Assembly: GCA_030018455.1 (NCBI GenBank)
Contig: JASEFU010000002.1
Coordinates: 1 to 64,000 of the forward strand
Reading direction: 5' to 3'
Length of the DNA stretch: 64,000 bases
Origin: Dehalococcoidia bacterium
GTDB taxonomy: Bacteria; Chloroflexota; Dehalococcoidia; DSTF01; JALHUB01
Shown here: positions 1 through 64,000 of the stretch, one piece after another
How the letters are laid out: each line of letters starts with the position of its first letter
Position numbering within the stretch: the first letter of the stretch is position 1
Notes under the pieces: model-generated
Database searches by the model: none
Seen by the model: only the letters and a program-made list of their open reading frames with translations
What the model was told of the DNA's origin: nothing
Made by a program: the position numbers and the translations under genes

Positions 1-109
1 CATATCTTCCTCTCCCCACGTGGCATTATGGTGTACGGAATGTATCTGGACGAGCTCAGCGGGAATTCCCTGGGAAATGGGTATTGCGACGAAATCGCCT
101 GTCTTCTCA

Positions 110-138
110 TTGCTACGCTATTTGCTAAGTTTTATAAT
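110..138 (+). promoter_or_regulatory. sigma70-type promoter for the CsrA-like gene
   Basis: A -35 box TTGCTA (110-115) and a perfect -10 box TATAAT (133-138) are separated by 17 bp. The expected transcription start is near 145, giving a leader of about 75 nt before the ATG at 219. The region 1-150 is clearly more AT-rich than the rest of the window and I see no convincing gene in it. Confidence 0.7.
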
Positions 139-218
139 GTAATTGATAGCTGTGAAGACAGGGAAAAGGTGAATGGAGCCGGTCCTTGCTTGTCTTCACG
201 GGACGGAGGATGAGGTAG

Positions 219-509
219 ATGGGTAGGTTGGTGTTGAGGAGACGGACCGGCGAAAGTCTGTCCGTTGGCGATAACATTCACATCGAGGTCCTTTCGGCGC
301 ACGGAACCGGTCGCGAGATATGCGCAATAAGGTTCAAGGTAGGGGAAGACGTAACGGTCGATGTCACTAAGGAAGGCCGTCACATCAAGTTCCTCATCGA
401 GGCGCCGGAATCGACGCTCATACTGCGCGACGAGCTGATCAGGCGATCAGACGCGACGTCGGCGAGCAAGGAAGCGTTCGAGCCGCACCACTTAGCGCAT
501 CGACCGTAG
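219..509 (+). CDS. csrA: CsrA/RsmA-family RNA-binding protein with internal insertion
   Basis: This 96-aa protein looks like a carbon storage regulator. Residues 4-28 ([17 protein letters not shown] then HIEVLSA) match the first two CsrA strands, and residues 56-74 ([19 protein letters not shown]) match the later strands and the Arg-containing RNA-binding edge. Ordinary CsrA is about 60-75 aa and joins these halves directly; here about 24 residues ([20 protein letters not shown] and following) lie between them, and there is a 20-aa C-terminal tail. In the family the protein binds GGA motifs in mRNA leaders as a domain-swapped dimer. The ATG at 219 is supported by GGAGGA at 205-210, 8 nt upstream. 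No fliW or flagellin gene is visible. Family assignment is fairly safe; function of the insert is unknown. Confidence 0.72.
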
Positions 510-543
510 TCTCCTTCTTCCCCTTCGCCTTTCTTGCCTCGCG

Positions 544-573
544 TTGATCCTGCCAGCGTAGTAGCTCTATACT
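544..573 (+). promoter_or_regulatory. promoter for tRNA-Ser and probably sucC
   Basis: TTGATC (544-549) and TATACT (568-573) are separated by 18 bp. The predicted start is near 580, about 4 nt upstream of the mature tRNA 5' end. No second promoter can be placed between the tRNA and sucC, because only 7 nt separate them. Confidence 0.7.
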
Positions 574-583
574 TGCGCCTGCG

Positions 584-672
584 GGAGGGGTGGCCGAGTG
601 GCTTAAGGCGGCGGTCTTGAAAACCGCTTCCCGCTTGTCGGGACGGGGGTTCGAATCCCTCCCCCTCCGCCA
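584..672 (+). tRNA. tRNA-Ser (anticodon UGA), CCA encoded
   Basis: An 89-nt cloverleaf can be drawn. The acceptor stem GGAGGGG (584-590) pairs with CCCCTCC (662-668), followed by discriminator G and encoded CCA (670-672). The anticodon stem-loop is GCGGT-CTTGAAA-ACCGC, with anticodon TGA reading UCA serine codons. A long type II variable arm (CCCGC, loop, GCGGG-like pairing around 629-643) and a T-arm with TTCGAAT are present. All fits a serine tRNA. It lies only 7 nt upstream of the sucC start codon. Confidence 0.96.
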
Positions 673-679
673 CCGGCGC

Positions 680-1861
680 ATGAAAGTCCACGAATACCAG
701 GCAAAGCAGATGCTCGCGGGATGCGGCGTGCCCGTGCCCCGCGGCGAGCCCGCGGCCACGCCCGACGAGGCCCGCGCCGTCGCCGAAAAGCTCGCGGTAC
801 CCGTCGTCGTCAAGGCGCAGATTCACGCCGGCGGTCGCGGCAAGGGGGGCGGCGTCAAGCTCGCCGACACCCCGCAGCAGGCCTTCGAGGCCGCCCGCCA
901 AGTCATCGGCATGACGCTGGTGACGCCGCAGACGGGGCCGCAGGGCCGCGTCGTCAAGAAGGTGCTGGTCGAGGAGCAGGTGCGGACGGAGCGCGAGCTT
1001 TACCTCAGCGTCGTCATCGACAGCGCGGCCGCCTGCCCCGTGATGATCGCCAGCGCGGCGGGCGGCATGGAGATCGAGGAGGTAGCCGCGAAGTCGCCCG
1101 AGCTGATCCACCGCGTCGCAATCGACCCCGCGTTCGGCCTGATGCCCTACCAGGCGCGGCAACTCGCCTTCGCCGTCGGCCTCACCGGCGACTTGCTGCG
1201 TCCGGCAACGCAGCTCATGGCCGCCCTTTACGACGCCTTCGCCGCCAACGACTGCTCGCTGGCGGAGATCAACCCCCTTGTAGTCACCACCGACGGCCGG
1301 CTGCTCGCCCTCGACGCCAAGATGAACTTCGATGACAATGCCCTCTTCCGTCACCCTGAGATCGCCGCCCTGCGCGACCTCGACGAGGAGGACTCGCTGG
1401 AGGTGCAGGCGCAGGAGCTGGGCATCAACAACTACGTGAAGCTCTCCGGCAACATCGGCTGCGTGGTGAACGGTGCCGGCCTCGCCATGTCGACGATGGA
1501 CGCCATCAAGCAGGTCGGCGGCGATCCGGCGAACTTCCTCGATATCGGCACCGTGAACGACGTGTCGCGCGTGGTCAACGCCTTCCGCCTGCTCACGGCC
1601 GATCCCCAGGTGAAGGCGATACTGATCAACATCTTCGGCGGCATGGCGCGCGTCGACATCATCGCGCAGGGGGTCGTCGACGCCCACAAGACGATGAAGA
1701 TCGACGTGCCGGTGATCGTGCGGCTGGCGGGCACGAACGTGGAAGAGGGCGAGCGCATCCTGCGCGACGTCGAATTCCCTCTCATCCGCGCCGATGGACT
1801 CGCGGAAGCGGCGCGAAAGGCGGTCGAGGCCGCCGCGGCGACGGGAGAGTCGGCGAGGTAG
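680..1861 (+). CDS. sucC: succinyl-CoA synthetase (ADP/GDP-forming) beta subunit
   Basis: The 393-aa product starts [20 protein letters not shown], the usual N terminus of the beta subunit with its ATP-grasp domain. [20 protein letters not shown] (around 218-237) is the Mg/ATP-binding signature, and [18 protein letters not shown] is the C-terminal ligase segment. With SucD it converts succinyl-CoA, NDP and Pi to succinate, NTP and CoA in the TCA cycle. The ATG at 680 is chosen because an upstream in-frame start at 590 would lie inside tRNA-Ser and add non-homologous residues. There is no room for a Shine-Dalgarno sequence outside the tRNA. A GNAT gene follows after 3 nt and sucD after that. 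Confidence 0.95.
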
Positions 1862-1864
1862 CGC

Positions 1865-2350
1865 ATGGAGCAGCCGCGCCCCCCCATCGACATGATTGCG
1901 CCGCTGCTGTCGCTTCCTCCATCTGGGCCGTTCGTCGACGCGGCGCGGCGTCAGGGAATCACCGTGCGCCGCGCGAAGGTGTGGGAGGCGCCCGCCGTCC
2001 GCAGGTTCATCGAGGAGCGGCTGGTGCCGTTGTGGGCGGAGGAAGCGGCCGTCGCCTTCGCGCATCAGCCCGTATCCTGCTTCGTTGCCTTCGATGGCAT
2101 GACCATCGTCGGCTTTGCCGTGTACGAGTGCACGTATCGCGGCCTGTTCGGCCCGATAGGAGTGGACGCGGCGTACCGCGGGCGCGGGATCGGCGCGGCG
2201 CTGCTCATGAGGTGCCTGGAGGCGATGCGGGAGATGGGCTACATCTACGCCGTCATCGGACAGGCGGGGCCGTGCGAGTTCTTCGAGAAGGTCTGCGGCG
2301 CGATCGCGGTGCCGGAGCACTGGCCGAGCTACCTGACGGAGGGAGACTGA
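1865..2350 (+). CDS. GNAT-family N-acetyltransferase inside the suc operon
   Basis: A 161-aa protein with the GNAT acetyl-CoA-binding motif [21 protein letters not shown] (around 97-116), preceded by strands typical of the fold ([20 protein letters not shown]). The substrate cannot be read from sequence. It starts 3 nt after sucC and ends 1 nt before the sucD start, so it is almost certainly translated as part of sucC-GNAT-sucD. The context suggests either acetylation of a metabolite close to this pathway or lysine acetylation of a TCA enzyme; both are guesses. The first 30 residues are Pro-rich and outside the conserved fold. Confidence 0.85.
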
Positions 2351-2351
2351 T

Positions 2352-3236
2352 TTGAGCATTCTCGTTGATTCGAGCACGCGCGTCGTTGTCCAGGGCATCA
2401 CGGGCCGCGAGGGCAGCTTCCAGACGCGACGCTGCATCGAGTACGGCACGAACGTCGTCGCCGGCGTCACCCCCGGCCGCGGCGGCGAGACCGCGGAAGG
2501 CGTGCCTGTCTTCAACACCGTTCGCGACGCCGTCGCCGAGACCGGCGCGAACTGCAGCCTCATCTTCGTTCCCGCCCCCTTCGCCGCCGACGCCGTCCTC
2601 GAAGCGCAGGACGCCGGTATCCCCGTCATCGTCTGCGTCACGGAAGGGATACCGACGCTCGACATGGCGAAGGTGAAGCGGCAGCTCCGCATGAGCGGCG
2701 CCCGCATGGTCGGGCCCAACTGCCCGGGGGTGATCACGCCCGGCGAGTGCAAGGTCGGCATCATGCCCGGCGACGTCTTTTCGCCGGGCAGCGTGGGCGT
2801 CGTCTCGCGCAGCGGCACGCTCGTGTATGAAGCGGTCGACCAGCTCACCCGGCTCGGAATCGGCCAGTCGACGTGCGTCGGCGCGGGCGGCGACCCCATC
2901 CTGGGGATGACCTTGCGCGACGTGCTGGAGCTGTTCGAGGCCGACGCGAAAACCTCCGCCGTCGTTCTCATCGGCGAGATAGGCGGCGGCATGGAGCAGG
3001 AGGCGGCGGCGTTCATCGCCAAGAAGATGACGAAGCCCGTCATCGCCTTCATCGCCGGCAGCACGGCCCCGCCGGGACGTCGCATGGGTCACGCGGGGGC
3101 GATTATCGCCGGCAACACGGGTACCGCGCAGGCCAAGAAAGAGGCGCTTGCCGCTGCCGGCGCGGCCATCGTCGAGAGCCCGGCCGAGATCGGCGCAACG
3201 ACGCAGCGCGTGCTGCGAGAGCGGGGCTTGGCTTAG
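2352..3236 (+). CDS. sucD: succinyl-CoA synthetase alpha subunit
   Basis: The 294-aa product begins [21 protein letters not shown], the CoA-binding Rossmann domain typical of SucD. It contains [27 protein letters not shown] and the phosphohistidine segment [17 protein letters not shown] (His near residue 243). Length matches the family. The start is TTG at 2352, one base after the GNAT stop, with GGAGGGAG just upstream. Together with SucC it makes the alpha2beta2 or alpha-beta succinate-CoA ligase of the TCA cycle. Confidence 0.95.
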
Positions 3237-3269
3237 CTGCGTCCCGCCAGGCAAAGGAGGGAACCGACC

Positions 3270-3635
3270 ATGAGCGCGAAGACAGAAGCCGCAGCTCGAT
3301 TCATCGATTGCGTGCGCGGGAAGCAGTTCGCGGATGCGGCGGGAACGCTCGCGGAGGACGTGGTGCTGACGGTGCCTCAGATCGGCGACATCCCCGGACG
3401 CGGCGGGGTCGAGACGGCGCTGCGCATGGCGTCCGAGGGCGGGCGCGGCCTGGAGCGCGTTGGCTGGTCGGCGCCTCAGGAGCAGGCCGACGGGACGGTG
3501 CTGGTATCGGGGAAGGCGCCGACGGGCGCGCTGGGGCTGGTCGCGAAGATGCTGCGGAAGCGGGTCGCCGTCGCCATCACCTGCGGCTTCTCGGACGACG
3601 GCGCGATAAACAGGCTGACCATCGCCACAATCTAG
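3270..3635 (+). CDS. small NTF2/SnoaL-like protein
   Basis: A 121-aa protein preceded by AAGGAGG at about 3253-3259. The arrangement (N-terminal helix AARFIDCVRGKQFADAAGTL, then AEDVVLTVPQIGDIPGRGGV, later beta strands VAVAITCGFSDDGAINRLTI) resembles the NTF2-like/SnoaL cone fold, where proteins bind or isomerise small ligands or simply scaffold. No catalytic pair can be assigned. It follows sucD by 33 nt and may belong to the same transcript. The fold assignment is moderate, the function unknown. Confidence 0.65.
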   Translation: MSAKTEAAARFIDCVRGKQFADAAGTLAEDVVLTVPQIGDIPGRGGVETALRMASEGGRGLERVGWSAPQEQADGTVLVSGKAPTGALGLVAKMLRKRVAVAITCGFSDDGAINRLTIATI

Positions 3636-3733
3636 CGCTCCGTACGCGCGGGCGGCTTGCCGACGGTACGCTTCATGGACGGTGGGCAAGATGTCCCCCG
3701 ATTCCGGAAGGCGGGCCGTCGCAGCCTTCTTTC

Positions 3734-3762
3734 TTGTACCACCATCCGGCCGACTGTATACT
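3734..3762 (+). promoter_or_regulatory. sigma70-type promoter for argC operon
   Basis: TTGTAC (3734-3739), 17-bp spacer, TATACT (3757-3762). Transcription would start near 3769, only about 11 nt before the GTG at 3780. This rules out the longer in-frame N-terminal extension of ArgC that would begin at 3657. Confidence 0.7.
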
Positions 3763-3779
3763 GGAACATCAACTTCCCT

Positions 3780-4823
3780 GTGAGCGATGAATTGACCAGA
3801 GTAGGCATTTTCGGCGCCACCGGCTACGCGGGCAGCGAGCTCGCGCGGCTCCTCTACCACCACCCGCACGTCCAGCTCACATCCGTCTCCAGCATCGAGG
3901 GCGTCGGACAGCGGCTCGGGGAGTTCTTTCCTCACCTCTGGCCTTTCGACCTGACGATCAAGGACGATCTGGACGAGGTCGATTTCGTATTCGGCGCGCT
4001 GCCGCACGGCGCCGCCGCCAAGCTCCTGCTGCCGTACATCGACCGCGGGCTGCCCGTGGTCGACTTCAGCGCCGACTTCCGCCTGAAGGACGCCGACGAG
4101 TACGAGCGCTGGTACAAGACGCCGCACCCGCGTCCCTCGCTGCTGGCGGAGGCCGTGTACGGCCTGCCGGAGCTGTACCGCGAGCGGATCGCCGGGGCGA
4201 AGCTCATCGCCAACCCCGGATGCTACCCCACGGGCGCCATCCTCGCGCTCGCGCCGGCGCTGAAGAACGGCCTCATCGAAAGCGATATCGTCATCGATAG
4301 CAAATCGGGCGCGAGCGGCGCCGGGCGCTCCCCCAGCCTCACGACGCATCTTTCGGAGGCGGCCGAAGGCGTCTCCGCCTATGCCCTCGCCGGCCACCGC
4401 CACCTGCCGGAGATCGTGCAGGAGCTGGCGCTGACGGCAGGGGGCGCGACGCCCCGCGTCACTTTCGTCCCCCACCTCTTGCCGATCGTCCGCTGCATAC
4501 TCACCACCTGCTACGCGCCCCTCAGCGAAGCCATCCGCGGCTCGGCGAACGCGGAAGCGACGGTGCGCGACGCGTACAACGAGTTCTACCGCGACGAGCC
4601 GTTCACGCGCGTGGTCGACGGCCCGCCGCAAACCAAGCAGACGCGCGGGAGCAACTTCTGCCTCGTTTACCCCACTGTCGATGCCAGGATCGGCCGCTTG
4701 ATTGTCGTAAGCTGCCTCGACAACCTGGTGAAGGGGGCCGCCGGCCAGGCGATACAGAACATGAACGTCATGCTCGGCCTGCCGGAGACGGCGGGACTGC
4801 AAGAGCTGGGACTTTACCCTTAG
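3780..4823 (+). CDS. argC: N-acetyl-gamma-glutamyl-phosphate reductase
   Basis: A 347-aa NADPH-dependent reductase, third step of arginine biosynthesis, reducing N-acetylglutamyl-5-phosphate to the semialdehyde. RVGIFGATGYAGSELARLLY at the N terminus is the NADP-binding glycine-rich loop, and IANPGCYPTGAILALAPALK holds the active-site Cys. SGASGAGRSPSL and the C-terminal RGSNFCLVYPTVDARIGRLI are typical. The GTG at 3780 (VSDELTRVGIF) is preferred because the promoter lies at 3734-3762; TTG at 3792 is a possible alternative. Followed by argJ, argB and argD. Confidence 0.93.
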   Translation: MSDELTRVGIFGATGYAGSELARLLYHHPHVQLTSVSSIEGVGQRLGEFFPHLWPFDLTIKDDLDEVDFVFGALPHGAAAKLLLPYIDRGLPVVDFSADFRLKDADEYERWYKTPHPRPSLLAEAVYGLPELYRERIAGAKLIANPGCYPTGAILALAPALKNGLIESDIVIDSKSGASGAGRSPSLTTHLSEAAEGVSAYALAGHRHLPEIVQELALTAGGATPRVTFVPHLLPIVRCILTTCYAPLSEAIRGSANAEATVRDAYNEFYRDEPFTRVVDGPPQTKQTRGSNFCLVYPTVDARIGRLIVVSCLDNLVKGAAGQAIQNMNVMLGLPETAGLQELGLYP

Positions 4824-4880
4824 GCAGACGGCGGACAGACCTCCTCCACGCGAGCGACCACAGGAAGGTTTCCCTGCGAG

Positions 4881-6098
4881 ATGATAGAAGAGCCATCTGT
4901 TAAGCTCACCGAAGGCGTGACCGCGCCGCGGGGGTTTTTCGCCGGGGCGGTCGCCGCCGGCATCCGCGACGATGACAACGAGCGGCTGGACCTCGCGCTG
5001 CTGTACTCGGAGCTGCCGTGCACGGCGGCGGCCCTCTTCACGACAAACGTCCTGAAGTCAGCCCCTGTGAGGCTTTCCCAGCGGAACGTCGCTTCGGGGC
5101 GAATACAGGCGGTGGTCGCGAACAGCGGCTGCGCCAACGCCTACACCGGCGCGCAGGGGATGCGCGACGCCGAGGAGATGGCGCGCCTCGCCGCGGACAA
5201 GCTCGGCATCGGCGAAGCCGACGTCGTCGTGGCCAGCACCGGGGTGACGGGCCGTCCGCTCCCCATGGAGAAGATACGGGCAGCGCTCCCGTCGGTCGCC
5301 GTGAGCAGGACGGCCGGCGAAGCGTTCGCGCGCGGCATCATGACCACCGACCGCGTCCCCAAGCAGGCGTCGGCGTCGTTTACGGTGGGCGGCATCGAGT
5401 ACCGCATCGGCGGCTGCGCCAAGGGCGCGGGCATGGTCCACCCCAACCTGGCGACGATGTTCGCGTTCCTCACCACGGACGCGGCGGCGGACCACGCCTT
5501 CCTCGGAAAGGCCCTGAAGCGGGCGGCCGACCTCTCGTTCAATATGCTCACCGTCGACGGCGACACCAGCCCCAGCGACATGCTGCTCGTCATGGCAAAC
5601 GGCGCCGCCGGCGGCCCGCTCGTCGATCAGTCGAGCGAAGGGCGGCTGCTGTTCGAGGAGGCGCTGAACGGGGTGTGCGTCGCGCTCGCGAAGTCGATGG
5701 CGCGTGACGCCGAGGGGGCGACGAAGCTGATCGAGGTCGAGGTCGTCGGCGCCCTTACGGAGTACGACGCCCGTGTCGCCGCCCGCGCCGTCGCCGGCTC
5801 CGCGCTGGTGAAGTCGGCGGTGTACGGCAACGACCCCAACTGGGGGCGCGTGCTCGCGGCCGTCGGACGCAGCGGGGCAGCCGTCGACGAGTCGCGCATC
5901 AGCCTCTTCTGGCAGGAGGAGCGCCTGTTCGACCGGGGAACGCCTGTGCCCTTCGACAAGCGGGCGCTCGGCCGCGCCACCGACCGGCCCGAAGTCCGCA
6001 TCCGCGTCGACCTGGGCGCGGGCAAGGCGGCGGCTACGGCCTGGGGCTGTGACCTAACGGAAGAGTATGTCAGGATCAACGCTGAATACACCACCTGA
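4881..6098 (+). CDS. argJ: bifunctional ornithine acetyltransferase / N-acetylglutamate synthase
   Basis: A 405-aa ArgJ of normal length. It recycles the acetyl group from N-acetylornithine onto glutamate (and may use acetyl-CoA). The self-cleavage site is visible as KGAGMVHPNLATMFAFLTT, where the Thr of LATM is the nucleophile that starts the beta chain. VANSGCANAYTGAQG and VTGRPLPMEKI are further family motifs, and GNDPNWGRVLAAVGRSG lies near the C terminus. Presence of ArgJ implies the cyclic acetyl pathway. It lies 57 nt after argC and 12 nt before argB. Confidence 0.95.
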   Translation: MIEEPSVKLTEGVTAPRGFFAGAVAAGIRDDDNERLDLALLYSELPCTAAALFTTNVLKSAPVRLSQRNVASGRIQAVVANSGCANAYTGAQGMRDAEEMARLAADKLGIGEADVVVASTGVTGRPLPMEKIRAALPSVAVSRTAGEAFARGIMTTDRVPKQASASFTVGGIEYRIGGCAKGAGMVHPNLATMFAFLTTDAAADHAFLGKALKRAADLSFNMLTVDGDTSPSDMLLVMANGAAGGPLVDQSSEGRLLFEEALNGVCVALAKSMARDAEGATKLIEVEVVGALTEYDARVAARAVAGSALVKSAVYGNDPNWGRVLAAVGRSGAAVDESRISLFWQEERLFDRGTPVPFDKRALGRATDRPEVRIRVDLGAGKAAATAWGCDLTEEYVRINAEYTT

Positions 6099-6110
6099 GC
6101 GAGGAGCGAC

Positions 6111-6890
6111 GTGGGCAAGCGGGGAGTGACGGTGGTCAAGGTCGGCGGGAGCACCTGGGACAGCCGGGACGCCGCCCTCGATGACTTGGTGACGCTGCAG
6201 AAGGACGCCTGGCCGCTGGTCGTCGTGCACGGCGGGGGCAGCCTCATCAGCCGCTGGCTGGAGGCGCACGGCGTCGAGTCGGCGTTCGTGGGCGGGCTGC
6301 GCCGCACCGACGAGAAGGCGCTCCCCGTCGTCGTCGCCGTGCTGGCGGGACTGGTGAACAAGGAGATCGTCGCCGGCGTCAACGGACTGGGCGGCCGCGC
6401 TATCGGCCTCAGCGGCGCCGACTGCGAGCTCATCCGCGCCCGCCGCATCCCTGAGCTGGGCTTAGTGGGCGAAATCGAGAGCGTGCGCTCCGAGATGTTG
6501 CTGCCGCTACTGGAGGTGGGCTACATGCCCGTCGTCGCGCCCATTGCCATTGAGTGCGTGAACGGCGAGCCGCGCCCTCAACTCCTGAACGTCAACGCCG
6601 ACACCGTCGCCGGCGAGGTCGCCGCGGCCGTTAAGGCGGAGTTCCTCGTCTTCCTGACCGACGTCCCCGGGATACTCGACGGCGAGGGGCGGGTCGTCGG
6701 GCGGCTGCCGGCGGAGCAGGCCGCGGCGATGACCGACGCGGGCACAATCGTCGGCGGCATGCTGCCCAAGGTGGAGGCCTGCCTGCGGGCCGCAGCAGCG
6801 GGCGCGACGTCGCTGATCGTAGACGGACGGCAGCCTTCGGCGCTGAAGGCGGCGCTGGAAGGCCGCGTCGCGGGCACGCGCGTGGGCTAG
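6111..6890 (+). CDS. argB: acetylglutamate kinase
   Basis: A 259-aa amino-acid-kinase-family protein starting at GTG 6111. VVKVGGS at the N terminus is the phosphate-binding strand, VVVHGGGSLISRWLEAHGV binds the substrate, and LLNVNADTVAGEVAAAVKAE and LTDVPGILDGEGRVV are typical ATP-site segments. It phosphorylates N-acetylglutamate. At 259 aa it is at the short end and lacks the N-terminal helix associated with arginine-inhibited ArgB hexamers, so feedback inhibition by arginine may be weak; that is inference. Confidence 0.93.
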   Translation: MGKRGVTVVKVGGSTWDSRDAALDDLVTLQKDAWPLVVVHGGGSLISRWLEAHGVESAFVGGLRRTDEKALPVVVAVLAGLVNKEIVAGVNGLGGRAIGLSGADCELIRARRIPELGLVGEIESVRSEMLLPLLEVGYMPVVAPIAIECVNGEPRPQLLNVNADTVAGEVAAAVKAEFLVFLTDVPGILDGEGRVVGRLPAEQAAAMTDAGTIVGGMLPKVEACLRAAAAGATSLIVDGRQPSALKAALEGRVAGTRVG

Positions 6891-6898
6891 GAGGGCGA

Positions 6899-9745
6899 GT
6901 GGACTTCTTCCGACAGCCGGGCGACCGAGAAGAAGGGCTGGGGCCGCCTCCTCCGCCGTTCCGCATCCGACGCTACCGTCCGCGGCGCATCGGCGCTTAC
7001 ACGCGATGGCTGGCGATCGCCGTCGCCCTTGTCGTCATCTTCATCGTCGCCAGCATCCTCAAGGGCCTCTACACCGACTGGCTGTGGTTCGAGGCGGTCG
7101 GCTTTCGCTCCGTCTTCGCGAAGATGCTCACCACGCGTGTCTGGCTGTTCTTTGCGGGAGCGGGCGTCTTCCTTGCCTTCTTCGTCGGCAATTATCTGGT
7201 CGTGCGGCGGCTGGCGCCGCTGGCCGGCGAGCCGCTCTTTCTCGACGTCGACCCCGTGGCGCTGCGGCGACTCAGCCTGGTGGCGATGCTGGCGCTCTCT
7301 CTCTTCCTGGCGGTGATATTCGGCTCCGTCGCCTCCGGACAGTGGGACACGCTGCTGACGTACCTCAATTCACAGCCGTTCGGCCGTGAAGACCCAACGT
7401 TCCACCGCGATATCGGCTTCTACATGTTCGAGTTGCCGTTCCTGCGCTTTCTTCAGGGGTGGTCGCTCGCCGTCGTCATCCTGACCACTGTGTTCGTCGC
7501 CGGACTCTATCTATTCCACTTCAGCCGCCGCGGGTTCGCCGTGACAGTGCCCGCGGGCATCAGGGCGCACCTTTCGCTGCTGGTGATCGCGATCCTGGGC
7601 GTCTTCATCTGGGGCTACTGGCTGAGCCGGTACGACCTGAACTTCTCCAGCCGCGGCGTGGTCTTCGGCGCCGCTTACACCGACGTGCACGCCCAGCTCC
7701 CGGCGATCTACGTGTCGATGGGGCTGGCGTTCGTCGCTGCCCTCGCCGTCGCGGCCAACATCTTCCGGCGCGGGCTCGTCCTGCCGGTGGCCGCCGTCAT
7801 TCTGTGGGTCGCGGGCGCTGTCATCGTGGGGCTGGTCTACCCCGCGACCGTGCAGAGGTTCGAGGTGGAGCCGAATGAGCTGGAGAAGGAAAGCGAATAC
7901 ATAGAGCGGAACATAACCGCCACCAATGAAGCCTATGGCCTCGTCAACGTCGACTTGCGGGAGTTCAGCGCCAGGGACGCCGTCACCGTCGAGGAACTGG
8001 CCGACAACCCCGAAACCCTGAGCAACATCCGGCTATGGGACCACCGGCCGCTTCGCGAGACGCTCAGCCAGATTCAGTCGATCCGTCCTCTGTACGACTT
8101 CCTGGACGTCGACGTCGACCGCTACACGCTGGACGGCAAGTACCGCCAGACGATGCTGAGCGCCCGAGAGCTGTCGCCGGAGCGCCTGCCCTCTGAAGCG
8201 CAGACGTGGGTCAACCGCCGCCTGCAATACACGCATGGGTACGGCGTGGCCTTGAGCGCAGTAAATGAGGTGGTCGATGAAGGGCTGCCGCGCCTGCTCG
8301 TCAAAGACATCCCGCCGGAAGGGACGCCGGAAGTGACGCGCCCCCAGATCTACTACGGCGAGATGCCCGATCATTACGTCATTGTGAACAGCAAAGAGGA
8401 TGAGTTCGACTACACGACGGAGGCCACAACGGCGCTCACGACGTTCGAGGGCGAGGGCGGCGTCAAGCTCGACTCGTTCTGGCGGCGCCTCTTCTACGCC
8501 TGGGAGTTCGGCGACGCCAACATCATGATCAGCGGCCAAATCTCCTCCGACAGCCAGCTCCTGTACCGGCGCAACATACAGCAGCGCGTCTCGGAGATAG
8601 CGCCCTTCCTGCGGCTCGACCACGACCCCTACCTTGTGATCGCTGACGGCCGCTTGTTCTGGATACAGGACGCTTACACGGTGAGCGACCGCTACCCTTA
8701 CTCGCAGCCGTCCGGGCGCGGCTTCAATTACATCCGCAACAGCGTCAAGGTGACCATCGACGCCTACGACGGCTCGACGACGTTCTACCTCTGGGACGAG
8801 TCCGACCCCATCGCCCGCGTCTACGACAAAATATTCCCCGACCTTTTCACGCCGCGAGAAGAGATGCCGGCGAGCCTCCAGGAGCACGTCCGCTACCCCG
8901 AAGACCTCTTCCAGACGCAGGTGCAGATGTACACCGTCTACCACATGGACAACGCGCGGGCGCTGTACAACAAGGAAGACGTGTGGAAGATACCGGAGGA
9001 GACTTTCTTCGACCGCAAGCAGCCCATGGAGCCGTACTACGTAATCATGCGCCTGCCGGGAGAAGCGCGGGCGGAGTTCATTCAGATAATGCCGTTTTCG
9101 CCCGCGAACAAGAAGAACGCCGTCGCCTGGCTGGCTGCCCGCTCCGACCAGCCGGACTACGGGAAGCTCATCGCCTTCCGTTTTCCCTCCGGCCGCTTCT
9201 TCGATGGGCCGGAGCAGGTGGAGTTCCGCATCGATCAGGATACGACAATATCGGAGCAGTTCACGCTCTGGAACCAGGCAGGCTCGCAGGTGATACGTGG
9301 CAATCTGCTGATGATCCCCATCGGGCAGTCGGCGCTCTTCGTGGAGCCGATCTATCTCCAAGCGGAAAACGGCGGCCTGCCCGAGCTCAAGCGGGTGATC
9401 GTCGTCAACGGCAACGAGATCGCGATGGAGCCGACGCTGGAAGACGCACTCGACGTCATCTCGGGGCGGGCGGCGCCCACAGAGCCCGAGCCTATCGAGC
9501 CGGAGCCCGGGGAGCCCGGAGTCGCGCCCACGCCTCCTGCGGAAGCAACGCCGTCGCCGGAGCCGACGCCGACGCCAACGCCCGCCGTCCTGCCCGATGA
9601 CGCCGCCGCCCTCGCGCGGGAGGCGCAGGAAGCGTACCAGAGAGCGCGGGAAGCGCTGCAACGGGGCGACTTCGCGACCTTCGGCGCCGAGCTCGATAGG
9701 GTTCAGTCGGCGCTTGACCGGCTCGTGGAGCTGACTTCAGAGTAG
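6899..9745 (+). CDS. UPF0182 family large membrane protein
   Basis: A 948-aa protein starting GTG 6899, 8 nt after argB. About seven hydrophobic segments lie in the first third (near 37-56, 81-101, 125-147, 189-209, 224-243, 268-290, 295-317), followed by a roughly 500-residue soluble domain with conserved patches such as ITATNEAYGL, PQIYYGEMPDHYVIVN and the RLFWIQDAYTVSDRYPYSQP region. The C terminus is a Pro/Glu/Thr spacer (about 855-895) and then a helical segment rich in Ala, Glu and Arg. This is the UPF0182/COG1615 pattern; its molecular role is not established. Its placement between argB and argD is probably incidental. Confidence 0.88.
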   Translation: MDFFRQPGDREEGLGPPPPPFRIRRYRPRRIGAYTRWLAIAVALVVIFIVASILKGLYTDWLWFEAVGFRSVFAKMLTTRVWLFFAGAGVFLAFFVGNYLVVRRLAPLAGEPLFLDVDPVALRRLSLVAMLALSLFLAVIFGSVASGQWDTLLTYLNSQPFGREDPTFHRDIGFYMFELPFLRFLQGWSLAVVILTTVFVAGLYLFHFSRRGFAVTVPAGIRAHLSLLVIAILGVFIWGYWLSRYDLNFSSRGVVFGAAYTDVHAQLPAIYVSMGLAFVAALAVAANIFRRGLVLPVAAVILWVAGAVIVGLVYPATVQRFEVEPNELEKESEYIERNITATNEAYGLVNVDLREFSARDAVTVEELADNPETLSNIRLWDHRPLRETLSQIQSIRPLYDFLDVDVDRYTLDGKYRQTMLSARELSPERLPSEAQTWVNRRLQYTHGYGVALSAVNEVVDEGLPRLLVKDIPPEGTPEVTRPQIYYGEMPDHYVIVNSKEDEFDYTTEATTALTTFEGEGGVKLDSFWRRLFYAWEFGDANIMISGQISSDSQLLYRRNIQQRVSEIAPFLRLDHDPYLVIADGRLFWIQDAYTVSDRYPYSQPSGRGFNYIRNSVKVTIDAYDGSTTFYLWDESDPIARVYDKIFPDLFTPREEMPASLQEHVRYPEDLFQTQVQMYTVYHMDNARALYNKEDVWKIPEETFFDRKQPMEPYYVIMRLPGEARAEFIQIMPFSPANKKNAVAWLAARSDQPDYGKLIAFRFPSGRFFDGPEQVEFRIDQDTTISEQFTLWNQAGSQVIRGNLLMIPIGQSALFVEPIYLQAENGGLPELKRVIVVNGNEIAMEPTLEDALDVISGRAAPTEPEPIEPEPGEPGVAPTPPAEATPSPEPTPTPTPAVLPDDAAALAREAQEAYQRAREALQRGDFATFGAELDRVQSALDRLVELTSE

Positions 9746-9770
9746 AGAATGCGGGCTCGAAGGCGGCAAC

Positions 9771-9863
9771 GGGGTCCAGGGGGCGGAGCCCCCTGGCGAG
9801 GGCCCTGGGGGTGTCCCCCAGACCCCAGAAGAGAGGCCGCGAGTCCCCGCCTCCGGCGGGGAC
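9771..9863. repeat. dispersed palindromic repeat, copy A
   Basis: Three back-to-back perfect hairpins lie here: CCAGGGGGC-GGA-GCCCCCTGG (9776-9796), CTGGGGG-TGT-CCCCCAG (9805-9821) and GTCCCCGCC-TCC-GGCGGGGAC (9843-9863). An outer pair GGGGTC (9771-9776) / GACCCC (9821-9826) closes the first two into a branched structure. The same GGGGGACACCCC and GGGGGCTCCGCCCCC words recur, inverted, in the copy near 19.8 kb. It fills the UPF0182-argD spacer. There is no U-run, so it is not a standard terminator. Confidence 0.85.
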
Positions 9864-9948
9864 GACGTGGCCGACGAAGGAAAGGCCCATTTCGGTGCCC
9901 TGGCTAACCCTCAAGACCGATACAATGAGCGCGTAGAAAGGGAAACAG

Positions 9949-11139
9949 ATGGCGGACTGGCGAGAGCTCGAAAGCAAGTACATGATGACGACTTACAAGC
10001 GGATGCCCGTCACCCTCGTGAGGGGCGAGGGAAGCCGCGTCTGGGATGACGAAGGGCGCGAGTACCTCGATTTTTTCGGCGGGCACGTCGTCATCAGCCT
10101 CGGGCACTGCCACCCCGTCATCGTCGCCGCCGTCAAAGAGCAGGCGGAACGGCTCATGCACTACTCGAACGTCGTCTATACGCTGCCTCAAATCGAGCTG
10201 GCGCGCCTGCTCATCGACAACTCCTGTTTCGACAGGGCCTTCTTCTGCAACAGCGGCGCGGAAGCGAACGAAGCAGCGTTCAAGCTGGCGCGCAAGTGGG
10301 CGAAGGAGCACCGCGACGGCGCTTACGAGGTGATAGCGGCGCACAACGCCTTCCACGGTCGCACGCTGGCCACTGTTACCGCCTCCGGCACCGAGCGTTA
10401 CAAGGCGCCGTTCACGCCCCTGCCGCAGGGGTTCGTGCACGTGCCGTTCAACGACCTCGAGGCGCTGAAAGCGGCGACCGGCGAGAACACCTGCGCCGTC
10501 ATCCTCGAGCCGGTGCAGGGCGAGGGCGGCGTCCTGCCCGCAGAGCCGGAGTATCTGCGGGGCGTCCGCGCCTGGTGCGACGAGCGGGGCCTACTCCTCA
10601 TCCTCGACGAAGTGCAGACGGGCATCGGACGGACGGGCGCGCTTTTCGCCTACCAGCACTACGGCGTCGAGCCCGACATCATGACGCTCGCCAAGGGACT
10701 GGGAGGCGGCTTCCCCGTGGGCGCCGTGCTGGCGAAGGAGCATTGCGCCGTCTTTGTCCCCGGCGACCACGGCACGACCTTCGGCGGCAACCCGCTGGCG
10801 ACGCACGTCGCGTATGCAGTCGTCAAGTACATGATCGACAACGACGTGCCGGCGCAGGCGGCAAAGAAAGGCGAGCTCCTGGAGAAGCGGCTCCGCACCC
10901 TGCACGACGCCCATCACTCGATAGAGGACGTGCGCGGCAAGGGAATGCTCTGGGCGATTGAGCTGCGAGAGGAGATAGCAGAGGATCTGGTGCTCGCCTG
11001 CCTGAAGGAGCGGCTCATCGTCAACAACGTCCGGCCGAACGCGGTCCGCATCTCGCCGGCGCTGACGATAACGGAAGGTGAGCTGGAGGAGGGCCTCTTG
11101 CGCCTGGCCGGCGTGCTCCGTTCGTTCGGATTGACTTAG
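9949..11139 (+). CDS. argD: acetylornithine aminotransferase
   Basis: A 396-aa class III PLP aminotransferase. [20 protein letters not shown] binds the cofactor phosphate, [20 protein letters not shown] carries the PLP-pyridine Asp, and [16 protein letters not shown] holds the Schiff-base Lys. [15 protein letters not shown] is the usual downstream loop. It converts N-acetylglutamate semialdehyde to N-acetylornithine; the arg context favours ArgD over a 4-aminobutyrate aminotransferase. AAAGGGA precedes the ATG by about 5 nt. Its last codons overlap the promoter of the following toxin-antitoxin pair. Confidence 0.9.
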
Positions 11140-11159
11140 AAGATTGGAATTGGTATGAT
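11131..11159 (+). promoter_or_regulatory. strong promoter of the toxin-antitoxin operon
   Basis: TTGACT (11131-11136) and TATGAT (11154-11159) with a 17-bp spacer. The -35 box overlaps the last codons and stop of argD. The predicted start is near 11166, about 23 nt before the antitoxin ATG, with GGAGGG at about 11177-11182 as ribosome-binding site. Confidence 0.75.
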
Positions 11160-11171
11160 ATTGGATACCAA
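11143..11171. promoter_or_regulatory. putative operator repeats over the TA promoter
   Basis: Two overlapping patterns cover the -10 box. An inverted repeat TTGGTAT (11150-11156) / ATACCAA (11165-11171) is separated by 8 bp. Three direct copies of ATTGGW start at 11143, 11149 and 11160. Toxin-antitoxin operons are normally autorepressed by the antitoxin, so this is the natural operator candidate. Confidence 0.55.
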
Positions 11172-11188
11172 AACCTCGGAGGGCTGAC

Positions 11189-11608
11189 ATGCCCATCAAC
11201 CAGGCAACTCTGCTAAAAGAACTGAGAACCGTCAGGCAAATCGTCGAAAGACTGGAGGAGCAGATAGCGGGCCCGGATTCGGAAGAAACCGATCCTTACC
11301 AGAGGCGCCGCGAGGTGCTACGCACAATCTACTGGTCCGGAAACAGCGTCGCGTTTGAGGCGCTCGACCAGCTATTGAAATCAAAGGGCACCGACTATCA
11401 TTGGATCGCCCAACAGGTGAAGAAAGGTTATCTTTCCGTGCACCCTTTGCCGGGCGGCGAAAAACGCTACTCCGTTACCTCAAAGGCGGTGCGCGAACTG
11501 GATTTGGGGGGAGAGGCGGGGGAAGCAGGGGCGATGGCGGCGCTGTCAGAGGCGGCGTTCGCCGAGGACTGGGAAAGCGAGGAAGACGCGGCCTATGACA
11601 CGCTATAG
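11189..11608 (+). CDS. probable antitoxin with winged-helix-like domain
   Basis: A 139-aa protein. The N terminus (LLKELRTVRQIVERLEEQIA, 8-27) is a likely coiled coil. A segment RREVLRTIYWSGNSVAFEAL...VSSKAV-type pattern around 49-107 reads as a winged helix-turn-helix, and the C terminus is acidic (AEDWESEEDAAYDTL). It overlaps the PemK/MazF toxin start by 14 nt, the usual antitoxin-first arrangement. It does not look like the standard MazE AbrB-type swapped hairpin, so the antitoxin call rests on position, charge and the operator-like promoter. It could instead be a regulator that merely accompanies the toxin. Confidence 0.6.
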   Translation: MPINQATLLKELRTVRQIVERLEEQIAGPDSEETDPYQRRREVLRTIYWSGNSVAFEALDQLLKSKGTDYHWIAQQVKKGYLSVHPLPGGEKRYSVTSKAVRELDLGGEAGEAGAMAALSEAAFAEDWESEEDAAYDTL

Positions 11609-11951
11609 CCGCGGCGATGTCGTTCTCGTACCGTTCCCTTTCACCGGTCTCGATGGGGTGAAGCGCCGGCCTGCTCTCGTGATCAGCGGCGAGGAGTACA
11701 ATTCGGCAGGAGAAGTATTAGTCGGTCAGATCACGAGCAAGGTGAAAACGGCGCCACGACCGGGCGACCACAGAATACGGCACTGGCAGCGTGCCGGGCT
11801 CATTGCGCCGTCGCTATTTCGTTGCCGGGTCGCTACCCTTGCGGCTCCTCTGATCATTCGCAAGTTGGGCAAAATGGGGAGCGTGGACATGCAGGCAGTA
11901 GACGGCCGCCTCCGCGAAGTGCTTGGCCTTCAGATGCGAACCGATAGCTAG
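11595..11951 (+). CDS. PemK/MazF-family toxin (endoribonuclease)
   Basis: A 118-aa protein. RGDVVLVPFPFTGLDGVKRRPALVIS (6-31) is the diagnostic N terminus of the family, with the RRPA segment contributing catalytic Arg. GQITSKV and the later IAPSLFRCRVATL are also typical. Family members cut mRNA at short sequences in a ribosome-independent way. It is translationally coupled to the upstream gene by a 14-nt overlap, and argG starts 24 nt downstream. Confidence 0.88.
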   Translation: MTRYSRGDVVLVPFPFTGLDGVKRRPALVISGEEYNSAGEVLVGQITSKVKTAPRPGDHRIRHWQRAGLIAPSLFRCRVATLAAPLIIRKLGKMGSVDMQAVDGRLREVLGLQMRTDS

Positions 11952-11975
11952 TCGTTCTAAAGGAAAGAGTGAATC

Positions 11976-13211
11976 ATGGCGGAGAAGTTGGTACTGGCGT
12001 ATTCCGGTGGACTGGACACGTGCGTCGCGATCAAGTGGCTGACTGAAGAGCGCGGCTACGAGGTGATCGCCCTCCACATCGATATGGGGACGGAGAAGGA
12101 CTTCGACGTCCTCCAGGAGAGGGCGATGGCCTCCGGCGCGGCGAAGGCGCTCTGGCGCGACGGCAAAGACCTGTTCATCCGCTACTTCGCGTTCCCCGCG
12201 CTGGCGGCGGGCGCCCTCTACCAGGGCCATTACCCTCTGGCGACGGCGCTGGGGCGGCCCCTCATCTCCAAACTGATGGTGGATGTCGCCCGCGAGGAGG
12301 GCGCGTCGGCGGTCGCCCACGGCTCCACCGGCAAGGGTAACGACCAGGTTCGCTTCGACGTGAGCGTACAAGCCCTCGCGCCCGACCTTCGCATCGTCGC
12401 GCCCGTCAGGGAGTGGGGGATGACGCGCGAGGAGGAGATCGCCTACGCCGAGAAGCACAAGATACCCGTCCCCGTGACCAGGGACAGCCCCTACTCCACC
12501 GACGAGAACCTGTGGGGACGCAGCATCGAGTGCGGCGTGCTCGAAGACCCGTGGGAGGAGCCGCCTGAGGACATCTACGAGCTGACGCGCTCGGTGAAGG
12601 ACGCGCCGGACAAGCCGCGCTACATCGAGATCGGCTTCGAGCGCGGGATACCGGTGTCGCTGGACGGTGAGGAAGTGGACGGCGTCACGCTCGTGCAGCG
12701 TCTCAACGCCATCGCCGGCGAGCACGGCGTCGGCCGCGTCGATCTTGTCGAGGACCGGCTCGTCGGCATAAAGTCGCGCGAGATCTACGAGGCGCCGGCC
12801 GCCGTCACCCTCCTGAAGGCGCACGAGGCGCTGGAGCACCTGACCCTGTCGAAGCCGCAGCTGCGGATGAAGGCGCGGATCGCCCAGGAGTACGCCGACC
12901 TCATATACAACGGCCTCTGGTTCACCGCCTACCACCAGGACCTGGCGGCGTTCGTCCAGAGCACGCAGCGCCACGTGACGGGGAAGGTGCGCATGCGGCT
13001 CCACAAGGGCCAGGCGACGCCCGTGGGGCGCAGCTCGCCCAGGAGCCTGTACGACTACTCGCTGGCAACCTACGACAAAGGAGACCGCTTCGATCAGAGT
13101 TCGGCGGTCGGCTTTATCGACATCTGGGGACTTCCGGTGCGCGTACAGGCGCGGGCGCAGCTCCTGGCCGAGCCCGGAGAGCCGCTGCGGATCGCCAGGC
13201 CGGGGGACTAG
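11976..13211 (+). CDS. argG: argininosuccinate synthase
   Basis: A 411-aa protein. EKLVLAYSGGLDTCVAIKWL is the ATP-pyrophosphatase P-loop, AVAHGSTGKGNDQVRFDVSV is the citrulline/aspartate-binding segment, and VTRDSPYSTDENLWGRSIEC is typical of the family. It joins citrulline and aspartate with ATP to argininosuccinate. AAAGGAAAG precedes the ATG. Neither argF nor argH is in the window, so the pathway must be completed elsewhere. Confidence 0.95.
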   Translation: MAEKLVLAYSGGLDTCVAIKWLTEERGYEVIALHIDMGTEKDFDVLQERAMASGAAKALWRDGKDLFIRYFAFPALAAGALYQGHYPLATALGRPLISKLMVDVAREEGASAVAHGSTGKGNDQVRFDVSVQALAPDLRIVAPVREWGMTREEEIAYAEKHKIPVPVTRDSPYSTDENLWGRSIECGVLEDPWEEPPEDIYELTRSVKDAPDKPRYIEIGFERGIPVSLDGEEVDGVTLVQRLNAIAGEHGVGRVDLVEDRLVGIKSREIYEAPAAVTLLKAHEALEHLTLSKPQLRMKARIAQEYADLIYNGLWFTAYHQDLAAFVQSTQRHVTGKVRMRLHKGQATPVGRSSPRSLYDYSLATYDKGDRFDQSSAVGFIDIWGLPVRVQARAQLLAEPGEPLRIARPGD

Positions 13212-13269
13212 CCGTCTCGTTGCACCCCTGTGCTACGATAGAACATAGAGCAGGGCAAGGATTGGCGCC

Positions 13270-13614
13270 GTGGTCCGCGACCCATCGGCCTGGGACATCG
13301 AGTACGAGGGCTGGATCGACAAGCAGCCCGACTGCACGTGCGGCGTGTTCACGGTAACGCAGGAGGGCGAGGCCCCGCAACGGGTCGAGGTGATGACCAC
13401 GGTGCAGATCGAGAGCATGCTGGCGCGCGAGATGGGGAAAGAAGCGCTCTCGGACGACGAGCGCTCGCGCCTCCTCGAAGGGGCGGGCAGGCGCCTCATC
13501 TCGGAGTGCATAGAGCAGGAGGGCAGAGTCCGCCCGATGCTCTATCTCACCGGCCAGATCTTCCGCTCCCGCGGGGCCGAGCGAAGACTTCTCAAAGAGT
13601 GCGGGCTCCTGTAG
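13270..13614 (+). CDS. hypothetical protein, 114 aa
   Basis: Not recognised. It starts at GTG 13270 and has a compact mixed composition with two Cys close together (PDCTCGVFTVT, 21-31), a strand-like segment and a helical C terminus (SDDERSRLLEGAGRRLISEC then RSRGAERRLLKECGLL). No signal peptide or membrane segment. It follows argG by 58 nt and precedes the HAD gene. Codon composition (strong third-position G/C) supports it being a real gene. Confidence 0.6.
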   Translation: MVRDPSAWDIEYEGWIDKQPDCTCGVFTVTQEGEAPQRVEVMTTVQIESMLAREMGKEALSDDERSRLLEGAGRRLISECIEQEGRVRPMLYLTGQIFRSRGAERRLLKECGLL

Positions 13615-13684
13615 GAGGGGCGGGCGGCGTTCCCTCTCGGTAGGCGCCGCTTCCGTTTGTCCATCTTGGAAAGCAGGGCGCAGA

Positions 13685-14482
13685 ATGACGGTACGGGCTG
13701 TCCTTTTTGACCTGGGCGAGACGCTGTGGCACTTCCCGAAGATGCCGCCGGTGGAGATAATCCGCGGCGAAACGGTGCACCGCATCTCTGACCTGCTGCG
13801 CTCCTGGGGCGTGGAGCCCGCCGGCGAGCTCTTCTTTCTCGGGCGTGACATCCGCGCCGCCATCGAAAAGGCGACGGACGAGGCCTACTGGGGGGACCTC
13901 ATCAGCCCCGACTACCCGGCAATCGCCAAACAAGTGGCGGCCGACAAGGGACTCGTGATCACTGACGAACAGGCGGTGCAGCTCTGGCATACGTGGAACC
14001 TGGGCGGCGTCTTCCTGGGACGCGAGTTGTTCCCCGGCGTCATCGAGACGCTGCGGGCGTTGCGGGAGCGCGGGTACCGCGTCGGCTCGGTGACCAACCG
14101 TGGCCTCGGCGGCGAGCCCTTTCGCGAGGAAATGCGACACCATGGCCTGCTGGACTGCTTCGAGACGCTCATCATCTCCTGCGAGGTCGGCTACCTGAAG
14201 CCGCACCGCCGCATCTTCGAGTACGCGCTCGAAGACCTCAGAGTAGCGCCGGAGGAGACGGTGATGGTCGGCGACTCCCTGCGCGCCGACGTGGCGGGCT
14301 CGAAGGCGCTGGGCATGACGGCGGTGCTCAAGCGGAACCAGATGTCGGAAGAAGAGAAGGAGCTGGAGAAGGACCTGGGCGAGCCGGAGGAATCGGAGCC
14401 GCCCGTCGACTACGCGGAGCCGGACTTCGTTATCAACGAGGTGCCGGAGCTGCTGTTGCTTCCGCTGTTCTCACAGAAGTAG
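13685..14482 (+). CDS. HAD-superfamily hydrolase
   Basis: A 265-aa protein. Motif I is VLFDLGETLWHF (7-18): the nucleophilic Asp is present but the usual second Asp of DxD is replaced (DLGET), as in a known subgroup of HAD proteins. Motif II is VGSVTNRG, the motif III Lys is in VGYLKPHRRIFEYAL, and motif IV is MVGDSLRADVAGSKALG. The 24-106 insert is a helical cap. The C terminus (about 220-265) is acidic. Loss of the general-acid Asp suggests altered activity; the substrate cannot be predicted. Confidence 0.85.
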   Translation: MTVRAVLFDLGETLWHFPKMPPVEIIRGETVHRISDLLRSWGVEPAGELFFLGRDIRAAIEKATDEAYWGDLISPDYPAIAKQVAADKGLVITDEQAVQLWHTWNLGGVFLGRELFPGVIETLRALRERGYRVGSVTNRGLGGEPFREEMRHHGLLDCFETLIISCEVGYLKPHRRIFEYALEDLRVAPEETVMVGDSLRADVAGSKALGMTAVLKRNQMSEEEKELEKDLGEPEESEPPVDYAEPDFVINEVPELLLLPLFSQK

Positions 14483-14584
14483 ACATAACTCCCCACGACT
14501 CCATCCTGCCGCCGTGCCTTCCTTGTTGCCGGCAGACGAGCGGCCGCCGGTAGCCGGATGAAAGGCGCGCGCCCGCCGGCGCCC

Positions 14585-15472
14585 CTACGTGGAGCCGCGC
14601 CCCCGCACAGCGCCGATGGCCTGTTTGGCGGCGTTCAGCAGGAGCAGCCAACCGCAGCGCAGCGATATCCCCGCCGCCACGGCGGCATCGACGGCGAAGT
14701 TGCGGCGCATGTACTTCTTGTAGTAGCGCCACATGCTGCGGTGCCTGGCGATGACCGTCCGCATGGCCACCGTCCTGCTGCTTCCGCCGATGTGGTGCAT
14801 GACCTCCACCTGCGGGAAGTAGACTACCCTGTATCCCGCGCGGTGCGTCCGCTGACAGAAGTCCACGTCCTCCAGCGAAAAGAAGAAGGCCTCGTCCAGC
14901 GGCCCGACCTCGTCGAGGAGGGAGCGGCGAACCATCATGCACGCCCCCGATACCCAGTCGACGTCGCTGATGGCGTTATGGTCCCAGTCGGTCAGCAGGT
15001 AACGGGTCGAGAAGCGGTTGCGCGGCAGGAGGCGCGTCAGAAGGGAGTAGCGATTGAAGAGGGCGGTGGCGAAGCCGGGGAAGCGGCGGCAGGAAAGCTG
15101 GAGCGAGCCGTCGGCGTCGATGAGCTTCGGCGCCAGTATGCCGATTTCCGGGTGCGCGCCCAGGTGCTCGAGCATCGGCCCGAACACGTCGGACGCGACC
15201 TCCGAATCGGGGTTGAGGAAGACGATCGCCTCGCCCTTCGACTCCTGCGCGCCGCGGTTGGCGCCGGCGGCGAATCCGGTGTTTGTCGGCAGGGCGAAAA
15301 GACGCGCCTGCGGGAACTCCTCCGCCACCATCTGCGCGCTGCCGTCCTTCGACGCGTTATCGACGACAATGACTTCGCACTCCGGGTCATCGAGGTAGCG
15401 GGAGAGCGATGCGAGGCACGTGCGCAGGTGCTCGCGCCCATTGTAGCTGACTATGACAATCGACAGCTTCAT
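14585..15472 (-). CDS. family 2 glycosyltransferase (rhamnosyltransferase-like)
   Basis: A 295-aa GT-A enzyme. It starts MKLSIVIVSYNGREHLRTCL, has DNASKDGSAQMV, AIVFLNPDSEV as the DxD-equivalent, and SGACMMVRRSLLDEVG followed by FFSLEDVDFCQR with the catalytic-base acid pair. A C-terminal amphipathic/hydrophobic segment may associate with the membrane. Start: ATG at 15472 overlaps the upstream gene's stop (ATGA), so the two are coupled. Part of a minus-strand glycan cluster with the rml genes; likely adds a deoxyhexose to a surface polysaccharide, donor inferred. Confidence 0.88.
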   Translation of the reverse strand: MKLSIVIVSYNGREHLRTCLASLSRYLDDPECEVIVVDNASKDGSAQMVAEEFPQARLFALPTNTGFAAGANRGAQESKGEAIVFLNPDSEVASDVFGPMLEHLGAHPEIGILAPKLIDADGSLQLSCRRFPGFATALFNRYSLLTRLLPRNRFSTRYLLTDWDHNAISDVDWVSGACMMVRRSLLDEVGPLDEAFFFSLEDVDFCQRTHRAGYRVVYFPQVEVMHHIGGSSRTVAMRTVIARHRSMWRYYKKYMRRNFAVDAAVAAGISLRCGWLLLLNAAKQAIGAVRGRGST

Positions 15473-16599
15473 TTCGTGGCCTGCGCCGCCTGCGAGTATA
15501 CCTCGATGGTCTCGCGCGCTGCTTTCTGCCAGCTGAACTCCGCCGCCCGCGCCAGGCCGCGTTCCCGTAACGATTCCCGCAGCGCTTCGTCGCCGAGGAC
15601 GCGGGCCATCGCGTCGCACAACTCATCGGCGTTGGACGGGTCGACGAGGACGGCCGCCTCGCCCGCGACCTCCGGCACCGCCGAGACGTTCGACGCGACG
15701 ACGGGCACGCCGCACGCCATCGCCTCTAGCACGGGCAGCCCGAACCCCTCGTACAGCGACGGGAAGACGAAGAGACCGGCGGCGTTGTAGAGGGCGGGCA
15801 TGTCCTCCGGCGGTACGTATCCCGCGAAGACGACGTCGCGCTTGAGCCCCAGCTCTTCGGCGAGCCGGAAGTCGCCCTCGTACTTCCACGCCCGCTGCCC
15901 GGCGATCACCAGCTTGTGCTCGACGCCCCGCTGCCGCAGGTTTGCGTACGCCCTGAGCAGGGTGGCCCGGTTCTTGCCCGGTTCCAGGCTGCCCACGGAG
16001 AGGACAAAGCGCTCCGGCAGCAGGAGCTTGTGGCGCAGCCGTTCCACCGCCTCGGCATTGTCGAGCGGACGGAAGATGGGCGCGGCCGCCTCCGCGATCG
16101 CGCGCACCCTGTCGGGCTGGACCTTCAGGATGCGGAGGATGTCGTCCCGCACCGCCCGCGACGGGCAGATGAGGGCGTCGGCGAGGCGGGCGGTCAGGCG
16201 ACTGAACGTCTGGAAGTAAAAGCGGCGGCTTCCCGGGTAGCGACGCGGCAGGATGAAGAACGTGAGGTCGTGGAAGGTGACGACGCGCCGCGTCCCCCGC
16301 GCAACAATCGGCGCCGTGTGATGGGGCGAATGGAGCAGGTCGATGCGCCTCCGCCGCAGCTCGCGTGGGAGCGCCGTCTGCTCCCACAGCAGCCGTGCCG
16401 GACGCGAGCCCGCGCCCACGCGCACGACCTCGAACCGCGGCTGTCCGCGCCGCAGGTCGTCGAAGGCGTCGCTGCGGGCGAACACCACGTACTCGTTTTC
16501 GCCGTCTACTTCAGCGAGGGCGCGCACAAGGTTGCAGGTATAGACGCCCGCTCCGGCCATGAGACGGGGTATGGACGTGGCGTCGATGGCGACCCGCAT
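15469..16599 (-). CDS. family 4 glycosyltransferase
   Basis: A 376-aa GT-B enzyme starting MRVAIDATSIPRLMAGAGVY. The acceptor domain contains LLHSPHHTAPIVARG; the donor domain begins near VLSVGSLEPGKNRATLLRAY and holds the EX7E motif in PSLYEGFGLPVLEAMACGVP. It retains anomeric configuration using a nucleotide-sugar donor. The start ATG at 16599 is chosen because residues upstream lack homology and the conserved MRVAIDA begins there. It overlaps the downstream GT2 by 4 nt and follows another GT2 by 14 nt. Confidence 0.9.
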   Translation of the reverse strand: MRVAIDATSIPRLMAGAGVYTCNLVRALAEVDGENEYVVFARSDAFDDLRRGQPRFEVVRVGAGSRPARLLWEQTALPRELRRRRIDLLHSPHHTAPIVARGTRRVVTFHDLTFFILPRRYPGSRRFYFQTFSRLTARLADALICPSRAVRDDILRILKVQPDRVRAIAEAAAPIFRPLDNAEAVERLRHKLLLPERFVLSVGSLEPGKNRATLLRAYANLRQRGVEHKLVIAGQRAWKYEGDFRLAEELGLKRDVVFAGYVPPEDMPALYNAAGLFVFPSLYEGFGLPVLEAMACGVPVVASNVSAVPEVAGEAAVLVDPSNADELCDAMARVLGDEALRESLRERGLARAAEFSWQKAARETIEVYSQAAQATK

Positions 16600-16613
16600 A
16601 GTCTCTCCCGGGC

Positions 16614-17549
16614 CTAAAGCCGGCCCACCTCCAGCGTCCTGCCCATCTTCCCGCGATAGTAATGCCACACACCGAGCAGCATCGCCTGCAGCATGCGCCA
16701 ACGCCGCCGCGCGACGTACAGCGCCAGGTACGGCAGCCGCCCGGCGAGAAAGTAGGCCGTGAAGAGCGCGAACCAGAGGCGCGAAGGCTGGTTCTTGCGG
16801 ACGAGGTACAAACGGTTGCGGGTGGCGTAGTAGAGCTTGAACGGCGTCATCCAGCCGCCGCCGCTCGATCCGCTCTCCATGTGATAGACCACGGCCTCGG
16901 GGACGTAACGCAGCCGGTAGCCCTCCGCCAGGGCGCGGCGCAGCCAGTCGGTCTCCTCGTAGTACATGAAGAAGCGCTCGTCCAGCATCCCTACGGCCCC
17001 GAAGGCGGCGACGGGGATGAGGGCGCAGCAGAAGCTCGCCGTCTGCAGATCGCGCGGGCGGCTGGTCGCGGGGCCGTCGGGCCGGCCATGGTAGGTGTTG
17101 CGGAAGCGGCCGAAGCGCCAGTCGAAGCCGCCGGCGTGGGTGCTGATGAGGCTGCGGTCGTAGTGATAGAGGATCTTGGGGACGACGATTGTCCTTTCGT
17201 CGGCGGCGTCCGCCAGCTTCGACAGGAAGTCGGGCGTGAGGACGGTGTCGTTGTTGAGCGCCAGCGCGAAGTCGTACTCGTGCTTGACGCAGTAGCGGAA
17301 GCCGATGTTGTTGCCGCCGGCGGTGCCCGTGTTCTCGTCGGACGGGATGAATACCGCGTCGGGCAGAAGCTCTCGGAGAGTGTCGGGGGAGCCGTCGGTG
17401 GAGGCGTTGTCGACGATGATGACGCGGAAGTTGGGGTAGTCGACGTTTCGCAGCGACTCCGCGAACTCGCGGACGAAGGACGCGCTGTTGTAGTTGACGA
17501 CGACGACACCCACGGACGGCAGCGCTTTAGGCGACAATTGCCCGGACAT
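16614..17549 (-). CDS. family 2 glycosyltransferase
   Basis: A 311-aa GT-A enzyme. VGVVVVNYNSASFVREFAES opens the nucleotide-binding fold, VDNASTDGSPDTL follows, FALALNNDTVLTPDFL is the DxD-equivalent, and MYYEETDWLRRALAEGYRL is the base-containing loop. A hydrophobic stretch (WFALFTAYFLAGRLPYLALY, about 259-278) suggests membrane contact. First gene of the three-gene glycosyltransferase operon. Confidence 0.88.
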   Translation of the reverse strand: MSGQLSPKALPSVGVVVVNYNSASFVREFAESLRNVDYPNFRVIIVDNASTDGSPDTLRELLPDAVFIPSDENTGTAGGNNIGFRYCVKHEYDFALALNNDTVLTPDFLSKLADAADERTIVVPKILYHYDRSLISTHAGGFDWRFGRFRNTYHGRPDGPATSRPRDLQTASFCCALIPVAAFGAVGMLDERFFMYYEETDWLRRALAEGYRLRYVPEAVVYHMESGSSGGGWMTPFKLYYATRNRLYLVRKNQPSRLWFALFTAYFLAGRLPYLALYVARRRWRMLQAMLLGVWHYYRGKMGRTLEVGRL

Positions 17550-17654
17550 TCATTCTGTCTCCTGAGTGCCCACATCTTATCATTCCGGTGGAGGTGGCTG
17601 TAGAGCAGCACCAGAGCTCGCCGCGATGGTGCGCACGGGCGGCGCGGGACGTGG

Positions 17655-17819
17655 TTCTCGTAACATTGGCGCCTATCTTCCCACCTGCCTGCCGGCAGGC
17701 AGGCCCGCCCGCAAGCGTCTACGGAATGTGGGGGACACCCCTGCCCTGCCGGCAGGCGGGCCCAGACCCCGGCAAAGGGAGACCCTCTGCACTCCCCTTT
17801 GACTCCGGCCGGGGTCGCT
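17655..17819. repeat. dispersed palindromic repeat, copy B
   Basis: This element fills most of the 268-bp spacer 17550-17817. It begins CGTAACATTGGCGCC, carries the palindromes CCTGCCTGCCGGCAGGCAGG (17685-17704) and CCTGCCGGCAGG, then GGGGGACACCCC, and ends near CCGGGGTCGCT. The order of these blocks and both ends match the copy at 24.8 kb. The remaining spacer 17550-17655 shows nothing I recognise. Confidence 0.85.
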
Positions 17820-18660
17820 AGGGATTGTGGGTGGAGAAGAACTCGCGGAGGGCGTCCTGCCAGGGGCGAAGCTCGATCCCCAGCGACGCCGCCTCGCGGT
17901 TCGCGAGCGCGGTGTACGGCGGCTTCGGCGGGTACGGGTTGTATTCTGTCAGTGTCGTCGGCTTCAGCGGCACGTCGTTGCGGCCGGCGAGACGCAGCAC
18001 GTCGCGCGCCCACTCGAACCGCGAGCACTCGCCGCCGTTCGTGAGATGATAGACGCCGGAGTTCGCGCGATCGATCAGCGCGATGATCGCCGCCGCCAGG
18101 TCGCGCGCCCACGTCGGTGTCGCCACTTCGTCCGTCACCATCGACAGCTCGCTGCCCGCGCGGGCCGCCGACAGCACCTTCGCCGGGAAGTTGCCCTCGC
18201 CGTCGCCGTACAGCCACGACGTGCGCACGACCCACCACCGTTCCAGCAGCGACCGCACGCGCTGCTCGCCCGCCAGCTTCGACCGCCCGTACGCGTTGAT
18301 GGGGCCCGGCGCGTCCGATTCCACGTACGGCGCGCCCTTCCGCCCGTCGAACACCTCGTTCGTGCTGACGTACAGCATCGCGGCGCCGGTCTCGCGGCAG
18401 GCTTTCGCCACGTTCTCCGTGCCGCCGGCGTTCACCGCGAGCGCAAGGTCGGGGTCCTCTTCGCAGCGGCGCGTATCGGTGAGGGCGGCGGGATGCAACA
18501 CGACCTCGGGCCGCGCGTCCCGCACGAGGCGTCGCACGCCGTCGGCGTCGCGGACGTCGAGCTCCGGCAGGTCGGTCGCGACGACTTCGTGACGCGGGCG
18601 CAGCAGGGCGACGAGCTCCCGCCCGAGTTGACCGTTGCCGCCGGTGACGAGGACTCGCAT
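17818..18660 (-). CDS. rmlD: dTDP-4-dehydrorhamnose reductase
   Basis: A 280-aa extended-SDR protein. MRVLVTGGNGQLGRELVALL is the NAD(P)-binding loop, DVRDADGVRRLV is typical of RmlD, YVSTNEVFDGRKGAPYVESD matches the TDYVFDG-like segment, and YGRSKLAGEQ gives the catalytic Tyr-x-x-x-Lys. It makes dTDP-L-rhamnose in the last step. rmlB lies 15 nt upstream and rmlA next; no rmlC epimerase is seen in the window, so the product is rhamnose only if rmlC is elsewhere. Confidence 0.88.
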   Translation of the reverse strand: MRVLVTGGNGQLGRELVALLRPRHEVVATDLPELDVRDADGVRRLVRDARPEVVLHPAALTDTRRCEEDPDLALAVNAGGTENVAKACRETGAAMLYVSTNEVFDGRKGAPYVESDAPGPINAYGRSKLAGEQRVRSLLERWWVVRTSWLYGDGEGNFPAKVLSAARAGSELSMVTDEVATPTWARDLAAAIIALIDRANSGVYHLTNGGECSRFEWARDVLRLAGRNDVPLKPTTLTEYNPYPPKPPYTALANREAASLGIELRPWQDALREFFSTHNP

Positions 18661-18675
18661 GGGTGACCGCAGGCG

Positions 18676-19719
18676 CTACGCTTCGCCGGGCACGCCGCTC
18701 GTCGACGAGGCGAGCCGCTTGCCGTACTGCTGCCGGTAGTACTCGCGGAAGGTGCCCGACTTGATCTTCTCCCACCACCAGCGGTTGTCGACGTACCAGC
18801 GGACCGTCGCTTCGAGGGCGGTGGCCAGGTTGTGGCGCGGCGACCACCCGAGCGAGCGTATCTTCGCCCAGTCGAGGCAATAGCGGCGGTCGTGGCCCGG
18901 CCGGTCCTCCACGAAGCGGATGAGGCTGCGCGGCTTGCCGAGAAGCGACAGTATCATCTCCGCCGTCTCGATGTTCGGCCGCTCGTTGCCCGCGCCGACG
19001 TTATAGATTTCGCCGGGCGCGCCCTCGTGCAGGAGGAGGTCAAGCGCCTCGCAGTTGTCCTCGACGAACAGCCAGTCGCGCACCTGGCGTCCGTCGCCGT
19101 AGACGGGCAGCGGCTCGTCGTCGAGGGCGTTGGTGATGAAGAGCGGCGCCATCTTCTCGGGGTACTGGTTCGGCCCGACGTTATTCGACGGCCGCGCGAT
19201 GACCACCGGCAGCCCGTACGTCTCGATGAAGGCGAGGCACTGCATATCGGCGCCCGCCTTGCTGGCGGCGTAAGGGCTGCGCGGACGAAGCGGGTCGTCT
19301 TCGCGGGAGCGGCGCGGCTCCGGCACCTCGCCGTAGACCTCGTCGGTCGAGACGTGGAGAAAGCGCTCGATGCCCCCGCGGGCCGCGGCGGCGCCCAGCA
19401 GGACGTACGTCCCGAAAACGTCGGTCTGGATGAACGCCGACGGCTCCATCAGCGAGCGGTCGACGTGGCTCTCGGCGGCGAAGTTGACCACGGCGTCGAC
19501 CCCGCGCATGACCTCGGCGACGAGCGCCTCGTCGCAAATGTCGCCCTGCACGAAGCGGTAGCGGGGGTCGCCCTCGACGTCGCGCAGGTTGTCGGGGTTA
19601 CCGGCGTACGTTAGCTTGTCGAGGTTGACGACCTCGTAGTTGTCATAACGAGTGAGCAGGCGGCGGACGAAGTGGCTGCCGATGAAGCCCATGCCGCCGG
19701 TGACGAGGATTCTGCGCAT
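18676..19719 (-). CDS. rmlB: dTDP-glucose 4,6-dehydratase
   Basis: A 347-aa extended SDR. RRILVTGGMGFIGSHFVRRL is the NAD-binding loop, VNFAAESHVDRSL is highly typical of RmlB, FLHVSTDEVYGEV holds the Thr-Asp-Glu triad, and SPYAASKAGADM gives Tyr-x-x-x-Lys. VGPNQYPEKMAPLFITNALD and YNVGAGNERPNIE complete the match. The ATG at 19719 is chosen over a longer upstream extension because the conserved domain begins there. Forms dTDP-4-keto-6-deoxyglucose. Confidence 0.93.
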   Translation of the reverse strand: MRRILVTGGMGFIGSHFVRRLLTRYDNYEVVNLDKLTYAGNPDNLRDVEGDPRYRFVQGDICDEALVAEVMRGVDAVVNFAAESHVDRSLMEPSAFIQTDVFGTYVLLGAAAARGGIERFLHVSTDEVYGEVPEPRRSREDDPLRPRSPYAASKAGADMQCLAFIETYGLPVVIARPSNNVGPNQYPEKMAPLFITNALDDEPLPVYGDGRQVRDWLFVEDNCEALDLLLHEGAPGEIYNVGAGNERPNIETAEMILSLLGKPRSLIRFVEDRPGHDRRYCLDWAKIRSLGWSPRHNLATALEATVRWYVDNRWWWEKIKSGTFREYYRQQYGKRLASSTSGVPGEA

Positions 19720-19797
19720 CTTCCGCCTTCCGGTCCTCCGCTGCCGGCCACGTCGCACGTCGCCTGCGGCGGCGGCTCGCGGTCTCATTATTATTGA

Positions 19798-19870
19798 ATC
19801 TGGGGGACACCCCTGCCTGCCGGCAGGCGGGCCCGGACCCCCGGCAGGGGGCTCCGCCCCCTGGACTCCC
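19798..19870. repeat. dispersed palindromic repeat, copy C
   Basis: The rmlA-rmlB spacer contains CTGGGGGACACCCC, then CCTGCCGGCAGG, then GGCAGGGGGCTCCGCCCCCTG and GGACTCCC. This is the reverse complement of the copy A word order (9771-9826) with the GCCTGCCGGCAGGC palindrome embedded in it, which links the two palindrome types into one family. Confidence 0.85.
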
Positions 19871-19888
19871 GTTCGTCTCAGCGCGCCG

Positions 19889-20980
19889 CTAGGGGAGACG
19901 CACTTTGCTGAAATCGCCCAGCACGAGGTTGCAGCCGCGTGGCCGGGCGTCGCTCCCCGTGAGCTCGACGTTCCGCCCGATGAGGCTGTCCTGGATTCGC
20001 GCCGTCACGCCGCGGATGACCGTGTTCTCCATCACCACGCTCTGCTCGATCTCGCTCCCCTCGACCACGCAGTCGTGGTAGACCGACGTGAACGGCCCCA
20101 CGTACGAGTTGACGATGCGCGTCCGCTCGCCGATTATCGACGGGCCGCGCACGACGCTGTTCACGATCTCGCAGCCCGCCTCCAGCACGACGCGCCCCTC
20201 GACGCGCGACGCCCCGTCGACCGCGCCCGCGCTCGCCGGCTCCAGCGTCTCCAGTATCGCCCGGTTCGCCTCCAGCAGGTCGCCCATCTTGCCGGTGTCG
20301 ATCCAGCAGCCATCGACGATCTCGCAGCGGACGTCGTGCCCGTGGTCGATGAGGTACTGGATGGTGTCGGTGATCTCGAGCTCGCCGCGCGCCGACGGCC
20401 GGATGGCGTTCACGGCCTCGAAGACCTGGGGGCCGAACATGTAGATGCCGATGACGGCCAGGTTCGTCGGCGGCTGCGCCGGCTTCTCGATGACGCGCGC
20501 CAGGCGTCCGTCCTTGAGGTCGGCGACGCCGAACTCGCTGGCGTTCGACACTGGGCAGAGCAGCACCTGGGCCGCGGGCAGCGGGTTGTCGCGGCAGAAC
20601 CCGCAGGCGAAGGGGATGATGCCCTCCCTGATGAAGTTATCGCCGAGGAAGAGGACGAAGGGGTCGTCGCCGATGAAGTCGCGCGAGACCTTGACGGCGT
20701 GGGCGATGCCCAGGGGCGCCTCCTGCTCGATGTAGGTGACCGACACGTCGAAGCGGGAGCCGTCGCCGACCGCCGCCTTCACCTGCTCCTTCGTATCGCC
20801 GACGACGATGCCGATATCGTGGACGCCGCATTGCCGGAGCGACTCGATGGCGTAGAAGAGTATGGGCTTGTTGGCGATAGGGACGAGCTGTTTAGCGCCG
20901 GTGTACGTGAAGGGACGCAGGCGGCTGCCCTTGCCGCCGCTGAGGATGAGTCCCTTGAGCCTGACCGGCAGCTCTATCAC
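19889..20980 (-). CDS. rmlA: glucose-1-phosphate thymidylyltransferase, long form
   Basis: A 363-aa nucleotidyltransferase. LKGLILSGGKGSRLRPFTYT is the dTTP-binding signature, KPILFYAIESL and FVLFLGDNFI (Mg-binding Asp) follow, and DGCWIDTGKMGDLLEAN closes the catalytic domain. Residues about 255-350 (VEGRVVLEAGCEIVNSVVRG and repeats) form a left-handed beta helix with hexapeptide-like turns. This long form occurs in antibiotic-sugar clusters (StrD-like) and in several bacterial and archaeal phyla. Start could also be a few codons downstream. Probably first gene of rmlA-B-D. Confidence 0.88.
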   Translation of the reverse strand: MIELPVRLKGLILSGGKGSRLRPFTYTGAKQLVPIANKPILFYAIESLRQCGVHDIGIVVGDTKEQVKAAVGDGSRFDVSVTYIEQEAPLGIAHAVKVSRDFIGDDPFVLFLGDNFIREGIIPFACGFCRDNPLPAAQVLLCPVSNASEFGVADLKDGRLARVIEKPAQPPTNLAVIGIYMFGPQVFEAVNAIRPSARGELEITDTIQYLIDHGHDVRCEIVDGCWIDTGKMGDLLEANRAILETLEPASAGAVDGASRVEGRVVLEAGCEIVNSVVRGPSIIGERTRIVNSYVGPFTSVYHDCVVEGSEIEQSVVMENTVIRGVTARIQDSLIGRNVELTGSDARPRGCNLVLGDFSKVRLP

Positions 20981-21142
20981 TCGCGCCTCCGGGGTAGGAG
21001 AAGCAAAAGGTGAGCATATTGTAATCCGCCCGCGTCCCCCGCGCCAACCGCAAACCCTCCTAGATCACAGAGGGACTGCCCCAAAGCGCGGTCGTTCGCT
21101 CTATTTGTCGCCATCGTTATGGCGCTCGCGACGCTCTTCGCG

Positions 21143-21170
21143 TTGACAGCATTTTGCATGGTGCTATAAT
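21143..21170 (+). promoter_or_regulatory. perfect consensus sigma70 promoter
   Basis: TTGACA (21143-21148) and TATAAT (21165-21170) are both exact consensus with a 16-bp spacer. Transcription should begin near 21177. It drives only a truncated ATPase fragment. The rest of the spacer 20981-21226 holds nothing else I recognise. Confidence 0.8.
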
Positions 21171-21226
21171 CGCTGCGTTCGCGACCTGACCCCGACTGAA
21201 GAAAGAGAAACGTAGGCAGACGCAGC

Positions 21227-21451
21227 GTGAGCGGTCAATTGCAGCTGAGTGATTCTCGGATAGACAAACTCACCAGCCTGATCAAGGACAGCTTCCGGGT
21301 TCGTCCCAATCAGGACCCTTTGTACGTGCCCATTAGCGACCATCTGGAACGGCTGAAGTCCAAGCAGCACCAGATAATTTTTGGCAGGCGGGGGTCCGGG
21401 AAGTCCTGCCTCCTCGTCCATTATCACCGGACCATCGCTTCGCAGACTTGA
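21227..21451 (+). pseudogene. truncated P-loop ATPase (N-terminal fragment)
   Basis: Starts GTG 21227 (MSGQLQLSDSRIDKLTSLIK) and reads into LKSKQHQIIFGRRGSGKSCL, an intact Walker A (GRRGSGKS), then stops after 74 codons with HRTIASQT. No Walker B or sensor motif follows in any frame, so the ATPase is truncated. The N terminus (DPLYVPISDHLERLKSKQHQ) is typical of large P-loop NTPases sometimes found in defence loci. A perfect promoter lies 50 bp upstream, so the gene was probably active before it was cut. Confidence 0.75.
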
Positions 21452-21491
21452 GAGCTTGGTTCTGTATGACACTCGACCTGCGCCCTTGTAG

Positions 21492-21659
21492 ACCCTACTT
21501 GACACTTCTGCCGCGTCTGGAAGGTCAGGCCGCTATGAAGCTTATACCCTCGATTGGTCACTCTTCATGGAGCCCCGGCTTCGAAACATCGAACATGTTG
21601 AATTCTGGTTGACCGATGAGCAGCGTCGGAGACGAGGTCTTAGGGAAGCTCCCGTGTAG
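21492..21659 (+). pseudogene. C-terminal gene remnant, plus strand
   Basis: An open frame without a clear start codon reads YEAYTLDWSLFMEPRLRNIE then HVEFWLTDEQRRRRGLREAP and stops at TAG 21657-21659. Composition is protein-like. It may be the tail of a small gene or of the broken ATPase locus after an internal deletion. The family is not recognised. Confidence 0.4.
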
Positions 21660-21800
21660 TCACTTCGGCGTGCCGGCGATGTCCTCGTCGCTCAGGATGT
21701 AGAGACCCCCGAGCAGACAATATCGGATATTCAAGCTGCCGCGCCCATCGCGGACGATGTAGACTCCGATGAGGTGTGACCTAGCATCCGCTATATCACG
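21660..21800 (-). pseudogene. C-terminal gene remnant, minus strand
   Basis: On the minus strand, an open frame reads RDIADARSHLIGVYIVRDGR then GSLNIRYCLLGGLYILSDED and IAGTPK before a TGA at 21662-21660. It is bounded upstream by an in-frame TAA (21803-21801) and has no plausible start, so it looks like the last 46 residues of a lost gene. Its stop touches the stop of the plus-strand remnant. A 13-bp palindrome AATATCGGATATT lies inside (21719-21731). Not recognised. Confidence 0.4.
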
Positions 21801-21841
21801 TTATCACTGAGTGACGCGCCGGGAACTGGTTTTGTCGTGCG

Positions 21842-22783
21842 TTAGGCGAGGCGGTGGAGGCCGTGGCGATGCGCCAGCCGCACCGCCTCCCCGTACTCCT
21901 CCCCCGTGATGCGTCGGCTCAGCTCGGGGTACCGCATGGCCTGCCTGCCGGTAGGCATGGCCTTGTGCTCCGGGCGGTACTGCGCCATCACGTTCACGTA
22001 CGAGTCGGGCGATAGCTCCTCAGCGATGAAGCGCATCGCCTCCTCCGTTCCGGCGATGCCCCCGGGCAGCACGAGGTGGCGGATGATCATGCCGCGCACG
22101 GCCACGCCCCCCTCGATGACCAGGTCGCCCACCTGGCGGTGCATCTCCCGCAGCGCCGCCTTCGCCGTCGCCACGTAGTCCTTCACTAGCGAGTAGCGGC
22201 CCATGCGCTCGTCCGTGTACTTGATGTCGGGCATGTAGATGTCGAACACGCCGTCGAGCAGTCGCAGGGCGTCGAGGGAGTCGTAGCCGCCGGTGTTGTA
22301 GACGAGGGGGATCCGTAAGCCCGCCTGTCCGGCAGGCAGGCCTGCGTCGATGGCGTGCGGCAGGGCGGCGAGTATCTGCGGGACGTAGACCGTCGGGCTG
22401 ACGAAGTTGATGTTGTGGCAGCCGCGCTCCTGCAGCCAGAGCATCATGCGCGCCAGTTGCTCCGGCGTCACCTCCTCGCCTTGTCGGTCTTGCGAAATCT
22501 GCCAGTTCTGACAGTAGACGCAGGCGAGGTTGCACGACGTGAAGAAGATGGTGCCCGACCCGCCGGAGCCGACGAGCGGCGCTTCCTCGCCGAAATGCGG
22601 CCCGAACGAGGAGACGACGGCCGACGCTCCCGCACGGCAGAAGCCGCGCCTGTCGTCCGACGCGCGGTCGACGCGGCAGCGGCGCGGGCACACGCGGCAG
22701 GGCGTGCGCATTAGCTCGTACGCCTGGTCGATGCGCTCGCGGAGTCGGGCGGCGCCGAGCTCGAGGTACGAGGGCCTTCTCAT
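21842..22783 (-). CDS. radical SAM protein, PflX/PflA-like, with palindrome insertions
   Basis: A 313-aa protein of the COG1313 type. CRVCPRRCRVDR near the N terminus is an extra Cys cluster and FFTSCNLACVYCQNWQIS is the CxxxCxxC [4Fe-4S] motif. IPLVYNTGGYDSLDALRLLD and VRGMIIRHLVLPGGIAGTEE are typical family segments. Two short insertions interrupt otherwise conserved sequence: GLPAGQAG (around 22318-22346) and AMPTGRQA (21935-21962). Both are encoded by copies of the GCCTGCCGGCAGGC palindrome and keep the frame. The substrate is unknown; family members are thought to activate or modify partner proteins. Confidence 0.85.
   Translation of the reverse strand: MRRPSYLELGAARLRERIDQAYELMRTPCRVCPRRCRVDRASDDRRGFCRAGASAVVSSFGPHFGEEAPLVGSGGSGTIFFTSCNLACVYCQNWQISQDRQGEEVTPEQLARMMLWLQERGCHNINFVSPTVYVPQILAALPHAIDAGLPAGQAGLRIPLVYNTGGYDSLDALRLLDGVFDIYMPDIKYTDERMGRYSLVKDYVATAKAALREMHRQVGDLVIEGGVAVRGMIIRHLVLPGGIAGTEEAMRFIAEELSPDSYVNVMAQYRPEHKAMPTGRQAMRYPELSRRITGEEYGEAVRLAHRHGLHRLA
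21935..21962. repeat. intragenic palindrome insertion 1
   Basis: CATGGCC (21935-21941) is repeated exactly at 21956-21962, 21 bp apart, and CTGCCTGCCGGTAGG lies between. The 21-bp period equals seven codons, so the frame is kept. On the minus strand it encodes MPTGRQA between EHKA and MRYPEL, where related proteins are expected to read straight through. Confidence 0.7.
22318..22346. repeat. intragenic palindrome insertion 2
   Basis: CGCCTGTCCGGCAGGCAGGC (22322-22341) is a near-palindrome of the same family. On the minus strand it encodes LPAGQAG between AIDAG and LRIPLVYNTGG. The peptide (L)PAGxQAG is the expected translation of this repeat in this frame. Confidence 0.7.
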
Positions 22784-22830
22784 CTCACTTCGATCTTACC
22801 CGTTCCGAATGCGGCGAGACAGGCGCCAGC

Positions 22831-23610
22831 TCAGAACTCGTCGTAGTCGTCGGGCTTTATCGATATGTTTAGCCACCCACCTATGACGCCGCGTGGACTG
22901 ACGGGAGAGGGGGTGAAGCGGATCCTCGTTTCTTCGTCGACCATTGTCGCTCTGTAATTGGCGGGGCTCATGCCGAGCTCGGTCATGCGCACCCACCTGT
23001 TCGGGCGCAGCGGTGACCCCGGCGGTTCGGGAACGCGGATTGTCCTCCAGGTCTTGTAGTGCCTCATTCCCGGTAGCTGTTTGCCCTCACGCGTGTGGTG
23101 ACCGATGTACCAGTCCTCCCCATCTTCAAACGAGATTTCAGGTCTGTAGAAGAAACAGTAGCTATCGATGAATATCGGCTCGGCATCCTCCGCCTTTGGC
23201 CTGCCGCGGGGCCACCACAATGGCAGCGACATGTACTTGTAGTGCTGCTGGGGGGCGTCTCGCAGCAGATCGAATTCGGGTTCTTCGGTGAGGAACATGC
23301 ACTCGATTTCCCGAAACCCCGGCGCTCGTTCGGGTGCGGGCGTCCACAGCTTCGAGTTCGCAAGTATGGCGGCGATCCCTTGCTCATGGTCATCGAAGCA
23401 GACTTCGGTTCTTCGCACGAACTGATCGAAGGGTGTGGGAGCGCCGGCGCTTGGAAAGGGAATGCCGGCATCCCACTGCTTCCACGAGCGGAAGCGCACG
23501 ACGCCAGGCAGTTCCTTGATGGCGGGAACGTGTTGCGTCAGATACCAGTCCTCTCCCTCCTCTTTCGACATGCCATCGGCGTAGTTGAACAGGTACATGA
23601 AGCGTATCAT
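22831..23610 (-). CDS. tandem EthD-like dimeric alpha/beta-barrel protein
   Basis: A 259-aa protein made of two related halves. The first contains EEGEDWYLTQHVPAIKELPG then VVRFRSW, the second FEDGEDWYIGHHTREGKQLP then GMRHYKTW. The shared pattern (GEDWY...H...K.LPG...-Y/F-.-W) matches EthD-type domains, which form ferredoxin-like dimers; a fused pair could make the barrel within one chain. Conserved His in both halves may bind ligand or metal. EthD itself accompanies P450 ether degradation, but no P450 is here. Function unknown. GAGGCCGAGGAG precedes the ATG. Confidence 0.7.
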   Translation of the reverse strand: MIRFMYLFNYADGMSKEEGEDWYLTQHVPAIKELPGVVRFRSWKQWDAGIPFPSAGAPTPFDQFVRRTEVCFDDHEQGIAAILANSKLWTPAPERAPGFREIECMFLTEEPEFDLLRDAPQQHYKYMSLPLWWPRGRPKAEDAEPIFIDSYCFFYRPEISFEDGEDWYIGHHTREGKQLPGMRHYKTWRTIRVPEPPGSPLRPNRWVRMTELGMSPANYRATMVDEETRIRFTPSPVSPRGVIGGWLNISIKPDDYDEF

Positions 23611-23642
23611 CTCCTCGGCCTCCTGCTTCTTCTGTTAGCCGA

Positions 23643-23671
23643 GCTATATTACAAGGGTCGGTCTTGGACAA
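23643..23671 (-). promoter_or_regulatory. promoter for the EthD-like gene
   Basis: Reading the minus strand, TTGTCC (23671-23666) and TATAGC (23648-23643) are 17 bp apart, giving a start near 23637 and a leader of about 27 nt. Confidence 0.55.
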
Positions 23672-23796
23672 GGAGTGGGCAGCAATTCTACAGATCCTTG
23701 TGTCGTGACAGCGCCTAAAGCGGCGTCATCTGCTGCTGCTCCGCGCCGCCAAGCTCCGGGTGCCAGTCGACCGTCGGATATCGGGGCGGCGACGGC

Positions 23797-23802
23797 TATA
23801 CT
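23797..23802 (+). promoter_or_regulatory. -10 box implying a leaderless transcript
   Basis: TATACT (23797-23802) lies 6 nt upstream of the GTG at 23809, so the transcription start should fall on or next to the start codon. The -35 region is weak (TCGGAT near 23774). No Shine-Dalgarno sequence is present. Confidence 0.5.
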
Positions 23803-23808
23803 CGCGGC

Positions 23809-24795
23809 GTGCTCAGCGGCAAGTGGGTCTGGATATGGAACTGGCGTCGCTGCCTCGACGGCGACCCGCAGGCCGTCGCCCGACGCCTCAGGGACGCCGG
23901 ATGTCGCGGCGCCTTCGTCAAGAGCGACGACGGCGGCCACCCCTTCGACCAGGGACGCCCCGTCTGGGAGATCGTCCACGCCCTCCAGCAGGAGGGACTG
24001 CGCGCCGGCTGCTGGGGCTACGTCTACGGCTGCGATACGCCCACCGCGATCTACGGCGACCTCAAGCGAACGGCGTCGGAGGAAGCGGCGACGGCGGCGC
24101 GCTTCATCACTGAGCGCCCGCATCCGTCATATCGCGGCCCCGACGTCTATGTGATCGACGTCGAATCGGAGTACGAGCGCTACCCGTCCGATCCCGGTGC
24201 CACCGCCGAACGCTACCTGCAGGCGATACGCGACGCCGCCGGCCCCGGCTTCCCGCTGCTGTACGCGCCGCTCGCTCAGCCGGACTGTCACCGTCGCCTG
24301 CCGTACGGCGTCTTCAATCGCTACTGCCGCGCCGTGATGCCGCAGGCGTACCACAACGCGATGGGCGTGTCGCCGGAGCGGGCCGTCGAGCTGTGCTACG
24401 ACGCCTTCCGCCGCGAAGGGCTCGATACGCTCCCCATCGCGCCGGCCGGCGGGGCCTACGGCAGCGTCACGCCCGAGGAGCTCGAGCGCTGGGCGAAGGC
24501 GGCGGTCGAGCGGGGCGCGCGCATGCTCTCGTGGTGGAGCTTCGAGCACATCGAACGCGAGCGCCCGCGGCTATGGGATGCGATAGCGCGGGTGGAACTG
24601 CCGCCCGACGAGGAGGACCAAGTGGACGAGGAAGCGAGAAGGCGAGCGCAGGAGAACGCGTTCCGGCAGCGCATTGCCGGGCTCATACTCAGCGGCGACG
24701 CGTCGCTGGCGGAGCAGGCGTATCGCGAGATGCAGTACGTGCGGGCGCTGGCGGGGCTCCGGCCCCTGGTCACTCTCAGGTCAGACGACGCTTAG
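23809..24795 (+). CDS. TIM-barrel glycosidase-like protein
   Basis: A 328-aa protein without a signal peptide. Alternating strands and helices fit an (alpha/beta)8 barrel: KWVWIWNWRRC, GCRGAFVKSDDG, GLRAGCWGYVYGCD, VYVIDVESEYERY, FPLLYAPLAQP, AVMPQAYHNAM, LPIAPAGGAYGS, ARMLSWWSFEHIE. The DVESEYE segment places acidic residues at the end of a strand as in GH25-like or DUF1906-like glycosidases. The C-terminal 60 residues are a charged helix (EEDQVDEEARRRAQENAFRQ). Neighbouring polysaccharide genes fit a carbohydrate role. Substrate and even catalytic activity are uncertain. Confidence 0.6.
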   Translation: MLSGKWVWIWNWRRCLDGDPQAVARRLRDAGCRGAFVKSDDGGHPFDQGRPVWEIVHALQQEGLRAGCWGYVYGCDTPTAIYGDLKRTASEEAATAARFITERPHPSYRGPDVYVIDVESEYERYPSDPGATAERYLQAIRDAAGPGFPLLYAPLAQPDCHRRLPYGVFNRYCRAVMPQAYHNAMGVSPERAVELCYDAFRREGLDTLPIAPAGGAYGSVTPEELERWAKAAVERGARMLSWWSFEHIERERPRLWDAIARVELPPDEEDQVDEEARRRAQENAFRQRIAGLILSGDASLAEQAYREMQYVRALAGLRPLVTLRSDDA

Positions 24796-24824
24796 TGCCG
24801 GTTTGTCCAGCTCTGCCTTTGTGC

Positions 24825-24980
24825 GGCGCCGTCGCCGTCGCCGTAACATAAACGCCCCTCTTCCCACCTGCTGCCGGCAGGCAGGCCCGCCCACTCACAG
24901 GCGTGGTTCGGAATCAGGGGGACACCCCCTGCAAACCCCCGCCAGAGGGGAGGGCCCCTCTGGACTCCCCCGGTGTCGCT
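24825..24980. repeat. dispersed palindromic repeat, copy D
   Basis: Fills the spacer 24796-25082. It starts GCCGTCGCCGTAACATAAACGCC, has CTTCCCACCTGCTGCCGGCAGGCAGGCCCGCCC in segments, then GGGGGACACCCCCTG, a GGGGAGGGCCCCTC-type hairpin, TGGACTCCCC and the end GGTGTCGCT. Block order and both ends match copy B, so the unit is about 155-165 bp. Confidence 0.85.
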
Positions 24981-25082
24981 ACCGCTCAAGCTAGACTCAC
25001 GCCACACCCTCCTGTAAGATACCAAAAGACTTCCAGACTCCCCGTCGATATCTTCATCAGGTGGAGGCATGGGGACGGCCGC

Positions 25083-26333
25083 ATGAGAATCGCATTCATC
25101 ATGTACCAGGGCGGAATGTACTCCGGCGGGCAGGGCATCTACACTTACTACCTTACCCGCGAGCTCGCCCGCCTCGGACACGAGGTGCACGTCATCGCCG
25201 GCCCGCCGTTCCCGCAGACGGACGACGGCGTCGTCTGCCACAACCTCTACACCCACAGCTACTGGAGCTATTTCCACTACAAGCGCCACTTCGTCTTTCA
25301 CCGTCATCCGCTGTCGCACTTCGACCCCATCAACTTCTACGAGCTCGTCTCCACCCGCGTCGCCCTCTCGTCGCTGCTGCTGACGTTCAGCATGCGCGCC
25401 TATCTCGAACTGAAGCGGCTTTCGCGAGAGCAGCCGTTCGACGTCATCCACGACAACCAGACCCTTAGCTACCCCATCCTCCTCATGAAGACCCTGGGAT
25501 GCCCAGTCGTCGCGACGCTCCATCACCCCCTCTCCGTCGACCTCCGAAACAGCATCATGCAGTCGCGGACGCTGTACGAGCGGGCGCGACGCCTGCTGTG
25601 GTTCCCCTGGATCATGCAGGAGTTCACCGCCCGCCGCGTCGACCACATCATCACCGTCTCCGAAGCGACGACGAATGCCGTCGAGCGCATGTTCCACGTC
25701 CCCCGCGAACTCATGACCCGCATCCACAACGGCATCGATACCGACACCTTTCGCCCGCTGCCGGACGTGACGGAAGCGCCCAACACCATCCTCTTCAACA
25801 CCAACTCCGAGGACCGCAATAAGGGCGCCCGCTACCTCTTCGAGGCCCTGGCGATGCTGAAGGACGAGATACCGTTCAATCTCGTCCTCATCGATAACGA
25901 TAAGAAGAGCCTGAAGCTGGCGCCGGAGCTGGTGCGAAGGTACGGGCTGAATACCCACGTCACCTTCGTCGGCCGCGTTTCCACTGAAGAGCTGGTGCAG
26001 TTCTACAACCGCGCGACAGTCCTCGTGTCGCCCTCGCTGTACGAGGGGTTCGGCCTGCCCGCCGCCGAGGCCATGTCCTGCGAGCGCGCCGTCATCGCCA
26101 CGACCGCGCCCGCCTTCCCCGAAGTGATCGAGCACGGCCGCACCGGCTGGCTTGTCCCGCCGGCGGACGCGCCCGCCCTCGCCGAAGCCATACGTATGCT
26201 GCTGGAAAACCCCGCCCTCCGGAATCGCTTGGGCAAGGCGGCGCGGCAGAGCATCATGGAACGCTTCAACTGGCGCAAGAACGCCCTCGAGGTGGTGGAG
26301 GTCTACAAGAAGGTCCGCGGCGAAGGGGGGTGA
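25083..26333 (+). CDS. family 4 glycosyltransferase, paralog 1
   Basis: A 416-aa GT-B enzyme starting MRIAFIMYQGGMYSGGQGIY. The SGGQG glycine loop is shared with two paralogs downstream. FDVIHDNQTLSYPILLMKTL lies in the acceptor domain, ILFNTNSEDRNKGARYLFEA starts the donor domain, and PSLYEGFGLPAAEAMSCERA carries the EX7E motif. The ATG at 25083 is chosen by alignment with the paralogs. It opens a run of six closely packed genes. The donor sugar is unknown; rml and gmd genes nearby make deoxyhexoses possible. Confidence 0.9.
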   Translation: MRIAFIMYQGGMYSGGQGIYTYYLTRELARLGHEVHVIAGPPFPQTDDGVVCHNLYTHSYWSYFHYKRHFVFHRHPLSHFDPINFYELVSTRVALSSLLLTFSMRAYLELKRLSREQPFDVIHDNQTLSYPILLMKTLGCPVVATLHHPLSVDLRNSIMQSRTLYERARRLLWFPWIMQEFTARRVDHIITVSEATTNAVERMFHVPRELMTRIHNGIDTDTFRPLPDVTEAPNTILFNTNSEDRNKGARYLFEALAMLKDEIPFNLVLIDNDKKSLKLAPELVRRYGLNTHVTFVGRVSTEELVQFYNRATVLVSPSLYEGFGLPAAEAMSCERAVIATTAPAFPEVIEHGRTGWLVPPADAPALAEAIRMLLENPALRNRLGKAARQSIMERFNWRKNALEVVEVYKKVRGEGG

Positions 26334-26339
26334 GCGGCC

Positions 26340-27065
26340 ACGCCCGACAACATCGTCAGCGTTGACTTCCGGCGCTATCTCCCCATCGAGAAGGGCGACC
26401 GCGTGCTCGACGTGGGCTGCGGCACCGGGCGCCACACCGTCGAAATATGCCGCTGGGAGTGCCGCGCCGTCGCCGTCGACCTCAGCGTCGACGACCTCAA
26501 GACGGCGAAGGTCTTCTGGGCGTACAAGCGGGAGTCGCGCGAGGCCCTGGGCCACGCCGATTTCGTCGCCGCCGACGCCGAGCGCCTGCCGTTCAAGGAC
26601 GCCGCCTTCGATAAGGTTGTCTGCACGGAGGTGCTCGAACACATACCGGATGACAGGGCGGGCATCGCCGAGCTGGTGCGGGTGCTCAAGCCGGGGGCGT
26701 TGATCGCCGTCAGCGTGCCGAACTACATCCCGGAGGTGGTCTTCTGGACGATATCCTGGGGATACTGGCACTCTCCCGGCGGCCACATCCGCATCTACAA
26801 GCCGCACCAGATGGCGCGCATGCTGGGCGAAAGCGGGCTCGAGCTGTACGCGGAGAGGTTGCGCCACGCCATCCAGGCTGCCTACTGGTTCATCCGCTGC
26901 ACGTTCGGCATCGATAACGAGGATTTCCCCATCACCAGGTACTTCCAGAAGTTCGTCCAGTGGCACTACCGGCGCAGGGTTCGCCTCCTCGAAAACCTGG
27001 AAGCGCTGGCAAACCCCGTCCTGGGCAAGGACCGTATCCTCTATGCCCGAAAACCGCCTTCTTGA
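26340..27065 (+). CDS. class I SAM methyltransferase, paralog 1, apparent ACG start
   Basis: Residues from PDNIVSVDFRRYLPIEKGDR through VLDVGCGTGRHTVEICRWEC are the SAM-binding motif I, followed by DFVAADAERLPFKDAAFDKV, VCTEVLEHIPDD and VLKPGALIAVSVPNYIPEVV. The paralog at 27913 begins ATG-CCC-GAT-AAC-ATC; here the matching codons are ACG-CCC-GAC-AAC-ATC, 6 nt after the in-frame TGA of the preceding gene. No ATG, GTG or TTG occurs upstream of motif I in this frame; GTG 26403 would delete the N terminus. So either ACG is the start or a base is wrong. 241 aa. Probably methylates a sugar or a glycan intermediate (inferred from neighbours). Confidence 0.75.
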   Translation, partial: TPDNIVSVDFRRYLPIEKGDRVLDVGCGTGRHTVEICRWECRAVAVDLSVDDLKTAKVFWAYKRESREALGHADFVAADAERLPFKDAAFDKVVCTEVLEHIPDDRAGIAELVRVLKPGALIAVSVPNYIPEVVFWTISWGYWHSPGGHIRIYKPHQMARMLGESGLELYAERLRHAIQAAYWFIRCTFGIDNEDFPITRYFQKFVQWHYRRRVRLLENLEALANPVLGKDRILYARKPPS

Positions 27066-27903
27066 CAGCCGTCTGCCCGCGAAGGGCGCCCACCGTCCGG
27101 AGGCCCCCACCTACCGCTACCGCGACGGCGCCCGCGGCGCCGCGCACCCACGCCTGCTCACCGTCGATTTCGGTCTGCTGCGGCTCACGCCGGGCGACCG
27201 TGTACTCGATGTCGGCTGCGGCACCGGACGCCACGTTGTCGATGCGTGCCGCCGCCCCTGCTACGTCGTCGGCGTCGACCGTGACCCCGAAGAGCTGCTC
27301 TTCTGCAAGGGCTACCTTTACTGTCTGATATGCGACGGCGAGATGCGGGCGAAGGCGAACCTCCTCGTCGGCGACGGCGACAGACTGCCGTTCGCCGACG
27401 CCTCGTTCGACCGCGTAATATGCACCGAGGTGCTGGAGCACGTGCCCGACGACGCGCTCGTCGCGCGGGAGCTGGCGCGTGTCCTGCGGCCCGGTGGGAC
27501 CATGGCGGTCAGCGTGCCTGCCTACGCCGCCGAGACGCTGTACTGGCGGCTGCTTTCGTTGCGGGGGCTGTCGATGAAAGAGCACCTGCGAGTCTACAGC
27601 GGGCGGCGTCTGAGCGCCTTGCTGAAGAGCGAGGGCCTCTTGCCATACGCCCGTCGCAGCCGTCATTCTCTGGAGAGCCTCTACTGGCTGTTCTCGTTCG
27701 CTGTTGGGGAAGGCGCCTCCGAGAGCCGGATTCCCTCCGCGTGGGAGCACTTCGTTGAGCGAAAGACGCGGGAGGACTCGCAAGCGCTCCGATTCGTCGA
27801 GCGCATCGGTGACCGCGTCCTGCCGAAGAGCTTCGTAATGTACGCGTCGAAGCCGCCCGCCGGATATGACGCATCGGCAAAGGAGAGTCGAGTCGTCCGT
27901 TGA
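27043..27903 (+). CDS. class I SAM methyltransferase, paralog 2
   Basis: A 286-aa protein overlapping the previous gene by 23 nt. GDRVLDVGCGTGRHVVDACR is motif I, ANLLVGDGDRLPFADASFDR and ICTEVLEHVPDD follow, and RVLRPGGTMAVSVPAYAAET is motif III-like. It has an extra 36-residue N-terminal segment rich in Arg and Pro. The C-terminal half keeps the HLRVYSGRRLSALLKSEGLL pattern of the other two but is more diverged. Most distinct of the three, so it may act on a different position or acceptor. Confidence 0.85.
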   Translation: MPENRLLDSRLPAKGAHRPEAPTYRYRDGARGAAHPRLLTVDFGLLRLTPGDRVLDVGCGTGRHVVDACRRPCYVVGVDRDPEELLFCKGYLYCLICDGEMRAKANLLVGDGDRLPFADASFDRVICTEVLEHVPDDALVARELARVLRPGGTMAVSVPAYAAETLYWRLLSLRGLSMKEHLRVYSGRRLSALLKSEGLLPYARRSRHSLESLYWLFSFAVGEGASESRIPSAWEHFVERKTREDSQALRFVERIGDRVLPKSFVMYASKPPAGYDASAKESRVVR

Positions 27904-27912
27904 GCAAAAGCC

Positions 27913-28668
27913 ATGCCCGATAACATCGTCACCGTTGACCTGCGGCGCCATCTTCCGCTGGAAACGGGCGATCTCGTGCTCGACGTCGGATGTGGGCCGG
28001 GCCGCCACACAAGCGAGATCTGCCTCTGGGACTGCCGCCTTCTGGGCATCGACGTTAACCGCCAGGACCTGCGGGTCGCGCGCTACCTCCTCGCCTACAA
28101 GCGGTGGGCGCATGAGGCCGTGGGTACGGGCGATTTCGTGCAGGCCGACGCCCAGCGCCTGCCGCTCAAGGACGGCCTCTTCGACAAGATCGTATGCACG
28201 GAGGTGCTGGAGCACGTCCCCGACGACCTCGCGGTCGTGCGCGAGCTGGCGCGCGTGCTGAAGCCGGGCGGTCTCCTCGCCGTCAGCGTGCCGAGCTACT
28301 GGCCGGAGACCGTCTACTCCGCGCTGTCGGCGGCCTACCGGCCTTCCGTGGGCCACGTCCGAATCTATCGACAGGGGGTAGTGGAGAAGATGCTCAGGGA
28401 GGCAGGACTCGAAGTGTACGCGCAGAGGCTGCGGCACTCGGTGCAGGCCCTGTACTACTTCATCCTCTGCGCGTTCGGCGTCGAGAACGAGAGCTTCCCC
28501 ATCACGCGCTTCTTCGGCAAGCTGGTCGACCTGCACTACGGGCTGCGGGCGCGGCCCCTGGAACGGCTCGAGGCGGCGCTTAACCTTGTGCTGGGCAAGG
28601 AGCGCGTCTTCTACGGGCGGAAACCGGCCGCGACGCCCGCATCTACAACCGAGGGGGACGCGGGTTGA
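27913..28668 (+). CDS. class I SAM methyltransferase, paralog 3
   Basis: A 251-aa protein. LVLDVGCGPGRHTSEICLWD is motif I, DFVQADAQRLPLKDGLFDKI and VCTEVLEHVPDDLAVVRELA follow. Its C-terminal half (GHVRIYRQGVVEKMLREAGL, then SFPITRFFGKLVDLHYGLRA) closely parallels paralog 1, so the two arose by duplication. Its stop overlaps the TTG start of the next glycosyltransferase (TTGA), indicating coupled translation. Confidence 0.88.
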   Translation: MPDNIVTVDLRRHLPLETGDLVLDVGCGPGRHTSEICLWDCRLLGIDVNRQDLRVARYLLAYKRWAHEAVGTGDFVQADAQRLPLKDGLFDKIVCTEVLEHVPDDLAVVRELARVLKPGGLLAVSVPSYWPETVYSALSAAYRPSVGHVRIYRQGVVEKMLREAGLEVYAQRLRHSVQALYYFILCAFGVENESFPITRFFGKLVDLHYGLRARPLERLEAALNLVLGKERVFYGRKPAATPASTTEGDAG

Positions 28669-29915
28669 GGGTCGCGCTCATCGTCTACCAGGGAAGCATG
28701 TCGTCGGGCGGACAGGGGGTGTTTGCGCACTACCTGAGCCGCGAGCTGACGCGCCTCGGCCATGAGGTGCACGTCATCGCCGGCAGGCCGTTCCCGAAGG
28801 TGGAAGCGGGGGTCAGGTTTCACGGCCTTAAGACGTACCGCGGGTGGGACTTCTGGCACGACGCCGAGGAGTACCGTTACCGCACGAACCCCCTTCTTTT
28901 CTTCCACCCCTTCAATTTCTACGAGTTCGCCGCGACCCGCATCTCGCTCGGCTCGTTGCTGTTCACCTTCAGCATGCGCGCGTATTTGAAGCTGCACGAG
29001 CTGCACCAGGAAACGCCGTTCGACATCGTCCACGACAACCAGACCCTCAGCTACGGCATCCTCCTCATGAAGAAGAAGGGGCTGCCGGTTGTCGCCAGCA
29101 TTCACCATCCCCTGACGATAGACCGCCGCAACCGGGTCGCCCAGGCGAAGGGGCCGCACGTGAAGGCGCAGGCGTACCTCTGGTTCCCCTGGGTAATGCA
29201 GGAGTTCGTCGCCCGGCGCATCGACCGCGTGCTGACGTGCTCGCACAACTCCGCGGCGTCAATACAGAACGACCTCCATCTGCCGCCGGAGAGCCTTACC
29301 GTCATCCACTACGGGGCCGACGTCGACACGTTCCGTCCGTTGGAAGACGTCGAGAAGGAGCCGGCCAGCATCCTGTTCGTCGGCGACTCGGAGGACCGCA
29401 ACAAGGGGGCGCGCTACCTGCTGGAGGCGCTGCATCCCCTGCGGCACCGCCTCCCGTTTCACCTGCGGTTCCTCGATCACCGTCCCGCCGATCAGCTCAA
29501 GCTGGTGCAGGCGCTGAAAGACAGGTACCATCTCGATAAGAACATAAGCGTGCTGCCGTACGTCGACACACAGGAGCTGGTGCGGCTCTACTGCCGCTCG
29601 CAGGTGGTGGCCTGCCCCTCGCTGTACGAGGGCTTCGGGCTGCCTGCGGTGGAGGCGATGGCCTGCGGCGTGCCTGTCGTCGCTACGAGCGCCGGCGCGC
29701 TGTCGGAGATAATCGAGGACGGCGTGACGGGCATCCTCGTCCCGCCCGGCGACCCCGACGCGCTGGGGGAGGCGCTCCGCCGCCTGCTATCCGACCCCGC
29801 GCTCTGCCGGCGGATGGGAGAGGCGGGGCGGCAGCGCGCCGTCGAGCGCTTCACCTGGCGTCTCACGGCGCAGCGAACGGCGCAGGTGTACGAAGAGGTG
29901 TTGGGAAGGCGATGA
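28665..29915 (+). CDS. family 4 glycosyltransferase, paralog 2
   Basis: A 416-aa GT-B enzyme starting with TTG 28665 (MRVALIVYQGSMSSGGQGVF). FDIVHDNQTLSYGILLMKKK, SILFVGDSEDRNKGARYLLE and PSLYEGFGLPAVEAMACGVP match paralog 1 block for block. The start overlaps the upstream methyltransferase stop and the end overlaps the next gene's ATG by 4 nt, so all are on one transcript. Identity to paralogs is high enough to infer recent family expansion; the donor and acceptor are unknown. Confidence 0.9.
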   Translation: MRVALIVYQGSMSSGGQGVFAHYLSRELTRLGHEVHVIAGRPFPKVEAGVRFHGLKTYRGWDFWHDAEEYRYRTNPLLFFHPFNFYEFAATRISLGSLLFTFSMRAYLKLHELHQETPFDIVHDNQTLSYGILLMKKKGLPVVASIHHPLTIDRRNRVAQAKGPHVKAQAYLWFPWVMQEFVARRIDRVLTCSHNSAASIQNDLHLPPESLTVIHYGADVDTFRPLEDVEKEPASILFVGDSEDRNKGARYLLEALHPLRHRLPFHLRFLDHRPADQLKLVQALKDRYHLDKNISVLPYVDTQELVRLYCRSQVVACPSLYEGFGLPAVEAMACGVPVVATSAGALSEIIEDGVTGILVPPGDPDALGEALRRLLSDPALCRRMGEAGRQRAVERFTWRLTAQRTAQVYEEVLGRR

Positions 29916-31168
29916 GGATCTGTTATCTGCTGCACCAGGGGAACATGCACTCGGGCGGCCAGGGCGTGTACCTTTGCCACGTCACGCGCGAGATGGCGGC
30001 CCTGGGGCACGAGGCGCACGTCATCGTCGGGCCGCCGCGGCCGGACACGGCGCCCGGCGTGACCGTCGATGAGCTCGAGACGTTCAGTCTGTTCGAGGTG
30101 GCGGGCACGCTCAAATTCGTCGATTTCTTCCACAGCCGCCACCCGCGCGAGTTCCTGCGACCGGTCAACTTCTACGAGCTCGGCACCACACGGTTCGGCA
30201 TGTTCTCCAACATGTCGGCGTTCAGCCTCCGCGCCTACGACCGTCTGCGCCGCGTCCAGCCCGAGCGCCGCTTCGATATCGTCCACGACGTGCAGGTGCT
30301 GGGCTACGGCACGTTGCTCATAAAGCTCTCGGGGATGCCTGTCGTCGCCAACATCCATCATCCGCTGGCGGTGGACCGCCACAATGCGGTGATGCAGGCG
30401 AGGACGGTGCGGGAGAAGCTGCGCTGGATCGTCTTCTACCCGTTCATCATGCAGCACCTCGTCATGCGCCGCGTCGACAAGATCATCACCGGCTCCCACA
30501 ACTCCGCGCTGTCGATTCAGAAGACCTTCTCGGCGCCGGCGTCGCACATCGAGGTGATCCACGACGGGGTCGACATCGACACGTTCCGTCCGCTGGAGGG
30601 GGTCGAGAAGGAGCCGAACAGCATCCTCTTCGTGGGGAATTCGGAGGACCGTAACAAGGGGGCGCGCTACCTGCTGGAAGCGCTGCACCTGCTGAGCGAC
30701 CGGCCGGACATCCGGCTGACGTTCGTCGACAATCCGAAGGGCGCGCTGAAGATGGTGCCCACGCTCGTCCGGCGCTGGGGCCTGGGCACGCGCGTGACCT
30801 TCACGGGCCGCGTTCCGACCGACGAGCTGGTGCGGCTGTACAACCGGGCGGAGATACTGGTGTCGCCTTCGGTCTACGAGGGGTTCGGGCTGCCGGCGGC
30901 GGAGGCGATGGCCTGCGGCACGCCCGTCATCGCCACGACGGCGGGGGCGTTTCCCGAGGTGGTAGCGCACGATGAGACGGGATGGCTGGTGCCGCCCGGC
31001 GACGCGCAGGCGCTCGCGGACGCCATCCGGCGCATGATGTCGGACCCTGAGTTGAGGGCGCGATTCGGGGAAGCGGGAAGGCGGCGCATACAGGAGCGCT
31101 TCACGTGGCGCGAGACCGCCCGCAAGACCGCCGCCCTGTACGAGGAGATACTGGCGCGGCGTCGTTAG
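29912..31168 (+). CDS. family 4 glycosyltransferase, paralog 3
   Basis: A 418-aa GT-B enzyme starting MRICYLLHQGNMHSGGQGVY. FDIVHDVQVLGYGTLLIKLS, SILFVGNSEDRNKGARYLLE and PSVYEGFGLPAAEAMACGTP parallel the other two. The 4-nt ATGA overlap with paralog 2 suggests direct tandem duplication. Its stop overlaps the convergent small membrane-protein gene by a few bases. Last gene of the cassette. Confidence 0.9.
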   Translation: MRICYLLHQGNMHSGGQGVYLCHVTREMAALGHEAHVIVGPPRPDTAPGVTVDELETFSLFEVAGTLKFVDFFHSRHPREFLRPVNFYELGTTRFGMFSNMSAFSLRAYDRLRRVQPERRFDIVHDVQVLGYGTLLIKLSGMPVVANIHHPLAVDRHNAVMQARTVREKLRWIVFYPFIMQHLVMRRVDKIITGSHNSALSIQKTFSAPASHIEVIHDGVDIDTFRPLEGVEKEPNSILFVGNSEDRNKGARYLLEALHLLSDRPDIRLTFVDNPKGALKMVPTLVRRWGLGTRVTFTGRVPTDELVRLYNRAEILVSPSVYEGFGLPAAEAMACGTPVIATTAGAFPEVVAHDETGWLVPPGDAQALADAIRRMMSDPELRARFGEAGRRRIQERFTWRETARKTAALYEEILARRR

Positions 31169-31386
31169 TCCTGCGCCGGCGGCTCGAGGGGCGTGGTGAT
31201 GAGGGCGCGCCCGATCCAGAAGGCGACGTAAAGGGCCCCGAGAAAGCCGATGACTACGGGCAGGGCCAGCGCCCAGTAGCTCTTGCGGAGCACCCCGAGC
31301 AGGAAGACGAGTCCGGCGACGGCGCTGGTGGCGCAAATGGCAAGCCCGTAGACCTGGGAACGCTCCTTATAGTTCTTCCACTCCAC
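31165..31386 (-). CDS. small two-helix membrane protein
   Basis: A 73-aa protein, MEWKNYKERSQVYGLAICAT at the N terminus, with hydrophobic segments at about 13-32 (YGLAICATSAVAGLVFLLGV) and 37-58 (YWALALPVVIGFLGALYVAF). No known family is recognised. Support comes from its own promoter (31443-31472) and the clean membrane pattern. It is convergent with the last GT4 gene, with overlapping stops. Confidence 0.6.
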   Translation of the reverse strand: MEWKNYKERSQVYGLAICATSAVAGLVFLLGVLRKSYWALALPVVIGFLGALYVAFWIGRALITTPLEPPAQD

Positions 31387-31442
31387 GCTGAGCCTCCGCT
31401 GTGTTAATTGGGGGTCGGTCTGCTGCTATGAGTGCAGCCGTA

Positions 31443-31472
31443 TTTATATCAACAAGGCACTCTAGGTGTCAA
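31443..31472 (-). promoter_or_regulatory. promoter for the small membrane protein
   Basis: On the minus strand, TTGACA (31472-31467) and TATAAA (31448-31443) are separated by 18 bp. This gives a start near 31436 and a leader of about 50 nt. Confidence 0.65.
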
Positions 31473-31502
31473 CTTGGGGGGGATCGCCTACCTCGAGTCT
31501 TA

Positions 31503-31531
31503 TTGACCTAAGGGTCGCCCTTGTGTATTGT
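31503..31531 (+). promoter_or_regulatory. promoter of the restriction-modification operon with spacer palindrome
   Basis: TTGACC (31503-31508) and TATTGT (31526-31531) with a 17-bp spacer. The spacer contains the inverted repeat AAGGG-TCG-CCCTT (31510-31522), a possible operator. The predicted leader to the ATG at 31592 is about 54 nt. This AT-richer spacer (31387-31591) separates two divergent genes. Confidence 0.6.
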
Positions 31532-31591
31532 GCCGCTGATGGTAGCATCTTCGACTAAATGACATAACTCGTTTACTATTTCCACAAGCTA

Positions 31592-32899
31592 ATGACGCAC
31601 ATCGGCGAGCCTGTTCAGCTCCTCTACGGCGCTTCTCCTATCGAGAGGAAGCTTAGGGCGCGACTTGAGCGAGACCTGAGTTTCGCTGGCCATCGCACCG
31701 CATACGCAAGCCACAACACTCACGCCTTTGCCGCCAAGTTCCCTCCCCAGTTGCCGAGGGCGTTCATAGAAGACCTTACCTTGCCTGGAGAGCGGGTGCT
31801 TGACCCCATGGCAGGTTCGGGAACGGCGATCGTCGAGGCGGCGCTGTGCGGTCGCGTGGGAATCGGGGCTGATCTGGATCCTTTAGCCACTGCGATATCG
31901 GCAGCCAAAACGACTGCGGTCGACTGCGAGGCGGTTGCCTCACTAACCGAGGCCGTGACCGATTATGCCCAGATCCTCGTCGCGAACGGAGGCTCTCGGT
32001 ACGCCGAAACAGTCCTTTCGTCGCTCGACCCCGAATCCGCCGATTTCGTGCGCTACTGGTTTCTGCCCGACACGATTGCGGAATTGGGGGCGCTCAGAGC
32101 CGCTATCATCAGGCTGACATCGCCTCCTTACCGCCGTCTCTTCGATGTCTTGCTCTCCTCGATCATCGTCACGAAAAGCGGCGGCGTTTCTATGGCCCGA
32201 GACCTGGCTCACTCAAGGCCGCACAGAGTAGACGGGAAACGTGTCAAGAGCGCTATCCAGTCGTTTGCGGAGAAGGCTGGAAAGCTTCAGGGTATGCTGG
32301 GCGAAATCGAATCGTGGCCTGGTACTGCTTACGTCGTTCGCTCCGATTGCAGGCACCTTCCGCTCACGGACAGCAGCATCGATCTGGTAGTGACCTCACC
32401 TCCGTACGCCAACGCAATCGACTACGTCCGTGCCCACAAGTTCTCCCTTGTTTGGCTTGGGTACAGAATAGGTACTCTGTCCCGCCTCAGAACGCGGTAC
32501 ATCGGGGCAGAGTTGGGATCGGCTCCAGGTGAGGGTATTCCGAGCACGACGTGCAATTCCATCTTGGCGAATGTTGAGCGCGTGGACAGGCGCCGAGCAC
32601 GCATCATTGGGCGTTATTTTCGTGATATGCGGGAGACGCTCGGCGAAGTATATCGCGTTCTGCGAGCGGGGCGTGCGGCCATCGTAGTTGTCGGTTCCTC
32701 GACCGTACGCGGTATCTGCATTCCCACCGCCTTGATACTAGCCGAGCTGGGGGAGTCCGTTGGCTTGAAGGTCGTAGGCGTCAAGGAACGTTCAATAGAC
32801 CGGGATCGACGTCTCATGCCGGTGAGCCGCGTGAGCAACAAAGAGGGGATCGAAGCGCGAATGCACGGCGAAGAGGTGGTCGCCTTCGTGAAATCATAA
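31592..32899 (+). CDS. DNA methyltransferase, N4-cytosine type
   Basis: A 435-aa enzyme. HNTHAFAAKFPPQLPRAFIE precedes VLDPMAGSGTAIVEAALCGR (SAM-binding motif, about 69-88), and LVVTSPPYANAIDYVRAHKF (about 269-288) is the catalytic TSPPY typical of N4-cytosine methylases; SPPY with Ser favours N4-cytosine over N6-adenine. A long central helical region probably recognises the DNA target. The downstream gene starts 3 nt later and looks like the cognate nuclease. Composition is less GC-rich than the neighbours, suggesting transfer. Confidence 0.82.
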   Translation: MTHIGEPVQLLYGASPIERKLRARLERDLSFAGHRTAYASHNTHAFAAKFPPQLPRAFIEDLTLPGERVLDPMAGSGTAIVEAALCGRVGIGADLDPLATAISAAKTTAVDCEAVASLTEAVTDYAQILVANGGSRYAETVLSSLDPESADFVRYWFLPDTIAELGALRAAIIRLTSPPYRRLFDVLLSSIIVTKSGGVSMARDLAHSRPHRVDGKRVKSAIQSFAEKAGKLQGMLGEIESWPGTAYVVRSDCRHLPLTDSSIDLVVTSPPYANAIDYVRAHKFSLVWLGYRIGTLSRLRTRYIGAELGSAPGEGIPSTTCNSILANVERVDRRRARIIGRYFRDMRETLGEVYRVLRAGRAAIVVVGSSTVRGICIPTALILAELGESVGLKVVGVKERSIDRDRRLMPVSRVSNKEGIEARMHGEEVVAFVKS

Positions 32900-32902
32900 G
32901 GT

Positions 32903-33637
32903 ATGCCGACCCGCGACGAGTATAAGCAAGTAGCACTTCGAGTGTTGCGCCCGCATGTTGCAAGCCCTGCCACGGCATGGCGGGGCGTTTATCAGCTGCT
33001 TCTCTGGTTCCAGGACGGCCTGCCCCATATTATCGAAGCGGACCAACTCTTGAGGCCCAAGTGGACATCGCGAGCTGCAGCGGTGAGGGATGCCCTGGCT
33101 CAAGAGTTCGGGTGTGCGCCCGATAAGGTGGTCGAAGAGGTCGATCTCCTTCTGAAGAGCGAAATCTTCACCCGGGCGCCTCAGCGGCAGAACCCCCTTG
33201 GCATCGGCTTTGTGACATCGCTTCTCCTTCTCTTGGAGCATTTTTCGTCGCGTCACTACGCGTACTTTACTGAAGAGGCCATCGGAGAGGTCGTCTTCAG
33301 AGGAATAAGAGAGGCGCCGCGCTCTAAACCCGATATTGTGGTGGGGCATAAGGGCTCTGAAATTGCATTGATATCGGCGAAGTGGAGCCTGCGCCACGAC
33401 CGCTTAAAAGACCTAAAAGACGAGTGCGCCTATTTCAAGACCCTTGTTCCTCGCCTCAAGTTTTACGTCGTAACTAACGAATTCAGTCCGGCTCGGCTTG
33501 ACAAAGTGATTAGTGACTACCGGATCGACCGAGTCTTCCACGTTTGCAGGAGACTAGTGGTCGATGTGGCTCAGGTCGATGGCAGAACGGATCAGCTCTC
33601 TGACCTGTCTGATCTTCTGGAGCTATTCGCGGCCTGA
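32903..33637 (+). CDS. predicted restriction endonuclease, PD-(D/E)xK-like
   Basis: A 244-aa protein. SKPDIVVGHKGSEIALISAK followed by WSLRHDRLKDLKDEC (about 144-178) fits a PD...xSxK nuclease core, with Asp of PD and Lys of SAK as catalytic residues and Ser where Glu or Asp is commoner; the KWSLRHDR continuation is seen in some type II enzymes. The N-terminal 130 residues are helical and may bind DNA. Pairing with the methylase 3 nt upstream makes a type II restriction-modification system likely. The cut site is unknown. Confidence 0.72.
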   Translation: MPTRDEYKQVALRVLRPHVASPATAWRGVYQLLLWFQDGLPHIIEADQLLRPKWTSRAAAVRDALAQEFGCAPDKVVEEVDLLLKSEIFTRAPQRQNPLGIGFVTSLLLLLEHFSSRHYAYFTEEAIGEVVFRGIREAPRSKPDIVVGHKGSEIALISAKWSLRHDRLKDLKDECAYFKTLVPRLKFYVVTNEFSPARLDKVISDYRIDRVFHVCRRLVVDVAQVDGRTDQLSDLSDLLELFAA

Positions 33638-33709
33638 TTCCTCTCCTCGATTCCACGCGGGTATTTAGGCCGCTTCGCCCTGATGTCGTTCCTCCCGCTC
33701 CTCGGAACC

Positions 33710-33738
33710 TCGACAGCTACTGCGGGCAAAGATAGAAT
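33710..33738 (+). promoter_or_regulatory. promoter for gmd
   Basis: TCGACA (33710-33715) and TAGAAT (33733-33738) with a 17-bp spacer. Start near 33745; the leader is about 47 nt. Confidence 0.55.
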
Positions 33739-33791
33739 ATGCACGGATTCCGCCGAAGGGCCTCCGCACCTCGCTCAAGGAGGGGTTGTCA

Positions 33792-34781
33792 GTGCCAACT
33801 GCTCTCATCACCGGCATCACCGGACAGGACGGCTCCTATCTCGCTGAACACCTCCTCGCCAACGGCTACCGCGTCTACGGGCTCATCCGCGGGCAGAACA
33901 ACCCCAAGCGGCAGGTCGTCGAAAAAATCCTGCCCGACGTCGAGATCGAGCTCGGCGACCTCCTCGACCAGGCGTCGCTCATCGGCGTCATCCAGAAGGT
34001 GCAGCCGGACGAGGTCTACAACCTGGCGGCCGTCAGCTTCGTGCCCCTCTCCTGGAACCAGCCCGAGCTCACGGGCGAGATCACCGGCCTCGGCGTCCTC
34101 CGCATGCTCGAGGCGATACGCATCGTCACCGCCGCCTCGCCGTCGCGCAGCGCGGCCGGCGGCATCAAATTCTACCAGGCGTCGAGCAGCGAAATGTTCG
34201 GCAGCGTGAAGGAGACGCCCCAGAACGAGAACACGTGCTTCCGCCCCCGCAGCCCCTACGGCGTGGCGAAGGTCTACGGCCACTACATCACCGTCAACTA
34301 CCGCGAGAGCTACGGCATCTTCGCCTGCAGCGGCATCCTGTTTAACCACGAGTCGCCGCGACGGGGCCCCGAGTTCGTGACCCGAAAGATCACGCAGGCG
34401 GCCGTCCGCATCAAGCTGGGGCGCCAGAAGGAGCTGCTGCTCGGCAACCTCGACGCCGAGCGCGACTGGGGCTACGCCGGCGACTACGTCCGCGCGATGC
34501 ACATGATGCTGAACCATCCCGAGGCGGACGACTACGTCATCGGCAGCGGCGAGTGCCACAAGATCAGCGAGTTCGCGGAGCTGGCGTTCCGACACCTCGG
34601 GCTCGACTGGCGCGACTACGTGCGCAGCGACCCCAAGTTCATAAGGCCGGCGGAGGTCGACCACCTCTGCGCCGACTCGACGAAGGCGCGGACGAAGCTG
34701 GGCTGGAAGCCTACCGTCTCGTTCGAGGGGCTGGTGCAGATGATGGTGGAGTCGGACCTCGAGGCCGAGTCGAAGACTTAG
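33792..34781 (+). CDS. gmd: GDP-mannose 4,6-dehydratase
   Basis: A 329-aa extended SDR. TALITGITGQDGSYLAEHLL is the NADP-binding loop specific to Gmd, YQASSSEMFGSVKETPQNEN has the Ser/Glu active site, SPYGVAKVYGHY gives Tyr-x-x-x-Lys, and SPRRGPEFVTRKI is the conserved RRG loop. It forms GDP-4-keto-6-deoxymannose, precursor of fucose, rhamnose or perosamine. GTG 33792 is preferred to TTG 33786 because AGGAGG (33778-33783) is then 8 nt upstream. No fcl or rmd reductase is in the window. Confidence 0.93.
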   Translation: MPTALITGITGQDGSYLAEHLLANGYRVYGLIRGQNNPKRQVVEKILPDVEIELGDLLDQASLIGVIQKVQPDEVYNLAAVSFVPLSWNQPELTGEITGLGVLRMLEAIRIVTAASPSRSAAGGIKFYQASSSEMFGSVKETPQNENTCFRPRSPYGVAKVYGHYITVNYRESYGIFACSGILFNHESPRRGPEFVTRKITQAAVRIKLGRQKELLLGNLDAERDWGYAGDYVRAMHMMLNHPEADDYVIGSGECHKISEFAELAFRHLGLDWRDYVRSDPKFIRPAEVDHLCADSTKARTKLGWKPTVSFEGLVQMMVESDLEAESKT

Positions 34782-34809
34782 CACGATTCCCGCAGCAGAA
34801 AGCAAGCGA

Positions 34810-35787
34810 GTGGAAATAGCCCCCGGTCTTTACCAGATAAAGGTGCCCATGCCCGGGCCCCTCGAATACGTCCTCTCCTACCTCTTTCGGAGCGAAGGCG
34901 GCTACACCCTCGTCGACCCCGGCTGGAACAGCGAGCAGGCGTTCACCGCCCTCAAGCGCCAGCTTTCCGAGATCGGCGCGCCCGTCAGCGAGATTCGGCG
35001 CCTCGTCCTCACCCACATGCACCACGACCACTACGGTCTCGCCGCGAAGGTGCGCGAAGCTGCCGGCTCCGAGGTGCTGCTGCACGAGCGCGACTGGCAG
35101 GCGGTGCGCCCCTATGTCGACGACGTCGAAGGCGCGGTGCGGGAAATCCACCGCTTCCTCACGATGCACGGCGTTCCCCGCAGTGAGGCGATGGACATGC
35201 CGGTGCCCGGTCAGATGCTGCGCAACATCGTGCTCAGGGCGCAGCCCGACCGTCTCCTCCGTGGCGGCGAGACCATCGAAGGCGAAGGCTTCCGCTGGGA
35301 GGTCGTTCACACGCCGGGGCACTCCGCCGGCCACATCTGCCTCTACGAGCGGTCGCAACAGTTGCTCATCAGCGGCGACCACGTCCTGCCCGTTATCACG
35401 CCACACGTCAGCTTCACGGGCCAGCCCGGCAGCGACCCGCTGGGCGACTTCCTGCGGTCGCTGGCGATCCTGAAGCCGCTGGAGGTGCGGCGCGTGCTGC
35501 CCGCCCACGAGTTCGCGTTCGATAACCTGCGGCAGCGGCTGGAGGAGATCGAGAGCCACCACGAGGCGCGCATGGAGGAGGTGCTCGCCACGCTGCGCGA
35601 CGGGCCGAAGACGGCGTACGAGATCGCGCACGACGTGACGTGGGTGACGGGCGAGTTCCGCGACTTCGACTTCGCGATGCAGGGCGCCGCCGTCCGCGAG
35701 ACGCTGGCGCACCTCGAGCATCTGCTGCTGGCAGGCCGCGTCGCCAAAGAGATCGAGGACGGCGTCTTTCGCTACCGCCTCGCCTGA
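34810..35787 (+). CDS. metallo-beta-lactamase-fold hydrolase with winged-helix tail
   Basis: A 325-aa protein. LVLTHMHHDHYGLAAKV (about 69-85) supplies the HxHxDH zinc ligands, VVHTPGHSAGHICLYERSQQ and LLISGDHVLPVITPHVS give the further His and bridging Asp, and RRVLPAHEFAF the last His. The C terminus (about 235-325) fits a winged-helix BLACT_WH-type extension, as in LACTB2-like and thioesterase-like members. Substrate unknown. Starts GTG 34810; its end overlaps the convergent permease gene by 16 nt. Confidence 0.85.
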   Translation: MEIAPGLYQIKVPMPGPLEYVLSYLFRSEGGYTLVDPGWNSEQAFTALKRQLSEIGAPVSEIRRLVLTHMHHDHYGLAAKVREAAGSEVLLHERDWQAVRPYVDDVEGAVREIHRFLTMHGVPRSEAMDMPVPGQMLRNIVLRAQPDRLLRGGETIEGEGFRWEVVHTPGHSAGHICLYERSQQLLISGDHVLPVITPHVSFTGQPGSDPLGDFLRSLAILKPLEVRRVLPAHEFAFDNLRQRLEEIESHHEARMEEVLATLRDGPKTAYEIAHDVTWVTGEFRDFDFAMQGAAVRETLAHLEHLLLAGRVAKEIEDGVFRYRLA

Positions 35788-36689
35788 CTTCGCCGGCCCC
35801 TGGTCGCCCGCGTGAGGAAGTCGAGCCGTCCCGCAAGCGTCAGCACGCCGAGAATGATGACTACCGCCCCCACGGCGACGTTTACCCCTATCACCTCGTC
35901 GAGCACCAACGCGCCCAGCACGAGCCCGATCACCGGTGGTATGTAGGTCACCGCCGACGCGAGGACGCCCACGTTGACGATGAGCCAGTAGTAGGCGATG
36001 TAGGCGAGCCCCGTCCCCAGCACGCCGAGCGTCAGCCACGATAGCCAGGCCTTCGCGCTCACGTCGATGTCCGGCGTTCCCCAGGCGGCAACGAAGGCCA
36101 CCGGCCACATCAGCAGCGCCCCGATCCAGAGTTGGAGGGCCGTCACCAGCACCGGGTCTTCGCCCACAAGCTTCATCCGCGCGAACACGAGCGCGCCCCC
36201 GTAGGAAAGCGCCGCCCCCACGACGGCCAGTTGCCCCAGCAGGCTGCTGTCCGTGATGCGGGTGATGTCGGAGCCTGTGAGGATGAGCACGCCGCCGAAG
36301 CCGATCGCTATGCCCACCAGCGCGGTGAGTCCGAGGCGTTCGTGGGGGAGGAACACCGCGCCGATCAGGGCCGTCCACAGGGGCACCGTCGAGTTGAGGA
36401 CGGCGGCGATGCCGCTATCGATATGCTCCTCTCCCCAGGAGATCATCAGAAAGGGAAGGGCGGTCGCGAAGACGGCCATGAGCGTCGTGTTGGGGACGAT
36501 GGCGCGCGGCGCCGCCACTGCGGGGCGCTTCACAGCCACAATGACGAGCATGGGCAGCGCCCCCAGCGTGAGGCGGACGGCCACAAGGGTGAACGGTGAC
36601 GTCTCTTCAACGATGACCTTTATGAAGAGAAATGACGCGCCCCATACGCAGCCCAGTACCGCCAGGACGAAGATGGCTCTTGCGGTCAA
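35772..36689 (-). CDS. EamA/DMT-family transporter
   Basis: A 305-aa membrane protein with ten hydrophobic segments in two EamA repeats (first from IFVLAVLGCVWGASFLFIKV, second from SSLLGQLAVVGAALSYGGAL). WGASFLFIK and the conserved Pro/Gly pattern near SWGEEHIDSGIAAVLNSTVP are typical. Family members export or import small metabolites such as amino acids; the substrate cannot be assigned. Start is TTG 36689 with AAAGGA 6 nt upstream. Confidence 0.88.
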   Translation of the reverse strand: MTARAIFVLAVLGCVWGASFLFIKVIVEETSPFTLVAVRLTLGALPMLVIVAVKRPAVAAPRAIVPNTTLMAVFATALPFLMISWGEEHIDSGIAAVLNSTVPLWTALIGAVFLPHERLGLTALVGIAIGFGGVLILTGSDITRITDSSLLGQLAVVGAALSYGGALVFARMKLVGEDPVLVTALQLWIGALLMWPVAFVAAWGTPDIDVSAKAWLSWLTLGVLGTGLAYIAYYWLIVNVGVLASAVTYIPPVIGLVLGALVLDEVIGVNVAVGAVVIILGVLTLAGRLDFLTRATRGRRSQARR

Positions 36690-36830
36690 CCGTGGTCCTT
36701 TGTCAGGGGGTTTCTTCCGAGTATAGCATTCGACCGTACTTTGCCCCTAAACGCGCTCTCGCGGACCGGGCCGCCCGCTTGCGGCGACCATCGGGCGGGC
36801 ATGCCCGCCGCCACCTTCTGGGAAGCGCTG

Positions 36831-36858
36831 TTGACGGAGGCGGGACGGCGGCTATACT
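36831..36858 (+). promoter_or_regulatory. promoter for the nitronate monooxygenase-like gene
   Basis: TTGACG (36831-36836) and TATACT (36853-36858), spacer 16 bp. AAAGGAG (36903-36909) precedes the ATG at 36916. The spacer 36690-36915 is shared with the divergent permease; a TATACT -10 for the permease can be read on the minus strand at 36725-36720. Confidence 0.65.
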
Positions 36859-36915
36859 TGAGGGCAATTCTCGTCTTTCCGCGTCTACCGAAGGGCGGGG
36901 GGAAAGGAGCGCGCG

Positions 36916-37890
36916 ATGTTCAAGACGCAACTGACGGAGATGCTCGGAATCGAGCACCCGATAGTACTCGCCGGCATGGCGGGCGTCTCCCAGCCTGACC
37001 TGGCCGCTGCCGTCTCCAACGCCGGAGGACTGGGCGTCCTCGGCGGGACAATGCTGACCTCCGAGACCTTGCGCGGGCAGATGCGCCGCATGAGGGACCT
37101 GACCGACAGACCCTGGGGCGTCGACCTCCTGCTGGCGGAGAACGCCCCCGGTCTCGAAGAGGCGCTCGACGTCGTCCTTGAGGAGCGGCCGCCGGTCTTC
37201 GTCTCCGGCCTGGGGAGTCCGGGCGCCGCCGTTGCGCGCATGCACGACGAGGGGATGAAGGTGATAGCGCTTGTCGGCAACCTGCGTCACGCTCGCCGCT
37301 GCGCCGAGGACGGGGTCGACATAATCGTCGCGCAGGGACACGAGGCAGGCGGCCACACGGGGCGCATCGGTACCCTCGCCCTCGTCCCGCAGGTCGTGGA
37401 GGCGGTCGCGCCGCGTCCGGTCGTTGCGGCTGGCGGGTTCGTCGACGGGCGCGGGCTGATCGCGGCGCTCGCCCTCGGAGCGTGTGGCGTCCTCATGGGC
37501 ACTCGCTTCATCGCCACCGACGAAGCCTTCGCCCACCTCAACTACAAGCAGGCGCTCGTCGAAGCTGCGGACAACGCGACGGTTGTTACGCGCGCCTACA
37601 CGGGCAAGACGGCGCGAACGCTGCGCAACGCCTGGACGGAGGAGTGGGAGCAGCGACAGGACGAGATCAAGCCGTTCCCGCTCCAGTTTGCGGTGGCGGG
37701 CGAGAACCTGGTCAGCGCCGTCCTCGATGGCGAGATGGAGCGCGGCTGCGCCTTCGCCGGGCAGTGCAGCGGCCTCATCCACGACATCGTGCCCGCGGGA
37801 CAGCTCGTGCGGCAGATCGTGGACGAGGCGGAGCGGCTGCTGACGGAGATGGCGGCCCAGTACGCGGCGACGGGCAGGCCGAGAGGATGA
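36916..37890 (+). CDS. nitronate monooxygenase / FabK-like FMN protein
   Basis: A 324-aa TIM-barrel flavoprotein. LGIEHPIVLAGMAGVSQPDL and AAVSNAGGLGVLGGTMLT are the N-terminal FMN-site segments, IIVAQGHEAGGHTGRIGTLA is the diagnostic GxEAGGH motif with the catalytic His, and VVAAGGFVDGRGLIAALALG and GVLMGTRFIATDEA bind the FMN phosphate. Family members oxidise nitronates or, as FabK, reduce enoyl-ACP. No fatty-acid genes surround it, so nitronate monooxygenase-like is the safer label. Confidence 0.85.
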   Translation: MFKTQLTEMLGIEHPIVLAGMAGVSQPDLAAAVSNAGGLGVLGGTMLTSETLRGQMRRMRDLTDRPWGVDLLLAENAPGLEEALDVVLEERPPVFVSGLGSPGAAVARMHDEGMKVIALVGNLRHARRCAEDGVDIIVAQGHEAGGHTGRIGTLALVPQVVEAVAPRPVVAAGGFVDGRGLIAALALGACGVLMGTRFIATDEAFAHLNYKQALVEAADNATVVTRAYTGKTARTLRNAWTEEWEQRQDEIKPFPLQFAVAGENLVSAVLDGEMERGCAFAGQCSGLIHDIVPAGQLVRQIVDEAERLLTEMAAQYAATGRPRG

Positions 37891-37913
37891 GTGCCTGCAA
37901 GTTTCTGGTCGCG

Positions 37914-37941
37914 TTGTGCTCGCTTCCCATGCTGCTATAAT
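37914..37941 (+). promoter_or_regulatory. promoter for the HAD phosphatase gene
   Basis: TTGTGC (37914-37919) and perfect TATAAT (37936-37941), spacer 16 bp. Start near 37948. It shows that codons between 37891 and 37971 are not translated as part of the HAD protein. Confidence 0.65.
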
Positions 37942-37971
37942 GAAAGCAAGCGCCCCGACTGGAGCGAGCCG

Positions 37972-38724
37972 TTGACTGCCGTCGTCACGATTTCCCGCGG
38001 CCAATTCGACGCCCTCATCTTCGACCTTGACGGCGTCGTGACGCAGACGGCCGCCGTCCACGCCGCCGCCTGGAAGCGCCTGTTCGACGACTACCTCCGC
38101 AGGCGGGCGCAAAGAGAAGGCCGTCCCTTCGAGCCGTTTACCCTCGAAGACTACCGTCTCTACGTCGACGGCAAGCCCCGCTTCGACGGCGTGGTCAGCT
38201 TCCTTGAGTCGCGCGGCATCAGCCTCCCTCAGGGGGCCCCCGACGACGGCGAGGGAAAGGAGACGGTGTACGGGCTGGGCAACCAGAAGAACCGCTACTT
38301 CCTGGACCAGCTCGAAAGCCAGGGCGCAGAGGCGTTTCCCTCCACCATCGACCTGATAAAGGACGCAAGATCGAAAGGGTTGAAGACGGCCATCTTCTCC
38401 GCCAGCCGGAACTGCGTTCCCATACTGAAGTCGGTGGGCGCGCTCGATCTGTTCGACGCGCGGGTCGACGGCGTGGTCGCCGCCGAGCTGAAGCTGCCCG
38501 GCAAGCCCGACCCGGCGACGCTTCTTGAGGCCGCGCGACGCCTTGGTGTATCGCCGCAGAGGGCGGTCATCTTCGAGGACGCGATCGCGGGGGTGCAGGC
38601 GGGACGCGCCGGTGGCTTTGGGCTGGTGGTGGGGGTGAATCGCTCGCATGAGGAGAACGTCCTCGCCTCGAACGGCGCGGACGTGGAGGTCTCCGACCTC
38701 AGCGAAGTGACGATCGCCCCCTGA
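37972..38724 (+). CDS. HAD hydrolase, beta-phosphoglucomutase-like
   Basis: A 250-aa protein. ALIFDLDGVVTQTAAVHAAA is motif I with both Asp of DLD and the Val-Thr typical of the beta-PGM/trehalose group. GLKTAIFSASRNC is motif II, LKLPGKPDPATLLEAARRLG has the motif III Lys, and AVIFEDAIAGVQAGRAGGFG is motif IV. The cap lies at about 26-105. The TTG at 37972 is chosen because the promoter occupies the upstream in-frame codons and GGAG sits 7 nt upstream. Probably acts on a sugar phosphate. Confidence 0.85.
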   Translation: MTAVVTISRGQFDALIFDLDGVVTQTAAVHAAAWKRLFDDYLRRRAQREGRPFEPFTLEDYRLYVDGKPRFDGVVSFLESRGISLPQGAPDDGEGKETVYGLGNQKNRYFLDQLESQGAEAFPSTIDLIKDARSKGLKTAIFSASRNCVPILKSVGALDLFDARVDGVVAAELKLPGKPDPATLLEAARRLGVSPQRAVIFEDAIAGVQAGRAGGFGLVVGVNRSHEENVLASNGADVEVSDLSEVTIAP

Positions 38725-38779
38725 CGGTATCGCGGCCATCGATGCGCTCTCCGACGCCCTCTATGCGCTGCGTCGGCGT

Positions 38780-38892
38780 CATCGCCGTAACACAGACGCC
38801 GATCTCCCGGCCCGCCCACAGGCCCTTAAGAGAACCTGGGGGACAGCCCCGGACCCCTGACGGAAGAGACACCCCCTCTGGACTCCCCCTGG
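38780..38892. repeat. dispersed palindromic repeat, copy E
   Basis: Occupies the spacer 38725-38967. GCCGTAACACAGACGCCGAT matches the left end of copies B and D, followed by CCGGCCCGCCCACAGG, CTGGGGGACAGCCCC, and CTCTGGACTCCCCCTGG at the right. The central GCCTGCCGGCAGGC palindrome is missing, so this is a shortened variant. Confidence 0.75.
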
Positions 38893-38909
38893 ACTTGAAG
38901 GAACGTCCA

Positions 38910-38937
38910 TTGACACGGGGCGAAAGGGCGGTATCAT
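38910..38937 (+). promoter_or_regulatory. promoter for the GYD-domain gene
   Basis: Perfect TTGACA (38910-38915) and TATCAT (38932-38937), spacer 16 bp; start near 38944, about 24 nt before the ATG, with AAGGGAGAG as ribosome-binding site. Confidence 0.7.
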
Positions 38938-38967
38938 TGAGCCACCTCAACCTGAAGGGAGAGACGC

Positions 38968-39264
38968 ATGGGCCTGTACATCATGATGACCAACCTTACT
39001 GAGCAGGGCCGCAAGACGATCAAGAACCGGCCCGAGCGCATCAGGGAGGTAAACAAGGAAGTCGAGGCGATGGGCGGCAAAGTGCTCGCCCAGTACGCTA
39101 CCCTCGGCCCGTACGATTTCATCAACGTCATCGAGGCGGAGAACAACGAGACAATCGTCAGGATCTCCGTGGAGCTCGGTTCGAGGGGCACGTTGCAGAT
39201 CATGACCGTGCCCGCCCTCGACATCGATAAGTTCATCTCGCGCGTCTGGGCGCCGGGACGCTAG
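38968..39264 (+). CDS. GYD-domain protein
   Basis: A 98-aa protein. MGLYIMMTNLTEQGRKTIKN, then VEAMGGKVLAQYATLGPYDF and INVIEAENNETIVRISVELG match the GYD domain, named for the Gly-x-Tyr-Asp seen here as GPYD. It probably forms a ferredoxin-like dimer. No reaction is known for the family. Monocistronic with its own promoter. Confidence 0.85.
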   Translation: MGLYIMMTNLTEQGRKTIKNRPERIREVNKEVEAMGGKVLAQYATLGPYDFINVIEAENNETIVRISVELGSRGTLQIMTVPALDIDKFISRVWAPGR

Positions 39265-39427
39265 CCTCGCGTTTCCGCGCCGCCCCGCGATTGGCGCACG
39301 GCGTGACCTGAATTCGCCTTCGGTGGTATATTCTCTGCTGCTGCGTCTTGCGCAAGTACCACGCAGGCGCCGCCGCAGGAGTCCTTCGCTCCGCATTCCG
39401 ACGGCTTGAAGCGAAAGAGGGCAGGAG

Positions 39428-41167
39428 ATGAAAGCCAGGACCTATCCAGAGTACAGCAAGAACTACCCGCTCCTTCTCACCGCCTTTATGAAGAGACCTG
39501 TGAACCTCTACCCCGATGAAGAGGCCATCGTCTACCGCAACCCGCAGACCGGCGAGTACTTCCGCTTCACCTGGGGCGAATGGTACAGGCGCACCTGCCG
39601 CCTGGCCAACGCCCTCAAGGCGCTCGGCGTCAGGCCGGGCAAGCCGAACGAGCCCGGTGACAGGGTGGCGACCATCGCCCTCAACAACCACTATCACCTC
39701 GAGCTCTACTACGCGGTGTCCTGCCTCGGCGCCGTGCTCCATCCCATTAACATGCGGCTTTCCCTCGACCACATGGTCCACGTCATCACCCACGGCGGCG
39801 ATAAGATCATCTTCTTCGACGACCTGTTCCTCCCCTTGGTAGAGCGCATCTACGACCGTATTAAAGGGACGGTGGAGAGATTCGTCTACCTCTCCGATAA
39901 GCCGGGACGCCCGGAGACGAAGATCGAGGCCCTTCTCACCTATCACGAGGTGGTGGAAGGACAGCCGTTCGAGTTCGACTGGCCGATGCTACATGAGGAC
40001 ACGTACGCCACCCTCTGCTACACGACGGGCACGACGGGCCTTCCTAAGGGTGTCATGTTCACCCACCGCGCACTCTACCTCATGTGCCTCCATCTCATGA
40101 CCCTCGGCGTGCTCAGCAACGACCCCGAGCGAGAACACCTCGGCGAACGAGGGGTCACCCTTCTCAACGTCCCGCTCTTCCACATCCACGGCTGGGGCGC
40201 GCCTTACATGGCCGTCTTCACCAGCACGAAGCTCGTGCTCCCCGGCTTCTTCACCGTCGATGGCTTCTGTGAGCTGGTGCAGAACGAGAAGGTGACGAGC
40301 ACCGCCCTTGTGCCGACGATGCTGGCGATGATCATCGAGTACCCCGATCTGTCAAAATACGACCTGAGCAGCATCAAGGCGTGCTCCGTCGGCGGCGGCG
40401 CCTTGCCGTTGGGGCTCAAGCTGAAGGCGGAGAAGGTGATACCCCAGATACGGGCGGGTTCCGGCTACGGAATGACGGAGACGGCGCCCGTCACCATAAC
40501 CGCCTTCATCAAGAAGTACCACGCCGACCTGCCGGAGGAGGAACTCGAGAAGATCATGGTGAAGACCGGCATCCCTGTGCCCGGCATCGAGGCGATGGTC
40601 GTCGACGAGAACATGAACCCCGTGCCGCGTGACGACGCCACCATCGGCGAGATCGTCCTTCGCGGCCCCTGGGTGATGGAGCAGTACTACAACGATCCCG
40701 AGCGCACGGCGGAGGTCTGGCGCGACGGTTGGTTCCATACCGGCGACGTCGCCAAGGTCGACAAGGACGGCTATATCACCATCGTCGACCGCATAAGCGA
40801 CATGATCCGCAGCGGCTCGGAGATGGTGCCTACGGTACTCCTGGAGAATATCGCCGCCTCCGCCGACTTCGTCCTCGAAGCGGCGTTCGTCGGCGTGCCG
40901 GACGATGTCTGGGGCCAGCGCCCCATGGCCTTGGTCTCCCTCGCGCCCGGAGCGACGCAAACGGAGGAAGACCTGATCAAGTTCCTCATGTCGGAAGGCG
41001 TGGAGAAGGGCAGGATCACCCGCTGGATGCTGCCCGAGTACGTGGTCATCACCAACGATATCCCGAAAACGAGCGTCGGCAAGTTCAACAAGCTGGAGAT
41101 CAACAAGCGGCTGCCCGAGTTCCTGGAAAAGGCCAGGCGGATGACCAGGCCGGCCGAGACCGTCTAG
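39428..41167 (+). CDS. acyl-CoA synthetase (AMP-forming ligase)
   Basis: A 579-aa ANL-superfamily enzyme. YATLCYTTGTTGLPKGVMFT (about 192-211) is the ATP/AMP-binding P-loop, SGYGMTETAPVT is motif A5, WFHTGDVAKVDKDGYITIVD with the following DRISD is A7-A8, and PKTSVGKFNKLEINK near the C terminus has the adenylation Lys. LFHIHGWGAPY is typical of medium/long-chain acyl or aryl-acid ligases. It activates a carboxylate as acyl-AMP then acyl-CoA. A weak -10 TATATT is at 39327-39332. It ends 22 nt before trpA. Confidence 0.9.
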   Translation: MKARTYPEYSKNYPLLLTAFMKRPVNLYPDEEAIVYRNPQTGEYFRFTWGEWYRRTCRLANALKALGVRPGKPNEPGDRVATIALNNHYHLELYYAVSCLGAVLHPINMRLSLDHMVHVITHGGDKIIFFDDLFLPLVERIYDRIKGTVERFVYLSDKPGRPETKIEALLTYHEVVEGQPFEFDWPMLHEDTYATLCYTTGTTGLPKGVMFTHRALYLMCLHLMTLGVLSNDPEREHLGERGVTLLNVPLFHIHGWGAPYMAVFTSTKLVLPGFFTVDGFCELVQNEKVTSTALVPTMLAMIIEYPDLSKYDLSSIKACSVGGGALPLGLKLKAEKVIPQIRAGSGYGMTETAPVTITAFIKKYHADLPEEELEKIMVKTGIPVPGIEAMVVDENMNPVPRDDATIGEIVLRGPWVMEQYYNDPERTAEVWRDGWFHTGDVAKVDKDGYITIVDRISDMIRSGSEMVPTVLLENIAASADFVLEAAFVGVPDDVWGQRPMALVSLAPGATQTEEDLIKFLMSEGVEKGRITRWMLPEYVVITNDIPKTSVGKFNKLEINKRLPEFLEKARRMTRPAETV

Positions 41168-41189
41168 CACTAACGGGCCGGACCGGAAG

Positions 41190-41984
41190 TTGGGACGAAT
41201 TAGCGAGACCCTTGCGAAAACGCGGGCGGAGGGCCGGCCGGCGCTCGTGGCCTTCCTGACCGCCGGTTTTCCCGAGCCGGCGGCCACTCCGCGACTCGTC
41301 CGCGCTCTCATCGAGGGCGGCGTCGACATGGTCGAGCTGGGCATGCCCTTCAGCGACCCCCTCGCCGACGGCGCGACGATCGAGAGGGCGAGCCATGCAG
41401 CGCTGCAGGCGGGCACGACGCTCGCCGGCTGCCTCTATATCGCCCGCGAGATACGCTCAGGAACGGGCGGCACGCCGCTCATCCTCATGGGCTACTACAA
41501 CCCCCTGCTCGCATTCGGCGTCCAGCGCTTCGTTGACACCGCCGCCACCGCCGGCGTCGACGGGCTCATCGTCGTCGACCTGCCGCCGGAGGAGGGCGGC
41601 GAGCTGGACGCCGCCTGCCGCTCCGCCGGCCTCGACAACATCCTGTTGCTGGCGCCCAACTCGGAGGAGGGAAGGATCAGGCGGGTCGCGCGAAAGGCGA
41701 GCGGGTTCATTTACTGCGTTAGCGTGACCGGCGTCACCGGGGCGCGCGATGAGTTGCCGCCTGAGCTTCCCGCATTCCTTGAGCGCGTCCGCTGCCACAC
41801 CGACCTTCCGCTTGCGGTCGGCTTCGGCATTTCGCGGCCGGAGCACGTGCGGTCGCTGCGAGGGCTGGCCGACGCGGCCGTCGTGGGGAGCGCGATCATC
41901 GACGTGATCGAGCGGTCGCCGCCGGACGCGGCCGAAGAGAGGCTGCGGGAGTACGTGCGCACGCTATCGCAAGCGACCCGGTGA
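41190..41984 (+). CDS. trpA: tryptophan synthase alpha chain
   Basis: A 264-aa TIM-barrel protein. ALVAFLTAGFPEPAATPRLV, VDMVELGMPFSDPLADGATI (with the catalytic Glu of ELG and the Asp of SDP), IVVDLPPEEGGEL and FIYCVSVTGVTGARDEL are all typical. It cleaves indole-3-glycerol phosphate to indole, passed to TrpB. Starts TTG 41190, just after the acyl-CoA synthetase and upstream of the T-box promoter, so it is not under T-box control, unlike the other six trp genes. Confidence 0.93.
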   Translation: MGRISETLAKTRAEGRPALVAFLTAGFPEPAATPRLVRALIEGGVDMVELGMPFSDPLADGATIERASHAALQAGTTLAGCLYIAREIRSGTGGTPLILMGYYNPLLAFGVQRFVDTAATAGVDGLIVVDLPPEEGGELDAACRSAGLDNILLLAPNSEEGRIRRVARKASGFIYCVSVTGVTGARDELPPELPAFLERVRCHTDLPLAVGFGISRPEHVRSLRGLADAAVVGSAIIDVIERSPPDAAEERLREYVRTLSQATR

Positions 41985-41994
41985 GCGCCCTGAT

Positions 41995-42080
41995 GTTCTG
42001 GAGGAGCGCAGGTGGGGGTTTCCCCCTCTGCCGGGCCTGCCTACTGGCAGGCAGGTCGCCCAAGCGAAACGACATGGGGG
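41995..42080. repeat. degenerate palindromic repeat, copy F
   Basis: Between trpA and the T-box promoter: GGTGGGGGTTTCCCCCTCTG forms a hairpin, then GGGCCTGCCTACTGGCAGGC (a degenerate GCCTGCCGGCAGGC palindrome), and CATGGGGGTC. It matches the family only in parts, so this is a decayed or partial copy. Confidence 0.55.
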
Positions 42081-42158
42081 TCTTTCAACCTCCTGTGGCT
42101 GCGGGCGCGCGAGCGGCGCGGGAGTGGCGGTTCGGCAGCCCACAGAGCGGTGAGCCGC

Positions 42159-42188
42159 TTGACAGCGTTATGCGTCGACTGCTATAGT
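42159..42188 (+). promoter_or_regulatory. promoter of the trpEGDCFB operon
   Basis: Perfect TTGACA (42159-42164) and TATAGT (42183-42188), spacer 18 bp. Start near 42195, which begins the T-box leader. Confidence 0.8.
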
Positions 42189-42194
42189 CTCTGG

Positions 42195-42489
42195 CACAAT
42201 CGAAAAGCAACAGGCGTAGATCGGGACTAGTACAACGCGAAGCGAGGCCTGTCCTTCCGCGGAAGGATGCAGAGAGCCGGATACAGGTGGAAGCCGGCGC
42301 CGGCGCAGCGGATGGAATGGACCCGGGAGCCGCGGCCCGAAACCCGACATCGTCGCGTAGTAGGGCTCGCCGGAGAGGGCACCGTTAGCAGAGCCCAGGG
42401 TATCGCCGGCCGTCGAAAGCGGTCAGGCCGTACCCGAAGAGAGATGTCACGGCCCGTCCGTGATAACAAGGGTGGCACCGCGAGTTGAA
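42195..42489 (+). promoter_or_regulatory. T-box riboswitch specific for tRNA-Trp
   Basis: The leader of about 295 nt contains the Stem I AG-bulge region AGAGAGCCGG (42271-42280), an apical ATACAGGTGGAA-type loop, and a specifier loop with GAATGGACC, where TGG (42318-42320) is the tryptophan codon. The T-box core AAGGGTGGCACCGCGAG is at 42468-42484. Its TGGC bulge (42473-42476) can pair with a GCCA tRNA end, which matches the G discriminator usual for tRNA-Trp. Uncharged tRNA-Trp should stabilise the antiterminator and allow trpE transcription. T-box followed directly by a terminator and trpE makes this near certain. Confidence 0.95.
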
Positions 42490-42517
42490 CCTCTCGCCCC
42501 TTCCGGCGAGGGGTTTT
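42490..42517 (+). terminator. T-box-controlled intrinsic terminator
   Basis: CCTCTCGCC (42490-42498), loop CCTTCC, GGCGAGGGG (42505-42513), then TTTT. The nine-pair stem has one G-U pair. It overlaps the region that would otherwise pair in the antiterminator just upstream, giving the expected transcription-attenuation switch. Confidence 0.9.
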
Positions 42518-42544
42518 CGTTTATGTACGGAGGCGGCGCGAAAC

Positions 42545-44023
42545 ATGGTGTTCGCATCGGACTATCGGCCGAGCCTTGAGGAGGCGCGCGCGCTGGCGGG
42601 CAAGGGCAACCTCGTGCCTGTGTTCAAAGAGGTTGCGGGCGACCTCGAGACGCCCGTGTCCGCGTACCTGAAGGTAGCACGCGGCCGTCACTCGTTCCTG
42701 CTCGAAAGCGTTGAGGGCGGCGAGCACCTCGGCCGTTACAGCTTCATCGGCACCGAGCCCTACCGCCTGCTCCAGAGCGACGCCGACAGCGCGGTCGACC
42801 CTCTGCACGCGGTTGAGGACGAGTTGCGACGCTTCCAGCTCGTGCCCGTGCCCGGCATTCCCCGCTTCCACGGCGGCGCCGTCGGCTTCCTCTCCTACGA
42901 GGCCGCCCGCCGCTTCGAACGGCTCCCCGCGCCCGAAGCCGACCCGCAGGCGCTACCGGAAGCGATGTTCATGTTCGCCGACACCGTCCTCGTCTTCGAC
43001 CACCTCGAACACAAGATAAAGGTGGTGACCCACGCCCGCCTCGACGGCGACATCGACTCCGCATACCGCCAGGCGACATGGCGCATCGACGAGTACGTCG
43101 GCCGCCTGATGCAGCCGCTCGCCGTCCCTGTCTACCGGCAAGCTTCAGAAGACGCCTCCCAGCCGGCGGCCCCTTCGGCGAACGTCAGCCGCGAGCAGTT
43201 CCTGCGCATGGTGGAGCGGGCCCGCGAATACATCATGGCCGGCGACGTCATCCAGGTCGTGCTGTCGCGCCGCCTCTCGATCCCGACCCACGCGCCCCCC
43301 TTCGAGGTGTACCGTTCGCTGCGGGCCGTCAACCCCTCGCCCTACATGTACTACCTCCAGTTCGGCGACGTGCACATCGTCGGCTCCTCGCCGGAGATGC
43401 TCGTGCGGGTCGAAGACCGGACGGTCACCACGCACCCCATCGCCGGTACCAGGCCGCGCGGCCGCGACGCCGCCGAAGACGCCGCCCTCGAGGCCGAGCT
43501 GCGTTCGGACGAAAAGGAGCGCGCGGAGCACATCATGCTCCTCGATCTCGGCCGGAACGACATCGGCCGGGTGAGCGAACCGGACAGCGTGCAGGTGGGA
43601 CAGTGCATGGCGGTAGAACGCTACTCCCACGTGATGCACCTGGTTTCTCGCGTATCCGGCCGCCTCCGCGACGGTCTGACGTGCTTCGACGCCCTGCGCG
43701 CCTGCTTCCCCGCCGGCACCGTCTCCGGCGCCCCCAAAATCCGCGCTATGGAGATCATCGCCGAGCTCGAGCCCGACCGCCGCGGCCCCTACGCCGGCGC
43801 CGTCGGCTACTTCGACCTGCGGGGCAACCTCGACACGGCGATCACCATCCGCACCATCGTGATGAAAGGCGGTACGGCCCACGTGCAGGTCGGCGCGGGC
43901 ATCGTCTACGACAGCGTCCCCGAGCGCGAGTACGAGGAGACGGTCAACAAGGCGGGCGCCCTGCTGCGAGCCATCGAGCAGGCGGAGCAGGTGGGCGCGG
44001 CGGCAGCGGTGGCGGAGGACTGA
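42545..44023 (+). CDS. trpE: anthranilate synthase component I
   Basis: A 492-aa chorismate-binding enzyme. [20 protein letters not shown] holds the LLES element of the tryptophan feedback site. The catalytic C-terminal half has [54 protein letters not shown] and [17 protein letters not shown]. It forms anthranilate from chorismate with TrpG. The start is ATG 42545 with GGAGG at 42529-42533; the earlier in-frame TTG 42485 lies inside the T-box and terminator. trpG starts 1 nt after the stop. Confidence 0.95.
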
Positions 44024-44024
44024 C

Positions 44025-44594
44025 GTGCTTCTCCTCATCGATAACTACGATAGCTTCACCTACAACCTCTACCAGTACCTGGCGGAGCTGGGCGCGTCCT
44101 TGCGCGTCGTGCGCAACGACGAGACGGACGTCGAGGGCGTGATCGCGATGGCCCCAGAGCGGATCGTCATTTCCCCCGGGCCCTGCACGCCGAAGGAGGC
44201 GGGCATAAGCGTCGAGGTGGTGCGGCGGCTCGCCGGCAAGGTGCCGATACTCGGCGTTTGCCTCGGCCATCAGTGCATCGGCGAAGCGTTCGGCGGCGTC
44301 GTCGAGAGGGCGGGCGAGATCGTGCACGGCAAGACGTCCCAGATCCACCACGACGGAAGGGGAGTCTATTGCGGCCTTCCCAACCCGTTTCCAGCCACGC
44401 GCTATCATTCGCTGATTGTGCGCCGCGACTCCGTTCCGTCCTGCCTCAAGGTGACGGCGTGGACGGAGAACGGCCTTGTGATGGGGCTGCGTCACCGCGA
44501 GCTGCCGCTGGAGGGGGTGCAGTTCCACCCCGAATCGGTGCTGACAGCCGTCGGCAAGGACCTGCTGCGCAACTTCCTCGGAGGGAGGACGTAG
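44025..44594 (+). CDS. trpG: anthranilate synthase glutamine amidotransferase
   Basis: A 189-aa class I amidotransferase starting GTG 44025. [20 protein letters not shown] at the N terminus, [17 protein letters not shown] with the catalytic Cys, RYHSLIV, and [15 protein letters not shown] with catalytic His and Glu are complete. It supplies ammonia to TrpE; such subunits sometimes also serve PabB. Tightly packed between trpE and trpD. Confidence 0.95.
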
Positions 44595-44598
44595 GGAC

Positions 44599-45612
44599 GT
44601 GATACGCGAGGCGATATCCGCCGCCGTCGAGCGGCGCGACCTCTCGGAAGAGGAAGCCGCCGCCGTGATGGAGGAGATACTCTCCGGCGAGGCGACGCCC
44701 GCCCAGCTTGCCGCCTTCCTGACGGCGTTGCGTATGAAGGGCGAAACGGTCGATGAGATCGCGGGGATGGCGCGAGTCATGCGCGAGAAGGCGTGCCGCG
44801 TCGATTTCGACGGCGCCCTGCTCGACACCTGCGGCACCGGCGGCGACAACTCCCGCAGCTTTAACGTCAGCACGGCGGCTGCGTTCGTCGCCGCGGGCGC
44901 GGGCGCGCTCGTCGCCAAGCACGGCAACCGCGCCATGAGCAGCGACTGCGGCTCCGCAGACGTGCTCGAGGCGTTGGGCGCGAAGATAGACTTGCCGCCG
45001 GAAGCCGCCCTCCGCTGCCTGGAGCGCACCGGCTTCTGTTTCATGTTCGCGCCGCAGTTCCACCCGGCGATGCGATTTGCCGCCGGCCCGCGGCGCGAAA
45101 TGGGAATACGCACCGTTTTCAACATCCTGGGGCCGCTCTGCAACCCCGCGGGGGCGCGCTACCAGGTGCTCGGAGTTGCCGACGCCGCTCTCGGCGATAA
45201 GCTGGCGGAGGTGCTGCTGCGGCTCGGCTGCGAGCGCGCGCTGGTGGTGCACGGGCGGGAAGGGCTCGACGAGCTCAGCGTGAGCGGCCCGTCGGATGTC
45301 TGGGAGATAAAGCGGGGCGCTGTCGAGCGGCGCGAGCTGACCCCCGCAGACGGCGGACTGGACAGCCACCCGCCCGGTTCCCTGAAAGGGGGCCGGCCGT
45401 CGGACAACGCGCTCAGCCTTAGGTCGGTTCTCGAGGGCGAACGGGGCCCTCTGCGCGATTTCACGCTGCTGAACGCGGCCGCTGGCCTCGCCGCCCTCGG
45501 GATGGTGCAGACGATTGCGGAAGGCGTGGCGAAGGCGGCGGAGGCCATCGACAGCGGCGCCGCCTCTGCCAAACTGCGCGGCTTTGTGGAGGTGAGCAAC
45601 GAACTTGGCTAG
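44599..45612 (+). CDS. trpD: anthranilate phosphoribosyltransferase
   Basis: A 337-aa enzyme starting GTG 44599. LDTCGTGGDNSRSFNVSTAA is the PRPP-binding GTGGD motif and LVAKHGNRAMSSDCGSADVL is the KHGNR anthranilate motif. GIRTVFNILGPLCNPAGARY and ALVVHGREGLDELSVSGPS complete the family pattern. It joins anthranilate to PRPP. It overlaps trpC by 8 nt. Confidence 0.95.
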   Translation: MIREAISAAVERRDLSEEEAAAVMEEILSGEATPAQLAAFLTALRMKGETVDEIAGMARVMREKACRVDFDGALLDTCGTGGDNSRSFNVSTAAAFVAAGAGALVAKHGNRAMSSDCGSADVLEALGAKIDLPPEAALRCLERTGFCFMFAPQFHPAMRFAAGPRREMGIRTVFNILGPLCNPAGARYQVLGVADAALGDKLAEVLLRLGCERALVVHGREGLDELSVSGPSDVWEIKRGAVERRELTPADGGLDSHPPGSLKGGRPSDNALSLRSVLEGERGPLRDFTLLNAAAGLAALGMVQTIAEGVAKAAEAIDSGAASAKLRGFVEVSNELG

Positions 45613-46459
45613 GGGTGCCCCCGCGATCCTGGAGCGGATCGTCGCGGGAAAGAAGAGAGAGCTGGCACAGCGGCAGGAAGAGGAGCCTCTCGATGCGCTG
45701 CGAGAGCGCGTCGAGGCGCTCAACAGGCGTCCCGGGGAAGCGGGAGGGCAGCGCTCGCTGCGGCAGCGCCTCCTTGAAGGGCCGCCCGGCCTCGCGCGGG
45801 CCGGACATGTGCAGATCATCGCGGAGGTCAAGCGGGCGTCGCCGTCGCGCGGCGTCCTCGCCGACCCGTACCTGTGCCGTTGCCTGCCGCTCACCTACGC
45901 CGAGAACGGCGCCGCCGCGATATCGATTGTGACGGAGGCGCGTCACTTCCAGGGGGACATCGAGGCCCTGGAACACGCGCGGGGCGCCCTGGAGCAGGCA
46001 TTCGGGGACGACAGGCCGGCCCTGCTGCGCAAGGACTTCCTGTTCGCCCCTTACCAGGTGTGGGAGTCGCGGGCGCGCGGCGCGGACGCCGTCCTGCTCA
46101 TCGTCGCCATCCTCTCCGACGCACGTCTGCGCGACCTGCTGGGTCTGGCGCGCCGGCTCGAGATGGACTGCCTCGTCGAGTGCCACGATGAGTCCGAGGT
46201 AGAGCGGGCGCTCGCCGCCGGCGCCGATATCGTCGGCATCAACAACCGCGACCTGCGCACGTTCGAGGTCGATACGGCGACCACGGCGCGTCTGCGCCCG
46301 CTCATTCCGCCGGGCATTGTCGTTGTGGGCGAGAGCGGTGTTTGCGCGCGGGAAGATGTCGAGCGGATGGCCGCGCTCGGCGTGGATGCAGTGCTCGTCG
46401 GGGAGGCGCTGGTGACGGCGCCCGATCCGGCGGCGAAGCTGCGGGAGCTTTTGGAATGA
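45605..46459 (+). CDS. trpC: indole-3-glycerol phosphate synthase
   Basis: A 284-aa TIM barrel. IIAEVKRASPSRGVLADPYL has the catalytic Glu and Lys of the E-K-SPS motif, RPALLRKDFLFAPYQVWESR has the second Lys, and DIVGINNRDLRTFEVD and VVVGESGVCAREDVERMAA bind the phosphate. Start TTG 45605 overlaps the trpD end; about 15 residues (LNRRPGEAGGQRSL) form a surface extension before the barrel. It overlaps trpF by 4 nt (ATGA). Confidence 0.94.
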   Translation: MARGAPAILERIVAGKKRELAQRQEEEPLDALRERVEALNRRPGEAGGQRSLRQRLLEGPPGLARAGHVQIIAEVKRASPSRGVLADPYLCRCLPLTYAENGAAAISIVTEARHFQGDIEALEHARGALEQAFGDDRPALLRKDFLFAPYQVWESRARGADAVLLIVAILSDARLRDLLGLARRLEMDCLVECHDESEVERALAAGADIVGINNRDLRTFEVDTATTARLRPLIPPGIVVVGESGVCAREDVERMAALGVDAVLVGEALVTAPDPAAKLRELLE

Positions 46460-47168
46460 CGCGGGTAAAGATATGCGGCTGTACCTCAGTGGAAGACGCC
46501 GTCGCGGCGGCGGAGGCAGGCGCCGATTTCGTGGGCGTCGTCTTTGCCCCCAGCAGGCGGCGTGTCTCCGTGGAGACGGCGCGGCGGATATCGGAGGCGC
46601 TGGGCGGCGCCGTCGAAGGGTCCGCGGGCCAGGTGTTGCAGGCGGGCGTCGTCGACCCCATCACCCGCTTCCAGCGCAGCGCCGCCGCCCTGGAGCGACT
46701 TCTCTCAAACAAGCGGCCGCTGCTGGTCGCCGTCTTCCAGGACCAGCCGATGGAAGAGGTGAACGCGCTGTCGGCGCGGGCGGGCGCCGACCTTGTGCAG
46801 CTCAGCGGCAGCGAGCCGTGGGAATGGTGCTCGCTGGCCGAGCTGCCGGTCATCAAGGCCCTCGATGAGAAAGTGATCGACGCCGAGGACCCGTTCGCCG
46901 CCATGTTCAACGCGCAGGGAGTTGCCCTCTGCTCCCTCGATTGCAGCCACGGGCGCGGCAGGCGCGGCGACTGGGGCCTGGCGGCGGCGATCTCGCGGCG
47001 GATGCCGCTCGTGCTCGCCGGTGGGCTCACGCCGCTCAACGTCGCGGAGGCCGTGAGCTTTGTGCGTCCCTGGTGCGTCGACGTCAGCAGTGGCGTGGAG
47101 ACAAACGGGCGGAAGGACGCGGCGAAGATGCGGGAGTTCGTTGCGGCGGCGAAGGGGGTAGCGGTAAC

Positions 47169-47172
<4 letters not shown>
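46456..47172 (+). CDS. trpF: phosphoribosylanthranilate isomerase
   Basis: A 238-aa TIM barrel. [20 protein letters not shown] has the catalytic Cys, [15 protein letters not shown] is the GFVF.P.S.R-type motif, and [15 protein letters not shown] and [20 protein letters not shown] hold the catalytic Asp and phosphate loop. It is about 30 residues longer than a minimal TrpF, with insertions around 47-75. The ATG overlaps the trpC stop and its own stop overlaps the trpB GTG. Confidence 0.93.
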
Positions 47173-48383
<1,211 letters not shown>

Positions 48384-48392
48384 CGACGCCGC

Positions 48393-49991
48393 CTACTTGT
48401 CGAGCCACATATCGTAGGTGAACAGCACCATGTTGGGCTCGACCTCCGCGTAGCCCTTCACGTAGTCCCACCGCGCCGTGAAGGCGTAGGGGGCGAAACA
48501 GCTCACGAACGGCCCGTGCCGGTCGAGCACCATGCGTGTCACCTGCAGCACCAGCTTCTGCCGCTCTTCGATGTCCGGCGTCTCCAGTATTTTGTCGAGC
48601 AGGGCATCGAGTTCAGGCTCGGGCAGATGTGTGGGCGGCTGGTTTCTGGTCCAGTTCTTGGTATGGAAGAACTGGAGAACGTATTGCTCGCTCGGGTAGG
48701 GTATCTGTTCGCGGCACATCAACTCGAAGTTCCCAGCAGACCGGTCCGCGTACCACGTGGCCGTTTCGACCGGCACCATGTTTATGGTGATGCCGGCCTC
48801 GCCCATCTGCTCCTTTATCATCGCCGCGAGGTCAGCGGGAGGGCCGGCGTAGAACTTTATGCTAAGGGTGAGGTCTTCGGCGCCCGCGGCCGACAGCAAT
48901 TGCCGCGCCTTCGCGACGTCGCGCTTGTAGCGCTCCCGCAGCTCCTCCTGGGAAAGCGACCAGAACTCCAGACCCCAGGAGACGGGGCCGCAGACCTTGC
49001 CCTCGCCGAAGGCCAGCTTTTCGATCATGGCGTCGCGGTCGATGGAGCGCTCCAGGGCCTCGCGCACGCGTATGTCCTGGAGAACAGGCGCGGTGATCTC
49101 ATGCATGAAGTACTGGAAGATCGTCATGCTCGGGTTCTTCACAAGAACGACCTTATTGCTCACGCTCGCCACGTCCTCGGCCTGTATTTTCGTGGGTGGG
49201 CCGTAGACGTCCATCTGTTGCGCCTTGAAGGCTGCCCTCAGGCTGGAGTCGTCGCCTATGATCCTCCAGGCCATGCCGTCGAGATAGGGGATCCCCTCGC
49301 GGAAGTAGATCGGGTTGCGCACCATTTCCATCGTCTCGCCTCGCGAGAGGCTCTCCACCTGGAAGGGGCCGGAGCCGAGGCCGTGCGACGCGAGGTCGCC
49401 GAACTGTTCCACCGCTTCTCTCGGCACGATGGCTGTGCGGTGTCCGCCGAACTCCGCCATGGTGTAGGCGTAGGGGCCGGTAAGCTTCACTTCGATGGTG
49501 TACGGGTCGGGCGCCGATTTGCTGGCGATCCCCGTCTTCCAGAAGGGGGTCGCACCCGCCGCCATGGAGCCGATACGGTCAAAGCTGTAGAGGACGTCGT
49601 CGGCGACAAGCTCGCGGCCGTTTACGGGCGGCAGGTCCTGGAAGCGGATGCCCTTGTGGAGCTTGAAGATGTATGTGAGGTCGTCGGGCTGCTCCATCGA
49701 CTCGGCGTGATCGAAGATGATTGTGGGCGGGCCCTTAAGGTGATATATCTCGTGCATCAGATAGCCGTAGATGTACGGCGCAAAGGCAAGTCCCAGCGTC
49801 ACGTCGGCGTGAGGGTCGATGCTGAGAGCGGGGAAGGTGCTGCCGAGGCGCAGCGTCCCGCCTCGCTTGGGGGCGCCGACAGTGGGCGTCACTTCGGACG
49901 GCGCCCCGTCCTCGTCGCCGCAGCGAAGGGCGACAAGCCCGGCGGCTCCGGCCGCTCCCGCGAGGAAAGACCGTCGTGACAAACGCATCAT
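48393..49991 (-). CDS. ABC-type peptide/nickel solute-binding protein (family 5), paralog 1
   Basis: A 532-aa extracytoplasmic protein. MMRLSRRSFLAGAAGAAGLV has a twin-arginine pattern (SRRSFLA). GGTLRLGSTFPALSIDPHAD, LTYIFKLHKGIRFQDLPPVN and DVLYSFDRIGSMAAG are typical SBP_bac_5 segments. A Cys at ALRCGDE resembles a lipid-attachment site but Arg at -1 is atypical. Start: GGAGG (50004-50000, minus strand) sits 8 nt before ATG 49991, and an upstream ATG at 50006 overlaps this ribosome site, so 49991 is used. No permease or ATPase genes are nearby. Confidence 0.88.
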   Translation of the reverse strand: MMRLSRRSFLAGAAGAAGLVALRCGDEDGAPSEVTPTVGAPKRGGTLRLGSTFPALSIDPHADVTLGLAFAPYIYGYLMHEIYHLKGPPTIIFDHAESMEQPDDLTYIFKLHKGIRFQDLPPVNGRELVADDVLYSFDRIGSMAAGATPFWKTGIASKSAPDPYTIEVKLTGPYAYTMAEFGGHRTAIVPREAVEQFGDLASHGLGSGPFQVESLSRGETMEMVRNPIYFREGIPYLDGMAWRIIGDDSSLRAAFKAQQMDVYGPPTKIQAEDVASVSNKVVLVKNPSMTIFQYFMHEITAPVLQDIRVREALERSIDRDAMIEKLAFGEGKVCGPVSWGLEFWSLSQEELRERYKRDVAKARQLLSAAGAEDLTLSIKFYAGPPADLAAMIKEQMGEAGITINMVPVETATWYADRSAGNFELMCREQIPYPSEQYVLQFFHTKNWTRNQPPTHLPEPELDALLDKILETPDIEERQKLVLQVTRMVLDRHGPFVSCFAPYAFTARWDYVKGYAEVEPNMVLFTYDMWLDK

Positions 49992-50037
49992 GGAAATGGC
50001 CTCCATCTAGACTTTCTTCGAACAGAGATCATCAGTT

Positions 50038-51669
50038 TCACTTGTCCAGCCACATATCGTACGTGTAGGCGATCATTCCCGGCTCCACGTCCTCATATCC
50101 CCGCACGTAGTTCCAGCGGGCCGTAAAGGCGTATGGTGAATAGAGATAGAGGAACGGACCGTGGCGATCCAGTATCTTGCGTGTCACCTCATGCGCCACC
50201 TTCTGCCGCTCGTAGATGTCCACCGTCACCAGTATCTTGTCCAGCAGGGCATCAATCTCCGGATCGGGCAGATGGACAGGGTTGGATTTCCGGGTCCAGT
50301 TCCTCGTGTGGTTGAATTGGAGCGGCAGGTGCTCGTTGCCGTAGGGGAGCCCGCCGCCGACCATCAGTTCGAAGTTCTGGCTCATGAGGTCGGCGACCCA
50401 GGCGCCGAGCTCCATCGGCACGAGGTTGATCGTGATGCCCGCCTCGGCCATCTGCTCCTTGATGACTGCGGCGAGATCAACATCGGAGCCGGAGGAGACG
50501 AATTTCAGGCTGAGGGTGAGGTCGCTGACGCCGGCGGCTGAAAGTAGCTGACGAGCTTTCGAAACGTCGTGCTTGTAGTGCTCTCGCAGCTCCTCCTGCG
50601 GAAGCGACCAGAACTCCAGGCCCCAGGACATCGGCCCGCTGACCTTGCCTTCGCCGAAGCATAGCCTCTCGATTATCATGTCGCGGTCGAGGGAGAGGTC
50701 CAGCGCCTCGCGGACGCGTATATCCTGGAGCGCCGGCACCTTGATCTCGTTCAGATTGATCATGAAGATGAAGAGGCTGGGCGATTTGACCAGCGTGATA
50801 TCCTTGCTGTAGCTCGCTACATCATCGGCCTGAATCTTGGTAGGCGGACTATACACATCCAGCTGCTGCGCCTTGAAGGCAGCCCTCAAGGCGGAATCGT
50901 TGGCGATTATCCGCCAGGACATGCCGTCCAAATAAGGGATCCCCTCTCTGTAGTAAATCGGGTTGCGGGTCATCTCCATCGTCTCGCCGCGGGAGAGGCT
51001 CGCCACCTGGAACGGGCCCGACCCGAGGCCGTGCGACTTGAGGTCGCCGAACTCCTCAACCGCCTCCTTTGCCACAATGGCCGTGCGGATCCCGCCGAAT
51101 TCCTCCATGGTGTAGGCATAGGGGCCGGTGAGGCGCACCTCAAATGTGTACGGGTCGGGCGCGGACTTGCTCTCCATGCCCTCCGTCCAGAAGGGGGTTG
51201 CCTGCGTTGAGGCGATCCTGTCGAAGCTGTACAGCACGTCCTCGGCGACGAGCTCGCGGCCGTTGGCGGGCGGCAAGTCCTGGAAGCGGACGCCCCGGCG
51301 CATCCGGAAGACGTAGGTGAGGTCGTCCGGCTGCTCCAGCGACTCGGCATGGTCAAAGACGAGGTAAGGGGCGCCCTCCAGGGGCACTATCTCGTGCAGC
51401 AGGTAGCCGTAGATGAAACAGATGAAGGCCAGGCCGAGCGTAACTTCGGTGTGGGGATCGATGCTGACCGCGGCAACGGTGCTCCCGAGGTGGTACACTC
51501 CCCCCCGTTTGGGAGCGCCGCTCGTGTGAGGAGCCGCCTGCTCTTCCTGATCATCGGTGCAGCGCAGGGCCGCCAGCGACGTAACGCCGGCCGCTGCCGT
51601 CGCCAGCTTCAGCGCCTGCCGCCGCGAGAGTCGTGTGTGCGCGAATAGCGGGCCGTCGGTCAGAGTCAT
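50038..51669 (-). CDS. ABC-type peptide/nickel solute-binding protein (family 5), paralog 2
   Basis: A 543-aa protein with LSRRQALKLATAAAGVTSLA as Tat-type signal and the same AALRC Cys motif. The mature part follows paralog 1 almost block by block (GAPKRGGVYHLGSTVAAVSI, LTYVFRMRRGVRFQDLPPAN, ending AYTYDMWLDK), so the pair is a recent tandem duplication. ATG 51669 is preferred to an ATG 33 nt upstream because AAGGA lies 10 nt before it. Ligand unknown. Confidence 0.88.
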   Translation of the reverse strand: MTLTDGPLFAHTRLSRRQALKLATAAAGVTSLAALRCTDDQEEQAAPHTSGAPKRGGVYHLGSTVAAVSIDPHTEVTLGLAFICFIYGYLLHEIVPLEGAPYLVFDHAESLEQPDDLTYVFRMRRGVRFQDLPPANGRELVAEDVLYSFDRIASTQATPFWTEGMESKSAPDPYTFEVRLTGPYAYTMEEFGGIRTAIVAKEAVEEFGDLKSHGLGSGPFQVASLSRGETMEMTRNPIYYREGIPYLDGMSWRIIANDSALRAAFKAQQLDVYSPPTKIQADDVASYSKDITLVKSPSLFIFMINLNEIKVPALQDIRVREALDLSLDRDMIIERLCFGEGKVSGPMSWGLEFWSLPQEELREHYKHDVSKARQLLSAAGVSDLTLSLKFVSSGSDVDLAAVIKEQMAEAGITINLVPMELGAWVADLMSQNFELMVGGGLPYGNEHLPLQFNHTRNWTRKSNPVHLPDPEIDALLDKILVTVDIYERQKVAHEVTRKILDRHGPFLYLYSPYAFTARWNYVRGYEDVEPGMIAYTYDMWLDK

Positions 51670-51771
51670 CGGGTCTTGTCCTTCCCAATTATGCAGTCTC
51701 ACCGATCTAGACGGAAGTAGCGTCCGCCGGCGGTCCTTCCGCAGCGCCGGCGCTGCGCAGGTGTTTCCTCC

Positions 51772-53058
51772 CTACTCTGCCGGCCGCGAAAGCCCCAGCG
51801 CGTCGCGCATGACCTCGAAGATGCGCGTGTTCTCGTAACAGCCGGCGAGCTCGGCGGCGCGCGGGCCGACAGCTCCCACTCCCACGTCCTCCGCCGTGTG
51901 GAACGAGCTAGCCCAGTCCAGCCAGAAGCTCTCTCCCGACGGCGATGCGAACGGCCCGTCTTCGTGGAGCGCCATCCGGCACTCCCGCGCGTCGTCCGGG
52001 CTCGGGTCCGGGCAGTCGCCGTCCTGCGGTATGTCCTCAATCGTCGGGCCGCCGGTCGCGTGGTCGGCGGTCACGATGACCAGCGTATCGGGGTGTTCCG
52101 CCTGGAAGGCGAGCGCCACGCGGACCGCCTCGTCAAAAGCCAGCACGTCGCCCAGCGTGTTCAGGGCGTCATTACGGTGGGCCGCGTCGTCGATCATGCC
52201 GCCTTCGACCATCAGGAAGAAGCCGTCCGGCGCCTTGCTCAGCACCGCCAGCGCCGCCGACGTCATGTCCGCGAGGGTGGGCGAATAGGGGCGCTCCATC
52301 TCGTAGTCCCCGAACGTGCCCAGCAGCTTCTCAACAGCGCTCAGGTCGAGCGCGGCGAGCTCTGTCTCGCTGCACACGGTCTCGTAGCCCTTCGCCTCCG
52401 CCTGCTCGATCAGGTCCACGCCGTCCGTGCGGTCGCCGTCATCGGGGAAGCAGCCGGCGTCGCCCGCGGGCAGGAAGTAGTCCTCGCCGCCGCCAAGCAG
52501 GACGTCGACCTCGTGGTCGAGCATGTCAACGGCGATGTTCAGGTAATCGCTTCGGTCGGCGTTATGACAGGCGAAGGCCGCCGGCGTGGCGTCGACGAGG
52601 CGCTCATCGGTCACGAGCCCCGTCTTCTTTCCCGCCGCCTGTGCCATCTCCAGCAACGTGGTCAGCGGCTCGCCATCCGCGTCCACGGCAAGCGCCCCGT
52701 TGACCGTCTTCACGCCCGTCGCCAGGGCCGTCGCCGCCGCCGCCGAATCGGTCACCAGTTTGTCCGCAGGGCCGGTTTTCGCCATGCCCGCGACCGGCAG
52801 CCCGTCCATGACGAGCTCCTCGCCGGAGTAGAGGCGGGCGGCCGCGCGGTGGCTCACGCCCATGCCGTCGCCGATGAGGAGGATCACGCTTGCGGCGGTC
52901 TCCTGCCCGACCGCGCCGCCGTCCTCGTTGTCGTCGCTGTCGCAGGCCGCGAGGGCGAGCGCCAGGAGAATGGGCAGCAGGGCCGCGGCGATTACTTTCC
53001 AGAAACGTGCCTCCCCGCCTCCCAAAGATCGCAAGTCCCCAGCGGTCTTTCCGCGCAT
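51772..53058 (-). CDS. phoA: alkaline phosphatase lipoprotein
   Basis: A 428-aa protein. A hydrophobic N terminus ends in LALALAACDSD, a clear lipobox, so it is lipid-anchored. SVILLIGDGMGVSHRAAARL has a metal Asp, KLVTDSAAAATALATGVKT has the nucleophilic Ser, EGGMIDDAAHRNDALN and VIVTADHATGGP hold further metal ligands. It hydrolyses phosphomonoesters outside the membrane. AAGGAGGGAGGACC precedes the ATG. A divergent PHP-domain phosphoesterase lies 110 nt away, suggesting shared phosphate-related regulation. Confidence 0.92.
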   Translation of the reverse strand: MRGKTAGDLRSLGGGEARFWKVIAAALLPILLALALAACDSDDNEDGGAVGQETAASVILLIGDGMGVSHRAAARLYSGEELVMDGLPVAGMAKTGPADKLVTDSAAAATALATGVKTVNGALAVDADGEPLTTLLEMAQAAGKKTGLVTDERLVDATPAAFACHNADRSDYLNIAVDMLDHEVDVLLGGGEDYFLPAGDAGCFPDDGDRTDGVDLIEQAEAKGYETVCSETELAALDLSAVEKLLGTFGDYEMERPYSPTLADMTSAALAVLSKAPDGFFLMVEGGMIDDAAHRNDALNTLGDVLAFDEAVRVALAFQAEHPDTLVIVTADHATGGPTIEDIPQDGDCPDPSPDDARECRMALHEDGPFASPSGESFWLDWASSFHTAEDVGVGAVGPRAAELAGCYENTRIFEVMRDALGLSRPAE

Positions 53059-53168
53059 GGTCCTCCCTCCTTGCGCCCCGGCGTCTGTACGCTGCCCGCC
53101 GAAGCCCTATAATAGCGCATGATATTGCGCTCGACGCCTTGTGCATAGATAGAATGGAGGCGGCCCGC

Positions 53169-54491
53169 ATGATTGCTCGAAGAGTGTTGCTCGTCCTGGC
53201 ATCGATGATGGTGGTAGCGCTGATGTCGTATGGTTGCGGCGACGATTCGGAGAAGGAAGAGGAGGCAGCGGCGCCCGAATACACGCTAGTCTATTACGAC
53301 GGCCACATGCACACCGTGGCATCCGACGGCAACGGCACGGTGGCCGATATCAAGAAGACGGCCCTCAGCCGCGGTCTCAGCGTCGTCATCGTTACCGACC
53401 ACTGCGAAGAGGTGACACAGCAGGAGTGGGAAGAGCTGCGGGCGGCGACGGCTGCCGTCTCCGACTCTTCATTTCTCGCCCTGGCCGGTATCGAGGTCAC
53501 GGGCAAGGAGGGTCTCCTCAACCGCGACCATATCGTCGCCTGGAACATCCCCAGCCCCTACGTCCAGGGACAGGGGACCGAGGCCTGCCCCGAGGAGGTG
53601 TGGCCCTCGGAGAAGAACCCTGAGGGCACGGGAACGGCGCACCCCGAGAACATCACGCGGTGGGTCGAGCATATCCATTCGCAGGGCGGGATTGCCGTGC
53701 ACGCTCATCCCGCGGGCTCGACGCGGCTCGATTACGGGGTCGACTACATCGAGGTGTACAACCAGAGCCAGATCGACGATATCGTCAGCTACGTGGGGGC
53801 GCTGGGGTTTTCGCCGGAGGAGGCCCTTCCCTACGCCATGACGATCGGCAACTTCGCCGTCTACGGCGAGCGCGACCTCGACACGCCGGTGCGCTTTCCC
53901 GGCGGCGCGGAGCCTATCTCGCTGCGCGCGGCGTTGCAGGCGGCAGGGCTGCGTCTCGGCGCGCCGGAGGCGCCGCTCAATTCATGGGACGACCTCCTGA
54001 TGGCGTACGTCCGCGGGGAAATGAAAAGGCCGACCTTCGCCGCCGCGGGCAGCGACGCCCACAACACCGCCGACGCCGACTCCAACGTCGGAATCGCCAG
54101 GAACGGCCTGTATGTGAGGGAACTGACGGCCGGCGCCGTGTACGAGGCGATCAGGGCGGGACGCAGCTTCGCCACGACGGGCCCGTCGCTCGATTTTCAA
54201 ATAGACGGGAAGATGATGGGCGAAACGGTGAACGTTGAGGCGGGCAAGCCGGTCAGGATACTGATGCGGGCGCAATCGGGGAGCGATACCGCCGTGCTGA
54301 CAGAGATCGACCTGATACGCAACGGCGAATTGCTGACAACGCTGCACCCGAACGAGACCGAGTACGAGGACGTGATGGAGGACTTCGTGGCGGAGCCGGG
54401 ATACTACCGCATCGAGGTGACGGCGCGCGACGAGACTACGGGCCGGGAGTACTTCGCCTGGTCGAACCCCGTCTTCGTCACCGTCCCGTGA
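53169..54491 (+). CDS. secreted PHP-domain phosphoesterase-like protein
   Basis: A 440-aa protein with signal MIARRVLLVLASMMVVALMS followed by YGCGDD, probably lipid-anchored though the lipobox is imperfect. YYDGHMHTVASDGNGTVADI is PHP motif I, VVIVTDHCEE motif II, AVHAHPAGSTRLDYGVDYIE motif III and AAAGSDAHNTADADSNVGIA motif IV: all metal-binding His/Asp are present. Residues about 345-440 are a beta-sandwich-like tail. ATG 53169 is chosen over ATG 53154 because GGAGG (53156-53160) fits it at 8 nt. A -10 TATAAT is at 53108-53113 with a weak -35. Confidence 0.82.
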   Translation: MIARRVLLVLASMMVVALMSYGCGDDSEKEEEAAAPEYTLVYYDGHMHTVASDGNGTVADIKKTALSRGLSVVIVTDHCEEVTQQEWEELRAATAAVSDSSFLALAGIEVTGKEGLLNRDHIVAWNIPSPYVQGQGTEACPEEVWPSEKNPEGTGTAHPENITRWVEHIHSQGGIAVHAHPAGSTRLDYGVDYIEVYNQSQIDDIVSYVGALGFSPEEALPYAMTIGNFAVYGERDLDTPVRFPGGAEPISLRAALQAAGLRLGAPEAPLNSWDDLLMAYVRGEMKRPTFAAAGSDAHNTADADSNVGIARNGLYVRELTAGAVYEAIRAGRSFATTGPSLDFQIDGKMMGETVNVEAGKPVRILMRAQSGSDTAVLTEIDLIRNGELLTTLHPNETEYEDVMEDFVAEPGYYRIEVTARDETTGREYFAWSNPVFVTVP

Positions 54492-54502
54492 GCGGGGAGG
54501 CG

Positions 54503-55759
54503 TCAGGTTTTCAGCTTCGCCCTCGATTCGCGCTCGGCGGCGCGGAAGACGCCCTTCGCCATCGTCGATGTCTCTTGCTGGACGCGCGCGGCGTAGATCT
54601 CGGCCCGAAGGGCGTGGACCTCGCGATTGGCCGGCCCGGCCGCCGCCGCCCACTCAATGACATGGCAGGCAAGACGCAGGCTGCCCTGCTCCATCAGCGC
54701 CCGCGCCCGCTCCATCAGGGCCGCGACGCCGCCCGCCAGCGCTGCTATCTCCGCCGCCTGCTCCGCCTCCGGCGCCGGCTTCAAGTGCGAAGGGTTGCCG
54801 TCGTACCAGCCGCCGTACAGCCGCCAGACGTTCCGCACGATGAACTCCGGCTCGTCATACACTGGCTGCAAGTAAGGGCGGTCTTTCAGGTGGGCCGGCG
54901 GCTTGACGGTGTGAATGACGGCGTCCAGCGTCGCCCCTTCGTTCATCAGCGCCACCGTCTGATCGTGCAGCGACTGCAGGAACTCCGCCGTGTCGAGCAG
55001 TATCTGGCGCACCCTGTCGCGTCCGACGACGATGATCCCGTGTCCCGGCGACAGCACCTCCGCCTCCAGCGACGCCATCTCGCGCAGCGCCTGCGCCCAC
55101 TCGGCGGAGTAGCGCTGCACCTTCTGCGGGTTGCCTGCGTTCGGCGCCGCCCAGATTATGAGGTCGCCGGGGCAGAGCACCCTGCGCTGCGGCGCCCACA
55201 CCCACGTGTGGTCGTCCGTCTCGCCGCGCGCGTGATGCAGCTCGAAGCGGAGGCCGCCCGCGGTCACGACCATCGACTCATCGTAGGTGGTATCGGGGTA
55301 GGTGTAGGAGACGGGCCACTGGACGTCGCCGCCGAACTGGCGTGAGTTGATGATGCCGTTGTAGCCTGCGGTGAGAATGTAGCGGTCGAAGCGGGCCGCC
55401 ACCGCCTCGTGGCCGATGACGCGCGGCGGCTGCCATCCCCGCTCCTTCGCTTCCTCGGCGAACGGCGGCACCCCGAAGACGTGATCGACGTGGCCGTGGG
55501 TGTAGACGGCGGCATCGAGGCGGGCGCCCGACCACCCGCGTATCGCCTCGTGCGTTTGCCGCTGGTTGAAGAACCCGCCGGTATCGATTAGGACAAGGCC
55601 GGCGTCGGTATCGAAAGCGGTCACGTTGGCAAACGACCGGTAGAAGATGGTGCGTTCCGCTATTTCCTCGATTTCCCCCGTTGCCGTAAAGGGATGGTGA
55701 TCATACGTTGAGATTTCGCCCGTCCATAGCTTCTCCGCCAGCTCTCTCACCGTCCCCAT
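54503..55759 (-). CDS. alkylsulfatase-like metallo-beta-lactamase protein
   Basis: A 418-aa protein. AAVYTHGHVDHVFGVPPFAE gives the HxHxDH zinc motif, ELHHARGETDDHTWVWAPQR a following His/Glu set, and VEVLSPGHGIIVVG the last His. A helical region (YLQPVYDEPEFIVRNVWRLY, GGWYDGNPSHLKPAP) is typical of the SdsA1/BDS1 dimerisation domain. No signal peptide. Such enzymes cleave alkyl sulfates or related esters. Start is ATG 55759 where family homology begins; a longer start at 55792 is less likely. Confidence 0.85.
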   Translation of the reverse strand: MGTVRELAEKLWTGEISTYDHHPFTATGEIEEIAERTIFYRSFANVTAFDTDAGLVLIDTGGFFNQRQTHEAIRGWSGARLDAAVYTHGHVDHVFGVPPFAEEAKERGWQPPRVIGHEAVAARFDRYILTAGYNGIINSRQFGGDVQWPVSYTYPDTTYDESMVVTAGGLRFELHHARGETDDHTWVWAPQRRVLCPGDLIIWAAPNAGNPQKVQRYSAEWAQALREMASLEAEVLSPGHGIIVVGRDRVRQILLDTAEFLQSLHDQTVALMNEGATLDAVIHTVKPPAHLKDRPYLQPVYDEPEFIVRNVWRLYGGWYDGNPSHLKPAPEAEQAAEIAALAGGVAALMERARALMEQGSLRLACHVIEWAAAAGPANREVHALRAEIYAARVQQETSTMAKGVFRAAERESRAKLKT

Positions 55760-55811
55760 CGCGGCCTCCTTCCTGCCCTCGCCGGACAACAACGTTTGGT
55801 CTACCGAGGCT

Positions 55812-56798
55812 TCACTCCTCGAAAAACGCCCGGATTGCCTCCGTCACGCCTTTCGGCTGCTCCAGCTCGCTGAAGTGCCCGCAGTCCCGCACGACCCGCA
55901 ATTCCGCGTCGGGGAACAGCTCCGTCCCGCCGTCGAAGTACCAGAGCGGCTGGGCGGGGTCGCTGTCCGCCTGGAGCAGCAGCACCGGAAAGTCCATTGC
56001 CGCAAAGAGCGCCTCTCGCTCTTCGGCATTGACGCCGCCGCTGAAGAAGTCGCGGAAGTAGCGCGGCACGGCCTCGGCGACCCCCTCGCGGCTGAACTCC
56101 TCGATGATGCGCGTCATGTCCTCTTCGGCGACCGGCTGCACCGTCCGACCCTCGTAGACCGTGCGCACGAACGCTTCGGCGTCGTCCATCAGGCGGGCCG
56201 CAAGCGCCTGGTCCTGGAACAACACGAACTGGGGGTGGTTCTTCGGGTCGGTCTTGAGGAGCGGCGCCTGCATGCGGACGTAGCGCTGGACGCGGTCCGG
56301 GTGTCTTCCCGCCAGGTAATCGCCGATCATCGTGCCCCAGTCGTGAGTGACCAGGCTGAACCGGTGGAGGCCGATGGCGTCGAGAAGCGTTAGCAGCTCG
56401 TCGGCGACGTTAGCCGGCCGATAGTCGCCGTCCGACTTGTCGGACCGGCCGTAGCCCTTCAGGTCGATGGCGATGACACGGTACTCGGACGCGAGCGCTT
56501 CGAGCTGATAGTGCCAGGAGTACCACGATTCCGGCAGCCCGTGGAGAAAGACGACCGGTTCGCCCTCGCCCGCTTCCACGTAGTGCCAGGTCAGCGCGTA
56601 CGGCTCGCCGTCTTCCGCAGGCGTCGTGACTTGGACGACGCGCGAGCGCATGGTCACGCCGTTCATCTCGAAGGTCTCGGACTCGATCTCGCGCAGCGCT
56701 TGCGGTCCTTCGCCATCGCAGGCGGACGCAAGCGTTGAGGCAAGCGCGAGACCCGCCAGGAGCAGCGCCGGAAGAAGTCTTCTAACAATTCCCTGCAT
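55812..56798 (-). CDS. secreted alpha/beta hydrolase, epoxide-hydrolase/dehalogenase type
   Basis: A 328-aa protein with signal peptide (MQGIVRRLLPALLLAGLALA, then STLASAC, possible lipid anchor). PVVFLHGLPESWYSWHYQLE has the HGxP oxyanion loop, SLVTHDWGTMIGDYLAGRHP has Asp as nucleophile (HDWG), and VVRDCGHFSELEQPKGVTEA has the catalytic His. Asp rather than Ser places it with epoxide hydrolases and haloalkane dehalogenases. ATG 56798 begins the signal peptide; upstream in-frame sequence has no homology. Confidence 0.87.
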   Translation of the reverse strand: MQGIVRRLLPALLLAGLALASTLASACDGEGPQALREIESETFEMNGVTMRSRVVQVTTPAEDGEPYALTWHYVEAGEGEPVVFLHGLPESWYSWHYQLEALASEYRVIAIDLKGYGRSDKSDGDYRPANVADELLTLLDAIGLHRFSLVTHDWGTMIGDYLAGRHPDRVQRYVRMQAPLLKTDPKNHPQFVLFQDQALAARLMDDAEAFVRTVYEGRTVQPVAEEDMTRIIEEFSREGVAEAVPRYFRDFFSGGVNAEEREALFAAMDFPVLLLQADSDPAQPLWYFDGGTELFPDAELRVVRDCGHFSELEQPKGVTEAIRAFFEE

Positions 56799-56809
56799 GC
56801 CGTCACTCC

Positions 56810-58174
56810 TTACGCTGACCGCATTTCCCTGCGCATCGACTCCGCCGTTTGTCCGCGCGTCGACTCGATGATGCGGACGGCGGCGCGCGTGATCGCCGCC
56901 AGGTGCTCGCGGTCGATTTTGTCCAGCGTGTCCATGGCGTCGAACAGGTAGAATGGCGCCGTCAGGAAGCTGACAAGCGGCACGCCCGCGGGATGGAATG
57001 CCCCGGCGTCGGTCGGGGGCCGCTCGCCGAAGACCGCCGGCGGCAGGATGAGCGACCTCTCGAGCCGCTCCGCCTCGATCGCCGAGCGCACGGCGTCTTC
57101 GAGCGCCGCGTTGCGGCTGGTGAACCACCAGCGCGCCTCCGGCAGGCCCGTCGGCTCAAGCCTGCCGTCCTTTTCCGCGAACTCCGCGGCGGCGTGTTCA
57201 AGGTGCACCTCGAGCACGGTGCGCTCGAGCTCCGCCTCGTGGGCCTTTATGAACGCGCGCGTGCCGATGCCGCCCGTCATGTGGCCCGTCGTCAGGAGAA
57301 AGAGCATGCGGTGAGGGCGCTCCGACGGCGGCACCCGCGACCAGTACTCCGCCTGCGCCAGCACAAGGGCGACGCCCGATGCGTCCTCGACCGCCGAAGC
57401 CCACGGCCCGTCGTGGTGCGAGCCGACGATGACGAGTTGTTCGTCCTCACCGGGCAGCTCGCCGATTACGTTGTCGCTCGTCGTCATGTGCCGTTCCGCG
57501 TCGACTTCGATGCGGGCGCGGACGGGCCCGGCGGCCAGCATTTCGCGCAGACGGGCGCCGTCGCTCCCCCTAATCCAGACGGCGGGCACGGGCCGCGCGA
57601 CGCCGTCGTAGGGGACGTAGTAGCGGTAGGAATCGCCCGGAAAGTCGAGGATGGAGCCGATGAAAGCGAGGGCTCCGGCGTCGATCGCAGCGTCGGCGAC
57701 GAGCTGGCGTCCGGGCGCGAAGGGCATCACCTGCACGGACTCGGCCATCGTGTGGCGGGGATCGTAGTGCCAGGTGGCGACGCCGGTGAACGCTTTGTGA
57801 GGGATGCGCACGAGGGATTCGTCACGCAAGGCGATGCGGCCGCGCACATCGTCCGGCGATTCGAAGTCAAAGCGGGCAAGCGGCCCTTCAACCACGCCCG
57901 GCGCCGTGTGCGGCAGCGGAAAGCATTCGAGCGTCAGGCGGGAGGCGTCCGGCCCGTCGCGCCAGGCCGTGACCGAAGCGCGGCGCGGCTCCCAGTACGG
58001 CAGCTCGACCGGCTCCGCGCGCACGTTCTCGAGACCGAGCTCCCGGAAGCGCTCGAGGCAGAAACGCTCCGTCCATCTGTCGGCGGGGGAGCCGGGCCGC
58101 CGCTCGCCCTGCGCGAAGATCTGCTCGACCCAGCGGAAGACGGCGTCGTTGTCCGGAATCAGCTCGTGGCGCAC
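56810..58174 (-). CDS. M28-family metallopeptidase-like protein
   Basis: A 454-aa protein starting GTG 58174 with GGAGG upstream. LVIVGSHHDGPWASAVEDAS (about 249-268) supplies zinc His and Asp, TTGHMTGGIGTRAFIKAHEA follows, VHLEHAAAEF replaces the usual Glu-containing strand, and PPTDAGAFHPAGVPLVSF ends the fold. A PA-like insert lies at about 90-215. Peptidases of this family remove amino acids from peptide or amide ends. The replaced residues near LLTTGHM make full activity uncertain. Confidence 0.78.
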   Translation of the reverse strand: MRHELIPDNDAVFRWVEQIFAQGERRPGSPADRWTERFCLERFRELGLENVRAEPVELPYWEPRRASVTAWRDGPDASRLTLECFPLPHTAPGVVEGPLARFDFESPDDVRGRIALRDESLVRIPHKAFTGVATWHYDPRHTMAESVQVMPFAPGRQLVADAAIDAGALAFIGSILDFPGDSYRYYVPYDGVARPVPAVWIRGSDGARLREMLAAGPVRARIEVDAERHMTTSDNVIGELPGEDEQLVIVGSHHDGPWASAVEDASGVALVLAQAEYWSRVPPSERPHRMLFLLTTGHMTGGIGTRAFIKAHEAELERTVLEVHLEHAAAEFAEKDGRLEPTGLPEARWWFTSRNAALEDAVRSAIEAERLERSLILPPAVFGERPPTDAGAFHPAGVPLVSFLTAPFYLFDAMDTLDKIDREHLAAITRAAVRIIESTRGQTAESMRREMRSA

Positions 58175-58205
58175 GTGCGGTCCCTCCTTTTTGCTCCGTC
58201 CGATG

Positions 58206-59771
58206 TCACAGGCCGCCCCGCAGGGGCACGCCCTCCCAGGCGTCGAGCTCCTCGCGGTAGGGGTCGGTCTCCACGCGGCACGGCACGTCGAATATCATTG
58301 TCGCGCGGTTGGCGGCAGTGTAGGGCTCCCAGTGCGGGATGGACGGGTTGTTGGGGTCGCCGCTGCGGGCGAAGGCGCGCCACGTGCGGCTCATGATGTC
58401 GCACAGCTCGTACTTGTCCTGCCGGCTGCCGGTCAGCGGCATGTGGTCGACCGTCTCAAACACGAAGGGGATCTCGAGAGCGTGGGTGGACTTGAACAGG
58501 CCGCCCAGGTAATCGGTCTCCCAGGTGAACAGGTACATGAACACGGGGGCTCCGCCCGCGGCCGCCTTCCGCTCGGCGAGGACGATGGACGCCCGCCGGA
58601 ACCCTTCGCTGGTGATGCCGACAAGCAGGTCCCAGGGCGAAGCGCCTGGCCGCGTCCGCCTGTAAGTGTCGATGATCGTGTCCGTCCTGTCGCCGAGAAC
58701 GGGCGCGAGGCGTTCCTTCAGCTCCTGCTCGGTGAGCCTGCGACGTTGCGGGTCGGCGGCGAGGAAGAGCGCCGCTTCGTCGCGGTTCGTGCCCACGATC
58801 ACCGGCACGTCGACGGCGGTCGGCGCAGCGACGGGGTCGAACGGGTGGACGGGCAGGTAGCGGCCGTCCATTACAGGCGCGAACCCCATTAGCGGCGTTG
58901 TGGGCGTGATCATCAGGGCGCTGCGGCGTCGCGGCGGCGGAAGCCGGATGACGGCGTCGAGCAGTTGCCGCGGGGGCAGCGCCTGGAGCTTTTCGGTCTC
59001 GTTCGGGCGGATGTCGAGCTGTGCCAGCAGGCGCTCGGTGTACTCCGTGGCCTCGGCGGGCTCGAGCGCGCGGATGCCGGGTCCGCTCTGGATGATGGCG
59101 CGGTGGAAGAGGCCTTTCGCGGAGGGCATCGCGAGAAGATGGCTGACCTTCGCTCCGCCTCCGGATTCGCCGAAGATCGTAACGTTGGCGGGGTCGCCGC
59201 CGAACGCTTCGATGTTGTCGCGTACCCACTCGAGCGCGAGCACCACGTCGAGCAGCCCGGCGATGCCTGAACCGGCGAACGCCTCGCCCGCGAGGTCTGC
59301 CAGGTGCAGGTAGCCGAAGACGTTCAGCCGGTGGTTGATCGTCACGATGACGACGTCGCCGTGCGCGGCGAGGGCGGCGCCATTGTACGTCAGCTCGGAG
59401 CCGGCGCCCTGCGCGTAGCCGCGGCCGTGCAGCCACACCATGACGGGGCGCTTGCCGCCGTCACGTATGCCGGCGGTCCACACGTTCAGCACCAGACAGT
59501 CCTCGCTCTGCGGGAGGTGGCGCAAGACTCCCATCACGCGTTCGTCGATGGCGGCCTGGTCCCAGTCGGTCAGCGCCCCTATTTGCGGGCAGATCGGGCC
59601 GTAGTCTGTGGTGTAGCGCACGCCGGTCCACGGCTCCGGCGGCCGCGGCGGCAGGAAACGCCGGTCGCCGCCGGTGGGAGCGCCGTAAGGCACGCCCTTA
59701 AAGGAGAAGACTCTTCGCTCAATCGTGCCCCGGATGGTACCCGCCGTAGTCTCGACCGTAATGTCGTTCAC
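58206..59771 (-). CDS. type-B carboxylesterase
   Basis: A 521-aa protein starting GTG 59771. [20 protein letters not shown] is the N-terminal family segment, [12 protein letters not shown] follows, [18 protein letters not shown] is the oxyanion loop, [20 protein letters not shown] has the nucleophilic Ser, and [20 protein letters not shown] includes the catalytic His. No signal peptide. It hydrolyses esters, possibly para-nitrobenzyl-esterase type. Sits in a run of hydrolase genes on the same strand. Confidence 0.9.
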
Positions 59772-59802
59772 GTTTTGCTCCCTTCTTCGGGGCCTGCCGT
59801 TC

Positions 59803-60666
59803 TCACTCCAGTTCCGACCACTCGAGGACGGAGTTGCCTGTTATCTCCTGGAAGACGGCCCAGATGGTGCTGCCCTGCGGGCCGAGCAGTCCCGCCCACG
59901 GCTCGCCGGGGTCGGCCCTGACCGTAGCCGAGCCGGTGGTGGTCGCCGTCTTCTGCTCGCCTGAGGGGGAAGACTTCACTTCGATGATGCCGGGCCCCTC
60001 TCCTGGCGGCATCAGGTTGAAGAGAACGCTCGTCTCCCCGGCGCCGGTCTCAGTCGACGGCTCGCCTTCGGGGGTGAACGTGACCTCCATTACGGTCCGT
60101 CCCCCGTGGACGACGCGGCCCGTCCAAACGCCATCCTTCTCCTGAAGCGTGATCTCATCTGCCACGTACTTGTCGAAGCCGATGGCGCGGCCGCCGGCGT
60201 TCGCTGTCTCGTCGTCGACGGGCATGGTGTAGGTGTACCAGCCGGTGCGCCCCTGGTACTCGCACTGCAAGAGCACGTAGCCCTCGCGGTAGGGCACAAG
60301 GGGGAGCGTCACGTCGTAGTAATCGGCGACGGTGACAACGACGAGGGGCTCGTCAGGCATGTCGAACTTATCGGGCAGGAGCGAGCGGTAGAGCGCGAGG
60401 TCGGCCGGTGGGAAAGCCGTCCTGACGAGGCGCGTTCCCAGGAACGCCCACGGCCGCTCCGGCTGCGACGTCGCGGTCGGCGCGAGGGTCGGGTCCGGTT
60501 GCGACGGCGCGGTGGCCGTAGCTTCAACGGCCGCCGGGCCCGACTCGTCGCCGCCGCCGCAGGCAGCGAGGAGGATGCAGGCGCTGGCCGCAAGCGCCAT
60601 AATCATGGCCCACGGCGCCACCATGTGCGGACGGGTGACAGATTGCCGGACACCCCGACGTTTCAT
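59803..60666 (-). CDS. acetoacetate-decarboxylase-like lipoprotein
   Basis: A 287-aa protein. The signal ends [15 protein letters not shown], a strong lipobox, followed by a Thr/Pro/Ala spacer (about 40-68). [40 protein letters not shown] and [20 protein letters not shown] resemble the acetoacetate decarboxylase fold, with the Lys of GFDK at or near the Schiff-base position. Known ADCs are cytoplasmic, so a lipid-anchored one is unusual. AAAGGAG precedes ATG 60666. Enzyme activity is unproven. Confidence 0.7.
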
Positions 60667-60879
60667 GCTGCCCACTCCTTTCCCGAGCGCTCGACCGGAC
60701 GCCGACCGGCCCCGGCTCAAACCGTCGCCTGGATTCTACCACGTACCCTCGAACGTGCCACACGGCGCCGGTCGCATCTCCGGACAGGCGATGATGCGGG
60801 GATGGCAGTATCGCCGCTCTTCCAGTATCGTTCGTGGGTGGGAGCGCGAGTTCCAGACAGAGCATGGGGGTCAAGCATC

Positions 60880-61479
60880 ATGCGCATCGTCACCGGCCGG
60901 CTTGTCCTGCGCGAATTCGCGGCCGATGACTGGGCCGACGTCCTGGCCTATCAGCGCGACCCCCGGTACCTTCGCTTCTACCCCTGGTCCGAACGTACGG
61001 AAGGTGACGTACGGGACTTCGTGCGGATGTTCGTCGAGCAGCAGCGGGAGGAACCGCGACGCCGGTTTCAGCTCGCCATCACGCTGCCGGACAGCGGTCT
61101 GCTGGTTGGGAACTGCGGGATTCGCCGCAAGCCTGAGAGCGACTGGGAAGCGGACATCGGCTTCGAGCTGGCGCCGGAGTATTGGGGACAGGGCTATGCC
61201 ACCGAGGCGGCGCGCGCGATGGTCGACTTCGGCTTTCGGGAGCTGGGGCTGCATCGCGTCTCGTCCTGGTGCATCGCGGAGAACACCGCCTCTGCGCGCG
61301 TGCTCGAGCGGGCAGGGTTGCGGCTTGAGGGCCGGCTGCGGGAGAACGTGTTTTTCAAGGGCCGCTGGTGGGACACGCTGCTGTTCGGCCTGCTTGAGAG
61401 TGAATGGCGGGCCGCGAGGGACGGGAACGTCTGGACTATGCCCAGCGCCGGATTTGACAAACGGCGCGGGTTCTGGTAA
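60880..61479 (+). CDS. RimJ/RimL-type GNAT acetyltransferase
   Basis: A 199-aa protein. RIVTGRLVLREFAADDWADV at the N terminus and IGFELAPEYWGQGYATEAAR (motif A, acetyl-CoA pyrophosphate site) followed by LGLHRVSSWCIAENTASARV and LERAGLRLEGRLRENVFFKG are typical of the RimJ/RimL group. These acetylate protein N termini or small amines. Its last codons overlap the promoter of the next gene. Confidence 0.88.
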   Translation: MRIVTGRLVLREFAADDWADVLAYQRDPRYLRFYPWSERTEGDVRDFVRMFVEQQREEPRRRFQLAITLPDSGLLVGNCGIRRKPESDWEADIGFELAPEYWGQGYATEAARAMVDFGFRELGLHRVSSWCIAENTASARVLERAGLRLEGRLRENVFFKGRWWDTLLFGLLESEWRAARDGNVWTMPSAGFDKRRGFW

Positions 61480-61482
61480 CGT
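61454..61482 (+). promoter_or_regulatory. promoter for the LysM-NlpC/P60 gene
   Basis: Perfect TTGACA (61454-61459), 17-bp spacer, TAACGT (61477-61482). It overlaps the end of the GNAT gene. The leader would be about 105 nt and begins with a hairpin CCACAG-TC-CTGTGG (61485-61498). Confidence 0.55.
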
Positions 61483-61594
61483 GCCCACAGTCCTGTGGCG
61501 GGCGTAAGGGAGCGAAGGGAAGCCGGCTGACTAGCAGGAGGCGAGGAGCATTAGAGGCACGCTCGGCCCGCGCACTCTGAAGCCGGGCATCCGG

Positions 61595-62836
61595 TTGGAG
61601 TCGCGAAAACGCCCTGGGTCACGGTCCCCTATCGGCGTGGGAGTCTGTAGCGCCTACAGGCCTTTTCTCCATCTCTTCGTCCTGGCCCTTGTCCTCTTCG
61701 CCATTGCGTCTGCCGCTCTCTTCGCGGGGCGCCTCCAGTTCAACCCACGGGTCGCTTCCTTCGCCGCAAACAAGCTCTCCGTCTCCGGCGTCGCCGCTGC
61801 CGTAGTCGAACAAGAGGAGCACTTCCTCCGTGCGCCGCTTCTGCCCCTGACCGCCGCTTCGACGTTGCCGGCGGAGCCTTCGACGTCGCTGGAGGCGCAG
61901 GCGGCGTTCCTCCTGGGCGCCGTCGCCTCGCCGCTGCCGCCGCCCGAGGGCTTGTCAGGCGAGGGGACGATTGAAGCCGCGGCCGCCGGTCTTCCGCTCG
62001 AGGAACCCGAGCCTTCCGCTCCGCCGCCCGTCTACGTCGTCCACATTGTGGAGGAAGGCGATACGATAGGCGGCCTTGCTGCGGCTTACGGCCTGTCGTC
62101 GTCATCGATACTGTGGAGCAACCCGGGCATCAAGAGCGCCGACTCGCTTACCCCCGGCCAGGAGCTGCGCATCCCCCCCGCCGACGGCATCGTCTACGAC
62201 GTCGCGGCCGGCGACACCCTGAGCGACATCGCGGCCCGGTTCAGCGTCGACGTCCAGGCGATTATCGACTTCGCGGGGAACGGCCTCTCGGAAGGCGACG
62301 CCATCGCTGAGGGCCAGACGGTCTTCGTGCCGGGCGGGACGATGCCGGACCCCGTCGCAACGCCCGAACCCGCGCCGCTGCCGCAACCCGAGCGCGTACC
62401 GGAGCCGCCCGCGCCGGAGCCGGTCGCCACGCCCCTTCCCGTGGCCCCATCGGGTGATCCGTCTGAGCTGGGGGCGCGGGCCGCCGATCTCGCGCGTTCT
62501 CGCATCGGTTCGCCCTACGTCGCCGGGGGCGCCGGCCCCGGCGCCTTCGATTGCAGCGGCCTCGTCTACTGGGTCTACCGGCAGCTCGGCGTGCCTGTGC
62601 CGCGCACGAGCTGGGAGCAGTACTCCTGGGCGACCCCTGTGGGGGCCTCGCAGATGCAGCCCGGCGACATCGTCTTCTTCACCAACACGTGGTCGGGCGG
62701 CGTCAGCCACGTCGGCATCTACGCCGGCGGCGGCATGGTAGTGATGGCTGTCGACGAGGGCGATATCGTGCGGGAGGTGGCGCTCGCCGAGGCGTACTGG
62801 AGCGCCCACTTCGCCGGAGCCGGCCGTCCCCCCTGA
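61595..62836 (+). CDS. LysM and NlpC/P60 cell-wall hydrolase
   Basis: A 413-aa exported protein. A hydrophobic segment HLFVLALVLFAIASAALFAG (about 26-45) is a signal or anchor. Two LysM repeats follow: VVHIVEEGDTIGGLAAAYGL (about 149-168) and VYDVAAGDTLSDIAARFSVD (about 201-220), then a Pro/Glu spacer. The NlpC/P60 domain is about 285-413: GAFDCSGLVYWVYRQLGVPV has the catalytic Cys, and VSHVGIYAGGGMVVMA the His. It cleaves peptidoglycan stem peptides. TTG 61595 is the first start; GTG 61637 is a possible alternative. Confidence 0.88.
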   Translation: MESRKRPGSRSPIGVGVCSAYRPFLHLFVLALVLFAIASAALFAGRLQFNPRVASFAANKLSVSGVAAAVVEQEEHFLRAPLLPLTAASTLPAEPSTSLEAQAAFLLGAVASPLPPPEGLSGEGTIEAAAAGLPLEEPEPSAPPPVYVVHIVEEGDTIGGLAAAYGLSSSSILWSNPGIKSADSLTPGQELRIPPADGIVYDVAAGDTLSDIAARFSVDVQAIIDFAGNGLSEGDAIAEGQTVFVPGGTMPDPVATPEPAPLPQPERVPEPPAPEPVATPLPVAPSGDPSELGARAADLARSRIGSPYVAGGAGPGAFDCSGLVYWVYRQLGVPVPRTSWEQYSWATPVGASQMQPGDIVFFTNTWSGGVSHVGIYAGGGMVVMAVDEGDIVREVALAEAYWSAHFAGAGRPP

Positions 62837-62863
62837 TCCGGGTCTGCGTGCGGCCTCTGAGAG

Positions 62864-64000
62864 TCAACCCTTTCGTCCCCGCAGATAGTCGATGAGCGGC
62901 TGCGTCACGAGAGGGACGACGTCGCCTATCATGTGGGGCATCAAGCTGTCCATCACCTTCGGCATCAACTCCGGCACCTGTTCCGCCATGTAGTCGGGCA
63001 TGGGGATGCGCTCGGCTACGCGGTCCAGCATCACCGGCATCACCTTTTGCATCATCAGCGGGAGGAGACGCGGGAAGAGGACGGGGAACATGGGCTTCAT
63101 GAGGTTGAGGGCGCCGGGGACCTTGCCCATTACGCGCATCATCCGCCCCATGCCCAGGGGCATCGCGTCGACAAGCTCGGGCCACATTGTTGTCATGAGA
63201 GCGGCGAAGCCTTCGGGCGTCATCAGCGCGATCATCGCCTCGAAGACCGCCCACTGTTTCTGCACCTCAGGGTTTGGATCGGGGAAGTCGTAGCCCAGCG
63301 CCGACGCCGCGTACCGCGCCAGGTCGACCACCTCAAGGGGCAACTCCTTTTTCTCGGCGGTGACGCGGAACTGAAACTCGCAGCAGGGGCAGAGCGCGAG
63401 CACTTTGTCGGCGCCCGCTTCGATCGCCTCGTCGAGCCGCGTCTTGCCGACGTCTGCGGCGACCGGCGGGTCCTTGATGAGGGTGAGGACGCTGCCGCAG
63501 CAGTGCGCGGCCTGATGGTGGTGGCTCATCTCCACGAGGCGCGTGTTGGGCACCGCCTCGATGAGCCGGCGGGGCGCGTCGTAGACCCCCGACACGCGCC
63601 CGATGTGGCAGGAGTCGTGCCAGGTGACGGTGCCGCGCTGTTCGCCGCTCTCGGGGAACTTGAATTCTCCCGATTCGATCTTCTCGGCCAGTATCTCGCT
63701 GTAGTGCTTTGCCGTTATCCCGTACTCGATGCCCAGCTTCTCCGCCCACTGGGGATAGACGTGCCGCCACATCATGTCGCAGGCGGGGCAAGAGCAGACC
63801 ACCGTATCGGCGCCGGCCTCTTTGACGGCGGCGATGTTCTTCTTCATTGTCTCCGCGAACAGCTCCCACTTGCCGGCGACGAGCATGGGAGTGCCGCAGC
63901 AGTTCTCCTTGTTACCGAGGGAGGTGAAATCAACGCCGGCGGCGTCGAGAAGGCGCACGGCGGCCATTGCGATGTCCTGCTCGACATAACTCGCAGTGCA
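62864..64000 (-). CDS. heterodisulfide-reductase-like Cys-rich Fe-S protein (partial)
   Basis: The gene runs off the right edge: the frame stays open to 64000 and reads CTASYVEQDIAMAAVRLLDA, where Cys belongs to the first CCG-type motif. NKENCCGTPMLVAGKWELFA, VVCSCPACDMMWRHVYP, TWHDSCHIGRVSG and HHHQAAHCCGSVLTLI are the two CCG domains as in HdrB/GlpC proteins. A third Cys set is LALCPCCEFQF. The C-terminal 130 residues are Met- and Pro-rich amphipathic helices (MQKVMPVMLDRVAERIPMPD). Probably passes electrons at the membrane; partner upstream is outside the window. Confidence 0.85.
   Translation of the reverse strand, partial: CTASYVEQDIAMAAVRLLDAAGVDFTSLGNKENCCGTPMLVAGKWELFAETMKKNIAAVKEAGADTVVCSCPACDMMWRHVYPQWAEKLGIEYGITAKHYSEILAEKIESGEFKFPESGEQRGTVTWHDSCHIGRVSGVYDAPRRLIEAVPNTRLVEMSHHHQAAHCCGSVLTLIKDPPVAADVGKTRLDEAIEAGADKVLALCPCCEFQFRVTAEKKELPLEVVDLARYAASALGYDFPDPNPEVQKQWAVFEAMIALMTPEGFAALMTTMWPELVDAMPLGMGRMMRVMGKVPGALNLMKPMFPVLFPRLLPLMMQKVMPVMLDRVAERIPMPDYMAEQVPELMPKVMDSLMPHMIGDVVPLVTQPLIDYLRGRKG

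Follow-up and report, generated by a model that had tools for sequence, protein, structure and literature searches.

The small dispersed repeats (SDRs) of filamentous cyanobacteria, reportedly described by Elhai et al. in 2008 (cited in PMC3116915), are said to be palindromic or hairpin-forming units of 21–27 nt that are confined to one cyanobacterial group; their empty sites point to precise insertion, and the units are nested within other repeats as well as within short tandem ones. REP and REPIN sequences are thought to move through single-stranded hairpins, and palindromes that lie in frame within proteins have been regarded as peculiar to rickettsiae and to REP-rich genomes. The Rickettsia palindromic elements (RPEs), described as about 150 bp long, as forming ten families and as found in rickettsiae only, lie in frame inside functional genes, where they add a peptide at tolerated sites (PMC3733652, PMC10969869); RPE-4 and RPE-6 are CGTC REPs (PMC3733652). 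REPs are short palindromes that are mostly intergenic and occasionally fall in open reading frames, including DnaE2 and DNA repair genes (PMC3733652).

Here we analyse a 64,000-nt stretch of a Dehalococcoidia bacterium genome (the window), in which a radical SAM gene carries two seven-residue inserts. These two peptides are probably translated copies of P, a very small, non-autonomous, mobile palindrome of 20 nt that is mobilised in trans and whose intragenic survivors have been filtered. By analogy, P appears to work like the cyanobacterial SDRs and, within proteins, like the Rickettsia RPEs. As with SDRs, P is dispersed, measures 20–21 nt (the lower edge of their size class), has exact empty sites for several copies, is nested in other repeats and, in a few IMG/VR copies, lies in tandem-looking tracts; it differs, in a comparison made with SDRs by description, in occurring in Dehalococcoidia and in contigs of GC 0.38–0.68, and in the prominence of its in-frame intragenic copies. 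As with RPEs, P lies in frame in conserved genes and is absent from their homologues, but its 20–21-nt unit adds seven residues, whereas RPEs are recognized by a length of ~100–150 bp and an RPE consensus.

Results

Two seven-codon inserts in a radical SAM gene

The host gene (21842..22783, minus strand) is an open frame of 313 aa with a pyruvate formate-lyase (PFL)-activase-like fold: in a structure-model comparison the predicted radical SAM fold resembles pyruvate formate-lyase activating enzyme structures. The best NCBIfam match, AmmeMemoRadiSam radical SAM TIGR04337, reaches 40 bits against a cut-off of 220, and family function is left unassigned. Insert 1 (21938..21958, minus strand) is a degenerate copy of P spanning 21 nt, the seven codons ATG CCT ACC GGC AGG CAG GCC (MPTGRQA), with a 20-nt core (21940-21959) that has two mismatches to P. 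Insert 2 (22319..22339, minus strand; GCCTGTCCGGCAGGC) is a variant of P whose centre holds one additional base, again 21 nt and seven codons (LPAGQAG); its exact core, CCTGTCCGGCAGG, occurs at only two places genome-wide. The original prediction had placed two copies of GCCTGCCGGCAGGC in this one coding sequence; there are indeed two inserts, but neither contains exact GCCTGCCGGCAGGC, insert 1 differing from it by one mismatch (GCCTGCCGGTAGGC). Its reading of the insert 1 boundaries agrees with the coordinates, a direct repeat CATGGCC (21935-21941 and 21956-21962) bracketing the insert with a period of exactly 21, so that the insertion equals seven codons.

We aligned the protein with 65 homologues, drawn both from its own class and from further phyla; none of them has either insert, and family sequence reads through both insertion points, as had been proposed. 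Between anchors, the window protein spans 31 aa at each site. The homologues span 24 aa: all 65 do so at site 2, as do 61 of the 65 at site 1, where the remaining four carry a small unrelated indel. At 69% identity, the sequence from Dehalococcoidia bacterium SM23_28_2 is the closest relative, and it too has neither insert. The proposed loop location likewise holds in an AlphaFold2 model of good confidence (mean pLDDT 89.8), which places both inserts in predicted loops: residues 149-155 form coil between a helix (131-146) and a strand (160-164), and residues 276-282 are the lowest-confidence stretch of the model.

A dispersed family, mostly outside proteins

P, the perfect 20-nt palindrome CCTGCCTGCCGGCAGGCAGG, is the core of a dispersed family whose copies we gathered by pattern search of the 2.38 Mb source genome. 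A 14-mer allowing at most one mismatch finds 37 sites against 2 for a reversed control, and the 20-mer allowing at most three mismatches finds 42 against 0, with 0.41 expected under a first-order model; insert 2 is not among the 42 because of its extra base. Most copies lie outside proteins, between genes, within longer repeats or in extra tRNA copies; one intergenic copy in the window, with two mismatches (42036..42055, plus strand), lies downstream of a TrpA-like open frame, at a distance of ~50 nt. Confident genes hold only 4 of ~40 own-genome sites, even though coding sequence should make up most of the genome: two in the radical SAM gene, one in a CobA-HemD fusion (L071) and one in the error-prone DNA polymerase DnaE2 (L225; NF004225 above cut-off). 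We discounted matches to the 14-mer in VirB4-like (L070), NuoF-like (L226) and L076 proteins as coincidental, the residues looking native to those families.

Filled and empty sites

Many intergenic copies of P are carried by a longer intergenic repeat, H (CTTCCCACCC.CCCGCC ... GGGGGACACCCCCAGACCCCCGGCAGAGGGG), whose own copies are either empty or hold P at site a, site b, both, or site c. In the window, the H copy at 17677..17790 (plus strand) is occupied at both sites, by exact P at site a (17684-17703) and by a 21-nt variant of P at site b (~17740-17760). An H fragment at 19802..19870 (plus strand) has P at site b (19812-19831), and in a third copy at 24860..24970 (plus strand) a 19-nt variant of P occupies site a (24867-24885) while site b is empty. 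Cutting 20 nt from site a of the first copy joins CTTCCCA^CCCGCCCGC. Excision of 20 nt leaves a string that runs uninterrupted in other H copies, both at site a (L003 against L078; L083 against L240) and at site c (L078 against several). Duplication of H, and not repeated insertion, may be what multiplied P at sites a and b.

Related genomes supply further filled and empty pairs. In genomes G093, G016 and G107, P is embedded in repeats of the TCATTGCGAG^CGAAGCGAAGC or TCATCCTGAG^ type; a TCATTGCGAG^CGAAGCGAAGCAATC repeat is filled with P in G093 and empty in G289, an exact 20-nt difference, and besides this one G093 site the G016 site also has an exact empty form, in L319. Among the loci examined, no exact full-length empty copy was found for several further insertions (both tRNA-Leu-like inserts, L259, L304 and L312), for which the joined sequences resemble the expected empty sequence. 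At testable non-coding insertions exactly 20 nt are added, with no separate target duplication, and no parent transposon was found for P; it is therefore not classed here with MITEs, which are marked by duplication of the target site and by terminal inverted repeats matching those of a known transposon. The short palindrome, precise insertion and genome-wide dispersal of the original prediction are thus borne out.

H belongs with related GGGGTCC...GGAGCCCCC elements (window 9771-9819, 17677-17790, 19802-19870, 24860-24970 and 42010-42060) to a separate, longer intergenic family of the source genome that often hosts P. The window also contains diverged tandem duplications of long stretches, in three copies at 25319-31029 and two at 48395-51415, with ~60-86% identity.

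P in tRNA-like genes

In the source genome the 3' half of tRNA-Met has been duplicated with P inside it, and removal of 20 nt leaves exactly the real tRNA-Met sequence (L067, L104). Two tandem tRNA-Leu(TAG)-like copies (L007 1438-1868; G000:C2 ~326.03-326.46 kb) each carry two P-like inserts, one at the end of the D-loop and one at the junction of variable arm and T-stem; their putative empty sequence comes from comparison with tRNA-Leu(TAA). We considered that P might interrupt the sole tRNA-Leu(UAG) gene and rejected this: a normal tRNA-Leu(TAG) lies at C1:117011, and the P-bearing genes are therefore extra copies. Among IMG/VR sequences, an exact P lies in the variable loop of a tRNA-Met recognised by ARAGORN (L291) and another in the D-loop of a tRNA-Lys-like gene (L298 488-620; 3300035537_000177).

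Other features accompany these genes. The duplicated tRNA-Met 3' half at L067 2570-2660 holds a second, different short insert (CCTGCCCGCCTGTGGAGGG) as well as P. A truncated GIY-YIG-like open frame is repeated between the tandem tRNA-Leu(TAG)-like copies, and in L298 a GIY-YIG-like open frame directly follows the P-bearing tRNA-Lys-like gene, the same pairing of tRNA and GIY-YIG as in the source genome.

Length and frame of intragenic copies

PAGRQ-like peptides recur, as had been anticipated, in further proteins and genomes. Genome G142 has in-frame P in a YbaK-like protein, in DapF and in a third open frame, with gaps against solved structures of ~8 residues in the YbaK-like protein and 6-7 in DapF; in G016, P lies inside a GAF-domain-like protein. 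Intragenic inserts are 21 nt where length is well measured (both radical SAM inserts and DnaE2, which is exactly 7 aa longer than its Thermomicrobium homologue), and the other genes are consistent with this; the HemD insert is 6-7 aa relative to three of four homologues and is not proven to be 7, because only distant homologues were compared. All eight intragenic copies read LPAGRQ-like, in one frame, which has a chance of 5e-4 if frames are equally likely, a result that could be somewhat biased in that coding frames in the other genomes were assigned by codon composition and family resemblance.

The element had been proposed to preserve frame by its own nature, which the evidence here does not support. 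The native unit is 20 nt, and among insertions that can be tested the non-coding ones measure 20 nt and only the intragenic survivors 21 nt (length variants among the non-coding copies are one of 19 nt and some of 21 nt, the latter notably at H site b); in addition, a decayed RHS-like gene holds a copy of 20 or 23 nt that breaks the frame. Given this difference in length, together with the single LPAGRQ-like frame, frame preservation looks to be imposed by natural selection rather than built into P. Alternatively, the shared frame might arise from a target preference for codon-phased GC-rich sites. No step shown here accounts for intragenic copies being 1 nt longer than non-coding ones.

Distribution beyond the source genome

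Of 393 Dehalococcoidia genomes, 15 contain exact P, spread over seven families at 1-31 copies each, and the other 378 lack it. In IMG/VR it occurs in 33 stretches with GC from 0.38 to 0.68, compared with 1, 0 and 0 stretches for three shuffled palindromes of equal composition. Exact P was not found in phage and plasmid collections, the best plasmid matches agreeing at 17-19 of 20 bases, and no paper mentioning the sequence or the peptide turned up in a literature search. A few IMG/VR copies lie within tandem-looking tracts (L288, L276, L290).

These counts bear on whether a dispersed unit moves at all. Replication slippage or template switching at GC-rich quasi-palindromes could have produced the inserts locally, and the CATGGCC repeat with its 21-nt period around insert 1 is what such a process might leave. 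Yet the inserts belong to a family with tens of members at unrelated positions, and unrelated genomes across that whole GC range share the exact 20-mer. A local process would not yield an identical sequence each time, and the first-order and shuffled-palindrome controls argue against an effect of composition. We regard local origin as exceedingly improbable.

Within the genus g91, P is found at the same place in different species (G266 and G142, in a region 98% identical, and three species elsewhere). Such shared positions are hard to reconcile with an assembly or library artefact, as are the exactness and frame compatibility of the insertions, the mutual divergence of copies and the origin of the records in many projects; to this account, which could draw on the metagenomic derivation of the source genome and most P-bearing records and on the lack of exact P in the phage and plasmid collections, we give almost no credence.

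In three g91 species (L307, L311, L317), an aldehyde dehydrogenase gene has P ahead of its ribosome-binding site and after a promoter-like region; this P is unchanged while its adjoining flanks differ by 18-20 nt indels. This conservation in a 5' UTR, with the intergenic majority of copies, is what would be expected if P were a selected functional signal (a terminator, an mRNA hairpin or a protein-binding site) copied or kept where useful, its intragenic copies being by-products. That account is nonetheless very unlikely: P also sits in extra tRNA copies, other repeats and coding regions with no common function apparent, it is missing from 378 of 393 relatives, and exact 20-nt empty sites denote insertion rather than the gradual evolution of a motif.

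Relation to REPs and candidate mobilisers

The gene for Y1_Tnp, a domain considered here as a candidate mobiliser, is present in 12 of 15 P-bearing genomes and in 99 of the 378 others (Fisher p=3e-5, ignoring shared ancestry and genome size); it was not found in three P-bearing genomes, which are only 82-87% complete. No P was found at any of 22 Y1 transposase loci from P-bearing genomes with flanks of ~1 kb. The source genome has a RAYT gene (L117 ~1300-1900) flanked by its own REP, GTAGGGCGGGCATCYTGCCCGCC and variants.

P could on this basis be a true REP moved by a RAYT, as proposed for GTAG/CGTC REPs: it is a short palindrome, mainly intergenic and sometimes in open reading frames, it inserts without a separate target duplication, Y1_Tnp is enriched among its carriers, and its presence in DnaE2 matches an earlier report of REPs in that gene (PMC3733652). 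Against this, P copies have no adjacent GTAG or CGTC tag or foot, the flanks of copies in the source genome and its relatives vary, and the source-genome RAYT is accompanied by a different palindrome; REP families usually adjoin their own RAYT and are lineage-specific, whereas P has no adjacent RAYT, stays away from the Y1 loci searched and is identical across families, a perfectly symmetric 20-mer without the asymmetric foot of REPs. By the two features tested, tag and RAYT linkage, P is not a REP, and we consider the REP account as a whole unlikely.

Discussion

We return to P as a palindrome mobilised in trans, a mode of movement that we infer from its dispersal, its exact empty sites and its patchy presence. 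In the mechanism we propose, an enzyme acting in trans would insert ~20 nt into GC-rich or hairpin-forming DNA, and insertions within genes would almost always be lost. The survivors would be those that lie in a surface loop, read in the LPAGRQ frame and, through one added base, measure 21 nt or seven codons, a combination that would leave the enzyme intact; a benefit of the inserts to the host protein is an assumption that is not needed. A Y1/HUH-type transposase acting on single-stranded hairpins is our leading guess for the mobiliser, but a tentative one, held down by an association that ignores ancestry, three genomes without a match, the lack of a P-flanked Y1 locus and a RAYT with a REP of its own; we rate a route through RNA, or some other one, about equally likely.

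It is possible, though we would not yet bet on it, that P ranks among the smallest transposable units known, the same 20-nt sequence being moved by a trans-acting enzyme both horizontally, between unrelated and mostly uncultivated lineages, and within genomes, into intergenic repeats, tRNA loops and, in frame, housekeeping proteins. What sets P apart is a unit of only 20 nt whose exact sequence is common to distant genomes and whose intragenic survivors show a clear filter on length and frame. To our knowledge, the enzyme that moves very small elements has been an open question since SDRs were described, and a fixed 20-mer offers a simple reporter for finding it. For annotators there is a caution: an LPAGRQ-type peptide in a protein predicted from a metagenome can be an insertion and need not be a conserved motif.
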